NCBI GenBank assembly: GCA_902612825.1
Contig: CACMET010000007.1
Coordinates: 1 to 64,000 of the forward strand
DNA from: an uncultured Alphaproteobacteria bacterium
Lineage (GTDB): Bacteria > Pseudomonadota > Alphaproteobacteria > HIMB59 > GCA-002718135
Length of the DNA: 64,000 nt
Direction: 5' to 3'
The position numbers were made by a program, and so were the translations under genes. The notes beneath the pieces were generated by a model. That model was not told the origin of the DNA. It did no database searches and was given only the letters and a program-made list of their open reading frames with translations. This document shows positions 1-64,000 of the stretch, one piece after another (the stretch's first letter is position 1; each line of letters opens with the position of its first letter).

Positions 1-1014
1 ATGATGCCAGGCAACCACGAATTTTATGAACATTCTTTAAAGTTATGGGAAAATTTAAGTCACGAATTAAATTATAATGTAATGTTTAGCCAACGAGCTC
101 ATGTCTCATTATTTCATAGCCCTGGTGCTAAAGATTCAGTTTCACGGATTTATAATATTATGCGACTCCACGGAACTGATGCAGAACTTTGGGATTTAAA
201 AACTTTAAAGAAAAAAATTCCGCATTTAAATTATCATAATTCTAGATTTCCAATACTTGGAGCTGCAGTTCAAAAAAGAGCAGGCAATGCAAGACACGAT
301 GCAGTTGCATGGGGTTATGCAAGGGCTGCAGATACATTAGGTGTAGACATTCTGCAAAATTGTGAAGTTACAGGTTTTACAAGAAAGAATGGAAATATTG
401 AAAGTATTCAAACTTCAAGAGGAATTATAAAAGGAAAGAAAATAGGATTTGCTGTTGCAGGCAATACTTCAGTATTATGGCAAATGGCAGAATTAGGCAA
501 CCTGCCAATTGAATCCCATAAACTACAAGCATTTGTATCTGAGGCTGTTAAACCACTTCTAGACCAGGTTGTTGTTTATGGTGTAGGTGGTGCGCATTTC
601 TATATATCGCAGTCAGATAAAGGAAGCATGGTGTTTGGTGGCGATCTTGACTGGTATAAATCATATGCTCAAAGAGGAAATCTTCCTATGGTTCAAGATG
701 TTGCCGAAGCGGCCATGGCAATATTTCCTTCACTTGGAAGAATAAGATTACTTCGTCATTGGGCAGGTGTTATGGACATGACAATGGACGGATCATTTTT
801 TATTTGTAAAACGCCAATATCTAATCTCTATTTAAATGCTGGTTGGAACTATGGCGGTTTCAAAGCTAGTCCTGCATCAGGTTGGTATTTTGCAGACTTA
901 ATTGCAAATGAAAGCCCGCATAACTACGTACAAAATCATAATTTAGAAAGATTTGAAAAAGGTATCAATATAGATGAACGTGGTGCAGGACCTGATCCGA
1001 AATTGCACGGTTAA
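1..1014 (+). CDS. soxB: Sarcosine oxidase beta subunit, 5' end missing
   Basis: This is the flavin-bearing beta subunit of heterotetrameric sarcosine oxidase, which oxidises sarcosine to glycine and passes the methyl group to tetrahydrofolate. The 337 visible residues begin inside the protein: the opening LPGN-like segment (MPGNHEFYEHSLKLWE) lies about 80 residues into usual SoxB proteins of about 415 residues, and the N-terminal GxGxxG FAD-binding motif is not in the window. The methionine at base 1 is therefore unlikely to be the true start. The segment RHDAVAWGYARAAD (about residue 98) and the C-terminal GWNYGGFKASPASGW are typical of SoxB. Its stop codon directly abuts the soxD start, so the four sox genes form one operon. 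Confidence 0.93.
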   Translation: MMPGNHEFYEHSLKLWENLSHELNYNVMFSQRAHVSLFHSPGAKDSVSRIYNIMRLHGTDAELWDLKTLKKKIPHLNYHNSRFPILGAAVQKRAGNARHDAVAWGYARAADTLGVDILQNCEVTGFTRKNGNIESIQTSRGIIKGKKIGFAVAGNTSVLWQMAELGNLPIESHKLQAFVSEAVKPLLDQVVVYGVGGAHFYISQSDKGSMVFGGDLDWYKSYAQRGNLPMVQDVAEAAMAIFPSLGRIRLLRHWAGVMDMTMDGSFFICKTPISNLYLNAGWNYGGFKASPASGWYFADLIANESPHNYVQNHNLERFEKGINIDERGAGPDPKLHG

Positions 1015-1299
1015 ATGATTAGAATTAATTGTCCTTATTGTGGTGAAAGAGATCATAGTGAATTTAGTTATGGAGGAGATGCAACAATCAATTATCCTTC
1101 GTTAGATGCATCAGAGAAAGAATGGACTGAAGCTATATTTTTCAGAAAAAATATAAAAGGTTTTCAATTTGAAACATGGCATCATTCTAATGGATGTAGA
1201 ATGTGGTTGGTAGTTGAACGTTCTACAGTCACCCATGAAATAAAAAGTGTCAAACCATGTCATCCGAATTTACAGAAGGTTGTAGAAAATAATAAATGA
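1015..1299 (+). CDS. soxD: Sarcosine oxidase delta subunit
   Basis: This small 94-residue subunit of heterotetrameric sarcosine oxidase binds zinc and has a structural role in the complex. The zinc-ligand pattern is visible: Cys6-x2-Cys9 in CPYCGERDH at the N-terminus, then His56/His57 and Cys61 in the WHHSNGCRMW segment, matching the family. Length is normal. The ATG follows the soxB stop with no gap, and its last four bases (ATGA) also hold the soxA start, so translation of soxB, soxD and soxA is probably coupled. Confidence 0.95.
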   Translation: MIRINCPYCGERDHSEFSYGGDATINYPSLDASEKEWTEAIFFRKNIKGFQFETWHHSNGCRMWLVVERSTVTHEIKSVKPCHPNLQKVVENNK

Positions 1300-4253
1300 A
1301 AACAACAAGATTAGATAATTATGGAAAAATTAATAGAGATAAAATTCTATCCTTTAGTTGGGATAAAAAGAATTACAAAGGTTTTGAAGGAGATACTCTA
1401 GCATCAGCATTACTTGCAAATAATATTGGTATAGTTGGCAGAAGTTTTAAATATCATAGACCAAGAGGAATATTCTCTAGTGGAGTCGAGGAATCCGGTG
1501 CCTTAGTTACTGTTGGTTCAAAAGATAGAAGAGATCCAAATGTACGAGCAACAACACAAGAATTATATAATGGTTTGGAAGCAAGTGGTCAAAATGCATT
1601 CCCAAATGTAAATTTTGATCTAGCGGGGATAAATAATTACTTAGGTAGATTTTTTGCAGCTGGCTTTTATTATAAAACTTTTATGGGAATACCTCCATTT
1701 GAATGGGGTAGAGGTACAGCTATATGGATGTTTTTCGAAAAATTTATTAGAAAAGCGGCGGGAATGGGAAGTGCTTCTGGGTTACCTGATCCAGATTCTT
1801 ATGAACATGCTCATGATTTTTGTGATTTAATTGTTGTAGGATCAGGACCTGCTGGTGTTGCAGCTGCAATAGAGGCAGCAGAAAAAAAATTAGATGTTAT
1901 TTTAGTTGAGCAAGATAGTCTTATTGGAGGAAATCAACTTGCAGAAAATGATTTTGATAACTCACAAATTAAAAATCAACTTGAAAATCTAGGCATAAAA
2001 ATAATGACTAGAACTACTGCATTCGGATTATATGATAATTGCGTTGTTGGTTTATTAGAGAGAGTAACAGACCATATATCAGCACCAAATGTAAACACTC
2101 CACGCCAAAGATTTTGGACCATTAGAGCAAAGCATATAATTGTTGGTGCTGGAGCAATTGAAAGACACATTGCGTTTAATAATAATGATATTCCTGGTGT
2201 AATGACCGTAAATGCATCAAAACATTATTTGAATAGATATGGCGTACTCACTGGAAAAAGAATTGTGATAGCTACAAATAATGACTCTGTTTATGAAACA
2301 GCACATCAATTATCAGAAGCTGGGGCCAATGTAACTGTTCTTGATTCACGAACTAATTTTGAAATTGAAACAAATAAAAGTTTTGAAATTAGAAAAGGGT
2401 ATGTACCTTATAATATTAATGGTTCAAAAAAAATTGATAGTTTAGATATATCAAAAAGTGAAACTATTAATAAATCTGAAACTATAAATTGTGATCAGGT
2501 TCTATTATCAGGTGGCTGGTCACCTGCTGTACATTTGTTATCTCACAGAGGCGTAAAGCCTAAATGGGATTATAACAATGCTTGTTTTTTACCAAGTGAT
2601 ACAAAAGAAAATATTACAATGGTAGGTTCTTCTAGAGGTTTATGGAATAAAAATGATTGTATTGCTTCTGGGATAGCAGGAACTACTGATGCGTTGAACC
2701 GTTTAGGTATTTCTAAAACAAATTATTTTTTCCCAAAACCTGGTGGATGGAAAAATCCCATACAACCACTTTATGAAGTAAAATATAAAAAATCTAGATC
2801 AAAAAGTTTTGTAGATTATCAACATGATGTAACGACAGATGACGTAAGACTCGCACATCGTGAAGGTTTCATTTCGGTAGAACATCTTAAAAGATACACA
2901 ACTTTAGGTATGGCAAACGATCAAGGAAAAATGGGAAATATCATTGGATTATCTTTAATGGCTGAACTTTTAAATAAAGAAATTCCAGAAGTTGGAACCA
3001 CTGTTTTTAGACCTCCTTATACTCCTGTATCTATAGGTGCCTTAAGCGGAAGAAATGTTGGAAAACATTTTAGGCCGTTAAGAGTAACGCCAATGCATCA
3101 ATGGAATATTGATCATGGTGCAAAAATGATTGAAGTTGGATTGTATCAAAGACCTTGGTATTATCCCAAAGAAAATGAAACTTTAAGTGACTCTTATATA
3201 AGAGAAGCATCAACAGTAAGAAAAACAGTTGGAATTTGTGATGTAACATCACTAGGCAAAATTGCTATTCAAGGACCAGACTCCACCGAATTTTTAAATA
3301 GAATTTATTCGAATGGTTTTTCTAAACTACAAGTTGGAAAAGCTAGATACGGTATCATGTTGCGTGATGACGGTATTGTAATGGATGATGGCACATCTTG
3401 GAGATTAGCAGAAAATGAATATTTTATGACGACGTCTACAGGTGAAGCTGCAAAAGTGATGTCATGGTTAGAAGAATTACTTCAAACTAGATGGACAGAT
3501 CTTAATGTTAATGTGACTAGTGTTTCTGAACAATGGGCAGGCGTATCAGTTGCGGGACCTAAATCTAGAGAAGTTCTCAATAATTGTGTCGATGATTCTA
3601 TGGTTATAACTAATAATAACTTACCTTTTATGGGTGTTACTTCAACATTTCTTAAAGGTAATATTCCTTGTAGGATTGCAAGAATTAGTTTTTCCGGCGA
3701 ATTAGCTTTTGAAGTTTATGTCAAATCAGATTTTGCCAATACAATGATGGACTTACTTTGGGAAAATGCAAAAAAATATGATGGATGCTTATATGGATTA
3801 GAAGCTTTAGGTGCACTTAGAGTTGAAAAAGGTCATGTAACAGCTGCTGAGCTTGATGGGAGGGTAACAATTGATGATGCAGGTTTAAGCAAAATGGCAT
3901 CTACAAAAAAATCATATATTGGAAGCGCAATGAGAAAACGAGGAGTTTTAAAAAATAATGATCGTGAAATTCTAGTAGGCTTCTTTCCTACAAACCTAAA
4001 AGAAACTTTTAATGCTGGAACTATTGTCTGTGAAAAAAATAATATTAAAGGACAGGGTATCGGAAGAATTACTTCAGTTACTTATTCTCCTGAACTTGGA
4101 CATTGGATTGGATTAGGTTTTGTCAAGGGTGGTTTAGATAAATGGAAAGATACCAATTTAGTTGGGGCAGATCCTGTAAGAAATAAACAAATGAATTTAA
4201 AAGTTGTTTCACCACATATGATTGATCCTAAAGGAGAACGAATGTATGCATAG
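1296..4253 (+). CDS. soxA: Sarcosine oxidase alpha subunit
   Basis: This 985-residue alpha subunit is of usual full length (about 1000). Domain order seen: an N-terminal ferredoxin-like/2Fe-2S_4-type region (residues 1-100, with FEGDTLASALLANN and FKYHRPRGIFSSG), a dinucleotide-binding domain with GSGPAG at residues 182-187, and from about residue 590 a C-terminal aminomethyltransferase (GcvT)-like domain that handles the methyl group with tetrahydrofolate. In the family the alpha subunit holds NAD+ and folate sites, and the complex makes glycine, H2O2 and methylene-tetrahydrofolate. The gene overlaps soxD by 4 nt and soxG by 8 nt. In marine bacteria it usually completes the glycine betaine to glycine route, but the upstream demethylation steps are not in this window. 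Confidence 0.95.
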   Translation: MKTTRLDNYGKINRDKILSFSWDKKNYKGFEGDTLASALLANNIGIVGRSFKYHRPRGIFSSGVEESGALVTVGSKDRRDPNVRATTQELYNGLEASGQNAFPNVNFDLAGINNYLGRFFAAGFYYKTFMGIPPFEWGRGTAIWMFFEKFIRKAAGMGSASGLPDPDSYEHAHDFCDLIVVGSGPAGVAAAIEAAEKKLDVILVEQDSLIGGNQLAENDFDNSQIKNQLENLGIKIMTRTTAFGLYDNCVVGLLERVTDHISAPNVNTPRQRFWTIRAKHIIVGAGAIERHIAFNNNDIPGVMTVNASKHYLNRYGVLTGKRIVIATNNDSVYETAHQLSEAGANVTVLDSRTNFEIETNKSFEIRKGYVPYNINGSKKIDSLDISKSETINKSETINCDQVLLSGGWSPAVHLLSHRGVKPKWDYNNACFLPSDTKENITMVGSSRGLWNKNDCIASGIAGTTDALNRLGISKTNYFFPKPGGWKNPIQPLYEVKYKKSRSKSFVDYQHDVTTDDVRLAHREGFISVEHLKRYTTLGMANDQGKMGNIIGLSLMAELLNKEIPEVGTTVFRPPYTPVSIGALSGRNVGKHFRPLRVTPMHQWNIDHGAKMIEVGLYQRPWYYPKENETLSDSYIREASTVRKTVGICDVTSLGKIAIQGPDSTEFLNRIYSNGFSKLQVGKARYGIMLRDDGIVMDDGTSWRLAENEYFMTTSTGEAAKVMSWLEELLQTRWTDLNVNVTSVSEQWAGVSVAGPKSREVLNNCVDDSMVITNNNLPFMGVTSTFLKGNIPCRIARISFSGELAFEVYVKSDFANTMMDLLWENAKKYDGCLYGLEALGALRVEKGHVTAAELDGRVTIDDAGLSKMASTKKSYIGSAMRKRGVLKNNDREILVGFFPTNLKETFNAGTIVCEKNNIKGQGIGRITSVTYSPELGHWIGLGFVKGGLDKWKDTNLVGADPVRNKQMNLKVVSPHMIDPKGERMYA

Positions 4254-4809
4254 ACATTCTGCACTAGAAACAATTTATAAGGTTGGAAAATATTCATCAA
4301 GCGAGAAACAATCTCTAACATTTAAAGAATTAAAAAGTTTAGAAATTTTACAAATTGCTTGTTGGCCTGACAAAATTGATGAAATGAATAATTTAATATC
4401 AAAAAAACTAAAAATTAAAAATATTCCTAGTTTTAATAAAGGGATAATTTTTGAAAATAAATCATTATGGAGAATGGAACCTTTGAAATGGTGGCTATTT
4501 AATAAAGAAATTGAAATAAGTGAGCAAATCGCAACAATTTTAGACATGTCTCATGCTTTCACAGGTATTGAAATTACAGGAGATAATTCATCATTATTTT
4601 TAAATAGACATCTTCCAATTGATTTAAGAGCTAGGAATTTTCCAGATCTATCATCTGCTAGCACAGCCATTCATCATGTCAGTGTTAAGTTATTTAAAAT
4701 ATCCTCTAATAATTACTGTCTATACATACCAAGAGGTTTTGCCTTATCAATTTGGGAGATCCTTCTTGAAACAGCAGATCAGTTTGGATATGAAGTATTA
4801 GAGAGATAA
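4246..4809 (+). CDS. soxG: Sarcosine oxidase gamma subunit
   Basis: This is the fourth subunit of the heterotetrameric sarcosine oxidase, about 187 residues, related to the GcvT/YgfZ fold. The start is placed at ATG 4246 because AAGGAG at 4231-4236 lies 9 nt upstream; an in-frame TTG at 4222 would put this motif inside the gene. Recognisable family segments are LDMSHAFTGIEITGDNS and the LPIDLRARNFP stretch near the middle. The start sits inside the last codons of soxA, as is usual for this operon. The gene ends the sox operon; the next gene starts 19 nt later. Confidence 0.9.
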   Translation: MHRHSALETIYKVGKYSSSEKQSLTFKELKSLEILQIACWPDKIDEMNNLISKKLKIKNIPSFNKGIIFENKSLWRMEPLKWWLFNKEIEISEQIATILDMSHAFTGIEITGDNSSLFLNRHLPIDLRARNFPDLSSASTAIHHVSVKLFKISSNNYCLYIPRGFALSIWEILLETADQFGYEVLER

Positions 4810-4828
4810 AGAGATTATCTAAAAAATT

Positions 4829-6004
4829 ATGATTTTTTCAAAAGAAGAATTTAATTCAAGAATCGCAAAAGTAAAACAGTCTATGAATAAAAGAGGTGTT
4901 GATATTCTATTAACTACTGATCCCTCTAATATGAATTATCTAACTGGCTATGATGGATGGTCATTTTATGTTCCACAAGGAGTAATAATTTCTATAGATG
5001 AAGATCAACCATTTTGGTTTGGAAGAAAGCAAGATTCGAATGGTGCAAGGATTACAACTTTTTTAAATGAAGAAAATATATTTGGTTATCCTGAGCGACT
5101 TATTCAATCACCACCATTACATCCATATGATTATGTAGTTAAATTATTTAAAGACAAAAATTGGTCAAGTAAAAATATTGGCGTCGAAATGGATAGCTAT
5201 TATTATACTGCAGAAAATCATAGGAGATTAAAAGATAATTTAACGAATGCTAAATTTATTAATGCACATCTTCTAATTAATTGGGTAAGATATGTAAAAT
5301 CTGAAAATGAAATAAAATTTATGAAAGATGCTGGCACACTTGTGAAAGCAGGAATGACAACAGCATTTGATTCAATAAAAGAAGGTATAAAACAAAGTAC
5401 AGTTGCAGGAAAAATTCAAAATACTCTCATTGCTGGAAATGATTCAACACAAATTGGAGGAGAATATTCAGGTTTAGGTATAATACTTGCAAGTGGAAGA
5501 TCAGCATCAGCATCACACTTAACTCCTAGTGATAAAAAATTTGAAAATAATGAAGGAACAATTATTGAATTAGGTGGTGTGAAACATCGTTATCACTGTG
5601 CCTTATCCAGAACTGTGTATGTTGGTAAACCTGATCCAAAGATATCGGATACATTAAAAATAACAAACGAAGGTATTGAGAAAGCTTTAGAACAAACAAA
5701 CCCAGGAAATAGTTGTCATAATGTTGCAGTTGCTTTTTGGTCAGTATTAGAAAAATATGGATTAGAAAAAGAGTCAAGAGCTGGTTACTCAATTGGTATT
5801 GGTTATCCTCCTGATTGGGGAGAACACACACTTAGTATCCGGAAAAATGAAAAGACACTTTTAGAACCTAATGTTACTTTTCATCTTATGTGTGGAATGT
5901 GGATGGATACCTGGGGATTAGAACTAAGTGAGTCAGTTAGAGTAACAGAATCAGGTTACGAGTTACTTACTCAAGTCCCAAGAGATTTGCATTTAGTAAA
6001 TTAA
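4829..6004 (+). CDS. doeA: M24-family hydrolase, ectoine hydrolase-like (metal-free)
   Basis: This 391-residue protein has the two-domain creatinase/prolidase (pita-bread) fold. NYLTGYDGWSFYVPQ, GYPPDWGEHTLSI and the closing VPRDL resemble ectoine hydrolase DoeA/EutD, which opens the ectoine ring to N-acetyl-diaminobutyrate. The five metal ligands of M24 peptidases are mostly replaced: IIELGG holds Glu where Asp is usual, RYHCALSRT lacks the second Asp, and GYSIGIG has Tyr for the usual His. This is expected for metal-free members such as DoeA and creatinase. The partner deacetylase DoeB is not here. Because it sits 19 nt after soxG, a creatinase-like role releasing sarcosine is the main alternative. 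The family call is firm; the substrate is not. Confidence 0.72.
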   Translation: MIFSKEEFNSRIAKVKQSMNKRGVDILLTTDPSNMNYLTGYDGWSFYVPQGVIISIDEDQPFWFGRKQDSNGARITTFLNEENIFGYPERLIQSPPLHPYDYVVKLFKDKNWSSKNIGVEMDSYYYTAENHRRLKDNLTNAKFINAHLLINWVRYVKSENEIKFMKDAGTLVKAGMTTAFDSIKEGIKQSTVAGKIQNTLIAGNDSTQIGGEYSGLGIILASGRSASASHLTPSDKKFENNEGTIIELGGVKHRYHCALSRTVYVGKPDPKISDTLKITNEGIEKALEQTNPGNSCHNVAVAFWSVLEKYGLEKESRAGYSIGIGYPPDWGEHTLSIRKNEKTLLEPNVTFHLMCGMWMDTWGLELSESVRVTESGYELLTQVPRDLHLVN

Positions 6005-6717
6005 TCATTTGCATCACCACCTCCAGCACCTTTGGCTCTAGATTCCTCTGACTCAGGTACAAAAGTTCTAAAAGCTATCTTAGATATTTGATCCCAAGAT
6101 TTTTTATCAGGATTTATGCCTTCAGATAGCAAATTATTTATATTTGATGATGGAATATTAATATCTAACTTTTGTTCATTTAAAATATTTTTTGTAAGTA
6201 AAAGATCAAAATTTCTTTGATAATTTGTAGAGATAATATCTCTATTAATACTAATATTTTTATTTGTTATTTGTGCATCAACTTTTTGATCTAACAAAAA
6301 CTGTGAATTGATATTTTTTTTTGCATACTTATAAAGCAAAGGTATTAGGAATATGGGATCATTGCAATTTTTTAAAGTTAATTTTAAATTTTCTTTTTTA
6401 TCTACTTTTGATATCAAATAATCAATTAATCCTGGCCCTATCATCAATGAAGACTTATTTTTACAATTAAACTCATCATTTATATTTGATGGATCTATAC
6501 TAGCATTAAAAGTGTTATCTAATTCTTTAATTTTTAATGTTAATAATTTGATTCCGTCTAAACCAAGTATTTCAAGCCAAGTTGTAATAAATGCAGCATC
6601 TTCATCTGATCCATAAGTGAACCCTAATCCTGAAAAAGCTCTCTGTGAATTAGTGTAGACTTCATAATAGGAGTAACTCACAGATATTAATATGAATTCA
6701 TTGTTGCAAAACCCCAT
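6001..6717 (-). CDS. Uncharacterised protein, DUF3726-like
   Basis: A 238-residue protein of unknown function. The N-terminus (NEFILISVSYSYYEVYTNSQRAF, then TWLEILGLDG) resembles the start of DUF3726 proteins, which carry an NEIE...A.RGAG...E.G.A..WL pattern; this assignment is from memory of the family and is tentative. No signal peptide, membrane segment or catalytic motif is visible. The C-terminus reads SRAKGAGGGDAND, a small glycine-rich tail. The start lies 31 nt inside the 3' end of the upstream 554-residue gene, so the two are cotranscribed. It converges on the M24 gene with a 4-nt overlap of stop codons (TTAA at 6001-6004). Confidence 0.6.
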   Translation of the reverse strand: MGFCNNEFILISVSYSYYEVYTNSQRAFSGLGFTYGSDEDAAFITTWLEILGLDGIKLLTLKIKELDNTFNASIDPSNINDEFNCKNKSSLMIGPGLIDYLISKVDKKENLKLTLKNCNDPIFLIPLLYKYAKKNINSQFLLDQKVDAQITNKNISINRDIISTNYQRNFDLLLTKNILNEQKLDINIPSSNINNLLSEGINPDKKSWDQISKIAFRTFVPESEESRAKGAGGGDAND

Positions 6718-8351
6718 TCATCAACATTTTTATTATTTAGATCTGATAAATAAGGAGCTCCAGAAAAAAAACTTACTCTTAACCATCTATCTGACTTAGG
6801 ATCATATCGATTGGCACCAAAAAAAGATAATTTAAATCTTAACATATCAATTGGTATTGTTTTTTTATCGAGAACATTATCTTGAACTTCCGAATAAGGA
6901 TAATTTTTTAAAGATTGTATTCTTTTAACAATTCCTCTGTATTCAGGATGTGTTAATAAAAATTCACAAATTAATTGATTTTCATCTACATTTTTTATTT
7001 GCTTAAATAAGTCACTGACCATTTTTGCAATTCCTAAATTTTGCTCCAATTCACTTCCATGCTCATTATATCTTTCACCCAGCCTAGGTTCTAACTTTGC
7101 TGCTGAAACATACCAAAATAAATAATTGCTATCTTTGTTATTAAAATCAATATCTTTTATCCAAGAATATTTATCATTGATTATTTTTTTTAAATCTCCG
7201 ATAGATTGATTCCCATCAATTTCCATTATCTCCTGATCTGCCATATCTTCTGCTAACTCTTCTGATATTTGAGGATACAATTCAATTAGTTGTACTCTTG
7301 CAATTTCTTGAGTATCATTATTAAAATTTGAATCACAATAATCTAGAATATCTAACCATTTAAATTTTTGAGAAAGATCTAAGTCATTAATGTATGAAAT
7401 ATATTCTTTTAAATCTTCAGTAGTTAATTTATTTTTATTAATTTGGAATTCATCACTTGTGTTTACTTCTTCAAGGTAATTAAGAGCTTTATTCAACAGT
7501 TTTTTATATTTTTCGAAAATTATACTATCTAACTCAATTTGAGAAATTTCTTCTAATGTCTTTGTGTACTGTTTCATCCACTTATTAATCAACTTTGGAT
7601 GTTTAATGATAAAAGGTGCCATACCTAAACCTGTTGAGTTACCAATACCTAAATGTTGTTTAATTTTTCTATCTAACTTTACTGCTTTTTTTGGGTTTAT
7701 TTGCCTTGCAACATGTTCAACTAATTCAATACTGAATTCTCTAATTAAATAAACTGATAACATTTCTGCTCTAAAGGGCTGATTAAAAACAGTTGTATTT
7801 TTTGTATTAGTAAAATCTGATAATCCAAATTTACCACTACCATAAACAGCAGTAGTTCTTAACAAATAGCCAACTTTATTTATTTCGTAAATATCTGGCT
7901 GATTACCATTTGAAAGACAATCAACAACATACTGAAACAATCTTACACTTTTATTTGCTCTGCTAAGAATTAATTCATTTGGTGAATTGCGACCTGATTC
8001 TTGTAGAGGAATTGTTTTTTTTAATCTAATTAGATCTTCATTAGATAATTTACCTACATGTAATGTATAGGCTGTATCCCATTTACTAGCGATAACTCTA
8101 TCACTTCTATCCTTATCATCTAGAAAAGCAGAGAAACATACAAGTGAATAAGTTTGCTTATTAATAATTATTTCATAAACAACCGTCCCGAAACCATATT
8201 TATCTAAATCAAATTTTGACTTATGTATTTCCCAGTTGTCGTTGATCAACCTTCTTAACATACTTCTGGAAAAACTAAGGCGAGAAGGATAACGTGAACC
8301 CATTCTTGATAGTTTCATGTAGTTAACGTTTTCTCTTACTTTTTGTAACAT
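6687..8351 (-). CDS. Conserved-looking protein of unknown function (554 aa)
   Basis: I do not recognise a characterised family. The protein is soluble-looking, with no signal peptide or transmembrane stretch. Striking features are a basic N-terminus (SRMGSRYPSRLSFSRSMLRR), a central glycine-rich GIGNSTGLGMAPFIIKHP segment (about residues 240-257), a helical charged middle part and a C-terminal NRYDPKSDRWLRVSFFSGAPYL motif. An in-frame ATG at 8318 (MKLSRMG) is an alternative start. It is the first gene of a two-gene minus-strand operon with the DUF3726-like gene, divergent from an M19-type peptidase gene 54 bp away and facing the M24 hydrolase gene. The company of peptidase-fold enzymes hints at a role with an amino-acid derivative; this is inference. 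Confidence 0.7.
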   Translation of the reverse strand: MLQKVRENVNYMKLSRMGSRYPSRLSFSRSMLRRLINDNWEIHKSKFDLDKYGFGTVVYEIIINKQTYSLVCFSAFLDDKDRSDRVIASKWDTAYTLHVGKLSNEDLIRLKKTIPLQESGRNSPNELILSRANKSVRLFQYVVDCLSNGNQPDIYEINKVGYLLRTTAVYGSGKFGLSDFTNTKNTTVFNQPFRAEMLSVYLIREFSIELVEHVARQINPKKAVKLDRKIKQHLGIGNSTGLGMAPFIIKHPKLINKWMKQYTKTLEEISQIELDSIIFEKYKKLLNKALNYLEEVNTSDEFQINKNKLTTEDLKEYISYINDLDLSQKFKWLDILDYCDSNFNNDTQEIARVQLIELYPQISEELAEDMADQEIMEIDGNQSIGDLKKIINDKYSWIKDIDFNNKDSNYLFWYVSAAKLEPRLGERYNEHGSELEQNLGIAKMVSDLFKQIKNVDENQLICEFLLTHPEYRGIVKRIQSLKNYPYSEVQDNVLDKKTIPIDMLRFKLSFFGANRYDPKSDRWLRVSFFSGAPYLSDLNNKNVDEWGFATMNSY

Positions 8352-8405
8352 TTATTAAATATCTATAGTTAATTTTGGTTTTTTCATTAATAGAAGTATT
8401 AATCT

Positions 8406-9392
8406 ATGTCAAAAATAAGTGAAGATATACTTCTAATTGATGGATTGGAATATTGTAACTGGAATAGGGAATTATTTGAAAATGCCCACCAAGCTAGATT
8501 AACTGCAATTCATGCGACATTAGTGTATTGGGAAAATACTGAAGAGTCTTTTGAAAAAATAAATTATTGGCACCGTCTTTTTAAAGAGCATCATGATATT
8601 ATTGCTCATGCAAAAACTACCGAAGATATTTTGGATGCTAAAAAAAATAATAAAGTTGCAATTATTTTTGGTTTTCAAAATTCTGCTCCTATTGCGAATG
8701 ATATATTTTTAATTGAAAAATTTTTTGAAGCAGGTGTAAGATTTATGCAACTCACCTATAATAATCAAACCCCACTTGCTGGAGGCTGTTTTGAACCTAA
8801 AGACTCAGGTGTTTCACGATTTGGAAAAGCTGTTATTGAAGAAATGAATAGACTTGGCATGATTGTAGATTTAAGTCATGCAGGAAAGCAAACTTGTCTT
8901 GATGCTATTGAAGTCTCAAATAAACCTGTGGCAATTTCTCATGCTAACCCAAATTTCTTTCATAAATCTAAAAGAAACATTGATACTGATATTTTACAAA
9001 AACTTGTTAAAAAAAATGGTTTTATTGGGTTAAGTTTATATCCTTACCATCTTAAGAATTTAGGTGATTGTTCCATAGAAGATTTTTGTGAAATGATTAA
9101 GGAGCTATTAAACCTAATTGGCGAAGACAATATTGGAATAGGGTCTGATCTTTGTTTAAATTGGCCTGATGATGTAGTTATGTGGATGAGAAATGGAAAG
9201 TGGACCAAAAATATCGACTATGGAGAATCTAAAGATAAAAATCCAAAATGGCCTAAGTTACCAAGTTGGTATAAGCAACCAAGTGACTTAAATAATTTAT
9301 TTTATTTAATGTGTGAAAATAATATTCCAGAAAAAGTTTCTACAAAAATAATAGGTCAGAATTGGTTTAACTTCATGAAAAATCAATTTTAG
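8406..9392 (+). CDS. M19 renal-dipeptidase-family protein with altered metal site
   Basis: This 328-residue TIM-barrel protein belongs to the membrane dipeptidase (M19) family of the amidohydrolase superfamily. Known M19 enzymes bind two zinc ions through HxD, Glu, two His and Asp. Here the HxD position reads DGLEY (Leu14, Tyr16) and the bridging Glu is Gln91 in IFGFQNSAP, whereas His158 (DLSHAG), His179 (ISHANPN) and Asp248 (IGSDLC) remain. So the second metal site and perhaps the first is lost. Fold assignment is sure; dipeptidase activity is not. It is divergent from the uncharacterised pair, and its stop overlaps that of the EamA gene by 4 nt (TTAG, 9389-9392). Confidence 0.82.
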   Translation: MSKISEDILLIDGLEYCNWNRELFENAHQARLTAIHATLVYWENTEESFEKINYWHRLFKEHHDIIAHAKTTEDILDAKKNNKVAIIFGFQNSAPIANDIFLIEKFFEAGVRFMQLTYNNQTPLAGGCFEPKDSGVSRFGKAVIEEMNRLGMIVDLSHAGKQTCLDAIEVSNKPVAISHANPNFFHKSKRNIDTDILQKLVKKNGFIGLSLYPYHLKNLGDCSIEDFCEMIKELLNLIGEDNIGIGSDLCLNWPDDVVMWMRNGKWTKNIDYGESKDKNPKWPKLPSWYKQPSDLNNLFYLMCENNIPEKVSTKIIGQNWFNFMKNQF

Positions 9393-10252
9393 TTTCTACG
9401 ACTAATAAAAGAAGCTGATAGCAAACTTATAATTACAATCGAAGCACCAATCATTTGATAAGTTTCTAAATTTTCTTTTAATAAAAAAACAGCCCCAAGA
9501 ACACCTACCACTGGTTCTAAATACAAAAATAAAGCAGTATATGATTGTCCAATCTTTGGGATAGCAATTAATTGTGATAAAAGTGCAAAGCTATAACATA
9601 CCGAAGGAATTAAAATTAAAAGATAAATATTGATATCAAAATTAAAATTTAAAGAAAAAAATATTTTTAATATTACAAAGAAGAAAAAAGTATTAAAAAC
9701 ATTTATAAAGATATTAATTGGTATTGGTGAAATACCTTTAATAGACATTTTTTGATTTACTATAATCATACTAGTTGATCCAAGTGAGGCAAGAAAAGCT
9801 AAAAGAATACCTACTATATTTATAACTTTAAAAGATGGTCCTATAACTAAAACAATTCCTAAAAATGTAACAAAAAAGAGAGTCTTTACAGTTAATGAGA
9901 TTTTTTCTTTATCGACAATAATAGAAAATAAAAGAACATATATTGGATAGAGGCAAAAAATAAGAATTGTTAAACTAACTTCAATAAATATAACCGAAGT
10001 CAATAATCCAAGCGTTAATAATATTGAACCTGCTGATATAGATAAAAAGTATTTTAGGTTCTTTTTAAAAATTTCTAATAGATTATTTTGATAAGGGATA
10101 AAAGGTAATATAATTATCGAGGCAACTGCGTAACGTAAAAAAATAGTTAATGCTACAGAGGCTCCTGAATTATATGCTATTTTTGTAGTAGGGCCAATTA
10201 AGCCAAACAAAATTCCAGCAACTAAAGCAAAAATAACTCCAAATATGAACAT
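9389..10252 (-). CDS. EamA/DMT-family membrane transporter
   Basis: This 287-residue, very hydrophobic protein has about ten transmembrane segments arranged as two EamA repeats, as in drug/metabolite exporters (RhaT/YdcZ/EamA types). It starts MFIFGVIFALVAGILFGLIGPT and includes the usual C-terminal segment with SYTALFLYLEPVVGVLGAVF just before the last helices, a hallmark of EamA domains. Substrate cannot be predicted; members export amino acids, nucleosides and other metabolites. It is the last gene of a convergent pair with the M19-like gene and lies divergently from the polyamine-type ATPase gene 67 bp away. Confidence 0.85.
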   Translation of the reverse strand: MFIFGVIFALVAGILFGLIGPTTKIAYNSGASVALTIFLRYAVASIIILPFIPYQNNLLEIFKKNLKYFLSISAGSILLTLGLLTSVIFIEVSLTILIFCLYPIYVLLFSIIVDKEKISLTVKTLFFVTFLGIVLVIGPSFKVINIVGILLAFLASLGSTSMIIVNQKMSIKGISPIPINIFINVFNTFFFFVILKIFFSLNFNFDINIYLLILIPSVCYSFALLSQLIAIPKIGQSYTALFLYLEPVVGVLGAVFLLKENLETYQMIGASIVIISLLSASFISRRN

Positions 10253-10319
10253 TTTTTAAATTAACTTTTGACTATTTGTTTTCATGCAGTTATTCAAGCT
10301 TCATTACAAAATATATATT

Positions 10320-11408
10320 ATGAATGACACATCTCAAAGTTTCGTTAAATTTGAAAAGATCGATAAAAGTTATGATGGTGAAGTACTAGTAGTAAAAAAC
10401 TTAAACTTGGATATTGCTAAGGGTGAGTTTGTAACAATGTTGGGTCCATCAGGATCAGGTAAAACAACAACTTTGATGATGTTAGCTGGTTTTGAAACAC
10501 CTACAAACGGTGAAATATTTTTAGATACTAAACCAATTAGTAAAATACCTCCCTATGAAAGAGAAATAGGAATGGTATTTCAAAACTATGCTTTATTTCC
10601 TCACATGACTGTTGCGGAAAATTTGTCATTTCCGCTAGAAGTGAGAAAAATTTCAAAACCAGACATTAAAGAAAAAGTGCAGAAAGCACTTGATATGGTT
10701 GAGTTAGGTAATTTTGGTACAAGATTTCCAGCTCAATTATCTGGTGGACAACAGCAAAGAGTCGCTTTGGCTAGAGCACTGGTATTTGAACCACGTCTAG
10801 TATTAATGGATGAGCCTTTAGGTGCGCTCGATAAGAATTTACGTGAACAGATGCAATACGAAATAAAACATATTCATGATAGGATTGGCATAACAGTTGT
10901 CTATGTTACTCATGATCAAAGTGAAGCATTAACAATGTCTAATAGAATTGCAGTATTCAATGATGGAGTTGTACAACAATTATCTACACCTGATATCTTG
11001 TATGAAAAACCTGAAAATTCTTTTGTTGCAAAATTTATAGGTGAAAATAATACACTTAATGGTGTTGTTAGGGAGGTGAATGGATCCTCATGTACTGTTG
11101 AGTTAGATGGTGGATTTGGAATGGTTAAAGCGTTAAAAATTAATGTGAATGAAGTTGGAGAGAAAACTCAACTATCTATAAGACCAGAACGTGTCTCAAT
11201 AGACAACTCAATATCTGACTCCAACAATTTTTTAGGAAAGATAGAAGAATTGATTTACCTAGGCGACCACATCAGAGCTAGGCTTGATGTTTGTGGAAAT
11301 AATGAATTCATAGTCAAGGTTCCAAATGAAGGAAGTTTTAATCATAAAGAAGGTGATGAACTTAAATTAAGCTGGAATTCTGAGGATGTTCGAGCATTAG
11401 ATCTGTAA
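10320..11408 (+). CDS. Polyamine-type ABC transporter ATPase (PotA-like)
   Basis: This 362-residue ATPase energises the importer encoded downstream. Visible motifs: Walker A GPSGSGKTT, Q-loop VFQNYALFPHMTV, signature LSGGQQQRVALARAL, Walker B LVLMDEPLGALD and the H-loop VYVTHDQ, followed by a C-terminal TOBE-type regulatory region (from about residue 240). ATG 10320 is preferred over ATG 10284, because the earlier start adds a basic hydrophobic 12-residue tail (MQLFKLHYKIYI) atypical of the family; neither has a clear ribosome-binding site. It is followed by a 131-bp gap and then the binding-protein gene with its own leader. Confidence 0.88.
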   Translation: MNDTSQSFVKFEKIDKSYDGEVLVVKNLNLDIAKGEFVTMLGPSGSGKTTTLMMLAGFETPTNGEIFLDTKPISKIPPYEREIGMVFQNYALFPHMTVAENLSFPLEVRKISKPDIKEKVQKALDMVELGNFGTRFPAQLSGGQQQRVALARALVFEPRLVLMDEPLGALDKNLREQMQYEIKHIHDRIGITVVYVTHDQSEALTMSNRIAVFNDGVVQQLSTPDILYEKPENSFVAKFIGENNTLNGVVREVNGSSCTVELDGGFGMVKALKINVNEVGEKTQLSIRPERVSIDNSISDSNNFLGKIEELIYLGDHIRARLDVCGNNEFIVKVPNEGSFNHKEGDELKLSWNSEDVRALDL

Positions 11409-11539
11409 TTATACTTTTTTCTTTGTATTTAGCCAAATTTTTTTACTTTTACCCCTTTTTTTTCATTTAACGACATGTTATTACACGATCATTACGGACA
11501 TAATCTTAAGATTAAATAATTAAAAATAGGAGGATATAT
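11409..11539 (+). promoter_or_regulatory. Leader region with 14-bp palindrome upstream of the PotD-like gene
   Basis: The 131-bp gap between ATPase and binding-protein genes is T-rich. It contains a perfect 14-bp palindrome, TAATCTTAAGATTA, at 11501-11514, and a consensus Shine-Dalgarno AGGAGG at 11528-11533, 6 nt before the ATG. The gap is larger than most in this window, suggesting a separate promoter for the binding-protein gene. I see no convincing -35/-10 pair. The palindrome could be an operator, but short AT-rich palindromes can arise by chance. Confidence 0.35.
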
Positions 11540-12643
11540 ATGTCTAAATTTTTAAAAGCCTTCTTATTTGTGTCACTTGTTTTTGCTCCTTTTGCAGCTA
11601 GCGCTGTAACGGTCGCATCATGGGGTGGTGCTTATACAGAAAGTCAACAAAAAGCTTATGCTGATACATATTCTGATCCTGGCTCAATTGTTTTTGAAAA
11701 CTACAACGGAGGTTTAGGTGAAGTAAGAGCTCAAGTAGAAAGTGGAAGTGTTACTTGGGATTTAGTGGATGTGTTACCATCTGATGCAATCACAGGATGT
11801 GATGAAGGATTATTTGAAGATATCTCAAGTGAAATTGCTTCATTAGGTGTTCCTGGACCTGACGGTGAGTCAATTGCAGAAGATATGGAAAATAATGGTC
11901 TTGAATACCATTCAGGTTGGGACTGTTGTGTACCACAAATCTTTTGGACATACGTCGTATTTTATGATCCAGATGCATTCCCAGGTGAAAAACCAGCTAG
12001 TATGGCAGACTTTTTTGATACAGAAAAATTTCCTGGTAAAAGAGGTATTCATACTTGGGCAACAGGTATAATTGAAAAAGCTATGGTAGCAGATGGAGTA
12101 AGTCCAAATGCAGTTCCAACTGTTTTAGCTAACCAAACAGGTGCTATTGATAGAGCATTTGAAGTTATGGACAGAATTAAGGACGATGTTGTTTTTTGGT
12201 CTGCTGGTTCACAACCACTTGAGTTAGTAAAAAGTGGTGAAGTTGTAATGGCTGTTGCTTATAACGGTCGTGTTGGTGCAGCAAACTTAGCTGAAGGTGA
12301 AAACTTTGAGTACATTTGGGAAGGTCAGGTTCTAGACCAAGAATATCTTTGTCTAACTGCTGGAGCTCCTAATAGAGATGCAGCGATCGACTTTATGATG
12401 CATGCTTCAACTCCTGAAGCACAAGCTGAACAAGCTAAATATATTACATATGGACCAATGAGAGCATCTGGTATTCCAATCATTGAAAACAATGAACCTT
12501 GGGGACCAGGAGGTGTTGATATTATGCCTCACATGCCTAACACACCAGAACGTTTAAAAGTTTCAATCGTAAGTGATCCACAATGGTGGTCAGATTACGG
12601 TGCAGAAATTAATGAGCGTTATGCTGCTTGGATGGGCAACTAA
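11540..12643 (+). CDS. Polyamine-type periplasmic binding protein (PotD-like)
   Basis: This 367-residue extracellular solute-binding protein captures the substrate for the PotABCD-type importer. The first 22 residues form a signal peptide (basic MSKFLK, hydrophobic core, AASA cleavage), followed by VTVASWGGAYTESQQKAY, the classic start of the spermidine/putrescine-binding family. Other family marks are WDLVDVLPSDA, MADFFDTEKFPGKRG and the C-terminal WWSDYGAEINERYAAWMGN. The exact ligand (putrescine, spermidine, or another amine or amino acid) cannot be read from the sequence. It has the strongest ribosome-binding site of its operon and is followed by a terminator-like hairpin. Confidence 0.9.
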   Translation: MSKFLKAFLFVSLVFAPFAASAVTVASWGGAYTESQQKAYADTYSDPGSIVFENYNGGLGEVRAQVESGSVTWDLVDVLPSDAITGCDEGLFEDISSEIASLGVPGPDGESIAEDMENNGLEYHSGWDCCVPQIFWTYVVFYDPDAFPGEKPASMADFFDTEKFPGKRGIHTWATGIIEKAMVADGVSPNAVPTVLANQTGAIDRAFEVMDRIKDDVVFWSAGSQPLELVKSGEVVMAVAYNGRVGAANLAEGENFEYIWEGQVLDQEYLCLTAGAPNRDAAIDFMMHASTPEAQAEQAKYITYGPMRASGIPIIENNEPWGPGGVDIMPHMPNTPERLKVSIVSDPQWWSDYGAEINERYAAWMGN

Positions 12644-12674
12644 GCTTGATTAAATAAATTTTGTAATTTAATCT

Positions 12675-12700
12675 AAAGGCGAGAATTATCTCGCCTTTTT
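12675..12700 (+). terminator. Rho-independent terminator or attenuator after the binding-protein gene
   Basis: AAAGGCGAGA (12675-12684), loop ATTA and TCTCGCCTTT (12689-12698) form a perfect 10-bp stem ending in five Ts. It lies 31 nt after the stop of the PotD-like gene and only a few bases before the permease gene, so partial read-through would give more binding protein than permease. No other promoter is obvious between it and the permease. Confidence 0.85.
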
Positions 12701-12702
12701 AT

Positions 12703-13980
12703 TTGGAGGTTATTATTTCTACAGCCGAATTATTAACAACAGATGGTATTCCACTCAAACAAAGTCTTCGTAAGGCTGAAAGAAGAAATAAACTTCGAGC
12801 TTTTCTTCTAGTTTTTCCTTTATTACTTTTTATTTTTGTCACTTTTGTAATGCCAATTGGAGATATGCTTCTTAGGAGTGTTGACGATAGCCAAATTAAT
12901 TCAGTTTTTCCTAATACTTTTGAAGAATACAAAAAATGGGATAAAGGAACTGACGAACTACCGCCTGAAGAAGTATATAAAAATCTTTTTTTTGAATTAG
13001 CCAATGGAGACAAGAGACAAATAGGTAAAGCCCTAACAAGAATGAATTATGCAAAATCTGGTTGGAAAAGTTTAATAAAAAAAACAACTAGAGAAATTAA
13101 AAAAATCGTAAAAAAAGGCGAAGAACCAAAATCGTATAAAGAAACATTTATTAAAATAAATAAGTTCTGGGCAGATCCAACTTACTGGTACTCATTTAAT
13201 CAAATGGTAAATGACCAATCTTCAATTTATTACTGGAATGCTCTTGATAGAACATTTGATGAAGATGGAGATGTTGTTTTACAAGATGAAAAAAGAAGAA
13301 TGTATATTAAAACCTGGCTTAGGACTTTTAAGGTAAGTATTTATGTAACAATTTTTTGCTTAATTCTTGGCTTCCCGGTTGCTCATCTTTTAGCCAATTT
13401 ACCTTTAAGATACAGTAATCTTCTAATGATTTTTGTATTGCTTCCATTTTGGACCTCTCTACTTGTAAGAACAACAGCATGGATTGTAATGCTTCAACAA
13501 AATGGAGTCATAAATGGTATTTTAGTTTGGTTAGGTATCATAAGCGACGATGGCCGAATACAAATGGTTTATAATGAAGCTGGAACTTTAATTGCGATGA
13601 CTCAAATTTTATTACCATTTATGATTTTACCTTTGTATAGTGTAATGAGAGTAATTCCAAAAAGTCACATGAGAGCCGCCCAAAATTTAGGAGCAAAACC
13701 TGCAACTGCATTTTGGCGAGTTTACTTACCACAGACTATTCCTGGTATAAGCGCTGGTGGTTTATTAGTTTTTGTACTTGCCATTGGGTATTTTATAACA
13801 CCTGAATTAGTTGGTGGAAAAGATGGTAAATTGATTGGGAGTTGGATCGCTTATCATTTAAAAACTACACTTAATTGGGGATTATGCGCTGCTCTTGGCG
13901 CTATACTTCTTGGTATAATGCTGATTTTCTATTGGCTTTACAATAAAATTGTCGGAATAGACAACATAAAGTTAGGATAA
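12703..13980 (+). CDS. Polyamine-type ABC permease 1 (PotB-like)
   Basis: This inner-membrane permease of about 425 residues has the family TM1 (LLVFPLLLFIFVTFVMPIG), then a long insert of about 130 residues as in alphaproteobacterial PotB homologues, then five further helices; the cytoplasmic ATPase-contacting loop reads HMRAAQNLGAKPATAFWRV. The start is unclear. The only standard in-frame start before TM1 is TTG 12703, which lies upstream of the strong GGAGG at 12705-12709. That motif is correctly spaced for ATT at 12715 (5 nt). I give the TTG coordinate, but a non-standard ATT start or a sequencing error is plausible. The partner permease begins 3 nt after the stop. Confidence 0.85.
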   Translation: MEVIISTAELLTTDGIPLKQSLRKAERRNKLRAFLLVFPLLLFIFVTFVMPIGDMLLRSVDDSQINSVFPNTFEEYKKWDKGTDELPPEEVYKNLFFELANGDKRQIGKALTRMNYAKSGWKSLIKKTTREIKKIVKKGEEPKSYKETFIKINKFWADPTYWYSFNQMVNDQSSIYYWNALDRTFDEDGDVVLQDEKRRMYIKTWLRTFKVSIYVTIFCLILGFPVAHLLANLPLRYSNLLMIFVLLPFWTSLLVRTTAWIVMLQQNGVINGILVWLGIISDDGRIQMVYNEAGTLIAMTQILLPFMILPLYSVMRVIPKSHMRAAQNLGAKPATAFWRVYLPQTIPGISAGGLLVFVLAIGYFITPELVGGKDGKLIGSWIAYHLKTTLNWGLCAALGAILLGIMLIFYWLYNKIVGIDNIKLG

Positions 13981-13983
13981 AAA

Positions 13984-14880
13984 ATGGCTCTTCCAAGTTA
14001 CGCAACACCAGTTCAAAGAACCTACTATTATTTTTACTTATTTTTTTGTACGGTAGTTTTCTTTTTTTTAATAGCGCCACTATTTGCAATTATTCCAATA
14101 TCCTTCAGTGTTTCGCCTTTTATGGTCTTTACCGAAGGAATGCTTGCATGGCCTCCTGATCCAGAAGCATGGTCGATTAGGTGGTATAGAAATATGATTG
14201 GTGATTGTAGTGCTGATGTTGTTTCCTCCACAGTTCCTTGTTCAACAAAATGGATGAAAGGCACAGTAAATAGTTTTTACATTGGTACTATAGCAACTGT
14301 TATTGCAACTACTTTAGGTACTTTAGCAGCATTGGGTTTAAGTAGGCCTCATATGCCATATAAGGGCTTGATAATGGCAATCTTAATATCACCAATGATT
14401 GTTCCATTAATTATAACAGCTGCAGGTATGTTTTTCTTTTATGCAAGAATAAATCTTGTTTATACATTTACCGGAGTAATTCTTGCACATGTTGCTCTTG
14501 CCACACCTTTTGTAGTTATAACCGTAACAGCAACATTAGTTGGTTTTGATATGAATATGGTAAAAGCAGCACAAAGCTTGGGTGCCAAACCAATGAGAAC
14601 ATTTTTTAAAGTTATTATGCCGTTGATTTTACCAGGTATTATATCAGGAGCTTTATTTGCTTTTATAACCTCTTTTGACGAAGTTGTTATAGTTATGTTT
14701 ATGGCAAGCATAGATCAGCTTACTATTCCAAAACAAATGTGGGCCGGAATACGACAAGAAATTAGTCCTGTTATTTTATGTATGGCTACTTGTTTGGTAC
14801 TTCTTTCCATATTCTTATTAACTACAGTTGAGCTACTTAGAAGAAGGTCTGAAAAACTCAGAGGTATTAAAGCTCGATAG
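13984..14880 (+). CDS. Polyamine-type ABC permease 2 (PotC-like)
   Basis: This 298-residue inner-membrane permease pairs with the preceding one to form the translocation pore. It has six predicted helices starting with YYYFYLFFCTVVFFFLIAPLFAII, the family PISFS motif straight after TM1, and the conserved cytoplasmic loop MVKAAQSLGAKPMRTFFKV that docks with the ATPase. Length is close to usual PotC/YdcV. Its C-terminus (LRRRSEKLRGIKAR) runs up to 4 nt before the start of the FAD oxidoreductase gene, placing that enzyme in the transport operon. Confidence 0.9.
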   Translation: MALPSYATPVQRTYYYFYLFFCTVVFFFLIAPLFAIIPISFSVSPFMVFTEGMLAWPPDPEAWSIRWYRNMIGDCSADVVSSTVPCSTKWMKGTVNSFYIGTIATVIATTLGTLAALGLSRPHMPYKGLIMAILISPMIVPLIITAAGMFFFYARINLVYTFTGVILAHVALATPFVVITVTATLVGFDMNMVKAAQSLGAKPMRTFFKVIMPLILPGIISGALFAFITSFDEVVIVMFMASIDQLTIPKQMWAGIRQEISPVILCMATCLVLLSIFLLTTVELLRRRSEKLRGIKAR

Positions 14881-14884
14881 AACA

Positions 14885-16114
14885 GTGAAGAACATTGCTG
14901 TTATTGGTGCTGGTATAGTTGGTATATGTAGCGCATATTTTTTAAAAAAATCTGGATTTAATGTAACTTTAATTGATAGGGAGCAGCCTGGCTCAATGAC
15001 AAGTTTTGGGCATGCTTGTACTTTTGCAGACTATGCAAATGTTCCTGTTAATTACCCCGGAATGATCTGGGATATCCCATCAATGCTTTTAAAAAAAGAT
15101 GGACCTTTAGCAGTTGATTTTTTTTATATTTTAAAGAACTTGCCTTGGGCAATAAGTTTTTTAAAAAACTGTAAAAAGGAAAAAGTTAATGAAATAGCAA
15201 ACTCTCTCACCAACCTTTTAAAACACTCACAAATATCTTACGATGAAATTTTTCAAGATGTAAATGTAAAAGAATATATTAGCTATGAAGAAAATCTTTA
15301 TCTTTTTGATTCAAAAAAATCTTATGAAAATTATGAATATGCAAATATTATTAGAAAAAATAATAACGTTAAAGTAAGGAATTTAAATAAAGATGAAGTT
15401 AAAGAATTAGAACCAAATTTAGCTGATGTCTATTATTCCGGGCAAGTCTTTACTGGATCAAGACACACAACAAATCCATTAGCAATAAGTACTAAGATTT
15501 TTGAAAAGTTTTTAGAATTAGGTGGTGTTTATATAAATCAAAATATAAAAAATTTAACACAGAGAGAAAAAAATATTGAATTATTTTTAGAAAATAAAAA
15601 ACTTAATTTTGATAAAATAATTGTATGTGCTGGTGCTTGGTCAAATCAAATTGCAAATAAGCTTGGAGATAAATTTCCTCTTGATACCGAAAGAGGGTAT
15701 CACCTTTTATTTGAAACTGAAGAGAAATTAATAAATCGTCCCGTTGCTTGGTCTGAATCTGGATTTTACCTAATACAAATTCATGATGGTATAAGAGCTG
15801 CTGGTACAGTTGAAATAGCAGGTTTATTTAAACCTGCTAATAAAAAACGTCTTGAAATGATAGAAAGACAATCAAGAAAGGTTTTGCCTCAATTAAAAGA
15901 AGTAAGATCAACATGGATGGGTAGAAGGCCTACCTTACCAGACTCATTACCTGTTATTGGCAAGTCTCACAAAAATAATAATGTCATTTATGCGTTTGGA
16001 CATCAACATATTGGTTGGACTTTAGGAGCTGTTACAGGAAAAATTATTGATAGTTTATCAAAAGATCAACTGCCGAATATAGACATTAGTGCTTATTCTC
16101 CTAGCCGATTTTAA
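14885..16114 (+). CDS. FAD-dependent amine/D-amino acid oxidoreductase (DadA/PuuB-like)
   Basis: This 409-residue flavoprotein of the DAO family starts MKNIAVIGAGIVGICSAYFLKK, a textbook FAD-binding Rossmann motif (GAGIVG). The C-terminal WMGRRPTLPDSLPVIG and FGHQHIGWTLGAVTG are typical of DadA (D-amino acid dehydrogenase) and related amine oxidases. GTG 14885 is chosen because it puts the dinucleotide motif at the N-terminus and lies 4 nt after the permease stop; an upstream TTG at 14828 would add 19 unrelated residues overlapping the permease gene. Following a PotABCD importer, it probably oxidises the imported amine or its glutamyl adduct. The stop overlaps that of the aldehyde dehydrogenase gene by 4 nt. 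Confidence 0.82.
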   Translation: MKNIAVIGAGIVGICSAYFLKKSGFNVTLIDREQPGSMTSFGHACTFADYANVPVNYPGMIWDIPSMLLKKDGPLAVDFFYILKNLPWAISFLKNCKKEKVNEIANSLTNLLKHSQISYDEIFQDVNVKEYISYEENLYLFDSKKSYENYEYANIIRKNNNVKVRNLNKDEVKELEPNLADVYYSGQVFTGSRHTTNPLAISTKIFEKFLELGGVYINQNIKNLTQREKNIELFLENKKLNFDKIIVCAGAWSNQIANKLGDKFPLDTERGYHLLFETEEKLINRPVAWSESGFYLIQIHDGIRAAGTVEIAGLFKPANKKRLEMIERQSRKVLPQLKEVRSTWMGRRPTLPDSLPVIGKSHKNNNVIYAFGHQHIGWTLGAVTGKIIDSLSKDQLPNIDISAYSPSRF

Positions 16115-17544
16115 CCTAAACTAATTCCAACATTTTTGACTTGAAGATAAGATTTAAGTCCATCAACTCCTTTTTCACGGCTATATCCTGATTGTTTATA
16201 ACCTCCAAAAGGAGTTGCATGATTTCCGGTAAACCATTTATTTACATATACTTGACCAGCTTCTAATTTGCTTGCAGTCCAAGATGCTTTTTTAAGATCT
16301 TTTGTAAACACTCCAGCACCTAAACCATACTCAGTATCATTAGCAATATCAATTGCTTCTTCTTGATCTTCATATTCAAGAACTGAGAGTACTGGACCAA
16401 AAATCTCTTCTCTGGCTACAGTCATACTTTGTTTAACATTGTTTAGAACTGTTGGTTCCATAAAATATCCTTCACGTTCTAATCTTTTTCCACCATATGC
16501 CGCTTCTGCTCCTTCTTGGATTCCTGATCTTGCATAACCTTCAACTTTTTGAAGCTGATTTTCTGATATAACTGGAGTTAGGTCTGTATCTTTTTCTATA
16601 CCAGGTCCAATTTTTAAAGATTTACTCATATCAACAAGCTTATCTACTAATTCATCTTTGATTGATTTATGAACTACCAATCTAGACATCGCTGTACATA
16701 TTTGACCAGCAACACTAAAAATTCCTGAACGTGCACTTTCTAGAACTTCATTTAAATCAGCATCAGGGTAAACAATACCAGCTGACTTACCGCCTAATTC
16801 AACTACAGCAGGAATAGCTTTGTCTGCGCAAGCATGAAGTATCTTTTTTCCAGTTGCGACCGAACCCGTAAAGACTACGTGATTTACATCTTCATGAGAT
16901 ACAAGATAAGATCCTGCTTCATTTCCATATCCACAAATTATGTTGATTAGTCCTTCTGGTACACCAGCATTTTGTATTGCTTTAGCAAAAATTGTTGCGG
17001 ACAAAGGAGTTAATTCTGCAGTTTTTATAATTGTTGAATTTCCTGTAGCAAAAGAACATGACAGTGATCTTCCAATCATTGATAATGGAAAATTCCATGG
17101 AACAACATGTGCTGATACACCAAATGGTTCTAAAACTGTGTAATCAAAAACATTTTTTGCAACAGGTATTGTTTTACCTTCAAGTTTATCTGTTAAGCCT
17201 GCATAATAATCAAACATATCTGCTACATCATTGAATTCTTTAATTGCTGAAGCGATATTTTTTCCATTTTCATAACAAAGAAGCTCACCACCTTCTTTTG
17301 AAACCTTTCTTGTCTCTTCTGCAATTTTTCTCATTAGTTTCGCTCTTGAAAGTAAAGGCATATCAACAAGTACTCTGCTGTTATAAGAATTTTTAGCTGC
17401 TTCAACCGCAAGATCAACTTCATTTTTTTTTGCACATGAAATTTCGCCAATGATTTTACCATTTGAAGGATCATCAACCTCTATTGTTTCTTTGGACTCA
17501 CTTTCAATCCATTTATTATTTATAAAATTCTTATATTTTTCCAT
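16111..17544 (-). CDS. Aldehyde dehydrogenase (betaine/aminoaldehyde type)
   Basis: This 477-residue NAD(P)+-dependent aldehyde dehydrogenase has full family length. Catalytic Cys283 sits in AGQICTAMSR and the general base Glu249 in VVELGGKSAG; the cofactor-site NFPLS and FTGSVATGKK motifs are present, as are the C-terminal VNKWFTGNHATPFGGYKQSG and SYLQVKNVGISLG. It resembles BetB/PuuC-type enzymes that oxidise aminoaldehydes. On the minus strand, it converges on the FAD oxidoreductase and diverges from the glutamine-synthetase-like gene, so it may share a promoter region at 17545-17628. A related paralogue is at the end of the window. Confidence 0.9.
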   Translation of the reverse strand: MEKYKNFINNKWIESESKETIEVDDPSNGKIIGEISCAKKNEVDLAVEAAKNSYNSRVLVDMPLLSRAKLMRKIAEETRKVSKEGGELLCYENGKNIASAIKEFNDVADMFDYYAGLTDKLEGKTIPVAKNVFDYTVLEPFGVSAHVVPWNFPLSMIGRSLSCSFATGNSTIIKTAELTPLSATIFAKAIQNAGVPEGLINIICGYGNEAGSYLVSHEDVNHVVFTGSVATGKKILHACADKAIPAVVELGGKSAGIVYPDADLNEVLESARSGIFSVAGQICTAMSRLVVHKSIKDELVDKLVDMSKSLKIGPGIEKDTDLTPVISENQLQKVEGYARSGIQEGAEAAYGGKRLEREGYFMEPTVLNNVKQSMTVAREEIFGPVLSVLEYEDQEEAIDIANDTEYGLGAGVFTKDLKKASWTASKLEAGQVYVNKWFTGNHATPFGGYKQSGYSREKGVDGLKSYLQVKNVGISLG

Positions 17545-17628
17545 TTTCTGCGTTTTTTAATCAATTATTTTTGTTTCATTCTTTATCATTTAGGATATGA
17601 AAATGATACAAATTTAATTTTAAGAAAC
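17545..17628. promoter_or_regulatory. Divergent promoter region with inverted repeat
   Basis: This 84-bp gap separates the aldehyde dehydrogenase gene (minus) from the glutamine-synthetase-like gene (plus), so it must hold at least one promoter. TATCATTT at 17584-17591 is mirrored by AAATGATA at 17601-17608 across a 9-nt spacer, a layout usual for dimeric regulators. No regulator gene is adjacent. Chance occurrence in AT-rich DNA cannot be excluded. Confidence 0.3.
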
Positions 17629-18987
17629 ATGAGTATTACATTTAATCAGTTAAAAAAACTAATAACAAAAAAAGAAATAGATACAGTTTTAGTTTGCGTA
17701 TCAGATATGCAAGGTAGACTAAATGGTAAAAGAGTTACTGGAAAAGCTTTTATTGATTATGTCTATAAAGAAACGCATATGTGCGATTATCTCTATACCG
17801 TCGATATGGATATGTTTACTGTACCCGGATATAAATCTTCTTCATGGGAAACGGGTTATGGTGATATGACTGTAATTCCAGATCTCAAAACGATAAAGAT
17901 AGCAAATTGGTTAAATAAAACAGCTATAGTAATATGTGATTGTTTAGACCATTCAGGAAAAAAACCACTTATTCATTCAACAAGACAGATATTAAAAGAT
18001 GTTTTAGCTACGGCAGACAAAATGGGATTTCAATCTATGGTTGGTTCAGAATTAGAATTTTTTCTTTTTAATCAAACTTATGAAGAAATTCATAATAATA
18101 ATTATACAAAACTTAAAGAGTCTTCTTGGTATATTGAAGATTATATGATTTTCCAAACTACGAAAGAAGAGGATGTGATGCAGGAATTAAGGAATTCTCT
18201 TCTAGATAGTGGAATTTATGTAGAATGTTCAAAGGGTGAAGCAGCTCCAGGACAAGAAGAAATCAATGTTGTTTTTTCCGATGCATTAAACATGGCTGAC
18301 AATCATATTTTAATTAAAAATGCGACAAAAGAAATTGCTTATAAACATAACAAAGCAGTAACCTTTATGGCTAAATATAACAAAGAAGTTTGTGGAAGTT
18401 CATGTCATATTCATAACTCTTTATTCGATAAGAAAACAAAGAAAAATATTTTTTATAACCCTAAGGATAAATATGGAATGTCTGATATTTTTAAAAGTTA
18501 TCTTGCGGGACAAATTAAATTATTACCAGATATTTCAATTTTTTTAGCACCAAATATTAATTCTTATAAAAGATTTCAAGATGGATCATTTGCTCCTACA
18601 AAATCTGTTTGGGGCATTGATAATCGTACTGCTGGGTTTAGACTAGCTGGTCATGGATCATCCATAAGAATTGAATGTCGAGTCCCAGGAGCGGATGTTA
18701 ATCCCTATCTTTCTTTTGCAGCTTTAGTTGGTGCTGGGTTATACGGTATTAAAAATAAACTTAAATTAGATAAACCTTATTCAGGGAATATATATGAGAA
18801 AAAAGTAAATGAAGTTCCTAAAACACTTAACGAAGCAATCCAACTTGCTAAAAAATCTAAATTTTTAAAAGAGATATTTCCACAAGATGTACTTGATCAT
18901 TATATCCATGCTGCTGAATGGGAGCAAAAAGATTATGATCGTTCAGTTAATGATTGGCAATTACGAAGATATTTCGAACGAGGCTAA
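17629..18987 (+). CDS. Glutamine synthetase-family ligase (gamma-glutamyl-amine synthetase-like)
   Basis: This 452-residue protein has the glutamine synthetase fold. GSELEFFLF holds metal-binding glutamates, GSSCHIHNSL the ATP-site histidine motif, and NRTAGFRLAG followed by RIECRVPGADVNPYLSFAALVGAGLYG the substrate and ATP-binding arginines. Its divergence from GlnA and its place in an amine transport/oxidation cluster match PuuA-type ligases, which join glutamate to putrescine, ethanolamine or alkylamines using ATP. It is first in a run with an aldehyde dehydrogenase (9-nt gap) and an iron alcohol dehydrogenase. The amine acceptor is not known. Confidence 0.85.
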   Translation: MSITFNQLKKLITKKEIDTVLVCVSDMQGRLNGKRVTGKAFIDYVYKETHMCDYLYTVDMDMFTVPGYKSSSWETGYGDMTVIPDLKTIKIANWLNKTAIVICDCLDHSGKKPLIHSTRQILKDVLATADKMGFQSMVGSELEFFLFNQTYEEIHNNNYTKLKESSWYIEDYMIFQTTKEEDVMQELRNSLLDSGIYVECSKGEAAPGQEEINVVFSDALNMADNHILIKNATKEIAYKHNKAVTFMAKYNKEVCGSSCHIHNSLFDKKTKKNIFYNPKDKYGMSDIFKSYLAGQIKLLPDISIFLAPNINSYKRFQDGSFAPTKSVWGIDNRTAGFRLAGHGSSIRIECRVPGADVNPYLSFAALVGAGLYGIKNKLKLDKPYSGNIYEKKVNEVPKTLNEAIQLAKKSKFLKEIFPQDVLDHYIHAAEWEQKDYDRSVNDWQLRRYFERG

Positions 18988-18996
18988 TTTTACCAA

Positions 18997-20373
18997 ATGT
19001 TTGAGACTATTACTCCAATAGACAACTCCGTCTTAGTTAAAAGAGAATATGCAACAGAAGAAGATATTGAAAAAAGTCTCAGTAATTCTTATTCTGTAAG
19101 AGAACATTGGAAAAATATATCTCTAGAAGAAAGAAAAAAGTCAGTTTTAGATTTTGTAGAAATATTTTTAAAAAATAAGGATGTTTCTAATAATTTATGT
19201 AAGCAAATAGGCAGACCTGTAGCACAGTGCCCAGGAGAGATGCGAGGTTTTGAAGAAAGAGCTCGTTATATGATTGAAAATGCTGACAGAGCACTATCAA
19301 GAGTTGTATCAATTAAAAATGATGAATTTGATAATTATATAAACAAAGAACCACTAGGTACTATATTTGTAATTGCACCATGGAATTACCCTTTCAACAC
19401 TTCTGTTAATTCAATTGTACCAAGTTTACTTGCAGGTAATGCAGTTATATTAAAACATTCTTCTCAAACTCCACTCTGTGCTGAAGCATTATATGAGGCA
19501 GCTAAACAATCTTCATTACCAAAAAATATTTTTCAGTATTTACATTTAGATCATGATCAAACATCAAGAATAATTTCAGATTCAAGAATTAATCATGTTT
19601 TATTTACTGGTTCTGTAAGTGGCGGAAAACAAATAAAAAAATCTATAGGCACTAGATTTATTGGAGCCGGTCTAGAGTTAGGTGGAAAAGATCCTGCTTA
19701 TGTTAGAGCTGATTGTGACTTAGATCATGCTGTTGAAAATTTAGTTGACGGATCATACTTTAATTCTGGTCAATCTTGTTGTGGTATCGAAAGAATTTAT
19801 GTTGATAAAAAAATATACAATACATTTGTAGAAAAATTTAAAGATGTAACTGAGAAATATATTTTAGGAAACCCACTAGAGATGGAGACAAATTTAGGTC
19901 CAGTAGTGAAGCAATCTGCTGCAAATTATATTAGATCTGAAGTTAACAACGCAATTAGTCAAGGTGGAAAGAATATTATAGATAACAAAAAATTTAATTT
20001 AGATGATGGTAATAATTGTTATGTAAGCCCAAGTGCACTCATTAATGTCGATCATTCGATGAAATATATGATGGAAGAAATATTTGGTCCTTCAGTTGGA
20101 ATAATGAAAGTAGAAAATGAAAATGAAGCTTTATCTCTAATGAATGATAGTTCTTATGGGTTAACAGCAAGTATTTGGACAAATGATAAGTCTTTTGCAG
20201 AAAATTTTGGAAAAAAAGTTGAGACAGGAACTTTTTTTATGAATAGATGTGATTACTTAGATCCTGGCTTAGCATGGACCGGTGTAAAAGATACTGGAAT
20301 TGGCGTTACTTTATCTGTTCTAGGATTTGATCATTTAACAAGAGCAAAAAGCTATCATATAAGAAATATTTAA
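18997..20373 (+). CDS. Aldehyde dehydrogenase
   Basis: This 458-residue aldehyde dehydrogenase has the catalytic cysteine in SGQSCCGIERIYV, the general-base glutamate in LELGGKDPAYV, and the cofactor segment APWNYPFNTSVNS. It differs clearly from the BetB-like paralogue at 16111-17544 and is closer to the succinate-semialdehyde/lactaldehyde branch. Its position between the glutamine-synthetase-like ligase and the iron alcohol dehydrogenase suggests it takes the aldehyde made by the alcohol dehydrogenase to the acid. The next gene starts 4 nt later. Confidence 0.88.
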   Translation: MFETITPIDNSVLVKREYATEEDIEKSLSNSYSVREHWKNISLEERKKSVLDFVEIFLKNKDVSNNLCKQIGRPVAQCPGEMRGFEERARYMIENADRALSRVVSIKNDEFDNYINKEPLGTIFVIAPWNYPFNTSVNSIVPSLLAGNAVILKHSSQTPLCAEALYEAAKQSSLPKNIFQYLHLDHDQTSRIISDSRINHVLFTGSVSGGKQIKKSIGTRFIGAGLELGGKDPAYVRADCDLDHAVENLVDGSYFNSGQSCCGIERIYVDKKIYNTFVEKFKDVTEKYILGNPLEMETNLGPVVKQSAANYIRSEVNNAISQGGKNIIDNKKFNLDDGNNCYVSPSALINVDHSMKYMMEEIFGPSVGIMKVENENEALSLMNDSSYGLTASIWTNDKSFAENFGKKVETGTFFMNRCDYLDPGLAWTGVKDTGIGVTLSVLGFDHLTRAKSYHIRNI

Positions 20374-20377
20374 GATT

Positions 20378-21526
20378 ATGGAAAATATCAATTGGAATTA
20401 TCCTACTACAATCTGGTTTGGTGTTGATAGAATAAAAGAAATACAAAAAGCCTGTGAAGAATTAAATATTCAAAAACCATTAATTGTTACTGATAATGGA
20501 ATTTTAAAAACAAACATTATTAATAAGTTAAATGATTGTTTAGATAAACAGGCAATTGTTTATAGTGATGTTAAATCAAATCCTACAGGTAAGAATGTTG
20601 AAGATGGTGTTAAAGCATTTAATGAAAATAAACATGATGGAGTAATAGCTGTTGGTGGAGGCTCAGGTATGGATACAGGAAAGGCAATTGCATTCATGGC
20701 CAAGCAAGAAAGACCAATCTGGGATTTTGAAGATATTGGTGACTGGTGGACTAGAGCTAATGCAGATTCAATTTTTCCTATAATCGCTCTACCTACTACA
20801 GCTGGAACAGGATCTGAAACTGGAAGAGCGTCAGTCTTTACTAAAGAACAAACACAAGAAAAAAAAATAATTTTCCATCCAAAAATGCTTCCATCAATTG
20901 TTATCCTTGATCCAAATTTGACAATTCCACTCCCGGCAAATCTAACAGCCTTTACAGGAATGGATGCGTTAGCTCATTGCTTAGAAGCATATTTGTCGAA
21001 TGTTTTTCATCCTTATTCGCAAGGTATTGCATTAGAGGGCATTAGATTAGTAAAAAATAATCTTGTTCTTGCTTTTAATGATGGATCAAATCTAGAAGCT
21101 AGATCGCATATGCTAGCATCTTCATCTATGGGCTCAATAGCTTTCCAAAAAGGTTTAGGTGCTATTCATTCTTTAAGTCATCCTGTTGGTGCAATTTATA
21201 ATACACATCATGGATTAACTAATGCAGTCTTTATGCCATATGTTTTACAATATAATAAAAAAGGCATTGAAGAAAAAATTATTGATATTGCAAGATATAT
21301 AAATTTAAAATCAGCAACATTTAATAATTTTATGGATTGGATTATAGAGCTTAGATCTAATTTAAATATTCCTCATACTTTAAGTGAAATAATTGATGAT
21401 GACAAAAATTTAGAAAAAATGAGTTTAATGGCTTTTAATGATCCATCAACAAGTACAAATCCTATACCAGTTAACGCAGAAGATTTTTTACAAATGTATA
21501 TTAACGCGTTTAAAGGTGATTTATAA
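20378..21526 (+). CDS. Iron-containing (group III) alcohol dehydrogenase
   Basis: This 382-residue enzyme has the family's N-terminal NAD(P)-binding part (VIAVGGGSGMDTGKAIA, with the GGGS motif) and C-terminal metal-binding helices: the Asp and His of GMDALAHCLEAY and the two histidines in GAIHSLSHPVGAIYNTHHG ligate iron in the family. Length is usual. As the third gene of the ligase/dehydrogenase run, it probably oxidises a hydroxyl to an aldehyde, which fits an amino alcohol (or its glutamyl amide) as substrate. The stop lies 2 nt from that of the convergent UxaA-family gene. Confidence 0.9.
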   Translation: MENINWNYPTTIWFGVDRIKEIQKACEELNIQKPLIVTDNGILKTNIINKLNDCLDKQAIVYSDVKSNPTGKNVEDGVKAFNENKHDGVIAVGGGSGMDTGKAIAFMAKQERPIWDFEDIGDWWTRANADSIFPIIALPTTAGTGSETGRASVFTKEQTQEKKIIFHPKMLPSIVILDPNLTIPLPANLTAFTGMDALAHCLEAYLSNVFHPYSQGIALEGIRLVKNNLVLAFNDGSNLEARSHMLASSSMGSIAFQKGLGAIHSLSHPVGAIYNTHHGLTNAVFMPYVLQYNKKGIEEKIIDIARYINLKSATFNNFMDWIIELRSNLNIPHTLSEIIDDDKNLEKMSLMAFNDPSTSTNPIPVNAEDFLQMYINAFKGDL

Positions 21527-21528
21527 AT

Positions 21529-23031
21529 TTATAGCGTTGCACCAATTATCCAAGGATTAAATTCGTCATCACCGTAATCATTTATTTCACTCTTTGATTT
21601 TTCACCGGATGCAACTGAAATTATTTTATCAAATATTTCTTTGCCAACTTCATTAACGCTTGCAACGTTATCCATAATAGTACCAGCATTTATATCCATA
21701 TCTTCACTAAGTTTATTATACATATTTGTATTTGTTGATATTTTAATACTTGGAGTGGGTTTAAATCCAAAGCACGAACCTCGACCAGTAGTAAAACAAA
21801 TAACATTAGCGCCAGAAGCAACCTGACCAGTTACAGATACAGGATCATAACCTGGAGAATTCATAAAGTTAAAACCTTTGGTTTTTACCTGTTCAGCATA
21901 ATCAAGAACATCAACCATATTTCTATTTCCAGCTTTGGATACTGCACCTAATGATTTTTCCAAAATTGTAGTTAAACCTCCTTTTTTATTACCAGGACTT
22001 GGATTATTATCTAATGTGCTATCGTTGCTAGCAACATATTTTTTCCACCATTCAATTTGTTTGTTTAGTTTTTCTATATTTTTTTCGTTTGATGATTTTT
22101 CAAATAATAAATGTTCAGCTCCATATATTTCTGGAGTCTCTGATAGTAACGTTGTTCCACCATGATCAATAATCATATCTGAAGCAAAGCCTAGTGCAGG
22201 ATTTGCAGTTATCCCAGAATACGAATCTGAACCACCACATTGCAAAGCAACTGTTAGTTCTGAAATGGGTATATTTGTTCTAGAAATACTATTAATTTCA
22301 TTTAGTTGATTAATAATTTTTGAAGTTACTTTCCTTATTATTTCATTTGTTCCACCTTCATCTTGAATATTCAAATATTCAATATTTCTTTTTTCCTGAT
22401 CATTGTTGTACAAACTTATTTGGGCACATTCGCATCCAAGTCCGATAACAAAAACTTTTCCAAAATTAGGATGAATTTTAAAACCTTCAATAGTTCTGTT
22501 AAATACATTCATGGCGTATCCAGAAGTATTCATCCCACAACCTGATGAATGTTTTAAACAAACTGCCCCATCAATGTTATCAAAATTATTATTTTTCAAA
22601 TAATTATTTATTTTATCAGATATTTTTTTAACAACTGTTGCTGAACAATTAACTGTACTAATTAAACCTATATAATTCCTAGTACCTGATGATCCATTAT
22701 TCCTTTTAAAGCCTTTAAAATATTCTGTTTTTTCACTTTTATTAATATCATTTCTAATATCTTTACGGATATATTCTCTTTTGAATTCACTATATCCCAT
22801 ATTATGGGAATGTACATGTTCACCAGGTTCTATATTTTTATTAGAGATTCCTATTATCTGACCATACTTAAAAATAAAATCACCACTTTTAATTTTTTTT
22901 AAAGAAATTTTATGGCCATAAGGAATATTATTTATAGATTTAATTCCATAATTTATATTAATATTCTGAGGAATATCCATTGGGGCAATTCCAATATTAT
23001 CTTTTTCATTTAATTTGATTATGTTAAACAT
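21529..23031 (-). CDS. UxaA-family sugar-acid dehydratase (altronate/galactarate dehydratase-like)
   Basis: This 500-residue protein has the two-part UxaA layout: an N-terminal SAF-type domain (about residues 1-85, with GHKISLKKIKSGDFIFKYG) and a large C-terminal dehydratase domain with CLKHSSGCGMN, VIGLGCECAQ, ALQCGGSDSYSGITANP and NVICFTTGRGSCFGFKPTP. Cysteines in these motifs are those expected for the iron centre. Family members dehydrate altronate, galactarate or related sugar acids to 2-keto-3-deoxy acids. It is divergent by 28 bp from an SDR sugar dehydrogenase, so the two may be steps of one oxidative sugar route. The exact sugar acid is unknown. Confidence 0.87.
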   Translation of the reverse strand: MFNIIKLNEKDNIGIAPMDIPQNININYGIKSINNIPYGHKISLKKIKSGDFIFKYGQIIGISNKNIEPGEHVHSHNMGYSEFKREYIRKDIRNDINKSEKTEYFKGFKRNNGSSGTRNYIGLISTVNCSATVVKKISDKINNYLKNNNFDNIDGAVCLKHSSGCGMNTSGYAMNVFNRTIEGFKIHPNFGKVFVIGLGCECAQISLYNNDQEKRNIEYLNIQDEGGTNEIIRKVTSKIINQLNEINSISRTNIPISELTVALQCGGSDSYSGITANPALGFASDMIIDHGGTTLLSETPEIYGAEHLLFEKSSNEKNIEKLNKQIEWWKKYVASNDSTLDNNPSPGNKKGGLTTILEKSLGAVSKAGNRNMVDVLDYAEQVKTKGFNFMNSPGYDPVSVTGQVASGANVICFTTGRGSCFGFKPTPSIKISTNTNMYNKLSEDMDINAGTIMDNVASVNEVGKEIFDKIISVASGEKSKSEINDYGDDEFNPWIIGATL

Positions 23032-23059
23032 AACTTAGGTTAATATATCATAAATAATC

Positions 23060-23830
23060 ATGAACGAAATCGCAACTTATCCATCACTAAAAGATAGAGT
23101 AGTGCTTATTACAGGGGGCGCCTCAGGAATTGGGGAAAGTATTGTCGAGCAATTTGCTTCTCAAAAATCAAAAGTTGCATTTTTAGATATAAATGATGAA
23201 TTAGGTAATGAATTATCAAAAAAAATTAAAAACAAATATGATATTGATAGTCTATTTGTAAAATGTGATTTAAAAAATATAGAACAACTTAAAAGTTCAT
23301 TAGAAAAAGTAAAAAAAGAAATTGGGCCAATTTCAATTCTGGTAAATAATGCAGCAAATGATGAGAGACATGATTTAGATAGTGTCACCCCTGAATATTG
23401 GGATGATAGAATGAATATTAATTTGAGACATTATTTTTTTGCAACTCAAGCTGTCTATAAAGACATGAAAGATTTAGGCAAAGGTTCTGTTGTAAATATA
23501 GGAAGTTTTTCATGGATGATTTCTCAAGGCGGTATGCCTGGATATACAACTGCAAAATCTGCTATTATGGGTTTAACAAGAACTTTAGCAAGAGATTTAG
23601 GTGTCTATAACATCAGAGTAAATTGTATTGTTCCTGGCTGGATCATTACGGAGAGGCAAAAAAAATTATGGCTTACTCCAGAAATTAAAAAAACTCAACT
23701 TGAGAGACAATGTATTAAGAGAATGCTTATGCCTGAAGATATATCAAAGCCAGTTTTGTTTTTTGCATCTGATCAAAGTTCTGGTTGTACCGCACAAAAT
23801 TACGTAATTGATGGTGGCATAGTTAATTAA
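23060..23830 (+). CDS. SDR-family sugar 1-dehydrogenase-like oxidoreductase
   Basis: This 256-residue classical short-chain dehydrogenase has the cofactor motif GGASGIGES, the NNAANDERHD segment, catalytic Ser in GSFSWMIS and YTTAK active-site Tyr/Lys. NNAANDERHDLD and TPEYWDDRMNINLRHYFF resemble bacterial aldose (galactose/arabinose/fucose) dehydrogenases. It begins a plus-strand run of four tightly packed oxidoreductases; its stop overlaps the next start by 1 nt (TAATG). Divergent to a UxaA-family dehydratase, it probably oxidises a sugar to its lactone. Confidence 0.85.
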   Translation: MNEIATYPSLKDRVVLITGGASGIGESIVEQFASQKSKVAFLDINDELGNELSKKIKNKYDIDSLFVKCDLKNIEQLKSSLEKVKKEIGPISILVNNAANDERHDLDSVTPEYWDDRMNINLRHYFFATQAVYKDMKDLGKGSVVNIGSFSWMISQGGMPGYTTAKSAIMGLTRTLARDLGVYNIRVNCIVPGWIITERQKKLWLTPEIKKTQLERQCIKRMLMPEDISKPVLFFASDQSSGCTAQNYVIDGGIVN

Positions 23831-25017
23831 TGAAAAAAAAATCCAAAATTGCTTTTGGTAGATTAGACTTACTTAGAAATGATACTTTAAATAATAAAAA
23901 TAAAATTAGAATTGGTTTTATTGGTGGAGGTCCTAATTCATTTATTGGATACACACATAGGTTATCAGCAAGATTTGATAATAAATTTTTATTTGTTGCT
24001 GGAATATTTTCAAAAGATAAAAAAAAATCTAAATCTTTTGGTTCTTCATTAGGATTAGCTGATGATCGTTGTTACAGTGATTATAAGTCTATGGCATTCG
24101 CTGAGTCAAAAAGAAAAGATGGCATTCAAGCGCTTGGAATAATGACTCCATCGGGTGATCATTATAAGATAGCAAAAGCATTTATTGAAAAAGGAATACA
24201 TATTATTTGTGACAAGCCTTTAACCGCAACAGTTGAGGATGCTGTTAAATTAAAAAAAGTAATTCAAAAAAATAAAATTGTATTTGCATTAACACACAAT
24301 TATTCAAGCTATCCAATGCTACGAGAGGCAAAAAATATTATTTCAAATCATAAATTAGGAAAAATCAATTTAATAAATGTTGAGTACCCCCAAGGTTATA
24401 CAGTCGGAGTAAAAAAGAAAGATGAAAAAAGAATATTAAAATGGAGACTAGATAAAAAACAATCTGGGCCCTCAATGATATTATCTGAAATTGGAACTCA
24501 CGCGTATCATTTGTTGAGATATGTGACTGGATTAGAAGCAAATGAAATATCAGCAGAAGTAAATTCATTATCCTCAGAAATTTCAGTTGACGATAATGCT
24601 TTTGTATTATTAAGAATGCGAAATAAGGCAAGAGGTATAATCTGGGTATCGTCTGCTGCTACTGGTGGAGAAAATGGTCTAAAAATTAGAGTGTATGGAA
24701 CAAAAGGTTCAATAGAATGGTTACAGGATGATCCAAATAATCTAAAGTTTACAGAACTAGATAAACCAATGAAAGTTATAACAAGAGCAAGTAAATTAGT
24801 ATCTAAATTTTCACTATCATCTTCAAGAATTGCTGCTGGTCACCCAGAAGGTTTCTTTGAAGCTTTTGCAAATATTTATTCAGAATTTGCTGATCAGATT
24901 CATAATAAAAATAAAAAATATTCATTTCCAACAATTGATGATGGTGTCGCTGGTATTAAATTTATTTATGCAGCAAAAAAATCTTCTAATTTAAATTCAA
25001 AGTGGATAAAAATCTAA
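23830..25017 (+). CDS. Gfo/Idh/MocA-family oxidoreductase
   Basis: This 395-residue protein has the family's N-terminal NAD(P)-binding motif (IGFIGGGPNSFIGYTHRLS), the CDKPLTATVEDA segment with the conserved Lys-Pro, and a C-terminal alpha/beta domain with SEIGTHAYHLLRYVTG holding the catalytic-site histidine. These enzymes oxidise or epimerise sugars, inositols and their keto derivatives. The basic N-terminal tail of about 25 residues (KKKSKIAFGRLDLLRND) before the Rossmann fold is typical of one sugar-dehydrogenase subgroup. It sits between an SDR and a second Gfo/Idh gene one base downstream. Confidence 0.87.
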   Translation: MKKKSKIAFGRLDLLRNDTLNNKNKIRIGFIGGGPNSFIGYTHRLSARFDNKFLFVAGIFSKDKKKSKSFGSSLGLADDRCYSDYKSMAFAESKRKDGIQALGIMTPSGDHYKIAKAFIEKGIHIICDKPLTATVEDAVKLKKVIQKNKIVFALTHNYSSYPMLREAKNIISNHKLGKINLINVEYPQGYTVGVKKKDEKRILKWRLDKKQSGPSMILSEIGTHAYHLLRYVTGLEANEISAEVNSLSSEISVDDNAFVLLRMRNKARGIIWVSSAATGGENGLKIRVYGTKGSIEWLQDDPNNLKFTELDKPMKVITRASKLVSKFSLSSSRIAAGHPEGFFEAFANIYSEFADQIHNKNKKYSFPTIDDGVAGIKFIYAAKKSSNLNSKWIKI

Positions 25018-25018
25018 A

Positions 25019-26020
25019 ATGATTAATTTTACCTTATTAGGAACAGGAAGAATTGGGAAATTACATGCGTCAATAATAAATGATCATCCAGAAGCGAGCC
25101 TCAAATATGTTTATGACATTGATACAAGCTCTGCTAAAAAAATTGCAAAAAAATATAGTTGTGAAATTGCAAAGACTGAAAAGGAAGCAATTTCTTCAGA
25201 TCAAATAAATGCTATTTTAATTGCTTCTGCCACACCGACTCATACAGATTATATTTCTCTAGGAGCAGAATGTAATAAAGCTATATTATGTGAAAAGCCA
25301 ATTGATTTAGATATAAATAAAGTAAATAAATGTTGGCAAAAAATTAAAAAATATAAACCAACTATACAAATTGGTTTTAATCGTAGATTTGATCCTAATC
25401 ATAATAAAGTACAAAGTGAGGTTCTATCAGGAAAGATTGGTAAAATTGAAATGATTGTAATCACAAGTAGAGATCCTTCTCCACCTGGTATTGATTATTT
25501 AAAACAATCGGGTGGAATTTTTAGAGATTGTTCAATTCATGATTTTGATTTGGCACGATTTATTCTTAATAATGATCCAATTGTAGAAGTTTTTGCACAA
25601 GGTTCTGTAAATGTCTCAAATGATTTTAAGGTTACCAATGATTATGACACAACTATGTGTTTTATGAAATCAAAAAAAGGTGTTTTAGTTCATATAAATA
25701 ATTCAAGAAGAGCCGTCTATGGTTATGATCAAAGACTCGAAGTATTTGGAAGTAATGGAATGTTAATTTCTGATAATGTTCCAAATAATGATATCAATTA
25801 CTATAATCAAAATTTATCATTTGCAAAAAAACCTATTAAAAATTTTTTTATTGAAAGATACAAAGATGCTTATCAAATACAATTAGATCAATTTATTAAA
25901 TCAATAAAAAATAAAAAAAATATATCAGTCACTTTTGAGGATGGAAAGAATGCTTTAATTCTTGCTAATTCAGCTACTAAATCAGCAAAATTAAATAAAG
26001 TTGTAAAACCAAAATTTTAG
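25019..26020 (+). CDS. Gfo/Idh/MocA-family, inositol 2-dehydrogenase-like
   Basis: This 333-residue oxidoreductase reads TLLGTGRIGKLHASII at its N-terminus, CEKPIDLDINK for the conserved EKP motif, and GGIFRDCSIHDFDLARFI for the active-site Asp/His, the pattern of myo-inositol 2-dehydrogenase (IolG). NAD+-dependent oxidation of an inositol or similar polyol is the most likely reaction. No other inositol genes (iolB, C, D, E) are in the window, so the family label should not be read as a proven pathway. Confidence 0.85.
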   Translation: MINFTLLGTGRIGKLHASIINDHPEASLKYVYDIDTSSAKKIAKKYSCEIAKTEKEAISSDQINAILIASATPTHTDYISLGAECNKAILCEKPIDLDINKVNKCWQKIKKYKPTIQIGFNRRFDPNHNKVQSEVLSGKIGKIEMIVITSRDPSPPGIDYLKQSGGIFRDCSIHDFDLARFILNNDPIVEVFAQGSVNVSNDFKVTNDYDTTMCFMKSKKGVLVHINNSRRAVYGYDQRLEVFGSNGMLISDNVPNNDINYYNQNLSFAKKPIKNFFIERYKDAYQIQLDQFIKSIKNKKNISVTFEDGKNALILANSATKSAKLNKVVKPKF

Positions 26021-26035
26021 TTATAGATAAATTCT

Positions 26036-26866
26036 ATGAATGAACAATTTAAAGATAAGGTCATTATAGTTACAGGTAGTACACAAGGTAGTGGTGCTGA
26101 AACAGCGAGATTATTAGCTAGCAGAGGTGCTAAAGCAATTACAATTTGTGGGAGACAAGAAAATAAAGGTCTTGAAGTTAAAAATCAGATTGAAAAATTA
26201 GGTACTGAGTGTTTGTATATAAAAGCAGACCTTAAAAATGTTGATGATTGCAAAAAAATTGTTTTAGAGACTGATAAAAAATTTGGAACAATAAATTCTT
26301 TAATTAATGTTGCAGGATACACAGAAAGAGGAACAATTCTAAGTGCTACTCTAGAAAATTATGAAAATAATTATAATATTAATACCCGTGCACCTTTCAT
26401 ATTAATGCAAGAGACAATTAAAATAATGATTAGAGATAAGAACAAAGGAACAATTGCAAATGTATTATCTATGGCAATGTATAGTGGTATGCCATTTATT
26501 GTTGCTTATAGTGGTTCAAAAGCTGCTTTAGCTACAATGACAAAAAATATTGCAAATTCTGTCGCTAGTTATCAAATAAGAGTAAATGCCTTAAATATTG
26601 GATGGACAGACACTCCTGCTGAACATGATATTCAAACAAGAGTTCATAAAAAAAATCCTAATTGGTTGCAAGATGAAGAAAAAAAAGTTCCTTTTAACAG
26701 ATTGATTAAGCCTATCGATGTAGCAAAGGGATTAGCTTTTATGTGCTCAGAAGAATCTGGATTAATGACAGGTAGTGTAATTGATTTTGATCAAACAGTA
26801 CATGGCTGGCACTCTTACTCAGCATATGAAACTAGAGTTTTGGATGATTCTCTACTAGGAGAATAA
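26036..26866 (+). CDS. SDR-family oxidoreductase
   Basis: This 276-residue short-chain dehydrogenase has an unusual glycine motif GSTQGSGAET, an NVAGYTERGTI segment, and the YSGSK active-site Tyr/Lys. The C-terminal region has GWTDTPAEHDIQTRVH and then SGLMTGSVIDFDQTVHG, slightly longer than classical members. It closes the run of four oxidoreductases; the 86-bp gap after it shows no hairpin. Substrate unknown, probably a sugar or polyol, judged from neighbours. Confidence 0.85.
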   Translation: MNEQFKDKVIIVTGSTQGSGAETARLLASRGAKAITICGRQENKGLEVKNQIEKLGTECLYIKADLKNVDDCKKIVLETDKKFGTINSLINVAGYTERGTILSATLENYENNYNINTRAPFILMQETIKIMIRDKNKGTIANVLSMAMYSGMPFIVAYSGSKAALATMTKNIANSVASYQIRVNALNIGWTDTPAEHDIQTRVHKKNPNWLQDEEKKVPFNRLIKPIDVAKGLAFMCSEESGLMTGSVIDFDQTVHGWHSYSAYETRVLDDSLLGE

Positions 26867-26952
26867 TTAATCACTTATTTCTCAACCATTTTTTAATTTT
26901 TAACTATAATTTATAATTTACACAAATTTAAATATTAATTAATAAACCAAAA

Positions 26953-28029
26953 ATGGGAAAAAAAATAATTTCTATTAATAAAGGAAAATTATCAGAGTTT
27001 AAACTTCATAGTATTTGGCTTCGTGAAAGATTAAATGGGAGTGAATTTGTAGACCAAAATAATTTACAACGTTTATATGAACCAAGCCTTTTAGATGATA
27101 ATCTATTTATAAATTCTCATAATGTTAACGAAAATATATTAAATGTTGAATTTAGTGATGGAGCAAAAGGATCTTTTAATATCGATGATCTTTATAATGA
27201 AATCAATAATATTGATGTCATACCTGAAAAAAAAATATGGAATGTCAGTGAACAAAATTTGGAAATTTTTGATAATAATAAAATCTTTGAGAATAAAAAG
27301 GAACTTATCAATATGCTTAAAGTATTTTATCAATATGGTTATGTAATAATTGAAAATACAAAAGCAGAAGAAGATGAAGTTATAAATTTCGCTGAAAAAT
27401 TAGGCCCAGTTCGAGCAACAAATTTTGGAAAATTATTTAACGTTGTCTCAAAACCAAATCCAAATGATCTTGCCTATACTGCATTAGAGTTAACTTCGCA
27501 TTCAGATAACCCATATAGAAAGCCCGTTCCTGGAATTCAATTACTTCATTGTATTGCTAATGAATCTACAGGAGGAGACTCAAGTTTAGTTGATGGTTTT
27601 AGTGTTGCAAACTTTTTAAAACATAACCAACCTGAATTTTATAAAGTATTAACTGAAACTAATGTTACTTTTAAATTTACAGATATTGATACTATTTTAG
27701 TTGATGAAGCAAAATTAATTGAACTAGACCATAATAATAACTTTAGACAAATACGATTTAGTGGAAGACTTGATTATGTCCCATTATTAGAGGAAAATAA
27801 TCTTGATCTCTTTTATAATGCTAGAAAATATATGTTCAAACTTTGTAACTCTGATGATTTCAAAATTAAATTTAGATTAAATAAAGGAATGATTGCAATG
27901 TTTGATAACCTGAGATTATTACATGGAAGAACTAAATTTGATCCAAATACTGGTTTTAGACATCTACAAGGATGTTATATTGATCATGATGTCACTGAGG
28001 GTAAGCTTAGAAGGTTATTAAAACCCTAA
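26953..28029 (+). CDS. TauD/TfdA-family Fe(II)/2-oxoglutarate dioxygenase (gamma-butyrobetaine hydroxylase-like)
   Basis: This 358-residue protein has two parts: an N-terminal domain (residues 1-95) resembling the DUF971/GBBH N-terminal domain (FKLHSIWLRERL), and a C-terminal TauD domain. The iron ligands appear as HSD in TSHSDNPYRKPVPG and a distal His in LLHGRTKF, followed by the arginine of FRHLQGCY that binds 2-oxoglutarate. This layout matches gamma-butyrobetaine dioxygenase and trimethyllysine dioxygenase. It may hydroxylate a betaine-type substrate, but it could act on another compound. It converges on galK with a 4-nt overlap of stop codons. Confidence 0.83.
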   Translation: MGKKIISINKGKLSEFKLHSIWLRERLNGSEFVDQNNLQRLYEPSLLDDNLFINSHNVNENILNVEFSDGAKGSFNIDDLYNEINNIDVIPEKKIWNVSEQNLEIFDNNKIFENKKELINMLKVFYQYGYVIIENTKAEEDEVINFAEKLGPVRATNFGKLFNVVSKPNPNDLAYTALELTSHSDNPYRKPVPGIQLLHCIANESTGGDSSLVDGFSVANFLKHNQPEFYKVLTETNVTFKFTDIDTILVDEAKLIELDHNNNFRQIRFSGRLDYVPLLEENNLDLFYNARKYMFKLCNSDDFKIKFRLNKGMIAMFDNLRLLHGRTKFDPNTGFRHLQGCYIDHDVTEGKLRRLLKP

Positions 28030-29093
28030 TTGACTTCGAAGATCTTTTCAGCAGGATAAAAATTTAATATTTTACTATACCAATTACTAAAATTATTTCT
28101 TTCAATTAATGAAACTGTAAAACCACCAAATCCACCACCAGTCAATCTGGCGCCTAGAGCACCACATTCAACTGATCTCTGAACAATTAAATCAACATCT
28201 AAAGTAGATGCTTCAAAATCTTTAGAATATGATACGTGACTTTCATTCATTAATTCTCCAAACTCATGAATATTATTTTCTATTAAATTTTTTTTCGCAT
28301 TAATCACTCTATCATTTTCAAAAACTACATGCTTTGCTCTTTTTGCTATAGTATTATTCTCAAATTTATTTGTTTGAAAATTTTCTTTTTTAACTTCACC
28401 TAAATATTCTACACCAAGTTTTTTTTCAGCCTCTTGGAGTTCAGCAAATCTTTCATTATAAGAGCTATCTCTTAAATTTCGTTGTACTTCAGAGTCAATC
28501 AAACAAAATTTCCAATTTTCTGGAAAATTAATGAGTTCGTATTCTAAATTCTTACAATTCATAAAAAATGCTTTGCCATGAATACCAATAGAAGAAACCA
28601 TTTGATCCATTATTCCACCAGAAACATCTATATAGTTGAATTCTACTTTCTTTGCTAATTTTGCAATTTCTGGATCTTTGATTTTTGTTTCAAAAAAAGT
28701 ATTAAGTGCTTTTAGTGTAGCAACACACAATGCTGAAGATGATGAAATACCTCTTTCTAAAGGTATATCAGATGAAATAAAAATGTTTAAAAATCTAGAT
28801 GAAATCTTATTTTCATCAAAAAAAATCTGCAAACAACCTTTTATATAATCAACCCACTCATTGTTGGTTGATTTTTTGAAATCATTGAATGTTTTTTTTT
28901 CTTTAAAATGTTGAGAATAAACTATGAATTCATTAGAATTATTTTGAGATATCTCAATGGTATTTTTAAAAGATAAAAGTGTAGGCATGACATATCCACC
29001 AGTATAATCGGTATGTTCGCCGATTAAATTTACTCTTGCGTGAGCACTTTCCTTTACTTCTGCGTCTATATTAAATATATCTTTAAAACTCAT
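28026..29093 (-). CDS. galK: Galactokinase (GHMP kinase)
   Basis: This 355-residue GHMP kinase has the galactokinase signature near the N-terminus (HARVNLIGEHTDYTGGYVMP), the ATP-binding loop PLERGISSSSAL, and the third GHMP motif ARLTGGGFGGFTVSL. It would convert galactose to galactose 1-phosphate with ATP. No galT, galE or galM lies nearby, and it stands divergently, 13 bp from a GH20 hexosaminidase gene; action on an amino sugar at C1 is a possible alternative. The tight divergent spacing means at least one promoter extends into a coding sequence. Confidence 0.88.
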   Translation of the reverse strand: MSFKDIFNIDAEVKESAHARVNLIGEHTDYTGGYVMPTLLSFKNTIEISQNNSNEFIVYSQHFKEKKTFNDFKKSTNNEWVDYIKGCLQIFFDENKISSRFLNIFISSDIPLERGISSSSALCVATLKALNTFFETKIKDPEIAKLAKKVEFNYIDVSGGIMDQMVSSIGIHGKAFFMNCKNLEYELINFPENWKFCLIDSEVQRNLRDSSYNERFAELQEAEKKLGVEYLGEVKKENFQTNKFENNTIAKRAKHVVFENDRVINAKKNLIENNIHEFGELMNESHVSYSKDFEASTLDVDLIVQRSVECGALGARLTGGGFGGFTVSLIERNNFSNWYSKILNFYPAEKIFEVN

Positions 29094-29106
29094 AAAATTA
29101 CTAGTT

Positions 29107-30969
29107 ATGACTAATCAAATTAATATATCTTTTACAAATGAAAATAAATTAAAAATTATTCTTCATGATAAATTAGTAGATTCAAATTTGAAACTGTGTT
29201 TCTCATTAATTTATTCAATAAAATCTATATCAGGAGGGGAAATAACTAAGCAAATTGGACGTTATTACGAGTTATCTATAAAAAAAAATACAATTTTATT
29301 AGATTTACAAATTCCTAAAATTGGTAACTTCAACCTTTCGTGTGGTCCGGAAGGTATTTTCATTATTGATACATTAAACAATAGTAAATTAAATATAAAT
29401 GTTTCAGATTTGATATTTGAAAAACCAATTAAAAAGAAAACTTATGAAGATTTAAAAACAAAAAATTTTACACCTATTATTCCTGAGCCAGAAAAAATTC
29501 ATTTACAAAATGAATTTATAAATATTGAAAATAAAACATTTAATCTAAATACAGAAATTGAAATTATTTCTAATTTGCAAAATATTATTTCCAAATTGGA
29601 TTTTAATTTTACTTCTGAAAAAGGATTTCCAATTTTTTTTAAAAAAGATGATCACTTATTAAACGATCAATATTTTATGCAGATAACAAAAGATAATATT
29701 GAGATTAAATACAATACTTATGGTGGAAAGCTATATGGTCTTATATCTTTAGTTCATTTAATTGATTTCTATCAAACAAAGCTTCCAATTTGTACAATTC
29801 ACGATAATCCAAAATATCAATGGAGAGGAATGCATCTCGATTGTGCAAGACAATTCTATACTATTGATGAAATCAAACGTTTATTTAATTACATGGCATT
29901 ATTTAAGCTTAATAGATTTCATTGGCATTTAACAGATAACGAAGCGTGGAGAATTGAAATTAAAAAATATCCAGATCTAGCATTAAATGGGGGATACAGA
30001 GGATATAATTTTAAAATACCACCATTGTACGGAAGTGGTTATGATAAATACGGCGGATATTACTCACAGGAAGATATCAAAGATTTAATTATATATGCAA
30101 AAAAATTAAATATCGAAATTATGCCTGAAATTGATTTACCAGCACATTCTTGGGCATTACTAGAAATTATGCCAGAACTTAGAGAACAGTCTTCAAATAT
30201 AGTTAGTGAAGATGTTGGTTCGTATAAGAATAATACAATAAATCCTTCCTTAGAAAAAACTATAACTTTTTTAAAAGATATGTTGAATGAAGTAAGTGAT
30301 ATTTTCTCATATGATGTAATTCATGTTGGCGTTGATGAAAGACCAAGTAATGCCTGGGAAGGTTCTCCAGCAATTATCGAGTTTATGAAAAAAAATAATA
30401 TTAAATCACAAGAGGAATATCAAGATTACTATATGAATTTTTTAATAGATTTTCTAAAATCAAAAAATAAAAGAACAGCTGCATGGAATGAGGCGGCAGT
30501 GTCTCCTCATATCGATCATGGTGTGGGTGGAAGTGCTGGAAAAATTGATAAATCATGTTTGATCTTTTCATGGGAGCATTCAGATGTTGCAAAAGAAACT
30601 ACAAATAAGGGATTTGAAACAATACTTTGTCCCGGTCAAAAAACATATTTTGATATGGCTTATAATAATTCAACTGAAGAAAGAGGTATTTGTTGGGCTG
30701 CAACTATAGAAGTAAAAGATATTTATGAATGGGACCCAATAAAAGATTTAAATAAATCAGAATTGATAAAAGGGTTACAAGGTCAACTGTGGTCAGAGAC
30801 AATTACAGATAAAAAATTTTTTGATCAAATGATAAACCCAAGATTAGCAACTTTATCAGAAGTTGCATGGAAAGGAAAAATTTCAAGAAAATGGATAGAA
30901 TTTCGTTCAGCACTTCTACATTCTATGGATTTTTTAAAAAAATTAGGCTGGCGATATCACAATTTTTAA
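29107..30969 (+). CDS. Cytoplasmic beta-N-acetylhexosaminidase (GH20)
   Basis: This 620-residue enzyme hydrolyses terminal beta-linked N-acetylhexosamine. The GH20 catalytic domain starts near residue 235 (YQWRGMHLDCARQFYTIDEI) and holds the catalytic pair Asp410-Glu411 in VGVDERPSNAW, plus HWHLTDNEAWRIE and a C-terminal LWSETI. The first 230 residues form the family's non-catalytic beta domains. There is no signal peptide, so it should act in the cytoplasm on imported oligosaccharides such as chitobiose-like or glycoprotein-derived fragments. It leads a long amino-sugar operon that includes a sugar importer, NagA and SIS isomerases. Confidence 0.92.
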   Translation: MTNQINISFTNENKLKIILHDKLVDSNLKLCFSLIYSIKSISGGEITKQIGRYYELSIKKNTILLDLQIPKIGNFNLSCGPEGIFIIDTLNNSKLNINVSDLIFEKPIKKKTYEDLKTKNFTPIIPEPEKIHLQNEFINIENKTFNLNTEIEIISNLQNIISKLDFNFTSEKGFPIFFKKDDHLLNDQYFMQITKDNIEIKYNTYGGKLYGLISLVHLIDFYQTKLPICTIHDNPKYQWRGMHLDCARQFYTIDEIKRLFNYMALFKLNRFHWHLTDNEAWRIEIKKYPDLALNGGYRGYNFKIPPLYGSGYDKYGGYYSQEDIKDLIIYAKKLNIEIMPEIDLPAHSWALLEIMPELREQSSNIVSEDVGSYKNNTINPSLEKTITFLKDMLNEVSDIFSYDVIHVGVDERPSNAWEGSPAIIEFMKKNNIKSQEEYQDYYMNFLIDFLKSKNKRTAAWNEAAVSPHIDHGVGGSAGKIDKSCLIFSWEHSDVAKETTNKGFETILCPGQKTYFDMAYNNSTEERGICWAATIEVKDIYEWDPIKDLNKSELIKGLQGQLWSETITDKKFFDQMINPRLATLSEVAWKGKISRKWIEFRSALLHSMDFLKKLGWRYHNF

Positions 30970-30987
30970 TGTTAAAGTAAAATAAAT

Positions 30988-32133
30988 ATGAAAATAGGCG
31001 CAGTCGGTTTTGGGAGTAGGACAGCAGGTGTTTATAATGAATTTTCAAAAGTTAATCCAAATTTTGAAATGGTTGCTTATGTAGATCCTCAGCCAATAGG
31101 TAAAGATTTTGCTGAGAAAAATAATTTTTTTCCAAATAAATCATATTCAAGTTTAAACGAAATGTTGGATCGAGAGAAACTAGATATGTTAATGATTGGG
31201 TCCCCCAATCATTTACATTTAGATCATATTAAGCTTGGATTAAGAGCAGGATTACAAATATTTGCTGAGAAACCTATAGTAATAAGCGAACAAGAAACTT
31301 TTGAGTTAGCAAAATTAATAAAAGAATATGGCAAAGAAAGAATTATTGTTGGCTTAGTTTTAAGATATTCACAGCAAGCAAGATCTGTGAGAAAATTATT
31401 AGATCAAAATGCTATTGGAAATATAATATCGATTGAAGCTTCAGAACATATCGTACCTTCGCACGGTGCTTTTTTTATGAGAAACTGGAGAAGAAAACAA
31501 AAATATTCTGGAGGCTTTATGCTGGAAAAATGTTGTCATGACATTGACTTTTATTCAATGATTACGAAGAGCAGACCTATTAAAGTTGCTAGTTTTGGTT
31601 CAAGAAGATCTTTTATACCCGAAAATCTTCCAGAGGGTTCTCATGAACAATATACAAAAGACAGGTTAAAAGGTTGGGAGTCAAAATCAAATGTTTTTGA
31701 TAGTGATGCTGATATTGTCGATCATCAAGTAGCAATAATAGAATATGCAAATAAAGCAGTACTATCTTTTCATACTAATATGAAAGTTCCAGACGAATTT
31801 CGAAGATTTGCAGTCATAGGATCTGCGGGAATGATTGAGGGAGATTTTGTTAAAGGATTTATGAAAGCTCATGATGAAAATAATAATGTACTTATTGATG
31901 AAGATTATGGAGCAGCTTTTGGAAAAGAAATTAAAGGTCATTATGGCGCAGATAGCATGATGGCTCAAGACATTAACAATTATTTATTAAAAAATAATAA
32001 AGAATTACCAGTCGGTGTAATAGAATGTATGGAGGCAGGAATTGTTGCTATGAAAATTGATGAAGCTAGAAATACTGGTAAAGTAATTGACTTAACAAGC
32101 ACTTGGGATAAATTCGACTCCCTATTAAATTAG
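30988..32133 (+). CDS. Gfo/Idh/MocA-family oxidoreductase
   Basis: This 381-residue protein starts MKIGAVGFGSRTAGVYNEFS, a Rossmann motif with GFGSRTAG, has FAEKPIVISEQ for the EKP motif, and MLEKCCHDIDFY for the active-site region. The family uses tightly held NAD(P) to oxidise sugars or cleave glycosides through keto intermediates. Set between the GH20 gene and the sugar permeases with gaps of 18 and 5 nt, it is part of the amino-sugar operon and may oxidise the released sugar or cleave an unusual glycosidic bond. Confidence 0.87.
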   Translation: MKIGAVGFGSRTAGVYNEFSKVNPNFEMVAYVDPQPIGKDFAEKNNFFPNKSYSSLNEMLDREKLDMLMIGSPNHLHLDHIKLGLRAGLQIFAEKPIVISEQETFELAKLIKEYGKERIIVGLVLRYSQQARSVRKLLDQNAIGNIISIEASEHIVPSHGAFFMRNWRRKQKYSGGFMLEKCCHDIDFYSMITKSRPIKVASFGSRRSFIPENLPEGSHEQYTKDRLKGWESKSNVFDSDADIVDHQVAIIEYANKAVLSFHTNMKVPDEFRRFAVIGSAGMIEGDFVKGFMKAHDENNNVLIDEDYGAAFGKEIKGHYGADSMMAQDINNYLLKNNKELPVGVIECMEAGIVAMKIDEARNTGKVIDLTSTWDKFDSLLN

Positions 32134-32138
32134 TAATT

Positions 32139-33038
32139 ATGAATCAAAAATTAAAATCATATACCGCCCAAACATATATAGCATATGCACTAATTGCTCC
32201 TGCTGCTATTTATATAATTCTTATTGTTGCTTGGCCATTATTAGAAACAATTAGATTATCTTTTACAAATTCTAGTTTAGCAGGAGAAGATTATGTTGGT
32301 TTAGAAAATTATCAAAAAATGTTTTCTAGTAAAAAATTTAATGGAATAGTGACCAGAACATTTGTTTGGATGTTTTTTTCAGTCTCTTTAAAACTTATCA
32401 TTGGTTTAATTGGAGCTGTTTTACTTAATGCTAATTTAAAAGGAAGATCAATTTTCAGAGTGCTTGTAATGCCTCCATGGGTAGTTCCAATTGCAATTGG
32501 TATGCTTGGCTGGTTATGGTTATATAACGGGTATTTTGGAATTATCGCAGGTGTAGGTATGCGAACTGGTATTTTGGACGGTCCTTTTGGATTTCTTGCT
32601 TACAAACAAAGTGCCTTTATTTCTACAATCATTGCCGATGTTTGGGTTGGAACACCAATGGTAACCGTTTTCTTTCTAGCTGCAATGCAGGGTGTGCCAA
32701 GAGATTTATATGAAGCTGCTTATTGTGATGGCGCTTCAAGATGGGATAGATTTTTTAAAATCACATTACCTCAAATCACTCCTGTCATTATTACAATGTC
32801 ATTACTATCTGCTATTTGGACATTCAACTCATTTGAAATAATTTGGATATTGACTGAAGGTGGGCCAAGAGGTTCAACAACTACATTAATTATCGACACC
32901 TATAAACAAGCATTAGGCAATTATAAATTTGGAAGAGGTGCTGCTAGAGCCGTAGTCGTAATGATTTTACTAATGTTATTTGCAGGATTTTACTTAGCTT
33001 TACTTGCTAGAATTAATAAGAAAATTTCTCATGAATAA
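32139..33038 (+). CDS. Sugar ABC permease, MalF type
   Basis: This 299-residue inner-membrane permease has six predicted helices (first: YIAYALIAPAAIYIILIVAWPLL), the SFTNSSL segment after TM1, and the ATPase-docking loop DLYEAAYCDGASRWDRFFKI with the EAA-G motif. It should pair with one of the two MalG-type permeases that follow. Its stop overlaps the next start by 8 nt. No ATPase gene belongs to this operon. Confidence 0.92.
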   Translation: MNQKLKSYTAQTYIAYALIAPAAIYIILIVAWPLLETIRLSFTNSSLAGEDYVGLENYQKMFSSKKFNGIVTRTFVWMFFSVSLKLIIGLIGAVLLNANLKGRSIFRVLVMPPWVVPIAIGMLGWLWLYNGYFGIIAGVGMRTGILDGPFGFLAYKQSAFISTIIADVWVGTPMVTVFFLAAMQGVPRDLYEAAYCDGASRWDRFFKITLPQITPVIITMSLLSAIWTFNSFEIIWILTEGGPRGSTTTLIIDTYKQALGNYKFGRGAARAVVVMILLMLFAGFYLALLARINKKISHE

Positions 33039-33870
33039 ATATAATCCTTTTGAAAAAATATTGATCTATTTTGGCATCTTTGTCTTCATGACTTTTATTC
33101 TTTTGCCTTTTATTGAAATGTTTTATGCATCGCTTCGTCCCTTAGATCATTTATTTAGATCTCCATACCAATTTTATTCAGATGATTTATCTTTTTGGGC
33201 TTATCAAGAAATGTGGAATACGGTACCAATGCTTGGAAGATATATCTTTAATAGTTTTTTTCTGGCTTCCTGTGTTGCTATACTAACTCTTATATTTGTT
33301 ATTCCTGCAGCCTACGCATACGCACGTTTTAAATTTCCAGCTAAGAATACGAGCTTATACATACTCTTAGCAATTAATATGTTTTCAGGAGCAGTAATTT
33401 TAATACCTTTATACAAATTGTTAAGGACTTTAGGTTTATTAAATAGTTATCAATCTATGATAATTCCTGGTGTTGCTTTTTTAATACCAACTGCAATTTG
33501 GTTGCTAAAATCTTACTTTGAGAAAATACCAATAGATTTAGAAGAGGCAGCTTTTGTAGATGGGGCTTCAAGAGTACAAATACTCAGACATATCATAGCT
33601 CCTTTGAGTACACCTGGCTTAGTTGTAGTTGGTATTTATGCATTCATAGGCGCATATGCTCAACAATTCTTATTTGCGATTACGTTTAATCAGAAAAAAG
33701 AATATATGCCAATTCCAACAGGGTTATATGAATTTATAGGATATCAAAGCGTTAAATGGAATGAAATGATGGCAGCAGCCTTAGTAGGGATGTTACCAGT
33801 TTTATTATTATTTGTATTTTTACAAAAGTATATTGTAGAGGGGCTTACTGCTGGTGCGGTAAAAAACTAA
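33031..33870 (+). CDS. Sugar ABC permease, MalG type (copy 1)
   Basis: This 279-residue MalG-type permease has six helices and the EAA loop DLEEAAFVDGASRVQILRH. ATG 33031 is chosen, giving MNKYNPFEKIL, which aligns with copy 2; an in-frame TTG at 33004 would lie deep inside the preceding gene. By eye about 36 of 279 residues differ from copy 2 just downstream (about 87% identity), so this is a tandem duplication. A 68-nt block over the EAA loop (33523-33590) is identical at the DNA level to 34364-34431. Confidence 0.92.
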   Translation: MNKYNPFEKILIYFGIFVFMTFILLPFIEMFYASLRPLDHLFRSPYQFYSDDLSFWAYQEMWNTVPMLGRYIFNSFFLASCVAILTLIFVIPAAYAYARFKFPAKNTSLYILLAINMFSGAVILIPLYKLLRTLGLLNSYQSMIIPGVAFLIPTAIWLLKSYFEKIPIDLEEAAFVDGASRVQILRHIIAPLSTPGLVVVGIYAFIGAYAQQFLFAITFNQKKEYMPIPTGLYEFIGYQSVKWNEMMAAALVGMLPVLLLFVFLQKYIVEGLTAGAVKN

Positions 33871-33871
33871 A

Positions 33872-34711
33872 TTGGATAAATATAATATATACGAAAAGAT
33901 ATTATTATATTCAGGAATACTAGTCTTTATGATTTTTATTCTTTTGCCTTTTGTCGAAATGTTTTATGCATCACTTCGACCGTTAGATCATTTATTTAGA
34001 TCTCCATATCAATTTTATTCAGATGATTTATCTTTTTGGGCCTATAGAGAAATGTGGAATACAGTTCCAATGCTTCCACGATATATTTTTAACAGTTTTT
34101 TTCTTGCCTCAGTAACTTCTATTATTACTTTGCTTTTTGTAATTCCTGCAGCTTACTCTTATGCACGTTTTAAATTTCCTTTTAAAAATTCTTCACTCTA
34201 TATTTTATTAGCAATTAATATGTTTTCAGGAGCAGTTTTATTAATTCCTCTCTATAAAGTATTAAGAACATTTGGTTTGCTAAATACATATCAAGCTATG
34301 ATTGTTCCCGGTGTTGCTTTTTTAATTCCAACTGCAATTTGGCTGCTAAAGTCTTACTTTGAAAAAATACCAATAGATTTAGAAGAGGCAGCTTTTGTAG
34401 ATGGGGCTTCAAGAGTACAAATACTCAGACACATAATCGCACCTCTTAGTACCCCTGGTCTGGTAGTTGTTGGGATATACGCTTTTATAGGATCTTATGC
34501 TCAACAATTCTTATTTGCGATTACATTTAATCAGAAAAAAGAATATATGCCTATCCCTTCAGGGCTGTATGAATTTATTGGTTACACAACAGTCAAATGG
34601 AATGAAATGATGGCAGCCTCTCTTGTTGGGATTGCCCCTGTCTTAATAATTTTCCTTTTTCTACAGAAATATATTGTTGCTGGACTCACTTCTGGGGCAG
34701 TAAAAAACTAG
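33872..34711 (+). CDS. Sugar ABC permease, MalG type (copy 2, tandem duplicate)
   Basis: A second full-length MalG-type permease of 279 residues, beginning with TTG one base after the stop of copy 1 and aligning with it from residue 1 to the end without gaps. Differences cluster in membrane helices (for example residues 81-86 and the last two helices), while the periplasmic loop RPLDHLFRSPYQFYSDDLSF and the EAA loop are unchanged. Both copies look intact. Two versions could form alternative heterodimers with the MalF-type subunit, or the pore could now hold both. Confidence 0.92.
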   Translation: MDKYNIYEKILLYSGILVFMIFILLPFVEMFYASLRPLDHLFRSPYQFYSDDLSFWAYREMWNTVPMLPRYIFNSFFLASVTSIITLLFVIPAAYSYARFKFPFKNSSLYILLAINMFSGAVLLIPLYKVLRTFGLLNTYQAMIVPGVAFLIPTAIWLLKSYFEKIPIDLEEAAFVDGASRVQILRHIIAPLSTPGLVVVGIYAFIGSYAQQFLFAITFNQKKEYMPIPSGLYEFIGYTTVKWNEMMAASLVGIAPVLIIFLFLQKYIVAGLTSGAVKN

Positions 34712-34786
34712 AAAAATACCCAAAAACTAACTTGCTTCATAGAGCCAGTTAATGTTATCTCTTTTTTATATTTAAATGGAGGAATT

Positions 34787-35998
34787 ATGAATTTCAAAAA
34801 ACTATCTTCATTTCTTACAATAGCTATACTTTCACTAGTTGGTTTTAAAACTTATGCTGCTGAAGTACACGGAGTATTTTGTGGCGGTGAGCTTCGACCT
34901 AATTATGTTGAAATAGCCGATAAGTACATGGAAGACAATCCTGGAGTTACTGTAACTCTAGAGGCTGTTCCTTGGGGAACATGTCAGGATAAAGTAATCA
35001 ATCTTGCTATTGCAGGTGATCCTGTTGCATTTTCATATGTTGGATCAAGAACTCTAAAAGGTCTTGCAGAAAACGGACATATTTTAGAAACAAATATACC
35101 TGCTTCTCAAAAAGCAATGTATCAACCAGGTATCCTAAACACAGTTACACACATGGGTAAAACTTGGGGTTTCCCTCATGCGTTTTCAACTAAAGCACTT
35201 TTCATGAATTGTGGTCTTTTAGAAAAAGCAGGTGTTGCATGTGAAGGTCCTCAAACTTGGGATGAATTATATTCAATGGCTGAAGCTGTAACAAAAAATG
35301 TTGATGGAGCAGCAGGAATTGGACTAGCTGGTAAAGATTTTGATAATACTATGCACCAATTCTTAAACTACCTATACAGTAATGGAGGACAAGTTATTGA
35401 TCCAATGTCAAACGAAATAACTTTGAATTCATCTAATACTGTTGAAACATTAGAATTTTATGGAAAGTTAGCAAACGTTGCTCAGGAAGGTCCTTTAGCT
35501 TGGGAGAGATCTCAGTTAACAGAACTATTTAATGATGAAAAAATTGCTATGTATATTAATGGACCTTGGGGTAGAGGTCAGCATAAGGAAGGTCTAGATG
35601 TTAAAACAGTTAGAATTCCTGCTGGACCACAAGGAAATCAAGGTACTCTTTTAATCACTGATAGTGTTGCAGTTTTCTCAAACACAGGTGTTGAAAAAGA
35701 AGCAATGGAATTAGCTAGCATAATCACATCAGGTGACTCTCAATACAGTCTTGATACTGATTGGGGTCTAACACCAATTATGCAATATCCTCAAATTGGA
35801 AATGAAGCTCCATACAATGAAGATTATTGGATGATGTTTATTGATGCGATTGGCGATGGTGGACCAGAGCCACTATTTGTAGACTACAAAGCTTTTCAAA
35901 CTGTTATGAACTCTATGATCCAAGGAGCAATTCTTGGTGAAGGAGATGCTGCGGATTTAGTAGCTGAAGCAGCTGAAGAGTTAGAAGAATACAAATAA
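34787..35998 (+). CDS. Sugar ABC periplasmic binding protein
   Basis: This 403-residue MalE/SBP_bac_1-type binding protein has a signal peptide (MNFKKLSSFLTIAILSLVG, cleavage after TYA) and the family segments FSYVGSRTLKGLAENGHI, WDELYSMAEAVTKN and MYINGPWGRGQHKEG. Unlike most such operons it lies after its permeases. It has its own 75-bp leader and TGGAGG at 34777-34782, four nt before ATG. The amino-sugar genes around it make an N-acetylhexosamine oligosaccharide the likely ligand. A strong hairpin follows 12 nt after the stop. Confidence 0.92.
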   Translation: MNFKKLSSFLTIAILSLVGFKTYAAEVHGVFCGGELRPNYVEIADKYMEDNPGVTVTLEAVPWGTCQDKVINLAIAGDPVAFSYVGSRTLKGLAENGHILETNIPASQKAMYQPGILNTVTHMGKTWGFPHAFSTKALFMNCGLLEKAGVACEGPQTWDELYSMAEAVTKNVDGAAGIGLAGKDFDNTMHQFLNYLYSNGGQVIDPMSNEITLNSSNTVETLEFYGKLANVAQEGPLAWERSQLTELFNDEKIAMYINGPWGRGQHKEGLDVKTVRIPAGPQGNQGTLLITDSVAVFSNTGVEKEAMELASIITSGDSQYSLDTDWGLTPIMQYPQIGNEAPYNEDYWMMFIDAIGDGGPEPLFVDYKAFQTVMNSMIQGAILGEGDAADLVAEAAEELEEYK

Positions 35999-36009
35999 TT
36001 ACATTATTT

Positions 36010-36034
36010 TGCTAGGGCAATATTTGCCCTAGCA
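36010..36034 (+). terminator. Stem-loop after binding-protein gene (no T tract)
   Basis: TGCTAGGGCAA (36010-36020), loop TAT, and TTGCCCTAGCA (36024-36034) form a perfect 11-bp stem 12 nt after the binding-protein stop. No run of Ts follows, so it is more likely an mRNA 3'-end stabiliser or processing stop than a true terminator; transcription may continue into the SIS gene that starts 18 nt later. Confidence 0.75.
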
Positions 36035-36051
36035 TCTAATATAAAATCTAA

Positions 36052-36780
36052 ATGAGTAAATTAACAAGATCTTATTCCTCAAAAATTAATTCAATTTTAA
36101 AGAAGATATTAAAAGAAGAAGAAAAAAAATTTTTACAGTGTGCTAAGTTAATTAGTAAATCATATAAAAAGGGTGGGCAGTTATATATTTTTGGAACTGG
36201 ACACTCTAGATTACTCGGAGAAGAATCATTTCATAGAGCAGGTGGTTTTGCTGCCGCATGTCCAATAAGAGATGATGATCTCAGTTTTAAAAAAGGAGCA
36301 AGAAAGGCCACTGCTTTAGAAAGAACTCCAAATATTGCAAAAAAAGCTCTAGCTAAATATAAAATTACTAGCAAAGATATATTGATGATTGTATCTAATT
36401 CAGGTGTCAATCATGCTCCAGTTGAAGCAGCTTTGATTGCTAAGAAAAAGAAAATAAAAACTATTTCACTAACATCTGTAAAATACTCAAAACAAGCTCC
36501 TCTATCTAAATTGAATAAAAGATTATTTGAAATAACGGATATATTCATCGATAATAAGATTCCACCTGGTGATGCAATTATAAATATTAAAGATAATATG
36601 GTTGGGCCAGCTTCAACAATTACAGGATCTTTTATTTTAAATTCAATTTTAATTGAAGTTGCAAATATCTTAAAAAATGAAAAATTGTTTCCATTCTATA
36701 TCAGTGTAAATATGCCAAATGCTAAAAGAAATAATGACAAATTAGAGAAAAAATTTAGTAAGATTAATCCTCATTTATAA
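36052..36780 (+). CDS. SIS-domain sugar isomerase-like protein (UPF0309-like)
   Basis: This 242-residue protein has one SIS (sugar isomerase) domain. IFGTGHSRLLGEESFHRAGGF and MIVSNSGVNHAPVEAA contain the loops that hold a sugar phosphate, and the sequence matches the UPF0309 branch, related to MurQ and GmhA. The N-terminal 50 residues are helical and lysine-rich. In an operon with nagA and a second SIS enzyme it likely acts on an amino-sugar phosphate, but its exact reaction is unknown. Confidence 0.83.
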   Translation: MSKLTRSYSSKINSILKKILKEEEKKFLQCAKLISKSYKKGGQLYIFGTGHSRLLGEESFHRAGGFAAACPIRDDDLSFKKGARKATALERTPNIAKKALAKYKITSKDILMIVSNSGVNHAPVEAALIAKKKKIKTISLTSVKYSKQAPLSKLNKRLFEITDIFIDNKIPPGDAIINIKDNMVGPASTITGSFILNSILIEVANILKNEKLFPFYISVNMPNAKRNNDKLEKKFSKINPHL

Positions 36781-36835
36781 GTTTTTTTAATTTTTTTAAA
36801 AATCAACAAATTAATATATAAGATAATAAGTTTAG

Positions 36836-37930
36836 ATGACTGATCAAAATAAAGTTAGTGGAAAAATTATTAATTATAATTCTTCCTATATTGGTGATGT
36901 ATATTTTAGTGAAAAAATTAGTGACTTAAAAATAAAGGACTCTGATGATTATAATAATATTATAATTCCTGGTTTTATTGATCTCCATTGTCATGGTGGT
37001 AATGGTTTTGATGTAATGGAGGGCTCACAATCAATTATTGAAATGTCTAAGTATCATTTACGACATGGAACCACTTCAATAATGCCAACTACTTGGACCA
37101 ATACCTTAGAAAATACTATTTCAGCGTTAAAAGGATTTAATGAAATAAAGAAAGATAATGGTAATAATATCCTTGGAGTTCATTTAGAAGGACCTTTTAT
37201 TAATCCTAATAAACTTGGCGCTCAACCAAATTTAACTGAGAAACCATCTTTAGAGTTTATAAAAAAAATTCTTGAAATTGCCGATGTAAAAATCATTACC
37301 TTAGCCCCAGAAATTGATGGAATGCAAGAATTTATAAATGATTTAGTGGAGCTAAATATTAAGATCCAATTTGGCCACACTTTGGCAGACTTTGATTGCT
37401 GTGAAAAAATTATGAAAGATCATGAAATTGGTTTTACACATTTGTATAATGCTATGTCTGGTAATCATCATAGATCCCCAGGAGTTTTATCAGCTGCTCT
37501 TTTAAAAGGAAAATATGCTGAAATAATTTGTGATAATATTCATGTTAGTAAAGAAGCAATAAAAATTGCAAAAAAATGTATTCCTGGCCTTTATGCCATA
37601 ACAGATTCTATTAACGCTAGCGGACTGAATGATGGAGAATATATTTTTGCAAAAAATAATATTAAAAAAGAAAATTATTCAGTAAAAATTAAGTCTGACG
37701 GTACTTTAGCAGGAAGTATTGTTACTATGGATCAAACTTTTAAAAATTTAATATCAATGAATTTTTCATTAGAAGAAGCAGTTGCTTTAACTAGTTATAA
37801 TGCTTCTAAATATATGAATCTAGATAATGTGGGTATAATTCAAAAAAATTTTTTAAGTAATTTTCTTATTTTAGATAAAGAATTTAATCTTAAAGAAGTT
37901 TATTTAAGAGGAAAAAAAATTAATGTCTAG
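36836..37930 (+). CDS. nagA: N-acetylglucosamine-6-phosphate deacetylase
   Basis: This 364-residue amidohydrolase removes acetate from GlcNAc-6-phosphate. Visible motifs are DLHCHGGNGFDVMEG near the N-terminus, the metal-binding Glu in GVHLEGPFINP, histidines in FGHTLADF and FTHLYNAMSG, HHRSPG and the catalytic Asp in ITDSINASG. Length is usual. The next gene (SIS deaminase) overlaps it by 8 nt, so product and next enzyme are made together. The sugar kinase that would make GlcNAc-6-phosphate is not in the window. Confidence 0.92.
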   Translation: MTDQNKVSGKIINYNSSYIGDVYFSEKISDLKIKDSDDYNNIIIPGFIDLHCHGGNGFDVMEGSQSIIEMSKYHLRHGTTSIMPTTWTNTLENTISALKGFNEIKKDNGNNILGVHLEGPFINPNKLGAQPNLTEKPSLEFIKKILEIADVKIITLAPEIDGMQEFINDLVELNIKIQFGHTLADFDCCEKIMKDHEIGFTHLYNAMSGNHHRSPGVLSAALLKGKYAEIICDNIHVSKEAIKIAKKCIPGLYAITDSINASGLNDGEYIFAKNNIKKENYSVKIKSDGTLAGSIVTMDQTFKNLISMNFSLEEAVALTSYNASKYMNLDNVGIIQKNFLSNFLILDKEFNLKEVYLRGKKINV

Positions 37931-38945
37931 TTCTCAAGTTTTATCGGAAGCACTTTCAATTCCAAATAAAATTAATCATTTTAGCTTGAATGATAAAAAT
38001 AATTATCAGGAAATATCAAATTTAATATCAGAAAAAAAGATTGATTATGTTGTTACTGTTGCAAGAGGTACTTCAGATTGTGCTGCTCTTTATTTGTCTT
38101 ATATGTTTGCAAAATATCTTGGTTTACCAACATATAGCATGCCTCCATCTATAATAACTTTAGAAGAATCAAAATTTGATTTTTCGAGAGCATTAGTATT
38201 CATTATTTCTCAATCTGGAAAAAGTGAAGATTTGGTTGAATGTCATAAAATGGTAAAAAAAATGGGAGCAAGGACGATATTAATAAGTAATAACTTAAAT
38301 AGCCCCATTATAAAAACATCTAATTATTTTTTTGATATAAATGCTGGAGAAGAAAAAAGTGTTGCAGCTACAAAAACTTTTGTTTTGTCTTTATTGATAA
38401 TTTTAAAAATTGTTTTTAATACTCTTAATAAAAAAGATATTAATAAGTATATTGAAAAGCTAAGTGATCATTTAATTTTAGATAGTAAAAATCAATGGAA
38501 TCCAAATCTATTAGATAAAACCATAAGTAATGGTTATATAATTAGTAGGGGCGTTGGATACGCAATTTCTAATGAAATATCTTTAAAGTTTAAAGAGTTA
38601 TGTCAAGAAATGATAGAACCTTTTAGTAGTGCTGAAGTAATGCATGGACCAAAAAGCTTGATAGAAAACTCATTCAAGTTATTTACTATATCACTTAGAG
38701 ATAAAAGTGGGATGATAGTAGCAAAAGATTCTAATCAAATTATTTCACTAACTAATCTTCACTATGAAATTACCTATGATAAAAACTCGAAAACAAAATT
38801 AAGATATAAAACTAGTGAAATGATAGAATTAGATCCAATTATAGTACTATCAAAATTTTATCCATGGATAGTTAATTACTCTTTTGAAAAAGGATTAGAT
38901 CCAGACAATCCTAGATACCTAACTAAAGTAACAAAAACATTCTAA
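37923..38945 (+). CDS. SIS-type glucosamine-6-phosphate deaminase (NagB-II-like)
   Basis: This 340-residue protein consists of two SIS domains, like the isomerase half of GlmS without its glutamine amidotransferase domain. Sugar-phosphate loops are visible in VARGTSDCAALYLS, ISQSGKSEDLVE and EKSVAATKTF in the first domain and SSAEVMHGPKS in the second. This layout matches NagB-II/AgaS enzymes, which turn glucosamine-6-phosphate (or galactosamine-6-phosphate) into the ketose phosphate and ammonia. It follows nagA with an 8-nt overlap, the expected order of the pathway. Confidence 0.85.
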   Translation: MSSSQVLSEALSIPNKINHFSLNDKNNYQEISNLISEKKIDYVVTVARGTSDCAALYLSYMFAKYLGLPTYSMPPSIITLEESKFDFSRALVFIISQSGKSEDLVECHKMVKKMGARTILISNNLNSPIIKTSNYFFDINAGEEKSVAATKTFVLSLLIILKIVFNTLNKKDINKYIEKLSDHLILDSKNQWNPNLLDKTISNGYIISRGVGYAISNEISLKFKELCQEMIEPFSSAEVMHGPKSLIENSFKLFTISLRDKSGMIVAKDSNQIISLTNLHYEITYDKNSKTKLRYKTSEMIELDPIIVLSKFYPWIVNYSFEKGLDPDNPRYLTKVTKTF

Positions 38946-38946
38946 T

Positions 38947-40560
38947 TTGAATAATATTGATATAGCAATTATTGGCGCAGGTTCTGCAGGAAGTATAATA
39001 GCAAATAAACTTCTGAGTGAAACTAATTTTAATATAGCTCTTATTGAGGCTGGGCCTAAAGATAACAATCCTATTATTGATGTTCCTCTTGGTTATGGAA
39101 TGACATTTTATAATAAAAAAATTAATTGGAACTTCTATTCAGAAAAACAAGAAAATTTATTCAATAGGCAAATATATTATCCGAGAGGTAAAGTTTTAGG
39201 TGGCTCTGGTTCAATAAATGCAATGGTCTATGCAAGAGGATTAGAAACAGATTATGAGAATTGGGGAAGAAACAAGGAATGGAGTTTTGAAAATATAAAA
39301 AAAGTATACAGTTCGATGGAGCAACAAATAAATCATGATAAAGAATTTCTTACAAAAGAAAGGATTCCAGTAAATAATGTAAGTAAGCATCATCATCCAA
39401 TTTTAGAATATTTTTTTAATGCTAGTAGTGAAATTGGTATTAAAAAAAATACAAATTTAACTACATCAATTGAAAATCAAGTAGGTCATTATAATATTAA
39501 TACTTATAACGGTACTAGATATTCATCTTCAAAAGTATTTTTAAAGCCTATATTAAAAAACCATAGGTTAATTATATTAGAAAATACCCAAGTAAAAAAT
39601 TTAATAACTAAAGATAAAAAAATTACTGGAATTAAAATTCAAAATAAATCAAAAGAACAAATAATAAATCTATCTTGTGGAGCAATTTTATGTTCTGGTT
39701 CTATAATGACACCTTACTTGTTAATGCATTCTGGTATTGGTGATAGAGAGCATTTAAAACAATTTGATAAAGAAATAATAATTGATAATTCTAATGTTGG
39801 AAGAAATCTTCAGGATCATCTTGGTTTAGATTATTTATTTAAAACACATCATCATTCACTAAATAAATCTTTAGGAACTTGGCCAGGCAGAGTTACTTCT
39901 GTATTAAGATATTTATATAATAGGAAAGGACCATTATCATTAAGTATTAATCAGTCTGGAGGGTATGTAAATTGGAATTCAAAACATCATTATCCCAACT
40001 TACAGATATATTTTAATCCGTTAACTTATTCTATCACTCATAAAAATAAAAGACCTTTGCTAAAAACTGATAAATTTAATGGTTTTATTATTGGTTATAA
40101 TTCTTGTCGACCAAAAAGTTTAGGAACAGTTAAATTAAATTCTCCTAATTTTGATGATTCTCCATTGATAGATCCAAATTTTCTATCACATGAAGAAGAT
40201 ATATATGATGTTAAATGTGCAATTAATTTTTCTAAAGTTTTGGCAAACACAAATAGTATTAAAAAAATAAGAAATGAAAGTGTTACACATGATCTTTTAA
40301 ATGCTAATGAAGAAGAAATGATTGATCACTTTAAATCTAATGCAGTTTCTATCTATCACCCTTGCGGTACATGTAAAATGGATGAAGATCCTAAAAAGGG
40401 AGTTGTCTCTGAAAGATTAAAAGTTCATGGAATGGAGAATCTTTGGATTGCTGATGCATCTGTTTTTCCAAATATTACCTCGGGCAATATAAATGCTCCT
40501 GTAATGATGCTTGCTAATCTTGGAAGTAAATTTATTATTGATGATTTAAAAAAAATTTAA
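38947..40560 (+). CDS. GMC-family FAD oxidoreductase (choline dehydrogenase-like)
   Basis: This 537-residue flavoenzyme begins NNIDIAIIGAGSAGSIIANKL (FAD-binding GAGSAG) and has the GMC signatures PRGKVLGGSGSINAMVYARG and GAILCSGSIMTPYLLMHSGIG, with the catalytic histidine in YHPCGTCKM and the closing NITSGNINAPVMMLA. TTG 38947, one base after the previous stop, is the best start because it places the FAD motif ten residues in. Members oxidise alcohols, sugars or choline. In this amino-sugar operon a sugar or polyol is likely. Confidence 0.88.
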   Translation: MNNIDIAIIGAGSAGSIIANKLLSETNFNIALIEAGPKDNNPIIDVPLGYGMTFYNKKINWNFYSEKQENLFNRQIYYPRGKVLGGSGSINAMVYARGLETDYENWGRNKEWSFENIKKVYSSMEQQINHDKEFLTKERIPVNNVSKHHHPILEYFFNASSEIGIKKNTNLTTSIENQVGHYNINTYNGTRYSSSKVFLKPILKNHRLIILENTQVKNLITKDKKITGIKIQNKSKEQIINLSCGAILCSGSIMTPYLLMHSGIGDREHLKQFDKEIIIDNSNVGRNLQDHLGLDYLFKTHHHSLNKSLGTWPGRVTSVLRYLYNRKGPLSLSINQSGGYVNWNSKHHYPNLQIYFNPLTYSITHKNKRPLLKTDKFNGFIIGYNSCRPKSLGTVKLNSPNFDDSPLIDPNFLSHEEDIYDVKCAINFSKVLANTNSIKKIRNESVTHDLLNANEEEMIDHFKSNAVSIYHPCGTCKMDEDPKKGVVSERLKVHGMENLWIADASVFPNITSGNINAPVMMLANLGSKFIIDDLKKI

Positions 40561-40563
40561 TTT

Positions 40564-41664
40564 ATGAAAATAGTTAAACTTGAAACATTTACAAAACCAT
40601 ATGTAAGTTTTGTAAAAATAACAGTTGAGGATGGCTCAATTGGTTTTGGTCAAATGTCAACTTATCATGCAGATATCACAACTCAAATTTTTCATAAACA
40701 AGTCGCACCTTGGGTTTTAGGAAAAGAATATTTTGATTTTGATGATTTAGAAGATTTTATTTTTGAAAGAGAGCATAAATTTCCAGGATCATATCTTTTA
40801 CGCGCAATTGCTGGTTTAGATACAGCATTGTGGGATTTGAAAGGTAAAATCGAAGGTAAGCCTGTAGTTTCATTGATTGGAGGATCTCCAGGAGATTTAA
40901 GAATTTATGGTTCATCAATGAAAAGAGATATTACACCAAATGATGAAGCAAATAGATTTAAAAAACTCTTTGATGAAAAGGGTGTTAATGCATTTAAATT
41001 TAGAGTTGGTTCTGAATGTGGAAGAGGGGTTGATGAATGGGAAGGAAGAACGCCTAGTATTGTAAAAAAAATAAATTCTACTCTGGATAAAAGTGTAACT
41101 AAAATGGTCGATGCAAACAGTTGTTATAGCTCTGTTCAAGCAATAGAAATTGGGAAACTTTTAGAAGATAATGATGTTACTCATTTTGAAGAACCTTGTC
41201 CTTACTGGAAACCAGAAGAAACCAAAAAAGTTACTGATAGTTTGAATATAGATGTTACTGGGGGAGAACAAGATTGTGATCTGAGAATTTGGAGAGATAT
41301 GGTTAACAGAAAAATTGTAAATATTTTTCAGCCAGATGTTATGTACATGGGGGGATTAACAAAAGCTTTGAAGGTTGCGAAAATTATTGAAAAGGGAGGT
41401 TTTATATGTACTCCACATACAGCTAATTTATCTTTAGTAACAATTTGCACTATGCATTTTTTAAAAGCAATTAATAATGCTGGTCCTTATCTGGAATTTT
41501 CAATTGAAGGTAAAGATTATTATCCTTGGCAGCAGAATTTATTTTTAGGTGATCCCTTTAAAATATCTAATGGAATGGTTAAAATTGAAGATACTCCTGG
41601 TTGGGGTATTGAAATTAATCCTGACTGGTTAGATAAATCAGAATATAAAAAGACAGAAATATAA
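40564..41664 (+). CDS. Mandelate racemase/enolase-superfamily sugar-acid dehydratase
   Basis: This 366-residue protein has the MR-type layout: N-terminal capping domain and a barrel with metal ligands Asp (MVDANSCY), Glu (FEEPCPYW) and Glu (GGEQD), a KFR motif at the KxK position, and the Asp-His catalytic pair in FQPDVMYMGG and CTPHTANLS. This matches the mandelate racemase subgroup, mostly acid-sugar dehydratases. Coming 3 nt after the GMC oxidoreductase gene, it could dehydrate a sugar acid made by that enzyme. Specific substrate unknown. Confidence 0.88.
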   Translation: MKIVKLETFTKPYVSFVKITVEDGSIGFGQMSTYHADITTQIFHKQVAPWVLGKEYFDFDDLEDFIFEREHKFPGSYLLRAIAGLDTALWDLKGKIEGKPVVSLIGGSPGDLRIYGSSMKRDITPNDEANRFKKLFDEKGVNAFKFRVGSECGRGVDEWEGRTPSIVKKINSTLDKSVTKMVDANSCYSSVQAIEIGKLLEDNDVTHFEEPCPYWKPEETKKVTDSLNIDVTGGEQDCDLRIWRDMVNRKIVNIFQPDVMYMGGLTKALKVAKIIEKGGFICTPHTANLSLVTICTMHFLKAINNAGPYLEFSIEGKDYYPWQQNLFLGDPFKISNGMVKIEDTPGWGIEINPDWLDKSEYKKTEI

Positions 41665-41668
41665 AATA

Positions 41669-42328
41669 ATGATTAAAAATATAATTTTTGATTTTGATGG
41701 AGTAATAGTTGATAGTGAAGTCTTAGCCTCTAAAGCATTTTCCAAATATTTAAGTAAATTTGATAAATCAATTAAAGAGGAGCAATTTTACAAATATGCT
41801 GGAAAAAAAACATTTGAAGTAATAGATTTATTATCTGCTAAATATAAGATTGAAAATAAAGAAAAATTTACAAACGAAATATTCGATATTGTTTCAGAAG
41901 TTTATTCTAAGGATTTAAAACTAGTTGATGGGGCAAAAGATTATATAAGTAAATCAGAAAGAAATCATTTCATTGGGTCTAATAGTAATAAGGATAGAAT
42001 TCTTGATGGATTGCAACTTGTTGGGTTAGATAAATTTTTTTTAAGTGATCAGGTTTACTCATTTGATATGGTTAAAAGACCAAAACCTGATCCCGATATA
42101 TACTTAAAGGTTTTAAAGGATAATTCACTTAATATAAAAGAAACAGTCATTATTGAAGATAGTGGAGTAGGTGTTAAAGCAGCTACTGCAGCAGGAGTAA
42201 GGGTATTTGGTCTTACTGCAGGAAAACATTGGCATTCAGATAGAGATACAAATGAATTATTTGACAATGGTGCACTGAATGTATTTAGTGATTATGAAAG
42301 TTTAGGTAAGGCAATAGAGGAGCTTTAA
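41669..42328 (+). CDS. HAD-superfamily phosphatase/phosphoglucomutase-like
   Basis: This 219-residue HAD protein has motif I FDFDGVIVDSE (DxD-type nucleophile), motif II near FIGSNSNKDR, and motif IV EDSGVGVKAATAAG. It resembles the beta-phosphoglucomutase/phosphoglycolate phosphatase group with a helical cap domain between motifs I and II. It probably dephosphorylates or isomerises a sugar phosphate from the surrounding pathway. Its stop codon directly precedes the next start. Confidence 0.87.
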   Translation: MIKNIIFDFDGVIVDSEVLASKAFSKYLSKFDKSIKEEQFYKYAGKKTFEVIDLLSAKYKIENKEKFTNEIFDIVSEVYSKDLKLVDGAKDYISKSERNHFIGSNSNKDRILDGLQLVGLDKFFLSDQVYSFDMVKRPKPDPDIYLKVLKDNSLNIKETVIIEDSGVGVKAATAAGVRVFGLTAGKHWHSDRDTNELFDNGALNVFSDYESLGKAIEEL

Positions 42329-42787
42329 ATGGGGCCAGATGTAAAAGGAAATCCACTTTATATTTCAGTCTATCTTTTGATAGCCTCCTATATTTTAGGT
42401 GAATTTATTTTTCCTAAATATCCACTGCTATATATTCTTAATCTTTTTGGATTATTAATTATAATTTTAATGCCAATTGTATTTTTTTCCTCAAGAAATG
42501 CATTTAATGCACATGAAGAAAAATTACCTCCTCAAACTGAAACAAATAGAATTATAAAAACTGGAATTTATGCTTACTCTAGAAATCCAATTTATCTATG
42601 TTTTGTTTTATTTCATTTTGGTATGTTTCTTACCTTTGAAAATATTATGTATTTTATTTGCTCTATAGGATTATTTTTTTGGTTAAATAATTTTGTAATA
42701 TATGAAGAGGAGAAATATTTAAAAGATAAATTTGGTGATGAATTTGAAAGATATTGTAATTCGGTTAAAAGATGGATTTTTTTCTAG
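42329..42787 (+). CDS. Isoprenylcysteine carboxyl methyltransferase-family membrane protein
   Basis: This 152-residue protein has four or five hydrophobic segments and the family's cytoplasmic cofactor motif: TGIYAYSRNPIYLCF, followed by EEKYLKDKFGDEFERYCNSVKRWIF at the C-terminus, the two sequence blocks of ICMT/PEMT-type integral membrane methyltransferases. Substrate in bacteria is generally unknown. GAGGAG 12 nt upstream of the ATG, inside the end of the HAD gene, serves as ribosome-binding site. The stop overlaps that of the convergent kinase gene by 4 nt (CTAG). Confidence 0.82.
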   Translation: MGPDVKGNPLYISVYLLIASYILGEFIFPKYPLLYILNLFGLLIIILMPIVFFSSRNAFNAHEEKLPPQTETNRIIKTGIYAYSRNPIYLCFVLFHFGMFLTFENIMYFICSIGLFFWLNNFVIYEEEKYLKDKFGDEFERYCNSVKRWIFF

Positions 42788-43644
42788 TTAAAATTTATTG
42801 AAGAAATTTTATGATTTTTTTCAAATTTAATAACGATCTGAGCTTTTTTATTTAGATCCTTCATCATCCATTTAGTTATTTTCTCATAATGTTGAACAAA
42901 ATATTTAATTTCATTTGAAGTCATTCTTTTTGATTTTTTGTTTTTTGATTGATTAGTTTTTTCCTGCTTTAACCGCCATTTAAAAACATTATCAAAAGAG
43001 GATGTTTTTAAAAAAATAAGTTCATCAAATAATTGAAATAATTTTTTATATTCTAATTTTAATTTATTATTATAGAAATTTCTCCATTGATATTTTGGAT
43101 CTTTAATTTTTTCTAAATTATTTATATTTTTATGAAGAATTTTTTTTGGAATTTCTGAACTTCCACAACACCAACCTTCTAAGAAAAGAATATCACATTT
43201 AGTTTTAGTTATTTTAGTTGATTTAGTCGTATCATCAATCAACTTATCAAATATAGGGGTTGTGATAGGGTATTTACTTTTATTGAATTGTTTTATATTT
43301 TTAAGTAATTTTTCAATATCATGTGTTCCTGGAACACCTCGAGTTATTAATAATTGATGTATTTTTTTTGATAATTGAGATCGTTGTTTTCTTGATAAAT
43401 AATAATTATCTAAACTAAGCAAAAGTATTTTCTTATTATAAAATTTTTCAATAGTTTTAGAGATAATATTAATAAATGATGATTTTCCAATACCCTGAGA
43501 GCCTCCAAATAGGAATTTTTTTGATTTACTAGAGCAAACATAATTTATTATTGGAATTAATTTATCTTCTATATACCTCTTGGAATATTTTTTATTATAT
43601 GTTTTGTGTATTTCTATTTGAATATAGTCTATTAATGCACTCAT
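42784..43644 (-). CDS. P-loop kinase, D-glycerate 3-kinase-like (plant GLYK/YggC family)
   Basis: This 286-residue P-loop protein has Walker A GGSQGIGKSS, a DNYYLSRKQR segment, the TRGVPGTHD motif highly characteristic of glycerate kinases of plant GLYK type, and FLEGWCCGS. It would convert D-glycerate to 3-phosphoglycerate with ATP. Lysine content is very high, as expected in a low-GC genome. It is a single gene on the minus strand, divergent by 32 bp from a HAD phosphatase and close to glpD. A role in salvage of glycerate from sugar-acid or glyoxylate metabolism is inferred. Confidence 0.82.
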   Translation of the reverse strand: MSALIDYIQIEIHKTYNKKYSKRYIEDKLIPIINYVCSSKSKKFLFGGSQGIGKSSFINIISKTIEKFYNKKILLLSLDNYYLSRKQRSQLSKKIHQLLITRGVPGTHDIEKLLKNIKQFNKSKYPITTPIFDKLIDDTTKSTKITKTKCDILFLEGWCCGSSEIPKKILHKNINNLEKIKDPKYQWRNFYNNKLKLEYKKLFQLFDELIFLKTSSFDNVFKWRLKQEKTNQSKNKKSKRMTSNEIKYFVQHYEKITKWMMKDLNKKAQIVIKFEKNHKISSINFN

Positions 43645-43676
43645 TTAATACTTATTTATAAACAAAATACTTATAC

Positions 43677-44267
43677 ATGAAATTTCTTTTTGATTTAGGT
43701 GGTGTTTTTTTTGATTGGGACCCTCATTATTTTTATAAAGATGTAATTAAAGACAAAGAAGAAAGAGACAATTTTCTCAATAATATTTGCAATGATGAAT
43801 GGAATATCCAACAAGATGCTGGAAGACTTATAAAAGATGCTGAAACTGATCTAATCAAAACTTATCCTGATTATGAAGATAAAATTAAATTATATTATAA
43901 AAATCATCATAAAATGTTCAGAAAAATCTTTCAGTATTCAGTAGATGTTTTAGATCATTTAAAAAATAAAAAATATGAGTGTTATGTTTTGTCAAATTGG
44001 TCTTGGGAAACATTTCAAGATATGGATACAAAATATCCATTCTTAAATAAATTTGATGGCCTAATAATATCTGGAAAAGAAAAATTGGTTAAACCTAATG
44101 CTGAAATATATAAATTAGCTACAAGTCGTTTTAATCTAAATCCAGAGGAAACTGTATTTATTGATGATAAAAAAGAGAATATTGAGGCTGCAAAGAAACT
44201 TGGTTTTTTAACTATACATTTAACTGACCCTGAAATAATAATTTACGAAATTAATAGATTTATTTAA
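43677..44267 (+). CDS. HAD-superfamily hydrolase (YihX-like)
   Basis: This 196-residue HAD phosphatase has motif I in FLFDLGGVFFDWDP, motif II in VLSNWSWETF, a lysine in KEKLVKPNAEIY and motif IV in FIDDKKENIEAA. It matches the YihX/alpha-glucose-1-phosphatase-like branch. It is followed 7 nt later by glpD, so they may be cotranscribed, and could dephosphorylate glycerol phosphate or a sugar phosphate. The actual substrate is not readable from the sequence. Confidence 0.85.
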   Translation: MKFLFDLGGVFFDWDPHYFYKDVIKDKEERDNFLNNICNDEWNIQQDAGRLIKDAETDLIKTYPDYEDKIKLYYKNHHKMFRKIFQYSVDVLDHLKNKKYECYVLSNWSWETFQDMDTKYPFLNKFDGLIISGKEKLVKPNAEIYKLATSRFNLNPEETVFIDDKKENIEAAKKLGFLTIHLTDPEIIIYEINRFI

Positions 44268-44274
44268 TTTAAGT

Positions 44275-45426
44275 ATGAATGAAACTTTTGATATTTTAAT
44301 TATTGGTGGAGGTATTAATGGTGCTGGAATTGTTAGAGATGCATCAGGCAGAAATTTAAAAGTTTGTTTAGTTGAAAAAAACACAGTTGGTTCAGCCACT
44401 TCATCTTGGTCTACAAAATTAATACATGGCGGATTAAGGTATCTTGAAAATTATGAATTTCGCCTTGTACGTGAATCTCTCAAGGAAAGAGAGGTAATTA
44501 AAAAAATTGCCAGTAATATAACAACACCAATACCTTTTATTATACCTTATCAAAAATCTTTAAGACCTAAATGGTTAATTAAATTAGGATTATTTTTATA
44601 CGATAATCTTGGTGGTAAAATGACTATACCAAAATCTTCAACTATAAATATTATAAAGGAAATGCCCAACATTTTAAAAGATCAATTTAAAATTGGTTTC
44701 CAATATTATGATTTACAAGTTGATGATAAAAAACTTGTTCAGTTAAATGTCGAAGATGCAAAGAAAAAAGGTGCTACGATTATTCAAAATAGAAAAGTAA
44801 TAGATGCAAAACGAAATAAAAATATTTGGGATATAACTTTAGATGATAATACTATACTTAAATCTAAAATCCTTATAAATGCTGCCGGACCTTGGATAAA
44901 TGATGTTTTAAGTAATGTTATTAAGTTAAATTCAAATAAATCAATTCGACTTGTAAAAGGTAGTCACATAATAACTAAAAGTCTTTACAGTCAGAAAAAA
45001 GCTTTCACTTTACAAAATGAAGATAACAGAATAATTTTTGTTATACCTTATAAAGATGAATATTCTCTTATTGGCACTACCGAAACAGAAGTTTTCTCAC
45101 CAGAAAATCCAAAAATTGATGAAAGTGAAATTCATTATTTATTAAATTCAGTAAATAAATATTTCATTAAACAAATATCGAGAGTTGATGTGGTAAGTTC
45201 TTATTCTGGAATTAGACCACTTATTGAAGATTTCAAAGAAGCTTCTAAAGTTACGAGAGACTATATATTTGATTTAAATGAGGAAGATTCACAGGCACCA
45301 TTATTAAATATATATGGAGGAAAACTAACAACGTATAGAAAGTTAGCTGAAAATGTTCTTTTAACTCTTAATAAACATATTCCAATTAATAAGGAAAATT
45401 CTTGGACTGCTAAACAAAAACTATAA
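44275..45426 (+). CDS. glpD: FAD-dependent glycerol-3-phosphate dehydrogenase, lacking the C-terminal domain
   Basis: This 383-residue flavoprotein has the GlpD FAD motif GGGINGAGIVRDASGR, the family-specific TSSWSTKLIHGGLRYLENYEFRLVRE, IGTTETEV, GIRPLIED and GGKLTTYRKLAE. Typical GlpD is about 500 residues: after GGKLTTYRKLAE it carries some 120 further residues forming a helical C-terminal domain starting near a WT...LPGG motif. Here the protein ends at SWTAKQKL. The following 194 bp contain no continuation in any frame, so the domain is absent, either a short-form enzyme or a truncated gene. The core would still oxidise glycerol 3-phosphate to dihydroxyacetone phosphate. Confidence 0.85.
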   Translation: MNETFDILIIGGGINGAGIVRDASGRNLKVCLVEKNTVGSATSSWSTKLIHGGLRYLENYEFRLVRESLKEREVIKKIASNITTPIPFIIPYQKSLRPKWLIKLGLFLYDNLGGKMTIPKSSTINIIKEMPNILKDQFKIGFQYYDLQVDDKKLVQLNVEDAKKKGATIIQNRKVIDAKRNKNIWDITLDDNTILKSKILINAAGPWINDVLSNVIKLNSNKSIRLVKGSHIITKSLYSQKKAFTLQNEDNRIIFVIPYKDEYSLIGTTETEVFSPENPKIDESEIHYLLNSVNKYFIKQISRVDVVSSYSGIRPLIEDFKEASKVTRDYIFDLNEEDSQAPLLNIYGGKLTTYRKLAENVLLTLNKHIPINKENSWTAKQKL

Positions 45427-45460
45427 TTGGTATCCCTCTTAAATAACTTTTCAAATTTGG

Positions 45461-45525
45461 TGGGCAGAAAAGTTTTATAAGAGGAATACTTCTTATAGGA
45501 GGAAATAATATGAACCCTCTGCCCA
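45461..45525. other. Structured intergenic element with nested and competing inverted repeats
   Basis: Between glpD and the agl ATPase gene (convergent), TGGGCAGA at 45461-45468 pairs with TCTGCCCA at 45518-45525. Inside it TATAAGA (45476-45482) pairs with TCTTATA (45491-45497). TATCCCTCTTA at 45431-45441 can pair instead with TAAGAGGAATA at 45478-45488 (one mismatch), which would disrupt the inner hairpin. The 3' arm of the outer stem lies within a micro-ORF. I do not recognise a known RNA family. Confidence 0.4.
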
Positions 45526-45542
45526 ATAATATTTTAGTTTAA
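45510..45542 (+). CDS. Possible 10-codon micro-ORF with consensus ribosome-binding site
   Basis: ATG 45510 follows a perfect AGGAGG (45497-45502) with 7-nt spacing and opens a 10-codon frame, MNPLPNNILV, ending in TAA. The AGGAGG-type ribosome-binding sites in this window otherwise mark highly expressed genes such as the binding proteins. No gene in the same direction follows for 4.8 kb, so it is not a leader peptide for a nearby gene. It may be a small peptide gene or a relic; no homology can be judged at this length. Confidence 0.25.
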   Translation: MNPLPNNILV

Positions 45543-45580
45543 ATTTATGATATTTAATGAAAATTTTAAAAAAGGGATGT

Positions 45581-45604
45581 ATTGCCCCTTATATTAGGGG
45601 CAAT
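45581..45604 (-). terminator. Stem-loop terminator for the agl operon
   Basis: ATTGCCCCT (45581-45589), loop TATATT, and AGGGGCAAT (45596-45604) form a perfect 9-bp stem starting 16 nt beyond the aglK stop on the minus strand. Read in that direction it is followed, after ACATCCC, by six Ts. The T run is 7 nt away, so termination may be imperfect. Confidence 0.65.
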
Positions 45605-45620
45605 AATCAATACGATTCTA

Positions 45621-46700
45621 TTATTTAAATGCTTGTCCGGAACTATCAAATAATTGGCATCTTCCTGCAGGAAAACCAACTTTTACAGTATCACCAACTT
45701 TAATTTCTGAATGTCCTTCAGTTTCAGCAACTAGTGGCTCTCCATCTTTTTCAAGGTATAGGTAAGTAACGTCACCAAGTTTTTCGACAACAAATACTTT
45801 ACTCTCCCAAGATCCATCTGAATCACCATTTACCACTAAGTGCTCTGGTCGAATACCTAGAGTTACTGAGTCACCCTCTGAGGAGGATGCTGACATTTTT
45901 GAAACTGATATTTTTGACATTCCCATAATATCAACTTCTGTAGCATCAGAACTTTTGCTTAATATCTTACTAGAAATAAAGTTCATCTTTGGTGATCCAA
46001 TAAATCCACCTACGAACATATTATTTGGTCTATCATAAAGTTCGAGCGGGGATCCTTTTTGTGAAACGATACCCGTATCAAGAACAACAATGTCATCAGC
46101 TAAAGTCATTGCTTCTGTCTGATCGTGTGTAACGTAAATCATTGTTGCTTCTAGTTCATTATGAAGTTTTGCTAATTCAACTCTCATTTGAACCCTTAAT
46201 GCAGCATCAAGGTTTGAAAGTGGTTCATCAAATAAGAAAACTTTTGGCTTTCTTGTAATTGCTCTTCCAATAGCAACACGTTGTCTTTGACCACCTGAAA
46301 GTTGTTTTGGCTTTCTTTGAAGATAATCTTCTATTTGAAGAATTCTTGCTGCCTCATTAACTCTTTCATTAATTTCATCTTTTGATCTTTTTTCTAATTT
46401 CAAACCAAAAGCCATGTTATCAAATACAGTCATGTGAGGGTATAAAGCATATGATTGAAACACCATTGCAATATTTCTTTGTTTTGGTGGTAAATCATTA
46501 ACTACTTGACCATCAATTGAAATTGTACCTGAATTTATATCTTCAAGTCCTGCGATCATTCTTAACATAGTTGATTTTCCACAACCACTAGGTCCAACTA
46601 GAACTGTGAACGATTGACTTTTGATATCTAGAGATACGTCTTTAATTACGTGGACGTCTCCAAAATATTTATTAACAGTATTTATATTTATATCTGCCAC
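45621..46700 (-). CDS. aglK: Sugar ABC transporter ATPase (AglK/UgpC/MalK type)
   Basis: This 359-residue ATPase has Walker A GPSGCGKST, Q-loop VFQSYALYPHMTVFDN, signature LSGGQRQRVAIGRAI, Walker B VFLFDEPLSNLD and a C-terminal TOBE domain. GTG 46700 is chosen as start because AGGAGG lies 5 nt upstream and it gives the family start ADININTVNKYFG; the longer frame from 46751 adds an unrelated 17-residue tail. It is the only MalK-type sugar ATPase in the window and is separated by 102 bp from aglG, so it may have its own promoter and serve other permeases too. Confidence 0.92.
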   Translation of the reverse strand: MADININTVNKYFGDVHVIKDVSLDIKSQSFTVLVGPSGCGKSTMLRMIAGLEDINSGTISIDGQVVNDLPPKQRNIAMVFQSYALYPHMTVFDNMAFGLKLEKRSKDEINERVNEAARILQIEDYLQRKPKQLSGGQRQRVAIGRAITRKPKVFLFDEPLSNLDAALRVQMRVELAKLHNELEATMIYVTHDQTEAMTLADDIVVLDTGIVSQKGSPLELYDRPNNMFVGGFIGSPKMNFISSKILSKSSDATEVDIMGMSKISVSKMSASSSEGDSVTLGIRPEHLVVNGDSDGSWESKVFVVEKLGDVTYLYLEKDGEPLVAETEGHSEIKVGDTVKVGFPAGRCQLFDSSGQAFK

Positions 46701-46802
46701 TTCATCCTCCTTTGAGCGATCTTTCAAGTGTATGAATACATCATCATACAAATATTAGTTTATTTAACGATAATTTAAAATAAAAATCAATAGTTTTTAA
46801 TA

Positions 46803-47942
46803 CTATCCCTTAACTGATCCTGCTACTAATCCTCTTATAAAATATCTCTGAAGGGCAAAAAAGATAAATAAAGGTACTGTCATTGAAACAAACGCTCCAG
46901 TTGTCAGTATTTCCCAATTTTCTCCCCTTGATCCAAGTAATTCTTTTAGTTTAGCAGTTAAAATTATTTCACTTGGAACCTGGTCTAAGAATACTAGACC
47001 TACCAATAAATCATTCCAGCACCATAAAAATTGCAATATAAATATTGAAGCAAACGCAGGTATTGATAAAGGAATAATAATACGTAAAAAAATATCATAA
47101 TGAGAAGCGCCATCAACTTTAGCAGCCTCCATCATTTCATTAGGCAAGCTTTTTAAGAAATTTCTCAATAAGAAAGTAGTCGAAGCTAATCCAAAACCAG
47201 TATGTGCCATCCATACTCCAGGATATGATTTTGCTGCTACACCAAATAATGCACCAAAATCATTATAGATTGTTAAAATTGGTATTAAAGACATTTGAAG
47301 AGGAACAACAAGAGAAGCAATTATTATCGCTAAAAGAGTATCTCTTCCATAAAATCTCATCCAAGTTAAAGAATAGGCAAAAAAGGAACATATTATTAAT
47401 GGTATCAACGTTGAAGGTAGGGCAACAGCCATTGTATTTATAAACGCTCTTCCAATTCCTTCTTTGAATAAAACTTCTCTATAATTTTCAAAAGTAAATG
47501 AAGGTGGGCTTAATGATGTAGTAAATAATCTTTTCCCTTTTTTCTTTTGAAATTCACTTTTTGATCTCCATTCATAATTTCCATTCTCATCTAGTATGAC
47601 TTCACTTTCATCTTTAAAAATAGCAATATCACCAACCTTGAATTCATTAATTTTTTTTGAATTTATACCAAAGCTTTCAATTTTTTTTCCTGAATTTTCT
47701 TCAAATAATGTTCCTTTAATTTTAAAATAACCATCTTCCTCAATTTGGGCTTCCATCCCAGGCATTCTATATATTTCATTTATTTCGGTTGTAGTTAAAG
47801 ATGTCCACCAGCCACTTATAGCTAGCAAATCCTTATCTCTTAAAGAACTTATGAAGAGTCCAAATGTCGGAATGATCCATACAATTACAAAAAACAATAA
47901 TAATAATTGTGAAAAGATCGATGATAATGAAATTTTCTTCAT
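46803..47942 (-). CDS. aglG: Alpha-glucoside ABC permease AglG type
   Basis: This 379-residue permease has TM1 at residues 10-32, then an insert of about 110 residues outside the membrane (after FISSLRDKDLLAISGWW, through KGKRLFTTSLSPPSFTFENY), then five helices and the EAA loop EMMEAAKVDGASHYDIFLRI. The segment SSLRDKDLLAISGWW and the insert are characteristic of AglG, longer than usual MalG proteins. Its start overlaps the aglF stop by 1 nt. Confidence 0.88.
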   Translation of the reverse strand: MKKISLSSIFSQLLLLFFVIVWIIPTFGLFISSLRDKDLLAISGWWTSLTTTEINEIYRMPGMEAQIEEDGYFKIKGTLFEENSGKKIESFGINSKKINEFKVGDIAIFKDESEVILDENGNYEWRSKSEFQKKKGKRLFTTSLSPPSFTFENYREVLFKEGIGRAFINTMAVALPSTLIPLIICSFFAYSLTWMRFYGRDTLLAIIIASLVVPLQMSLIPILTIYNDFGALFGVAAKSYPGVWMAHTGFGLASTTFLLRNFLKSLPNEMMEAAKVDGASHYDIFLRIIIPLSIPAFASIFILQFLWCWNDLLVGLVFLDQVPSEIILTAKLKELLGSRGENWEILTTGAFVSMTVPLFIFFALQRYFIRGLVAGSVKG

Positions 47943-48925
47943 TATATTTTTTGTTCCTGTCGATGTTTATATAAGTTCCAAGCAAGAATAGGTATTACAC
48001 CAATCATTATAACTATAGCTAGTACACTTCCTCTTCCGGAGTCACCTCCACCCCTAAACATCCAATCATACATTAAGTTTGCTAAAACACCTGTTTGCCA
48101 TTCACCATTTGTCATGGCAAAAATAATATCAAAAATTCTTAAGACAATTATTGTTATTAAAGTCCATATAACAAGAATTGTTTGTTCCAAATAAGGTATA
48201 ATAATAGAAAAAAATATTTTCAATTCACTAGCCCCATCTATTCTTGCCGCCTCTAACATTTCTTTGGGTATACTTCTCAAAGCTGCACTGAAGATCACAA
48301 GTGCTAATCCTGTTTGTATCCAAATCATTATAGCCATTAAAAAAAAATTGTTCCAAAATGGTATTGTTACCCATGCTTGAGGTTCATAACCAAATGAAAC
48401 AATAATGGCATTTAGAAGACCTATTTGGGTGTCTCCAGGACCTCTGTATTCATAAATAAATTTCCATATTACACCTGCACCCACAAATGAAATTGCCATA
48501 GGCATAAAAATAATTGATTTAGCAATCGAACCCCACCATATGTTATCCGCAAGTTTAGCAATAACTAAACCAAAAAAAGTACTTAAAGTTGGAACAACAA
48601 GTAACCATACAAAATTATTTAATATACTTCTTCTAAATTCAGGATCATCAATAGCCCATTTATAATTATATAGACCAACAAATTCTCTTCCAAATTTATC
48701 GTAAAAGCTAAGCCGAACAGTTTCAAAAACTGGATATAAAATAAATACAAATAAAACAATAAAAGCAGGGGCAATAAAAATAATTACTCTTATTGAATTT
48801 TCAAAATCATATCTTCTTACACTTTTTCCACCATAAGCATCTAGGGCTAAATTAGAAATATGAAAGTAACTTACAAAAAATAATATTCCTAAAAAAACAA
48901 TGAATAATAAATTTAGGATGGTCAT
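47942..48925 (-). CDS. aglF: Alpha-glucoside ABC permease AglF type
   Basis: This 327-residue MalF-type permease has an extra N-terminal helix (residues 3-22), then a core of six helices and the EAA loop EMLEAARIDGASELKIFFSI. FILYPVFETVRLSFYDKFGREFVGLYNYKWA and MPMAISFVGAGVIWKFIYEYRGP are typical of AglF. The terminator-like hairpin between aglE and aglF makes its expression lower than that of aglE. Confidence 0.9.
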   Translation of the reverse strand: MTILNLLFIVFLGILFFVSYFHISNLALDAYGGKSVRRYDFENSIRVIIFIAPAFIVLFVFILYPVFETVRLSFYDKFGREFVGLYNYKWAIDDPEFRRSILNNFVWLLVVPTLSTFFGLVIAKLADNIWWGSIAKSIIFMPMAISFVGAGVIWKFIYEYRGPGDTQIGLLNAIIVSFGYEPQAWVTIPFWNNFFLMAIMIWIQTGLALVIFSAALRSIPKEMLEAARIDGASELKIFFSIIIPYLEQTILVIWTLITIIVLRIFDIIFAMTNGEWQTGVLANLMYDWMFRGGGDSGRGSVLAIVIMIGVIPILAWNLYKHRQEQKI

Positions 48926-48941
48926 TAATGATTAAATATAT

Positions 48942-48981
48942 AAAAAAAACAGGCGAACAAGTTAATTGTTCGCCTGTTTTT
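48942..48981 (-). terminator. Rho-independent terminator/attenuator after aglE
   Basis: AAACAGGCGAACAA (48947-48960), loop GTTAA, and TTGTTCGCCTGTTT (48966-48979) form a 14-bp perfect stem. On the minus strand it is followed by a run of eight Ts. It lies 13 nt after the aglE stop and before aglF, so it likely ends most transcripts after the binding-protein gene. Confidence 0.88.
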
Positions 48982-48991
48982 AAGGAGGTAG

Positions 48992-50299
48992 TTACTTAAT
49001 TGCGTCCCAACTGTCTTGGATTGCATCAGCAACATCTTTAGCAGATTTTCCATTGGTATAGTCAACCATACCAGTCCAGAAAGTTCCTGCACCAATTGCA
49101 CCAGGCATTAGATCTGATCCATCAAATCTAAATGTAGTTGCTCCTAAAAGTATGTCATGAAGACCCTTAAATGTCTCACTTGAGTATTTATTTTTATCAA
49201 CGCCTTTATGAGGTGTTAAGAAACCACCTTTTTCCATAAATCTTTCATTTGGTTCAGGGTGTAATAAAAATTTCATGAACTCAATAGTTGCAGCATTATC
49301 ATTTGTTGCAGCAACAAGAGTACCAGCACCTAGAACTGGCTTTCCAAGATCTTTTCCAGCGAAAGCAGGGAAGTAGAAGAAGTCATAATCAACTCCTGCC
49401 TCTGATCCTTCAGGAAAGAATGCTGGAATAAAACTAGCTTGTCTGTGCATCATACATTCAGCTGGAGATGTAAATAATCCATTTGGAGCATCTCTAAAAT
49501 CTGTTGTTGCAACAGCTTTACTTCCACCATTTACATAATCATCATTTAAAGCAAATGAACCAAAAGTATCCATAGCTTCAATTACTCGGGGATCATTAAA
49601 TGGCATTTCATTTGAAACCCACATGTCATATACTTCTGGTGAATGAGTTCTAAGCATTATATCTTCCATCCAGTCAGTTGCAGGCCAACCAGTAGCTGCA
49701 CCAGAACCGAGACCAATACACCAAGGTGTATTACCATCTGATGCCATTTGATCAGTTAAAGCAATTAATTCTTCCATTGTTCCTGGAATTTCATAACCAT
49801 TATCTTCAAAGTTATCTGGAGAGTACCAAACTAAACTTTTTACATTGACTCTAAAAAATACACCCATGAATTGATCTGTACCATTTTCATCTGCATATGT
49901 TGTTAGATCTACCCAAGATTGTCCAGCAGCGTAATCATCTAAAACCATTTGTTTTATATCATCACCAAGAGGAACCAATCCTCCCATAGCTGCAGCGTTA
50001 GCTGCTAATCCAGGTTGCGGGAATATAACTGCATCTGCAGCACTTCCAGCCTTTAAGTCTATCATAACCTGTTGCTCAAAACTGTCAGAGCCACCGTATT
50101 CAACAGTTGCTCCAGTTGCTTTTTCAAAGATTGAAACAACATCTCTAAAGTCATCATCTTGTGGTGCTAACCATGGACCAAAAACAGTAATTTTTTGCCC
50201 GCTTAAATCTGGTCCTGTATAGTGTCCACCAGCAGTAGCTGAAAAACTTAAAAGAAATGTTGAAATAGATAAAAATAAAATTTTAAAAATATTTTTCAT
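48992..50299 (-). CDS. aglE: Alpha-glucoside periplasmic binding protein AglE type
   Basis: This 435-residue binding protein has a signal peptide (MKNIFKILFLSISTFLLSFS, cleaved near ATAGG) and the AglE-like segments LSGQKITVFGPWLAPQDDDF, MIDLKAGSAADAVIFPQPG, NTPWCIGLGSGAATGWPATDW and HRQASFIPAFFP. The family binds sucrose, maltose, trehalose and similar alpha-glucosides. No alpha-glucosidase gene (aglA) accompanies it here. GGAGG lies 4 nt before the start codon. Upstream is the operator-containing divergent promoter shared with the LacI-type gene. Confidence 0.9.
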   Translation of the reverse strand: MKNIFKILFLSISTFLLSFSATAGGHYTGPDLSGQKITVFGPWLAPQDDDFRDVVSIFEKATGATVEYGGSDSFEQQVMIDLKAGSAADAVIFPQPGLAANAAAMGGLVPLGDDIKQMVLDDYAAGQSWVDLTTYADENGTDQFMGVFFRVNVKSLVWYSPDNFEDNGYEIPGTMEELIALTDQMASDGNTPWCIGLGSGAATGWPATDWMEDIMLRTHSPEVYDMWVSNEMPFNDPRVIEAMDTFGSFALNDDYVNGGSKAVATTDFRDAPNGLFTSPAECMMHRQASFIPAFFPEGSEAGVDYDFFYFPAFAGKDLGKPVLGAGTLVAATNDNAATIEFMKFLLHPEPNERFMEKGGFLTPHKGVDKNKYSSETFKGLHDILLGATTFRFDGSDLMPGAIGAGTFWTGMVDYTNGKSAKDVADAIQDSWDAIK

Positions 50300-50336
50300 T
50301 ATTCCTCCATATTTTCAATAAGATAAAATATATAGT

Positions 50337-50368
50337 ATCATATTTTACCAAAACGTTTTGGTTGTCAA
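50337..50368 (-). promoter_or_regulatory. Candidate aglE promoter flanking the operator
   Basis: Read on the minus strand, a perfect -35 box TTGACA (plus positions 50363-50368) directly precedes the 16-bp operator, and TATGAT (50337-50342) lies 20 bp downstream. The 20-bp spacing is longer than the optimum of 17, which may mean a weak or activated promoter, or a different -10. A repressor on the operator would block polymerase. Confidence 0.5.
50347..50362. promoter_or_regulatory. LacI-family operator, perfect 16-bp palindrome
   Basis: ACCAAAACGTTTTGGT is a perfect palindrome with the central CG typical of LacI/GalR-family operators. It lies between aglE (minus) and the LacI-type regulator gene (plus), 34 bp before the regulator's start. 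It is almost certainly the binding site of that regulator, controlling aglE and perhaps itself. Confidence 0.85.
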
Positions 50369-50396
50369 TTCATTATTTCTCAGTTATTCATGTATT

Positions 50397-51416
50397 ATGA
50401 ACATTAAAGAATTGGCAAAAAAACTAGGTTTATCAATAACCACAGTTTCAAGAGCCCTTGGAGGCTATTCAGACGTTAGTGAAAAAACTAGAGAAAGAGT
50501 GAAAAAATATGCCAATAAATATCAATATAGTCCAAACCCATACGCGAGTACTCTAGCATCTGGAAAAGTAAAAACTGTTGGATATGTTCTTCCAATTTAT
50601 GGAGAAAATACAAGTACTCTGAATCAGGGAAATTTTTTTCTTTTTATTTCAGGTATGTCAGAAGAATTACTTTCAGAGAGTATACAACTTCAGATTTTAT
50701 TTGCAAAAAGTGAGAGAGAAGAATTAACAGCTTATGAAAAACTAATAACTGAACATAAAATTAAGAATATTGTATTACAAAATATAAAGACAAATGATAA
50801 ACGTATAGAGATTCTTAATAACTACAATATAAATTTTGTAGCTTGGGGAAAAACAAAAGAAAAAAGAAACTATTCTTGGGTAGATTTAGATAATGATAAT
50901 GCAATAAAAATAATTATAAATTATTTAATCAAAAAAAATCATACTCATATTGCATATATAAATATTTCAGAAAAATATAATTTTGCAAATGAGCGTAAAT
51001 CATCTTTTCTCAAAAATTTAAAATTAAATAATATAAAATTTAATCCAAATTACTATGCTTCAGTAAAACTGGAAGAACCAGAAAAAAGTTTTGAAGTAAT
51101 AAAAAAAATGCTTAAAAAAAATAAAAAAATCTCTGCAATAATTTGTTCAACAGAATTTTCAGCATTAAGTGCAATAAAAGCATGTAATCATTTAAATTAT
51201 AAAATTGGAAAAGATATATCTATTATTACTTTTGACGGTGCTCTAGTTAAAGATTTGAGCTCACCCCCAATAACTGCTGTATCTTTTCCAGTAAAAGAAT
51301 TAGGTAAAAGAGCAATAAATATTTTGCTAAATAAAGGTAAAAGTAAAAACGAATCAGATAGCTATTTAGCAAAGACAGAAATTATTGAAAGAGGCTCTGT
51401 CCATATTGTAAGTTAA
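50397..51416 (+). CDS. aglR: LacI-family transcriptional regulator of the agl genes
   Basis: This 339-residue regulator starts MNIKELAKKLGLSITTVSRALGG, the LacI helix-turn-helix, followed by a hinge helix (YSPNPYASTLASGK) and a periplasmic-binding-protein-like sensor domain (VGYVLPIYG, IICSTEFSALSAI, ISIITFDG). ATG 50397 is chosen; an in-frame GTG at 50358 would add 13 residues before the HTH and overlap the operator. Divergence from aglE and the palindrome between them point to an alpha-glucoside-responsive repressor. It is the only transcription regulator in the window. Confidence 0.9.
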   Translation: MNIKELAKKLGLSITTVSRALGGYSDVSEKTRERVKKYANKYQYSPNPYASTLASGKVKTVGYVLPIYGENTSTLNQGNFFLFISGMSEELLSESIQLQILFAKSEREELTAYEKLITEHKIKNIVLQNIKTNDKRIEILNNYNINFVAWGKTKEKRNYSWVDLDNDNAIKIIINYLIKKNHTHIAYINISEKYNFANERKSSFLKNLKLNNIKFNPNYYASVKLEEPEKSFEVIKKMLKKNKKISAIICSTEFSALSAIKACNHLNYKIGKDISIITFDGALVKDLSSPPITAVSFPVKELGKRAINILLNKGKSKNESDSYLAKTEIIERGSVHIVS

Positions 51417-51433
51417 AATAATTTTTTGTTATT

Positions 51434-52429
51434 TTAAGAAGCAATTTCTTTGCGAATGTAATAACTATTATCTTTATGTTGTTTTATTATGGCCGGTATT
51501 ATTTCTTTATAAGCATCAAATAAGCTAGTGTTTGCTTTAGGTAGCTGATCTTTTATTAACTTACTTAGTTTTGGTAAATTATAAGAGGGTACAGATGGGA
51601 ACATATGATGTTCAACATGATATTCCATGTGCCAATATAAAAAGCTAAATATAGGATTAAAACGTACTGATCTAGTTGTGTATCTATGATCTTTAATATC
51701 TTCAGGAAGTCCTAGATGCTGAGTCATATTAAATATGTTGATGATGTTACCCCAGTATCTTGGGAAGAATATTAATAGTGCCGGAAGAGGGTTCATTAAA
51801 TAGAATGATAAAGCAAAGGATGCAACCCATAATAAAACATGTATTCTAGAAATGAGTCGGCATTTGCCAATTTCATTTTGAGGTATACAATCTCTCATAA
51901 CAGGAGTGGTAAATCCTAATGCATGTTTTATGATTTCGTATTTAAATGAATGTTTAAAATATATTAGTTCGTAAAAAGGAACAAAACTAAATAAAAAACT
52001 TTTTAAGCTTGGGTATTGATGAAATAAAGCAGCTTCGAAATCATGAGGATCACTAACTGAGGACGTGTTACTGTGATGTCTGAAATGACTCCAAGTCCAT
52101 CTTGTGGGTTCAAAGTCAGTCATGAAGGAACCAATTTGGTAAAAAATTTCATTTAAATACTTCGACTTAAATGCCGTTCTATGACCGCACTCATGCCAAA
52201 TTGGATTACTAGAATAAAAAAGAACACCATAAAGCCATAACCACAAGACTGTCCACCAAGTCCCCCATGTTGTTACTGACATGTAACCAAAGAAAAATAA
52301 AAGAATGAAATACAGGGTTACGTGTTGTATGCCTTTTAAATCACTTTTTTTTGATAGTTGTTTCAGATCTTTTTTACTTATTTCAGCTCTAAACCACTTA
52401 TCATCAACATTATCAAGTTTATCTACCAT
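51434..52429 (-). CDS. Membrane fatty acid desaturase
   Basis: This 331-residue membrane protein has the three histidine boxes of di-iron desaturases: HECGHRTAFK, HFRHHSNT and the C-terminal EYHVEHHMFP, with four to six hydrophobic segments between. Such enzymes introduce a double bond into an acyl chain or related lipid using O2 and an electron donor. It stands alone, convergent with the regulator gene; an A/T-only inverted repeat (51413-51421 with 51429-51437) overlaps both stop codons. Substrate not determinable. Confidence 0.9.
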   Translation of the reverse strand: MVDKLDNVDDKWFRAEISKKDLKQLSKKSDLKGIQHVTLYFILLFFFGYMSVTTWGTWWTVLWLWLYGVLFYSSNPIWHECGHRTAFKSKYLNEIFYQIGSFMTDFEPTRWTWSHFRHHSNTSSVSDPHDFEAALFHQYPSLKSFLFSFVPFYELIYFKHSFKYEIIKHALGFTTPVMRDCIPQNEIGKCRLISRIHVLLWVASFALSFYLMNPLPALLIFFPRYWGNIINIFNMTQHLGLPEDIKDHRYTTRSVRFNPIFSFLYWHMEYHVEHHMFPSVPSYNLPKLSKLIKDQLPKANTSLFDAYKEIIPAIIKQHKDNSYYIRKEIAS

Positions 52430-52461
52430 ATCTATTTATACTATTAATATGAGAACATTTT

Positions 52462-52490
52462 AATATAAAAATGGATATTTTTTGTCACAA
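52462..52490 (-). promoter_or_regulatory. Candidate promoter for the desaturase gene
   Basis: On the minus strand, TTGTGA (plus 52485-52490) and TATATT (52462-52467) are spaced by exactly 17 bp and lie about 33 bp before the desaturase start, a sensible sigma70-type layout. AT-rich context makes chance matches likely. The rest of the 161-bp divergent gap to the PhyH gene shows no other structure that I can see. Confidence 0.4.
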
Positions 52491-52590
52491 TTAAGAAATT
52501 AGATGAAAAATAAAATTTATGGATCTAATATCAGTTTTCCAAATTTATTGATTTTTTCTGTCTTTTTAGTTACGATATTTAAATTCCATT

Positions 52591-53310
52591 ATGAAAATCA
52601 ATAAAAAAAGTTTTGAGGAAAATGGCTATTTAGTGCTTCCCGATATTATTTCAAAATCTACATTATCTAAGCTCAACAAAAATGCTGATCAAATGATAAG
52701 TGATTTTAAAAAAGGTATTAATAGAAAACAATCAAATAATATTAGAAAAAAGCATGGTGATATCAGTAAAAATGGAAAAATTTTTTTTGGTAACCAGTGC
52801 GAATATTATTCACATATAAATGCATATGCAAAGGGAAAGTTTGTAAAAAATATAGTTTCAAAAATATTGGGAAAGAAAATTTTTTTATTTAATGAACAAC
52901 TGGTAAATAAAAATCCAAACACACCTAGTTCTTTTAGTTGGCATCAAGATTCAGGCTATATTCATTTTAAACATAAACCCTACATATCGGTTTGGCTTGC
53001 CTTAACTGATACAAATGAAAAAAATGGAGCTTTGAGTATTATTCCCACAAATTTAAAAAAAACTAAAAATGCAAAACTACATAGATGGCAAAACAAATCA
53101 AAGGATTTAGGAATCAAAGTTAATGAAAAAAAAGCAATTCAGCTTTGTGTTAGTGCTGGAACATTAATAATTTTTTCAAGTTTAACTCCTCATTCATCTA
53201 GTGCCAATATTACAAAAAAAAATCGGAAAGCATATTTATCTCAATACTCCTCTGAAAATATTATTGATCCTTTCAATGGTATTCAAAGAGGAAGAGCATA
53301 TTTGATGTAA
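52591..53310 (+). CDS. Phytanoyl-CoA dioxygenase (PhyH)-family protein
   Basis: This 239-residue non-heme iron, 2-oxoglutarate-dependent oxygenase has the HxD iron ligands in FSWHQDSGYIHF, the distal His in LTPHSSSANIT and the following arginine (NRKAYLSQYS). The opening FEENGYLVLPDIISKS is the usual PhyH start. Members hydroxylate lipids, betaines such as ectoine, phosphonates and other small molecules. It comes 2 nt before a PanB-like gene and upstream of an ABC importer, so it likely acts on the imported compound; this is inference. Confidence 0.87.
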   Translation: MKINKKSFEENGYLVLPDIISKSTLSKLNKNADQMISDFKKGINRKQSNNIRKKHGDISKNGKIFFGNQCEYYSHINAYAKGKFVKNIVSKILGKKIFLFNEQLVNKNPNTPSSFSWHQDSGYIHFKHKPYISVWLALTDTNEKNGALSIIPTNLKKTKNAKLHRWQNKSKDLGIKVNEKKAIQLCVSAGTLIIFSSLTPHSSSANITKKNRKAYLSQYSSENIIDPFNGIQRGRAYLM

Positions 53311-53312
53311 AT

Positions 53313-54146
53313 ATGAAAAAAATTTATAACTTTGCAGGAAATCTTAGTTATAGAAATTATACCATCAAAGATCTTTTTGATAATAAAGGTAAAAAAAAAC
53401 TATCTCAAATAAATGTAAAAAATGAAGAGGAGACTAACATTGCTCTTGATGCTAAAGTTGATTTATTAATTACAGGTCTTGCTGCGATTAAAAAAGTGAG
53501 ATCAATTGCTAAAAATAATTTTATAACAGTAGCAATACCTTTCACTGAGTTTAAAACGAATGATGAAATTTTAAAGGCATCTTTAGAAGCTCTTAATAAC
53601 GGTGCTGATGCAATCTACACTGCACGATCTCCAAGAGTAGTTGAATATTTGGCAAAAGAGTCAATTCCAGTAATGGCACATTTAGGCTTGGTACCAAGAA
53701 AATCAATTTGGATTGGAGGACTAAGAGGAGTAGGAAAAACCACATCGGAGGCTTTAAAGTTATTTGAAGAATTTAAAACGATGGAAAATGCTGGAGCATT
53801 TGCAGTTGAAGCAGAGGTTATTGCAGATCAAACACTAAAATTTATTTCGGAAAATGTGAATTTAATAACAGTATCTTTAGGATCTGGAAACTACGGTGAT
53901 GTAAATTATTTGTTTATGGATGACATTTGTGGTGAGAATGAACAAATCCCTAGACATGCTTTTAGTTTGGCTAAAATTTATAAATTAAGAGACAAAATTT
54001 ACAGAGAAAAAGTTAAAGCTGTGCATAAATTTAATAAAAAAGCCAAAACAACTAAATTTGTCACATCTCGAAATATAGTAAAGATTAATAATGCTGAGCT
54101 TCAAAAATTTAAAAAAAAGGCCAAATTACTTAATAAATATAATTAA
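53313..54146 (+). CDS. PanB-like (ketopantoate hydroxymethyltransferase-family) protein, divergent
   Basis: This 277-residue TIM-barrel protein shows the PanB-like core: IPVMAHLGLVPR, then a glycine-rich GGLRGVGKTTSEALKLFEEF and ENAGAFAVEAEVIADQTLKFI with the catalytic-region glutamates. The positions where PanB binds magnesium look changed: the usual DMPF is AIPF here and the N-terminal GHDS-type motif is not seen. It is thus probably not the pantothenate enzyme but a related C-C bond lyase or transferase. It is cotranscribed with a PhyH oxygenase and followed, after 72 bp, by a binding-protein gene. Confidence 0.7.
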   Translation: MKKIYNFAGNLSYRNYTIKDLFDNKGKKKLSQINVKNEEETNIALDAKVDLLITGLAAIKKVRSIAKNNFITVAIPFTEFKTNDEILKASLEALNNGADAIYTARSPRVVEYLAKESIPVMAHLGLVPRKSIWIGGLRGVGKTTSEALKLFEEFKTMENAGAFAVEAEVIADQTLKFISENVNLITVSLGSGNYGDVNYLFMDDICGENEQIPRHAFSLAKIYKLRDKIYREKVKAVHKFNKKAKTTKFVTSRNIVKINNAELQKFKKKAKLLNKYN

Positions 54147-54218
54147 ATATCCTTAAAAATTAGTATTTTAATTTAGTATTTTTTGTGATTAATTTTTCTT
54201 ATTTTAGGAGGGTTAAGT

Positions 54219-55559
54219 ATGAAAAAAATACTATTTACTTTTATTTCTTCTATTTTGTTATTTTCTAATTCGGTTTTCAGTATGACACTATGGACTACTG
54301 AAACTCAACCAGGAAGAATGCAAATTCAAGAAGAATTAATTGCAAGATTTACAGCAAAGACTGGAATTGAAGTTAAACTAGTTCCTCAGGAAGAAGATGA
54401 ATTAATTGAAAAAGCTTCTGCTGCTTTTGCTGCTAACAGTTTACCTGATGTAATTTTTAACGCTGCATGCGTTAATTTTTGTGCTTGGGCTTATGATGAA
54501 GGAGTATTCGACTCAGATGCTGCAACAGAAATTGTTAATTCATTAGGAATTGATACATATAGTGCAAAAGGTGTATTAGCTATGTCAGAGGTCGAGCCAG
54601 GAGTATATGCTTCTGTACCTTCAGGTGCATGGCCAAATGCTACTTACTATCGTATGAGCTATTACAATGATAATGGTTTAGCTACACCAACTAATTATGC
54701 AAATATTTTAGCTGGGGCTAAAGCTCTTCATAATCCACCAAATCGTTACGGAGCTATTGTTCCTACTGATGTTGCAGCTGGTTTTATGAGTCAATGGATG
54801 GAAACTTTTGCTATTGCTAATGGATTACACCCAGTAAAAGAAGATGGATCAATTAACTTTGATAAGAAAAAAACTATCGAAATGTTAGAAACTTATAAAG
54901 CTTTAGTTGAAATGTCACCTGAGGGTATCCATCACTGGCAAAATGGTAGAGACTTTTACGCAAGTGATGTTGTTCCATTAACTTTTTGGGCTTCTTATCT
55001 TTTAGATGATATTGCAGGAACAAGAGACAATGTTCCAATTATGGTAGATGACAATCCACAATCTCTAGCATTAGCACAAGATACTAATGTTATAGTAGGT
55101 ATGGCTGGTCCTTCTAATCCAGATGGTGGAACATGGGTTGAAGTTCACAACTTTGGTGTAACTGTTGATGCTAATACTGATGAAGCAGCAGCATTCATCG
55201 AATATGTTATGAACGAAGAGTATGTTACTTGGTTAGGAATGGCTCCTGAAGGTAGTTTCCCTATTAGACCAGGACCAAGTGCTGGTTCAAAAATATTTAT
55301 TGATGAATGGGGTAATTTACCAATTGGAGTAGATAGAAAAATTCCAATAAACCAAATCTATTCAAATGAAATTATTGAATCACTAATTAACGGATTAGCT
55401 GTTGGTACAAGATGGGGGGCTAAAGAAGGTCAACTTCCTGTCGCTGCTAAGTTAGTAAATAGTGGATTAATGAATAGGCTAATGATGGAATATATCAACG
55501 GCGATCGCTCTGCGGAAGATACTGTTGATATGCTAAATTCAGAAGCAGCAAAACTGTAA
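54219..55559 (+). CDS. ABC periplasmic binding protein (sugar type)
   Basis: This 446-residue extracellular binding protein of SBP_bac_1 type has a signal peptide (MKKILFTFISSILLFSNS, cleaved near SVFS) followed by MTLWTTETQPGRMQIQEELI. Other family marks are FAANSLPDVIFNAACVNF and HNFGVTVDANTDEAAAFIEYVM. It has AGGAGG at 54206-54211, seven nt before the ATG. Upstream, TTAGTATTTT occurs twice (54160-54169, 54173-54182) with a 13-bp period. Ligand is unknown; the adjacent oxygenase and PanB-like genes mean it need not be a sugar. Confidence 0.9.
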   Translation: MKKILFTFISSILLFSNSVFSMTLWTTETQPGRMQIQEELIARFTAKTGIEVKLVPQEEDELIEKASAAFAANSLPDVIFNAACVNFCAWAYDEGVFDSDAATEIVNSLGIDTYSAKGVLAMSEVEPGVYASVPSGAWPNATYYRMSYYNDNGLATPTNYANILAGAKALHNPPNRYGAIVPTDVAAGFMSQWMETFAIANGLHPVKEDGSINFDKKKTIEMLETYKALVEMSPEGIHHWQNGRDFYASDVVPLTFWASYLLDDIAGTRDNVPIMVDDNPQSLALAQDTNVIVGMAGPSNPDGGTWVEVHNFGVTVDANTDEAAAFIEYVMNEEYVTWLGMAPEGSFPIRPGPSAGSKIFIDEWGNLPIGVDRKIPINQIYSNEIIESLINGLAVGTRWGAKEGQLPVAAKLVNSGLMNRLMMEYINGDRSAEDTVDMLNSEAAKL

Positions 55560-55577
55560 TTTATATTAATTTATCTT

Positions 55578-55617
55578 AATGGGCTCCAGTTCTTATAAAA
55601 AAAGAATGGGGCCCATT
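55578..55617 (+). other. Strong stem-loop covering the start of the permease gene
   Basis: AATGGGCTCCAGTTCTT (55578-55594) and AAGAATGGGGCCCATT (55602-55617) can form a 16-bp stem with one bulged G and one G-U pair, loop ATAAAAA. It lies 19 nt after the binding-protein stop and includes the permease ATG at 55579 and a second in-frame ATG at 55606. It could protect the upstream message and hold down permease translation. No T tract follows. Confidence 0.7.
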
Positions 55618-56853
55618 GAAAAACAAGGGGTAGTACAAGCTTATACAATGCTTGTCCCAACTGTGGCCATAGTTATGGCCATTGTATTATTTCCACTTAT
55701 TGCTAATTTTTGGATAAGTTTTAAGGATGTTACTGTATCTGATTTAAGAATAGCTGAAATAAAAGTAACCGAAAAATTTCAAAAAAAACCAAAAACAAAA
55801 GGAGATATTTCTAAAGTAGAGTATCGATTTAATAATTTTTCAAAAAGTTCAAATATAAAAAATGTAAACTTCAAAGATATTTTACCTAAAGGTTTAGTAA
55901 TTAAAGAACTACCTAATAACTGTTCTATCTCAGATAATATAATAAACTGTCAATTAGGTGATTTTAAACCAAAAGAAAAAAAGAAACTAAAATTTGAAAC
56001 AATCGCAGAGAATGATTACTTTATTAGTCAGGAAAATCCAAAAGATACTTCACCAATTGTTAAAGGAAAATCAGAAAATAGATTATTAAACCTTGAATTA
56101 AAATTAAAAAATTTTGAAGAAATATTTACTTCACCAAACTTTTGGAAAACAATTAGAATAAGTTTTGCGTATTCTTTATTTTCTGCAATTGGATCGTTAA
56201 CACTTGGTATTTTAGCAGCACAACTACTGATGACCACCTTTATTGGCAGAGGCATTATACGTGGTATTTTTTTATTTCCATATATTGCACCAATTATAGC
56301 CGTTACTATTACTTGGAAAATTTTAACTGATCCTTTTTTTGGAACAATCAATGGAATTCTTACGCAATTACAAATTTTAAATGAGCCTATTAGTTTCTTG
56401 CAAGTAAGAGATATGACAATTAATTTCATAGGTTTTGAATTTAGTTTCCCAGTTGCTTTATCATTTGTTATTTTATTTGAGTCTTGGAGATATTTTCCTT
56501 TAGCGATGATTTTTATCTTAGCAAGATTACAGTCTGTTCCTAAAGAACTTTTTGAAGCTGCTGAAATTGATGGTGCTACACCTTTTCAAAAATTTAGAAG
56601 TATTACATGGCCCTTAATTCTAGGAGTATTATTTGTTTTGTTTCTTCTTAGATTTATTTGGACATTTAATAAATTTGACGACATTTTTTTATTAACTGGA
56701 GGTGCCGCCGGAACTAAAACTTTAACTGTAGATGTTTATGAAACAGGTTTTAATATTGGTAATTTAGGAACTGGAGCGGCAAATGCAGTATTAGTTTTCT
56801 TAATATTAGTTTTCGCTGCAATATTTATAATAAGATTTTCACCGAAAGAATAA
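55579..56853 (+). CDS. ABC permease, MalF type, with DUF11/Ig-like periplasmic insert
   Basis: This 424-residue permease has TM1 at about residues 21-46 and the core helices from about residue 190, with the EAA loop ELFEAAEIDGATPFQKFRS. Between them, residues 51-180 form a large extra-membrane insert. Residues 79-143 read like a DUF11 domain: NVNFKDILPKGLVIKELPNN, a Cys115/Cys124 pair, QLGDFKPKEKKKLKFE, matching the pattern of 'tDtLPaGl...C...C.lG.l.pG....l.'. Core function as a permease is sure; the insert identity is by pattern only. The ATG lies in a strong hairpin; ATG 55606 is an alternative start. Confidence 0.87.
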   Translation: MGSSSYKKRMGPIEKQGVVQAYTMLVPTVAIVMAIVLFPLIANFWISFKDVTVSDLRIAEIKVTEKFQKKPKTKGDISKVEYRFNNFSKSSNIKNVNFKDILPKGLVIKELPNNCSISDNIINCQLGDFKPKEKKKLKFETIAENDYFISQENPKDTSPIVKGKSENRLLNLELKLKNFEEIFTSPNFWKTIRISFAYSLFSAIGSLTLGILAAQLLMTTFIGRGIIRGIFLFPYIAPIIAVTITWKILTDPFFGTINGILTQLQILNEPISFLQVRDMTINFIGFEFSFPVALSFVILFESWRYFPLAMIFILARLQSVPKELFEAAEIDGATPFQKFRSITWPLILGVLFVLFLLRFIWTFNKFDDIFLLTGGAAGTKTLTVDVYETGFNIGNLGTGAANAVLVFLILVFAAIFIIRFSPKE

Positions 56854-56855
56854 GA

Positions 56856-58076
56856 ATGAGCAATAGTCAAAAAATTTTAATTTCTTTAATAATTAGTTCT
56901 TTTTGGGGGTTAATCAGTAATATTGTTTTAGGAGTATTTTTTATTCTTCTTATTGGAAGTACAATTCAATTTAATTATTTTTCTTATATTATTTCATCTT
57001 CAATAATCACATTATTGATTGTTTTTTATGATAGAAAAAGCCTACAAATTTATATTAGTTTATTTATTTTAACTTTTATATTGATCTTAATTTTTACAGG
57101 CCTTTCTCCTTATGGTTTAAATATAAATGAAAATAGTTTTTTGCAGATATTATTTTTATTAATCCAATCATTTATAATATTAATAGGCAATATTATTTGT
57201 CTATCTGGAATCAATAAAATGTCTTTTAATAGATTATTTTTAGAAATTTTATTTATTAGGGTTTTAAAAGGTTTTGGTTTTACTTTCTTCTTAACAATTG
57301 TGTTATTTCCATTTTATGTAATGATTTTAATGAGCTTAAAAACTCATCAATTATTAATTCTTAATCCTCTTGATCTATCAATTGATATTACAAGAGGATT
57401 AAATATGTTTAGAAGTTATATTGAACTATTTACTGATTGGGGATTTGGTTATTACTTACTTAATTCATTAATAGTTTCTTTGTCTTCAATTTTTATTGCT
57501 TTAATTTTTGCAATACCGGGTGCTTATGCAGTTGCGAGATTTAATTTTCCAGGAAAATTATTAATGATTAACTCAATATTATTAATTTATTTAATCCCTA
57601 TGATTACTTTGTTAATTCCTTTGTATTCATTTTTTACATTTATAAATTTAAGAGATTCTTTATTTGGACTTATAATTGTTTATCCTGCAGTTACTATTCC
57701 CGTAGCAATTTATATGTTACAGGGATATTTTCAAACAATACCTCAAGAGCTGGAAGAAGCTGGTTTAGTTGATGGGTTATCAAGAACTGGGGTTATATTA
57801 AAAATTACTTTACCTTTATCACTTCCAGCAATAGCTTCAGTTTCTCTATTTATTTTTATGGTAGCGTGGAATGAATATTTATTTGCATATATGTTTTTAG
57901 ATACTCCAGCTATATTTACACTTCCAAGAGGTTTAGAACAATTAGATGGAACAGAGGTGCCAAGACAGCATTTGATGGCTGGTTCAGTTATTGCAACCGT
58001 ACCTGTGATAGCAGTTTTTTTATGGGCTGAAAGATACTTAACCGGAGGCTTAACTGCAGGAGGAATTAAAGGATAG
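56856..58076 (+). CDS. ABC permease, MalG type, with extra N-terminal membrane domain
   Basis: This 406-residue permease is about 130 residues longer than usual MalG. The core (from about residue 138, FGFTFFLTIVLFPFYVMILMSLK) has six helices, the EAA loop ELEEAGLVDGLSRTGVILKI, and the C-terminal GSVIATVPVIAVFLWAERYLTGGLTAGGIKG. In front of it residues 8-118 form about four further hydrophobic helices with no recognised family. No ATPase gene is in this operon. The stop lies 3 nt from that of the convergent Gfo/Idh gene. Confidence 0.88.
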   Translation: MSNSQKILISLIISSFWGLISNIVLGVFFILLIGSTIQFNYFSYIISSSIITLLIVFYDRKSLQIYISLFILTFILILIFTGLSPYGLNINENSFLQILFLLIQSFIILIGNIICLSGINKMSFNRLFLEILFIRVLKGFGFTFFLTIVLFPFYVMILMSLKTHQLLILNPLDLSIDITRGLNMFRSYIELFTDWGFGYYLLNSLIVSLSSIFIALIFAIPGAYAVARFNFPGKLLMINSILLIYLIPMITLLIPLYSFFTFINLRDSLFGLIIVYPAVTIPVAIYMLQGYFQTIPQELEEAGLVDGLSRTGVILKITLPLSLPAIASVSLFIFMVAWNEYLFAYMFLDTPAIFTLPRGLEQLDGTEVPRQHLMAGSVIATVPVIAVFLWAERYLTGGLTAGGIKG

Positions 58077-58079
58077 TAT

Positions 58080-59150
58080 TTAACTTAGATCTATCCATTC
58101 ATTTTTTTCTGAACTTAAAAAACAACTATCTAAAATTTTTTGAATATCAGCACCTCTTTTGAAATCAGGTTGATCATTTTTACCAGAAATAATTGATGTT
58201 ATAAATCTTTCATAGTTAGAGGGAGTAGGGTCAGTTTTTACAATTTCCCAATCCAAACTTTTTTCATCATTAGGAGAGGTGGCATTTATATCAGTGCATA
58301 TTGAGTAGTAATTTCCCTGAGTTATAGGATCGTCAAATTTCATAGCTACTGCACCTTTGTCACAATATATGTTTAATTCTAATCTATTAACATTACCTGT
58401 TGCAAATCTAGTTGAATTTATTGTTCCTATAGCACCATTATCAAATTCTACCATTGAGATAAAAGAGTCATTAGCATCTAAAACGTATTCATCAATTTTC
58501 TCTCCTTTATCTTTAAAGGTTTTAAGTCGACAATTTATTTTTTTAATATTACCAACTGGATACGATGCAAAATCAAATATATGAACACCAAGATCACCAA
58601 GAACTCCTTTACTGCCATGCTTTTCTGATAATCTCCATAACCATTTTTGTTCCTCTTTCCAATTACCCCAATACTTACATGTTAACCAAGATTGATAATA
58701 ACTAGCATCAACATGTCTGACTTTACCTAATTCATTATTATGCAAAACTTTACTTAAGTTTTGCCAACCAGAGGAATTTCTGTAACTCAGATTAACCATA
58801 TTAATACAGTTTGTATTTGCTGATACTTTGTACATTTCCTCTGCATCTGGATAGTTTTCAGCTAAAGGTTTTTCTGAAAAAATGTGCTTATTTTTATTTA
58901 AAGATTTTAACGCAATTTCTTTGTGAAATGAATCAGGGGTTACATTGCTTATTGCATCAAGTTCACACTTATCAAGCATTTCATCAAAAGATGTGAACGT
59001 TTTATCAATATTATATTCTTTAGCAAAATTTAAGACTCTTTCTTCTATGACATCACAAACTGCAACTATTTCTACATCTTTAATATTTTTAAATGCTGTT
59101 GCATGGGCATTAGCCATCCCTCCAGTACCAACAATTCCTAACTTAATCAT
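58080..59150 (-). CDS. Gfo/Idh/MocA-family oxidoreductase (ThuB-like)
   Basis: This 356-residue protein starts [20 protein letters not shown] (Rossmann motif), has [12 protein letters not shown] for the EKP motif and [16 protein letters not shown] with the active-site Asp/His. It overlaps the thuA-like gene by 4 nt (ATGA). In rhizobia ThuA and the Gfo/Idh protein ThuB together process trehalose and related disaccharides through 3-keto forms; the same pairing here, behind a sugar importer, suggests a similar role. The sugar is unknown. Confidence 0.85.
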
Positions 59151-59933
59151 TTTTTATAATTATGATCTACTTGATAGCCTTTTACTTCAATTGGTTGAAC
59201 AGGATCTTTTCTTTCCATGTTATCAATACCTTTTGCTATTCTGTCTATCCACAAACCAGATGTTTTTTCAGGACAAACCCAATGAATAGAATTTTTAATT
59301 ACTCTTTGAACATCTTTATTATAATAAACAGGATAAGATTCATGTCCTGGTCTGAAATAAAATATTTTTCCATTTCCTCTTTTGTAACAAAGACCAGATC
59401 TAAATACCTCTCCGCCTTCAAACCAACTCACAAAAACTGTTTCATCTGGGGCAGGGACCTGAAAAGGCTCACCATACATTTCGGTCATCTCAATTTCAAA
59501 ATATTCTCCTAAGCCCTCTGCAATAGGATGACCTGGGTTACAAACCCAAACTCTTTCCATTTCACCTCTTTCAGCCCATCTAATATTTGCAGTTGTACCC
59601 ATCATTCGTTTGAAAATTTTAGAATGATGTCCTGAATGTAATACCAGAAGACCCATTCCTTCTAAAACTCTTTGCTGAACTCTATCGACAATTTTATCTT
59701 CAACCAACTTATGAGCTTTATGACCCCACCAAATTAACACATCTGTTTTATCTAATAATTCTTCACTTAAGCCATGATCCTCTTCTTTTAATGTTGCAGT
59801 TTTAATATTAAGACTTTTATCATCAGATAAAAAATTCTTTAATACAACCGTGAATTCCCTTTGGGTAAATTGATTTTACATGTTCATCCTCTTGTTCATG
59901 AACAAATTCATTCCAAATAACTACGTTTACCAT
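59147..59933 (-). pseudogene. thuA: ThuA-family (trehalose utilisation) gene with a frameshift
   Basis: Two frames together encode one complete ThuA-like protein of about 261 residues. The first 36 codons from ATG 59933 (MVNVVIWNEFVHEQEDE ... YPKGIHGC) end at TGA (59823-59825). Dropping one base from the six-base homopolymer at 59829-59834 restores the reading frame, giving [19 protein letters not shown] and then [42 protein letters not shown] and [13 protein letters not shown], all classic ThuA. The downstream part alone could start at GTG 59740 but would lack the N-terminal strand. Frameshift mutation, sequencing/assembly error and programmed slippage are all possible. The ATG lies 2 nt after the permease stop. 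Confidence 0.85.
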
Positions 59934-59935
59934 TG

Positions 59936-60910
59936 CTACCTTACTCTCCCTCCGTGAAATCTGTGACCAAGAATTGCGAGTATAATAATCAATCCATTAA
60001 AAAATTGCCTCCATACCCCACTCATTCCCATTGCCACAACTCCAACTTCCATATATGCAATAACACCAACACCAAACACAGCTCCTATAATCGTTCCTAC
60101 GCCTCCCCATGTGGGAGTTCCTCCAATAAAGACAGCAGCTAGAGCAAGTAATAAGTAGCCAAATCCTTGTGTTGGCCACCAGGTAAAATTAATTAAACAG
60201 GAAAAAATTCCTGCAAGTGCCGCACCTAAACCAACATACATGAACGCACTAATTCTTACCCAATTAACATTAATTCCCATTTGTGCAGCTGAGTCTGGAT
60301 TATCTCCAACATGATGAATATGGATTCCAAACACATGTTTCCTATAAAGATAATAGGAAAATATTGTAAATAACGCAGCCCAGTAAACTTGCATTGGAAC
60401 CCCAAAAAGTTTCCCAACTAATACATCGTAGATCCAGTGATCAGAAATTTCCATAAAAGAAATTGATTTACTATCACTAGCAACAAACAAAAATCCTCTT
60501 ATAAAAAATAGTGCTCCAAGAGAAGCAACCAACGATGAAAGGCGTCCGTAAACAACTAAACATCCCATAAGTATTCCAACTACTGCACCAGATAATATTC
60601 CTATCAAAATACATAATAATGGATCAAGTCCTGCCTTTAATAGAAGAGCAAAAATGTATGCTGACAATCCAAAAGTAGAGGCAAAAGACAAATCTATTTC
60701 TCCTGCAGTAACTAAAAAAACAAGAGGGATAACCATAAACATAATTACTGGAAGCATTACAAAAACAGATTGATGTAAATTTGGTCTCATCATTACTTCT
60801 GGAGCCCCAATTAGAAAAACCAACATTAAAATTATAAAGTAACCTAAACTTCCTAATGCTCTTCCATTTTTTCCAATTAAATTTTTAAATGTACTTTCTT
60901 TGGTGCTCAT
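59936..60910 (-). CDS. Ribose/fructose-type ABC permease (RbsC/FrcC-like)
   Basis: This 324-residue permease of the BPD_transp_2 family has eight to ten hydrophobic helices. Family marks: PLVFLVTAGEIDLSFASTFGLSAY (the EIDLS motif near the N-terminus), GDNPDSAAQMGINVNWVRISAFM (cytoplasmic loop that docks the ATPase) and LLALAAVFIGGTPTWGGVGT. It forms a homodimeric pore in this class. Its start overlaps the ATPase stop by one base (TAATG), and thuA follows 2 nt later. Confidence 0.92.
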   Translation of the reverse strand: MSTKESTFKNLIGKNGRALGSLGYFIILMLVFLIGAPEVMMRPNLHQSVFVMLPVIMFMVIPLVFLVTAGEIDLSFASTFGLSAYIFALLLKAGLDPLLCILIGILSGAVVGILMGCLVVYGRLSSLVASLGALFFIRGFLFVASDSKSISFMEISDHWIYDVLVGKLFGVPMQVYWAALFTIFSYYLYRKHVFGIHIHHVGDNPDSAAQMGINVNWVRISAFMYVGLGAALAGIFSCLINFTWWPTQGFGYLLLALAAVFIGGTPTWGGVGTIIGAVFGVGVIAYMEVGVVAMGMSGVWRQFFNGLIIILAILGHRFHGGRVR

Positions 60911-61656
60911 TAATGTTTACTCACTGCATCTTTCATAACTTTCATAAGTGCTTCAGGCCCCTCAATGTCATTTTTATTTAATTGATGAACGACTTCACCT
61001 CTGTCTAAAACAATAAATCTATCAGAGATATCATAGACATGATAAATATTGTGACCAATAAATAAAACTGATCTTCCAGATTTTTTTACATTATCTACAA
61101 AATCAAAAACTTTTTGAGTTTCAATGAGTGAAAGGGCTGTAGTTGGCTCATCTAATACAATTAATTCTGCATTGTTATAAATGGCTCTTGCTATAGCTAC
61201 TCCTTGTCTTTCACCACCTGATAAATTACCTACAGGTGATTCCGCATCTATTAATTTTGATGTAAAACCAATTTCTCTAATTAATTTGTTTGCTTCTCTT
61301 ACTTGTTCTTTTTCCCTTATAAAACCAAATCTATGTTTTAATTCTTTACCCATAAAAATATTCCACACTATCGATTGTTGTGGACATAAAGCTCTGTCTT
61401 GAAAAACAGTTTCTATTCCAGCCTCTCTGGCTTTTGAGGCATTCCAATTTTTAACTTCATTTCCTCTAATTATAATTTGACCATCGTCAGGAGCATGAAC
61501 ACCAACTAACGTTTTAATTAAGGTAGATTTACCAGCTCCATTATCTCCAATAAGTCCAACAACTTCTCCAACATCAACTTTTATTGATGCTTTTTTTAAT
61601 GCTGTGATTCCGCCAAAACTTTTGGAAACATTTTTAAGTTCTATTATTGCACTCAT
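60910..61656 (-). CDS. Ribose/fructose-type ABC ATPase, single domain (FrcA-like)
   Basis: This 248-residue ATPase has Walker A GDNGAGKST, signature LSGGERQGVAIARAI, Walker B LIVLDEPTTAL and an H-loop FIGHN. Most sugar ATPases of this class (RbsA, MglA) are fused tandem proteins of about 500 residues; this one has a single ATPase domain, as in FrcA, and would work as a homodimer. It starts 6 nt after the hairpin that follows the binding-protein gene. Confidence 0.9.
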   Translation of the reverse strand: MSAIIELKNVSKSFGGITALKKASIKVDVGEVVGLIGDNGAGKSTLIKTLVGVHAPDDGQIIIRGNEVKNWNASKAREAGIETVFQDRALCPQQSIVWNIFMGKELKHRFGFIREKEQVREANKLIREIGFTSKLIDAESPVGNLSGGERQGVAIARAIYNNAELIVLDEPTTALSLIETQKVFDFVDNVKKSGRSVLFIGHNIYHVYDISDRFIVLDRGEVVHQLNKNDIEGPEALMKVMKDAVSKH

Positions 61657-61662
61657 ATATGT

Positions 61663-61689
61663 AGCTGATCTACTTACAGTAGATCAGCT
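61663..61689 (-). terminator. Stem-loop between binding-protein and ATPase genes (no T tract)
   Basis: AGCTGATCTAC (61663-61673), loop TTACA and GTAGATCAGCT (61679-61689) form a perfect 11-bp stem. On the minus strand it begins 14 nt after the binding-protein stop and ends 6 nt before the ATPase start. Without a T run it is more likely a 3'-end stabiliser of the binding-protein message, and it may occlude the ATPase ribosome-binding site. Confidence 0.75.
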
Positions 61690-61702
61690 CTGTTTGATAT
61701 AT

Positions 61703-62692
61703 TTATCTTAAACCTGCGTTAGCAAGTTCCATAACAGATTTATAATTTTCAGTATGTACAAATCCTGCACCAGTATCTTGATTTAATGCTCCAGTTCCAA
61801 GAACTTTCATTTGACATAAAGCAAGTACAGGTAGGTAGCCTTGTAAGAATGGTTGCTGATCAGAAGTTAAATGAACATAACCATTTTCAAAAGCCGTCAT
61901 GATTTGTGGACTAGTATCAAAGCCGATTTGCAATAATTCTCCTGGACCATATCCAGCAGCTTTAGCATATGCCTCAGCATTTCCTAGTTTTTGACCACCA
62001 TCATGTACAATAATTTTTGTATCAGGATTTGCAGCTAGTGCAGCTGAAAACACAGGGATTGCAAGATTTGGATCAGTTGCTTGTTCTGGAGTACCATCTA
62101 GAACTACAACATTCATTCCATGTTCTTCAAAAATTATTCTAGCACCATCTTCTCTTTGTGCTCTTGAATAATCTCCAATTGGAACCATTACAATAGCAGT
62201 ATCACCAGCTTTAAGATCAAATCTTCTAATCGCTTCTCTTGCCAATTCTTTACCTTGAGTTGCAAGATTTGCACCAACGTATCCACCTCCAAAAGCAGCT
62301 CTTACTGCAGGAACATCAACGTTTTGATACATCATTAAGATACCAGCTTCACTAGCCATTTTAGCTAGTGGCATAATTGCATCATCACCCGGGTGACCCA
62401 TCATACCAATACCATCAACTCCTGCACCAATAGCTTCTCTTAGTTGTTGTATCATTCTGTCTGACTGCCATTCTGAATAAAGAATTTCTGCATCAGCACC
62501 AGTATCTCTAATAGCATTTTCAGCACCAGTTTGAACTATTCCAGCAAAACCATCACCTTCAGCTCCACCAGCAAAGAAGTGAATTCTTACATCACTACAC
62601 CATCCATCACCTAAGTTTTTATCAATAGCATAAACTGAACCACTGAAAGAAAAAACGAAGAGTGTTGATAATAAAATTTTTAATATTTTCAT
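61703..62692 (-). CDS. Ribose/fructose-type periplasmic sugar-binding protein
   Basis: This 329-residue Peripla_BP_4 protein has a signal peptide (MKILKILLSTLFVFSFSGS, cleaved after VYA), then a cysteine-containing N-terminus (GDGWCSDVRIHFFAGG), and two lobes with IGAGVDGIGMMGHPGDDAIMP, YSRAQREDGARII and ELLQIGFDTSPQIM. The layout matches sugar-binding proteins of RbsB/FrcB type. A second Cys (LALCQMKVLG) may bond with the first. GGGAGG stands 4-5 nt before the ATG. With ThuA and Gfo/Idh partners its ligand may be a disaccharide or glycoside instead of a simple pentose. Confidence 0.9.
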   Translation of the reverse strand: MKILKILLSTLFVFSFSGSVYAIDKNLGDGWCSDVRIHFFAGGAEGDGFAGIVQTGAENAIRDTGADAEILYSEWQSDRMIQQLREAIGAGVDGIGMMGHPGDDAIMPLAKMASEAGILMMYQNVDVPAVRAAFGGGYVGANLATQGKELAREAIRRFDLKAGDTAIVMVPIGDYSRAQREDGARIIFEEHGMNVVVLDGTPEQATDPNLAIPVFSAALAANPDTKIIVHDGGQKLGNAEAYAKAAGYGPGELLQIGFDTSPQIMTAFENGYVHLTSDQQPFLQGYLPVLALCQMKVLGTGALNQDTGAGFVHTENYKSVMELANAGLR

Positions 62693-62754
62693 TATTCCTC
62701 CCTTGAATAAATATAATGTAAATGAACTTAAAAAATTAAATTAGTAATGTCAAC

Positions 62755-64000
62755 CTAGTAGAGTCTTTTACTAATCCTTTTAGTCTGTCCGTGACTATAC
62801 ACCCCATCTACGCCACCATCTCTTCCATAACCTGATCTTTTGTAACCACCACCTGGAAGATTATTTCCATCAACAAACCAATCATTTTGCCAAATTATTC
62901 CAGCCTGAATTCTATCAGCAGTCCATTTTGCTTTTTGGTCATCTGAAGTAAATACTCCGGAAGCAAGACCGTATTTTGTTGAATTAGCTATACTTATTGC
63001 TTCTTCTTCATCTTCAAAATCAAATATTGATGTTACAGGGCCAAATATTTCTTCTTGAGCAATTGTTGCATCAACTTTAACATTATCAAAAATAGTTGGT
63101 TGGTAAAAATTACCATCGTCTCTCTCAGCTTTATCCCCGCCTATTGTTAAAGTAGCACCTGATTGTACACCAGATTTTACATAATTTGAAACTCTTTGCA
63201 TTTGATCAGTTGAGATTAAAGGTGTTACTTCCGTTCCATCTTCGTCACCTGCACCTATTTTTAATTTTTGCGTTTTTGCAACAAGCTTTGTCATATACTC
63301 ATCTTTAATTTTTGGATGAACTATAACTCTAGACATTGCCACACATATTTGACCTGCATTTGGTTTAAAAATTCCTTTAACTGTACTGTCTACAGCTTTA
63401 TCAATGTCAGCATCGGGATAGATTATAGCTGCGGACTTTCCTCCTAATTCAAAATGAGTAGGTATAATTCTATCTGCTGTTTCTTTAAGAATTTCTGAAG
63501 CAACTTCAGGTGATCCAGTAAATACAATATAATCACTTCCTGGATGTTGGACTAATTTTCGACCAGTTGTTTCTCCATAACCGTGAAGAATATTTATAAT
63601 TCCTTTTGGAACACCAACATCCTCAAAAATTTGACCATAAAAATTAGACGATATAGGACAAAGTTCAGGAGGTTTTATAACTATGGTATTTCCCACTATC
63701 CAATTCTGCGCAACCATTCCAGAAAATATAGAAACAGGATAATTCCAAGGTACAATTTGAAGCGCAACTCCAAAAGGTTCTAAAACAACATAGTTTAAAG
63801 TATCTTTACCAGATGGAATTAATTTATTTTCTATTTTGTCTGTTAATCCTGCATAAAAATCAAAGGTATCAGCAGCACCTTTGAATTCATCAATACATTG
63901 TTTATTCGTTTTACCATTTTCTTGGCTTAAAAGTTTACCACCTTCTTCTTTTCTTTCTCTTAATTTTTGAGCAATGGCTCTCATCATATTTGATTTATCT
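62755..64000 (-). CDS. Aldehyde dehydrogenase, 5' end beyond the window
   Basis: At least 414 residues of an aldehyde dehydrogenase of the betaine/aminoaldehyde type are present. Catalytic Cys lies in AGQICVAMSRVIV, the general-base Glu in FELGGKSAAII, the cofactor motif in PWNYPVSIF and the end in VDGVYSHGQTKRISKRLY. Alignment with the paralogue at 16111-17544 shows that about 65-70 N-terminal residues are missing; the frame stays open to the window edge (DKSNMMRAIA), so the methionines at 63987/63984 are internal. It is upstream of and co-oriented with the sugar importer operon, 62 bp before it, but may be transcribed separately; a TTGACA overlaps its end at 62749-62754. Confidence 0.9.
   Translation of the reverse strand, partial: DKSNMMRAIAQKLRERKEEGGKLLSQENGKTNKQCIDEFKGAADTFDFYAGLTDKIENKLIPSGKDTLNYVVLEPFGVALQIVPWNYPVSIFSGMVAQNWIVGNTIVIKPPELCPISSNFYGQIFEDVGVPKGIINILHGYGETTGRKLVQHPGSDYIVFTGSPEVASEILKETADRIIPTHFELGGKSAAIIYPDADIDKAVDSTVKGIFKPNAGQICVAMSRVIVHPKIKDEYMTKLVAKTQKLKIGAGDEDGTEVTPLISTDQMQRVSNYVKSGVQSGATLTIGGDKAERDDGNFYQPTIFDNVKVDATIAQEEIFGPVTSIFDFEDEEEAISIANSTKYGLASGVFTSDDQKAKWTADRIQAGIIWQNDWFVDGNNLPGGGYKRSGYGRDGGVDGVYSHGQTKRISKRLY

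Follow-up and report, generated by a model that had tools for sequence, protein, structure and literature searches.

Where translation of the PotB/PotH-like permease gene begins is the question raised by one locus in the window (the whole 64,000-nucleotide stretch of DNA analyzed here). The mechanically called open reading frame (12703-13980, + strand) starts with a TTG (12703-12705) whose G also opens an overlapping Shine-Dalgarno GGAGG (12705-12709), and the codon that stands five nucleotides beyond the GGAGG is an ATT (12715-12717). The preliminary description had proposed that this ATT serves as an AUU initiation codon. We compared the 5' end with its orthologues, and we consider it highly probable, on comparative evidence, that the permease is translated from AUU 12715 by way of the GGAGG and that AUU has been kept as a weak initiation codon, which is the best explanation overall.

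The transporter cluster and the 5' end of the permease gene

The gene belongs to an ABC transporter cluster on the + strand. A PotA-like ABC ATPase gene (10284-11408; TIGR01187 potA, 374.5 bits against a cut-off of 355.6; PF00005, PF08402) is followed by a PotD-like periplasmic binding-protein gene (11540-12643; PF13416, no NCBIfam match), the permease gene (12715-13980, 421 residues counted from the ATT) and a PotC-like ABC permease gene (13984-14880; PF00528), which has an ATG start with a weak AGGA Shine-Dalgarno and begins 3 nucleotides after the stop of the potB-like gene; a FAD oxidoreductase (DAO family) gene comes next. The PotB-like permease matches PF00528 (BPD_transp_1) with 52.1 bits, above the gathering score of 26.4. 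Its best NCBIfam match, PotB (NF007044), scores 171.1 bits, below the cut-off of 348, and PotH (NF007963) scores 156.1 bits, below the cut-off of 489. The protein thus falls outside the PotB equivalog (spermidine/putrescine permease) by the curated NCBIfam cut-off. Both potABCD and potFGHI transporters have been reported for the HIMB59/AEGEAN-169 clade (PMC10308909). Elsewhere in the window, a gene on the - strand (59147-59935), which we label ThuA-like by its look, is seemingly frame-broken, with its N-terminal part in another frame as judged by eye; the break could stem from the assembly or reflect genuine decay.

Inspection of the sequence found the GGAGG, the TTG at 12703 and two ATT codons, at 12712 and 12715, where the preliminary description had placed them, all upstream of the first transmembrane segment (TM1, located by eye). 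Its statement that the TTG is the lone standard in-frame codon before TM1 was borne out, as was the likeness of the GGAGG to the site of the binding-protein gene, whose ATG at 11540 is preceded by GGAGG at 11529-11533. Downstream of the ATT the nearest standard codon lies 45 codons in, within the first hydrophobic stretch, and the same holds for 42 of 76 orthologues. The N-terminal peptide would be STAELLTTDGIPLK for an AUU start (Met removed or formyl-Met kept) and LEVIISTAELL... for a UUG start. A 16S-type tail, GGATCACCTCCTT, occurs once in the genome.

Between the binding-protein and permease genes lies a hairpin (12675-12698, + strand) of 10 pairs with a loop of 4, after which a T-rich run abuts the Shine-Dalgarno; with a G+C-rich stem-loop and a T-run behind it, the hairpin looks like an intrinsic terminator. 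The folding z-score for 12644-12760 is -3.69, and a stem is present at this place in 47 of the 47 distinct upstream stretches folded (that of L004 was too short). The hairpin is probably a partial terminator or a 3' protector of the binding-protein message.

Conservation of the GGAGG and the ATT

We searched for the permease in 101 genus and 110 family genomes and retrieved additional 5' ends. A readable orthologous 5' end came from 73 of the 110 family genomes, many of the others being incomplete; three added loci brought the total to 76, 68 of them distinct over -60 to +240. The sample is uneven, with one genus supplying most rows. Two genomes lacking the 5' end (G002 and G081) and five loci with an ATG-started permease of 52-53% identity (L076-L080) were left out, and the 5' end is also missing from L174 and L181. 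In one genome, G033 (L036/L138), the frame appears to break further downstream; we anchored this 5' end manually and included it in the 76, and kept the gene out of the codon-column, tree and pN/pS analyses. Records of the relatives are marine alphaproteobacterial and comprise isolates with AG- or AH- names, which we take to be single-cell genomes, MarineAlpha5 bins, presumably of HIMB59 type, and one bin labeled Flavobacteriales. The contig from this last bin (L147) bears an alphaproteobacterial permease gene, and its label is probably a binning error. Some isolate names of the AG-/AH- type are called SAGs in one report, which also gives the HIMB59 order two families, f_HIMB59 and f_GCA002718135 (PMC10734472). 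The window most likely belongs to f_GCA002718135, the AEGEAN-169 type; in the 52 genomes of the second family of the order there was no match to the permease at E <= 1e-80.

All 76 orthologues carry the GGAGG, with a spacing of 5 in 74 and of 4 in two, and the codon at this distance is ATT in 74 and ATC in two (L172 and L175). An ATG at 12715 in close relatives had been named beforehand as the observation that would speak against AUU initiation; neither ATG nor GTG nor TTG stands at this place in any of the 76 rows. The anchors were set by the pattern GGAGG..AT[TC], which no row failed, and a protein-anchored alignment made without the pattern gave ATT in 72 of its 73 orthologous rows, all but the frame-broken L036. 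Separately assembled relatives share the ATT, including three metagenome bins (L147, L148 and L178). The site pattern with ATC was found in 2 of 162 genomes of the order.

The ATT differs from ordinary isoleucine codons in how it is kept. In 66 distinct genes (taken from 67 full-length loci without the gene of the window itself) the start column contains 64 ATT and 2 ATC. Twenty-four columns hold isoleucine in at least 90% of rows, and the other 23 all mix ATT, ATA and ATC, with ATT in 6 to 60 of the 66 rows and none invariant. Only 20 columns are invariant in codon, and every one of these is ATG or TGG. The start codon behaves almost like a residue that has a single codon. A further boundary is seen in the substitution ratios of 51 distinct sequences (of 64 gap-free rows, with stop-holding codon pairs left out), in which the start codon is unchanged: pN/pS is 0.128 for codons 2-44 and 1.62 for the four codons upstream of the ATT, the latter a rough value that comes from four codons only with the constrained GGAGG among them. 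As judged from these ratios, protein-coding constraint starts at the ATT. Taken together, the comparison places the start at the ATT and indicates selection on its third base, in support of the AUU initiation first proposed from the window.

The constraint reaches slightly past the start codon, given that codon 2 (12718-12720) is nearly frozen as TCT, which is found in 64 of the 66 distinct ATT rows (64 of them of spacing 5); no other serine codon occurs there, unlike the rest of these genomes, where other serine codons are common. Some of the constraint could accordingly belong to a nucleic-acid element that extends beyond the start codon. Just before the ATT, the 64 distinct spacing-5 sequences all have T or C at -1 and are free to vary at -2 and -3. 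A special role for U at -1 as a helper of AUU was rejected: T also precedes the ATG of the binding-protein gene, in 63 of 66 cases.

The neighboring genes start in the standard way. All 66 readable relatives have an ATG at the binding-protein gene, 64 with GGAGG, and the PotC-like gene has ATG in 67 of 68, G033 being the miss; both counts accept an ATG up to 4 codons from the aligned place. A script that prefers ATG picked starts in 431 genes (377 ATG, 29 TTG and 25 GTG), and GGAGG stood at start spacing before 9 of these, compared with 1 of 431 control places. We found no second gene with the same pattern among 438 script-called genes, taken from the window and from 400 kb of a single relative: this survey, which sees near-cognate starts only where they follow a strong Shine-Dalgarno, gave 23 rows, and the other 22 each list an in-frame ATG, with the GGAGG-type motif internal or far as judged by eye. 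Four of 435 genes had no standard codon near their composition-estimated start and were set aside on inspection by eye as three poor estimates and one broken frame. The gene infC, a candidate for a second AUU start in the family, had matches in 85 of the 110 genomes of the family, 83 of them above the cut-off, and was likewise rejected; it starts with TTG in all 29 readable loci of the 30 fetched (L217-L246), and by eye no Shine-Dalgarno is evident before it in this family.

Outside the AUU group, 25 of 28 class-wide orthologous loci with 50-58% identity have an ATG or GTG in frame 2-6 codons before the aligned place, so the N terminus generally lies in the same neighborhood; the other three, L193, L207 and L211, show no obvious start or one further upstream. 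In the AT-rich loci L190 and L191 of this wider class, a hairpin-like repeat is followed by an ATG without a GGAGG. The same arrangement is seen within the genus itself in L076-L080 (genomes G084, G037, G039, G082 and G008), whose best match is the ATG-started permease of 52-53% identity mentioned above. No AUU version was seen in these five genomes, which are drafts of 57-91% completeness, and this is possibly a case of operon replacement. In these seven loci ATG occurs without GGAGG, whereas AUU accompanies GGAGG.

The upstream TTG and other readings of the site

A start at UUG 12703, with no Shine-Dalgarno upstream of it and with the ATT as an ordinary isoleucine codon, is the reading that standard gene calling implies, and we regard it as highly improbable. 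UUG does serve elsewhere in these genomes, as in the infC loci just described, and an in-frame TTG stands at -12 in 54 of the 76 orthologues, with ATG exactly there in the sister pair L172 and L175; the remaining rows, however, have TGG, AGG, TAG or a frame-shifted TTA. In 19 of the 76 the frame from the nearest upstream stop to the ATT contains no ATG, GTG or TTG, and six of these 19 have an in-frame TAG at -12; in one further orthologue the nearest such codon lies 33 bases before the ATT. Among the 19, L064 has a TTG at codon 6 downstream, and in the other 18 at least 32 codons separate the ATT from the next standard codon. With 19 relatives having neither the TTG nor an upstream replacement, we rejected TTG 12703 as a general start. 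The TTG sits in the T-run right behind the hairpin and shares its G with the GGAGG, and since a T-run followed by GGAGG and a five-base spacing spells TTG at -12, an in-frame TTG there needs no function. A quick tree built from 70 rows, with poor support for 24 of its 53 inner branches, requires at least 8 changes of the -12 state (TTG, ATG or none). The codons from TTG to ATT are also without protein constraint, on the rough ratio of 1.62, and the ATT does not drift as isoleucine codons do. Initiation at an out-of-frame upstream codon followed by a frameshift was rejected as well, with an ATG in any frame within 60 nucleotides upstream in only 4 of 75 rows (L004, with fewer than 60 upstream bases, was not counted), two of these being the in-frame ATG of L172 and L175. 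In the window and the 53 other rows that have it, TTG 12703 could act as a secondary start. A related possibility, less likely than not and still to be taken seriously, is that the start depends on lineage, with AUU used in most, an upstream AUG (or AUC) in L172 and L175, and UUG 12703, in the rows that have it, as a minor additional start. L172 and L175, which form one supported branch adjoining relatives with ATT, have ATG at -12 where TTG stands elsewhere and ATC in place of ATT, as if a new AUG had released the constraint on the ATT, and such a takeover would argue that constraint on the ATT lasts only as long as it serves as the start. In these loci the start may be the upstream ATG. This is a single event in two sister rows, however, and both keep the GGAGG, the spacing and the TCT at codon 2, so that AUC may itself still be the start. 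Lineage-dependent use is in any case compatible with an AUU start in the window.

The invariance of the ATT might instead reflect a DNA or RNA signal, such as a regulator site or a contact with S1 or an sRNA, in place of a start codon. The nearly invariant TCT and the T or C at -1 are what such a signal would leave, but -2 and -3 vary freely, T at -1 is just as usual before the binding-protein ATG, and coding constraint begins after the ATT; under this reading 19 of the 76 genes would also have no start close upstream, and 18 of those would lack one within the following 31 codons as well. We give it a very slight chance. That the ATT results from a sequencing or assembly error, or that the gene has decayed, has a practically negligible probability: the genome of the window is a draft of 43 contigs and 79% completeness, but 74 of 76 relatives, each assembled separately, share the ATT, with full-length open frames and a constrained N-terminal protein sequence. 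The tRNA complement was considered too. The draft genome gave 27 tRNA matches, which ARAGORN assigned to ordinary types, including two tRNA-Met (CAT) and a tRNA-Ile (GAT), and an altered initiator tRNA was rejected on the ordinary tRNAs found in this 79% complete genome.

AUU starts in other bacteria and the possible role in the permease

Few bacterial genes with an AUU start are known, among them infC, pcnB (whose product is poly(A) polymerase), cvfC1 and Borrelia pncA. In E. coli, infC has an AUU start with weak, IF3-sensitive initiation (PMC9410913, PMC5472188), and that of pcnB is reported to limit synthesis (PMC9410913). Both share AUU with the permease; infC is autoregulated whereas the permease is a membrane transport subunit, and pcnB is an unrelated gene. 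The start of infC differs by lineage, with AUU in E. coli and TTG in the family of the permease, and AUU, AUC and AUA starts of infC are reported across E. coli, Streptomyces and Staphylococcus aureus (PMC5472188, PMC13009471). Another case is sigR of Streptomyces, which has a GTC start in 32 of 34 species and GTT in 2 behind a strong conserved ribosome-binding site, had been misannotated to an upstream standard codon, and is repressed by IF3 in experiments, which helps to hold SigR below RsrA (PMC5472188). It resembles the permease in its non-canonical start, strong Shine-Dalgarno and last-base variants in two relatives, and differs in having GTC rather than ATT, in encoding a sigma factor and in an IF3 effect established experimentally, the permease being known from sequence comparison. 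Ribosome profiling and reporters in S. aureus gave near-cognate starts for cvfC1 (AUU) and for ccpN and citZ (AUA), of which cvfC1 and ccpN have strong extended Shine-Dalgarno sequences and are conserved across species (PMC13009471). These two are like the permease in near-cognate start, Shine-Dalgarno and conservation, but the S. aureus products are a small protein, a regulator and citrate synthase, with no transporter among those named. The pncA gene of Borrelia burgdorferi has an AUU start upstream of its database start according to biochemistry and structure (PMC13398362); AUU is common to both genes, and the pncA product is an enzyme. The permease shows what marks a conserved near-cognate start, with no standard codon at the place set by the Shine-Dalgarno and a strong GGAGG. 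A search of titles and abstract openings, with most subscription journals outside its scope, found no AUU-started ABC transporter permease. The AUU start as such is already known from infC, pcnB, cvfC1 and pncA, and its very probable and well-conserved use in a permease, as read from these genomes, adds a new case.

At the proposed start, the GGAGG would pair with the 16S tail and place the AUU in the P site, where the ordinary initiator tRNA-fMet (CAU) would read it with a third-position mismatch, helped by the strong Shine-Dalgarno. AUG is one base change away, yet the lineage keeps AUU, so weak initiation has probably been selected. Discrimination by IF3 against AUU would cap synthesis of the permease below that of the binding protein, which is encoded just upstream by a gene with ATG and GGAGG and would have the larger output. 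The hairpin and T-run would probably act in the same direction, by lowering the downstream message or protecting the upstream one, and together with the weak start would provide many binding proteins per permease, presumably to the benefit of the cell. AUU and AUA starts are reported to yield about 10% of AUG in S. aureus in poor medium (PMC13009471). The suggestion of the preliminary description that AUU limits translation of a subunit needed in low amounts, with the terminator acting alike, is plausible by analogy with these systems, and we infer a candidate role for the AUU start in setting the ratio of permease to binding protein. We also put forward, tentatively and with more doubt than belief, that AUU serves as a translational governor that ties permease output, and with it uptake capacity, to IF3 and initiator tRNA and hence to growth state.

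The permease would add an ABC-transporter case of the AUU start, kept across a marine bacterial family. Gene callers that accept only ATG, GTG and TTG are forced here to the upstream TTG or, where it is absent, mostly to a codon within TM1. The relatives in which a stop codon replaces the TTG are natural replicas of the decisive mutation, and an AUU-started permease makes a simple stoichiometry device directly testable. Streamlined ocean bacteria have few classical regulators. If the governor is real, it would set uptake capacity in such bacteria against a surplus of binding protein, and the weak-start device may recur in other operons of this kind, masked by annotation programs.

Follow-up and report, generated by a model that had tools for sequence, protein, structure and literature searches.

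The classic example of an additional periplasmic domain on an ABC importer is the P2 region of MalF, which is often seen as a peculiarity of enterobacterial maltose uptake. Domains of the DUF11 and Ig-like kinds usually lie outside the cell, where they bind or act as spacers. The P2 region of MalF directly contacts MalE (PMC3150292), and the interaction spans the whole catalytic cycle (work cited in PMC3150292). What is new here is a MalF-type permease that appears to carry a DUF11-type domain at the P2 position, encoded in a window of 64,000 nucleotides (the whole stretch of DNA analysed) from an uncultured alphaproteobacterium.

The permease, P1, is encoded on the forward strand at 55579..56853 (424 aa; BPD_transp_1, E 1.1e-9). 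A BPD_transp_1 core and an EAA loop are both present, as in the CUT1-like, MalF-type class. Profile and PDB sequence matches define a MalF/UgpA/SugA-like core at residues 175-419, the resemblance to MalF, UgpA and SugA starting only at about residue 175. The first transmembrane helix (TM1, about residues 22-45; 55642..55713) is homologous by alignment to TM3 of MalF and TM1 of SugA, with SugA 24-56 corresponding to P1 residues 21-53 in a weak segment of the match, and the AlphaFold model has a helix at residues 12-47. The TM1-TM2 periplasmic loop holds the predicted DUF11-type Ig-like beta-sandwich (about residues 58-171; 55750..56091), assigned by AlphaFold and hhalign; the membrane-proximal segment and the TM2-TM6 core with its EAA-type loop EAAEIDGATPFQKF follow at 56092..56850. 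An earlier note had put the insert at residues 51-180, between TM1 and the core, which corresponds exactly to 55729-56118 in the open reading frame, and the DILPKGL motif, Cys115, Cys124 and LGDFKPKEKKKL that it listed are all found in the translation. Both cysteines (55921..55950) occur in 80 of 80 homologues and lie on neighbouring strands of the model (115-118 and 121-129), so they probably form a disulphide.

In a joint alignment, TM1 of P1 AYTMLVPTVAIVMAIVLFPLIANFWISFKDV pairs with MalF residues 64-94 AWRYVYPGMAGMGLFVLFPLVCTIAIAFTNY. The loop after this helix is 124-125 residues long in P1, 166-167 in MalF and 9-16 in the insert-less paralogues of the same genome, and in SugA about 9 residues separate the same flanks. 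MalF has two additional N-terminal helices (PF20872), so that its TM3-TM4 loop is the TM1-TM2 loop of P1. The insert had at first been placed elsewhere than MalF P2; the alignment puts both in homologous loops and, as aligned, the insert occupies the exact position of MalF P2, a closer parallel than first read.

Full-length P1 was modelled by AlphaFold from an alignment with 47 diverse relatives. In this model the insert is a beta-sandwich of 7+1 strands (residues 61-67, 77-86, 93-101, 106-110, 115-118, 121-129, 134-143 and 160-165), mostly at pLDDT 85-92; modelled alone, it has a mean pLDDT of 87, with 91-95 across its core. An Ig-like fold of residues 75-145 had been set beforehand as a test, and a beta-sandwich is what AlphaFold predicts for the permease alone, giving the insert a predicted Ig-like beta-sandwich fold. 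Its Foldseek matches are beta-sandwich domains too (fibrillar-adhesin CLIPPER, CBM2, integrin and adaptor), alike at the level of the fold with 9-14% identity. The MalF P2 domain was absent from the 50 best Foldseek matches of the isolated insert, and a comparison of PDB sequences with the insert profile gave no match. The likeness to MalF P2 is one of position and general fold, not of structural detail.

The assignment to DUF11, proposed earlier, draws its support from the family and not from the single sequence. DUF11 (PF01345) is the best Pfam match of the window's insert, at about 16.5-16.7 bits and E 0.011, a weak match below the Pfam gathering threshold of 24.6 bits. Among 48 non-redundant inserts, 28 match DUF11 at E<=0.01 (best E 2e-6). 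Every full-length permease tested stays under the cut-off (best 24.3), and this would account for the domain's missing annotation. When a profile of the 48 inserts was compared with an independent alignment of 27 strong, bona fide DUF11 domains, hhalign aligned 100 columns with a probability of 96.7% and E 3.2e-10. The controls, reversed and five times column-shuffled, gave 0.0-0.2%, so the match is more than chance. The insert profile also picks up DUF11 repeat proteins in unrelated genomes, one of these matches falling within a DUF11 domain of Pfam E 5e-20. No other DUF11 copy that could have served as donor was found in the window's own genome. Judged by these profiles, the insert is a relative of DUF11, as distinct from a Pfam-annotated DUF11 domain.

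Among the 80 closest homologous loci in bacterial genomes, the insert is present in all 80 at near-uniform length. These relatives are mostly alphaproteobacteria, with exceptions that include a Deinococcales MAG (L055) and Granulosicoccaceae MAGs, where a binning error is possible. A profile search found insert-bearing permeases in 16 of 398 genomes, all of them Alphaproteobacteria. Across 289 Alphaproteobacteria genomes, matches were either full-length orthologues (E<1e-100) or no stronger than E 3e-42, the value of the best insert-less match, which lies in a 298-residue frame. In a small tree of the TM core, the insert-bearing permeases are split from all insert-less ones with support of 1.000 on a long stem. 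Together, these observations point to a single acquisition of the insert, with no later loss in the sample. The possibility, raised in the earlier note, that every homologue within an already described subfamily has the insert was borne out in its first half (80/80, one clade); as to the second, the open-licence literature yielded nothing relevant on DUF11 in permeases or on a mannosylglycerate ABC importer. The insert is ordinary within its clade, a real and family-wide domain for which that literature gave no description. Three congener genomes (L144, L145 and L146) carry a second, divergent system with the insert, whose P1 and SBP are 46% and 39% identical to those of the window; it has a different neighbourhood, with no GH63 match nearby.

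Docking of the solute-binding protein (SBP) is the likeliest role of the DUF11-type insert, because its position and predicted fold match those of MalF P2, which contacts MalE. The proposed partner is the periplasmic SBP encoded at 54219..55559 on the forward strand (446 aa; SBP_bac_8/SBP_bac_1, Pfam E 4.6e-17). An SBP gene is present in 78 of the 80 loci and stands immediately 5' of P1 in nearly all. No other part of the system diverges as fast as the insert, whose mean distance is 0.565 vs 0.251 for the TM core. Residual distance correlations, calculated from non-independent data points, are 0.25 between insert and SBP, 0.07 between TM core and SBP, and 0.21 between insert and the partner permease, P2. 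In direction they weakly favour docking, but being small and interdependent they do not decide it, and the value for permease P2 nearly equals that for the SBP.

Permease P2 is a MalG-type protein of 406 aa (56856..58076, forward strand) whose match to MalG (E 2.9e-30) covers residues 142-406 only. Its N-terminal extension (56856-57280), about 140 residues long, has about four additional hydrophobic segments by hydropathy. Since permease P2 is about 405-420 aa long in most relatives, the extension is, after the insert, another unusual feature of this transporter that is shared across the clade. This extension speaks for the alternative that survives best, namely that the insert is a structural or assembly element that stabilises the P1-P2 pair, perhaps via the extra helices of permease P2, and makes no contact with the SBP. 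The best-conserved positions of the insert border the membrane (SDLR after TM1 and NILTN..FTL.NF before TM2), in keeping with such a role, and its correlation with permease P2 is close to the SBP value. Nevertheless, the site is that at which P2 of MalF contacts its SBP, and DUF11 and Ig-like domains generally bind or space outside the cell, and we consider a purely structural element unlikely.

We think it improbable, more so than a structural role, that the insert and MalF P2 are true homologues whose sequences have drifted too far apart to be recognised as such, with one ancestral insertion instead of two. The two share a loop and an Ig-like sandwich, and in a fold search the alignment of full-length P1 with MalF runs from end to end, over 475-502 columns. 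Against this, the insert profile reached an hhalign probability of only 0.5% with 16 MalF_P2 domains vs 96.7% with DUF11, a single-sequence comparison with E. coli MalF P2 gave no relationship, and a Pfam search of the window's insert and the 48 family inserts gave no match to MalF_P2 (PF14785). Of 299 genomes sampled from the phylum, 16 have a MalF_P2 match above the cut-off, all of them outside Alphaproteobacteria, and the small tree places MalF outside the insert clade, among insert-less paralogues. By sequence, MalF_P2 and the insert look like separate domains put into the same loop. The independent acquisition suggested earlier is plausible, as no sequence relationship between the insert and MalF P2 is apparent; the different site that went with the suggestion is not upheld. 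Whether two importer lineages independently put unrelated Ig-like SBP-docking domains (MalF_P2 in MalF of the enterobacterial type and DUF11 in the alphaproteobacterial clade) into this loop, making it a recurrent add-on site, we regard as an even bet. That the insert is a CBM-like module that captures glycans or substrate in the periplasm and so raises the local substrate concentration is highly doubtful: CBM2-type cellulose-binding domains are among its better Foldseek matches (TM 0.56-0.61), but these are fold-level only and appear alongside integrin and adaptor sandwiches, no conserved aromatic row was seen in the insert alignment, and a dedicated SBP is already present.

The genes around the transporter bear on its substrate. 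In 49 of the 80 loci the order LacI-type regulator, SBP, P1, P2, GH63 and ATPase is exact, and a GH63 gene is present in 66, several of the others ending at contig edges. The GH63 enzyme of the relatives matches PF22422, a mannosylglycerate-hydrolase-like family, at E 4e-117 and Thermus TTHA0978 (PDB 2z07) at E 7e-115, and scores 363 vs a cut-off of 550 for the NCBIfam glucosylglycerate hydrolase. Given the hydrolase-like gene in the operon, the clade probably imports mannosylglycerate, glucosylglycerate or a small glycoside of a similar kind. No GH63 match was obtained in the window's genome (79% complete) or in 24 relatives. The same negative result holds for 15 congeners; the insert-bearing permease is present in 2 of these. 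The substrate of the window's lineage may differ, given that no hydrolase was found in its genome.

The window's cluster has no hydrolase or ATPase directly 3' of the permeases. UgpC/MalK-like genes at other sites, such as that at 45675-46697 in the window, could provide the ATPase in trans. Directly 5' of the SBP gene, at 52591-54146, are genes for a PhyH-type dioxygenase and a PanB-like protein (ketopantoate hydroxymethyltransferase), which are kept in congeners. On the reverse strand, at 58080-59740, a Gfo/Idh/MocA-like oxidoreductase adjoins a ThuA-like protein, both named by sequence appearance, beside a ribose-type ABC system; the two are a possible 3-keto-glycoside degradation set. Sugar-type importers are dense in this 1.36 Mb genome, with about 20 MalF/MalG-type permease matches, and a broad sugar-transport repertoire has been described for the AEGEAN-169/HIMB59 group (PMC10308909).

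Taken as a whole, the explanation that we favour with moderate confidence is a single entry of a DUF11 domain into the P1 loop, kept since as an SBP-docking arm of a small-glycoside importer. One DUF11-family Ig-like domain would have entered the TM1-TM2 loop of a MalF-type permease in a single event, in the common ancestor of an importer clade that centres on alphaproteobacteria, and would have been retained from then on. The domain would form a rigid periplasmic arm, with the hairpin disulphide as brace, that holds the cognate SBP above the translocation pore as MalF P2 does, and the importer would take up a small glycoside.

If this is true, a marine importer clade of wide distribution has a second, unrelated domain in the loop that holds P2 in MalF, which would make the loop a general docking site, and the DUF11 clade would offer a natural comparison for testing the function of MalF P2. 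A transporter family of ocean bacteria that lacks annotation would also gain a probable class of substrates, the glycosylglycerates or similar glycosides.

Several described systems can be set beside this locus. The mannosylglycerate/glucosylglycerate hydrolases (GH63, PF22422; TTHA0978) have a homologue that shares the operon in most relatives and is undetected in the window's genome. Permeases of the SugA/UgpA type (LpqY-SugABC) provide the best PDB sequence match and share the six-helix core with P1 residues 175-419, but SugA has about 9 residues where P1 has the insert. The insert resembles DUF11, B_ant_repeat and DUF7933 in a profile match that includes the D-LP-GL motif, and its C...C hairpin also occurs in some DUF11 domains. 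DUF11 usually occurs in repeated copies within large surface proteins; here one copy lies within a polytopic transporter. With P2 of E. coli MalF (MalFGK2), the insert has in common the homologous periplasmic loop, a predicted Ig-like fold, a MalF-type subunit and a type I sugar importer; MalF P2 is longer, at about 167 residues vs about 125, and MalF carries its two extra N-terminal helices.
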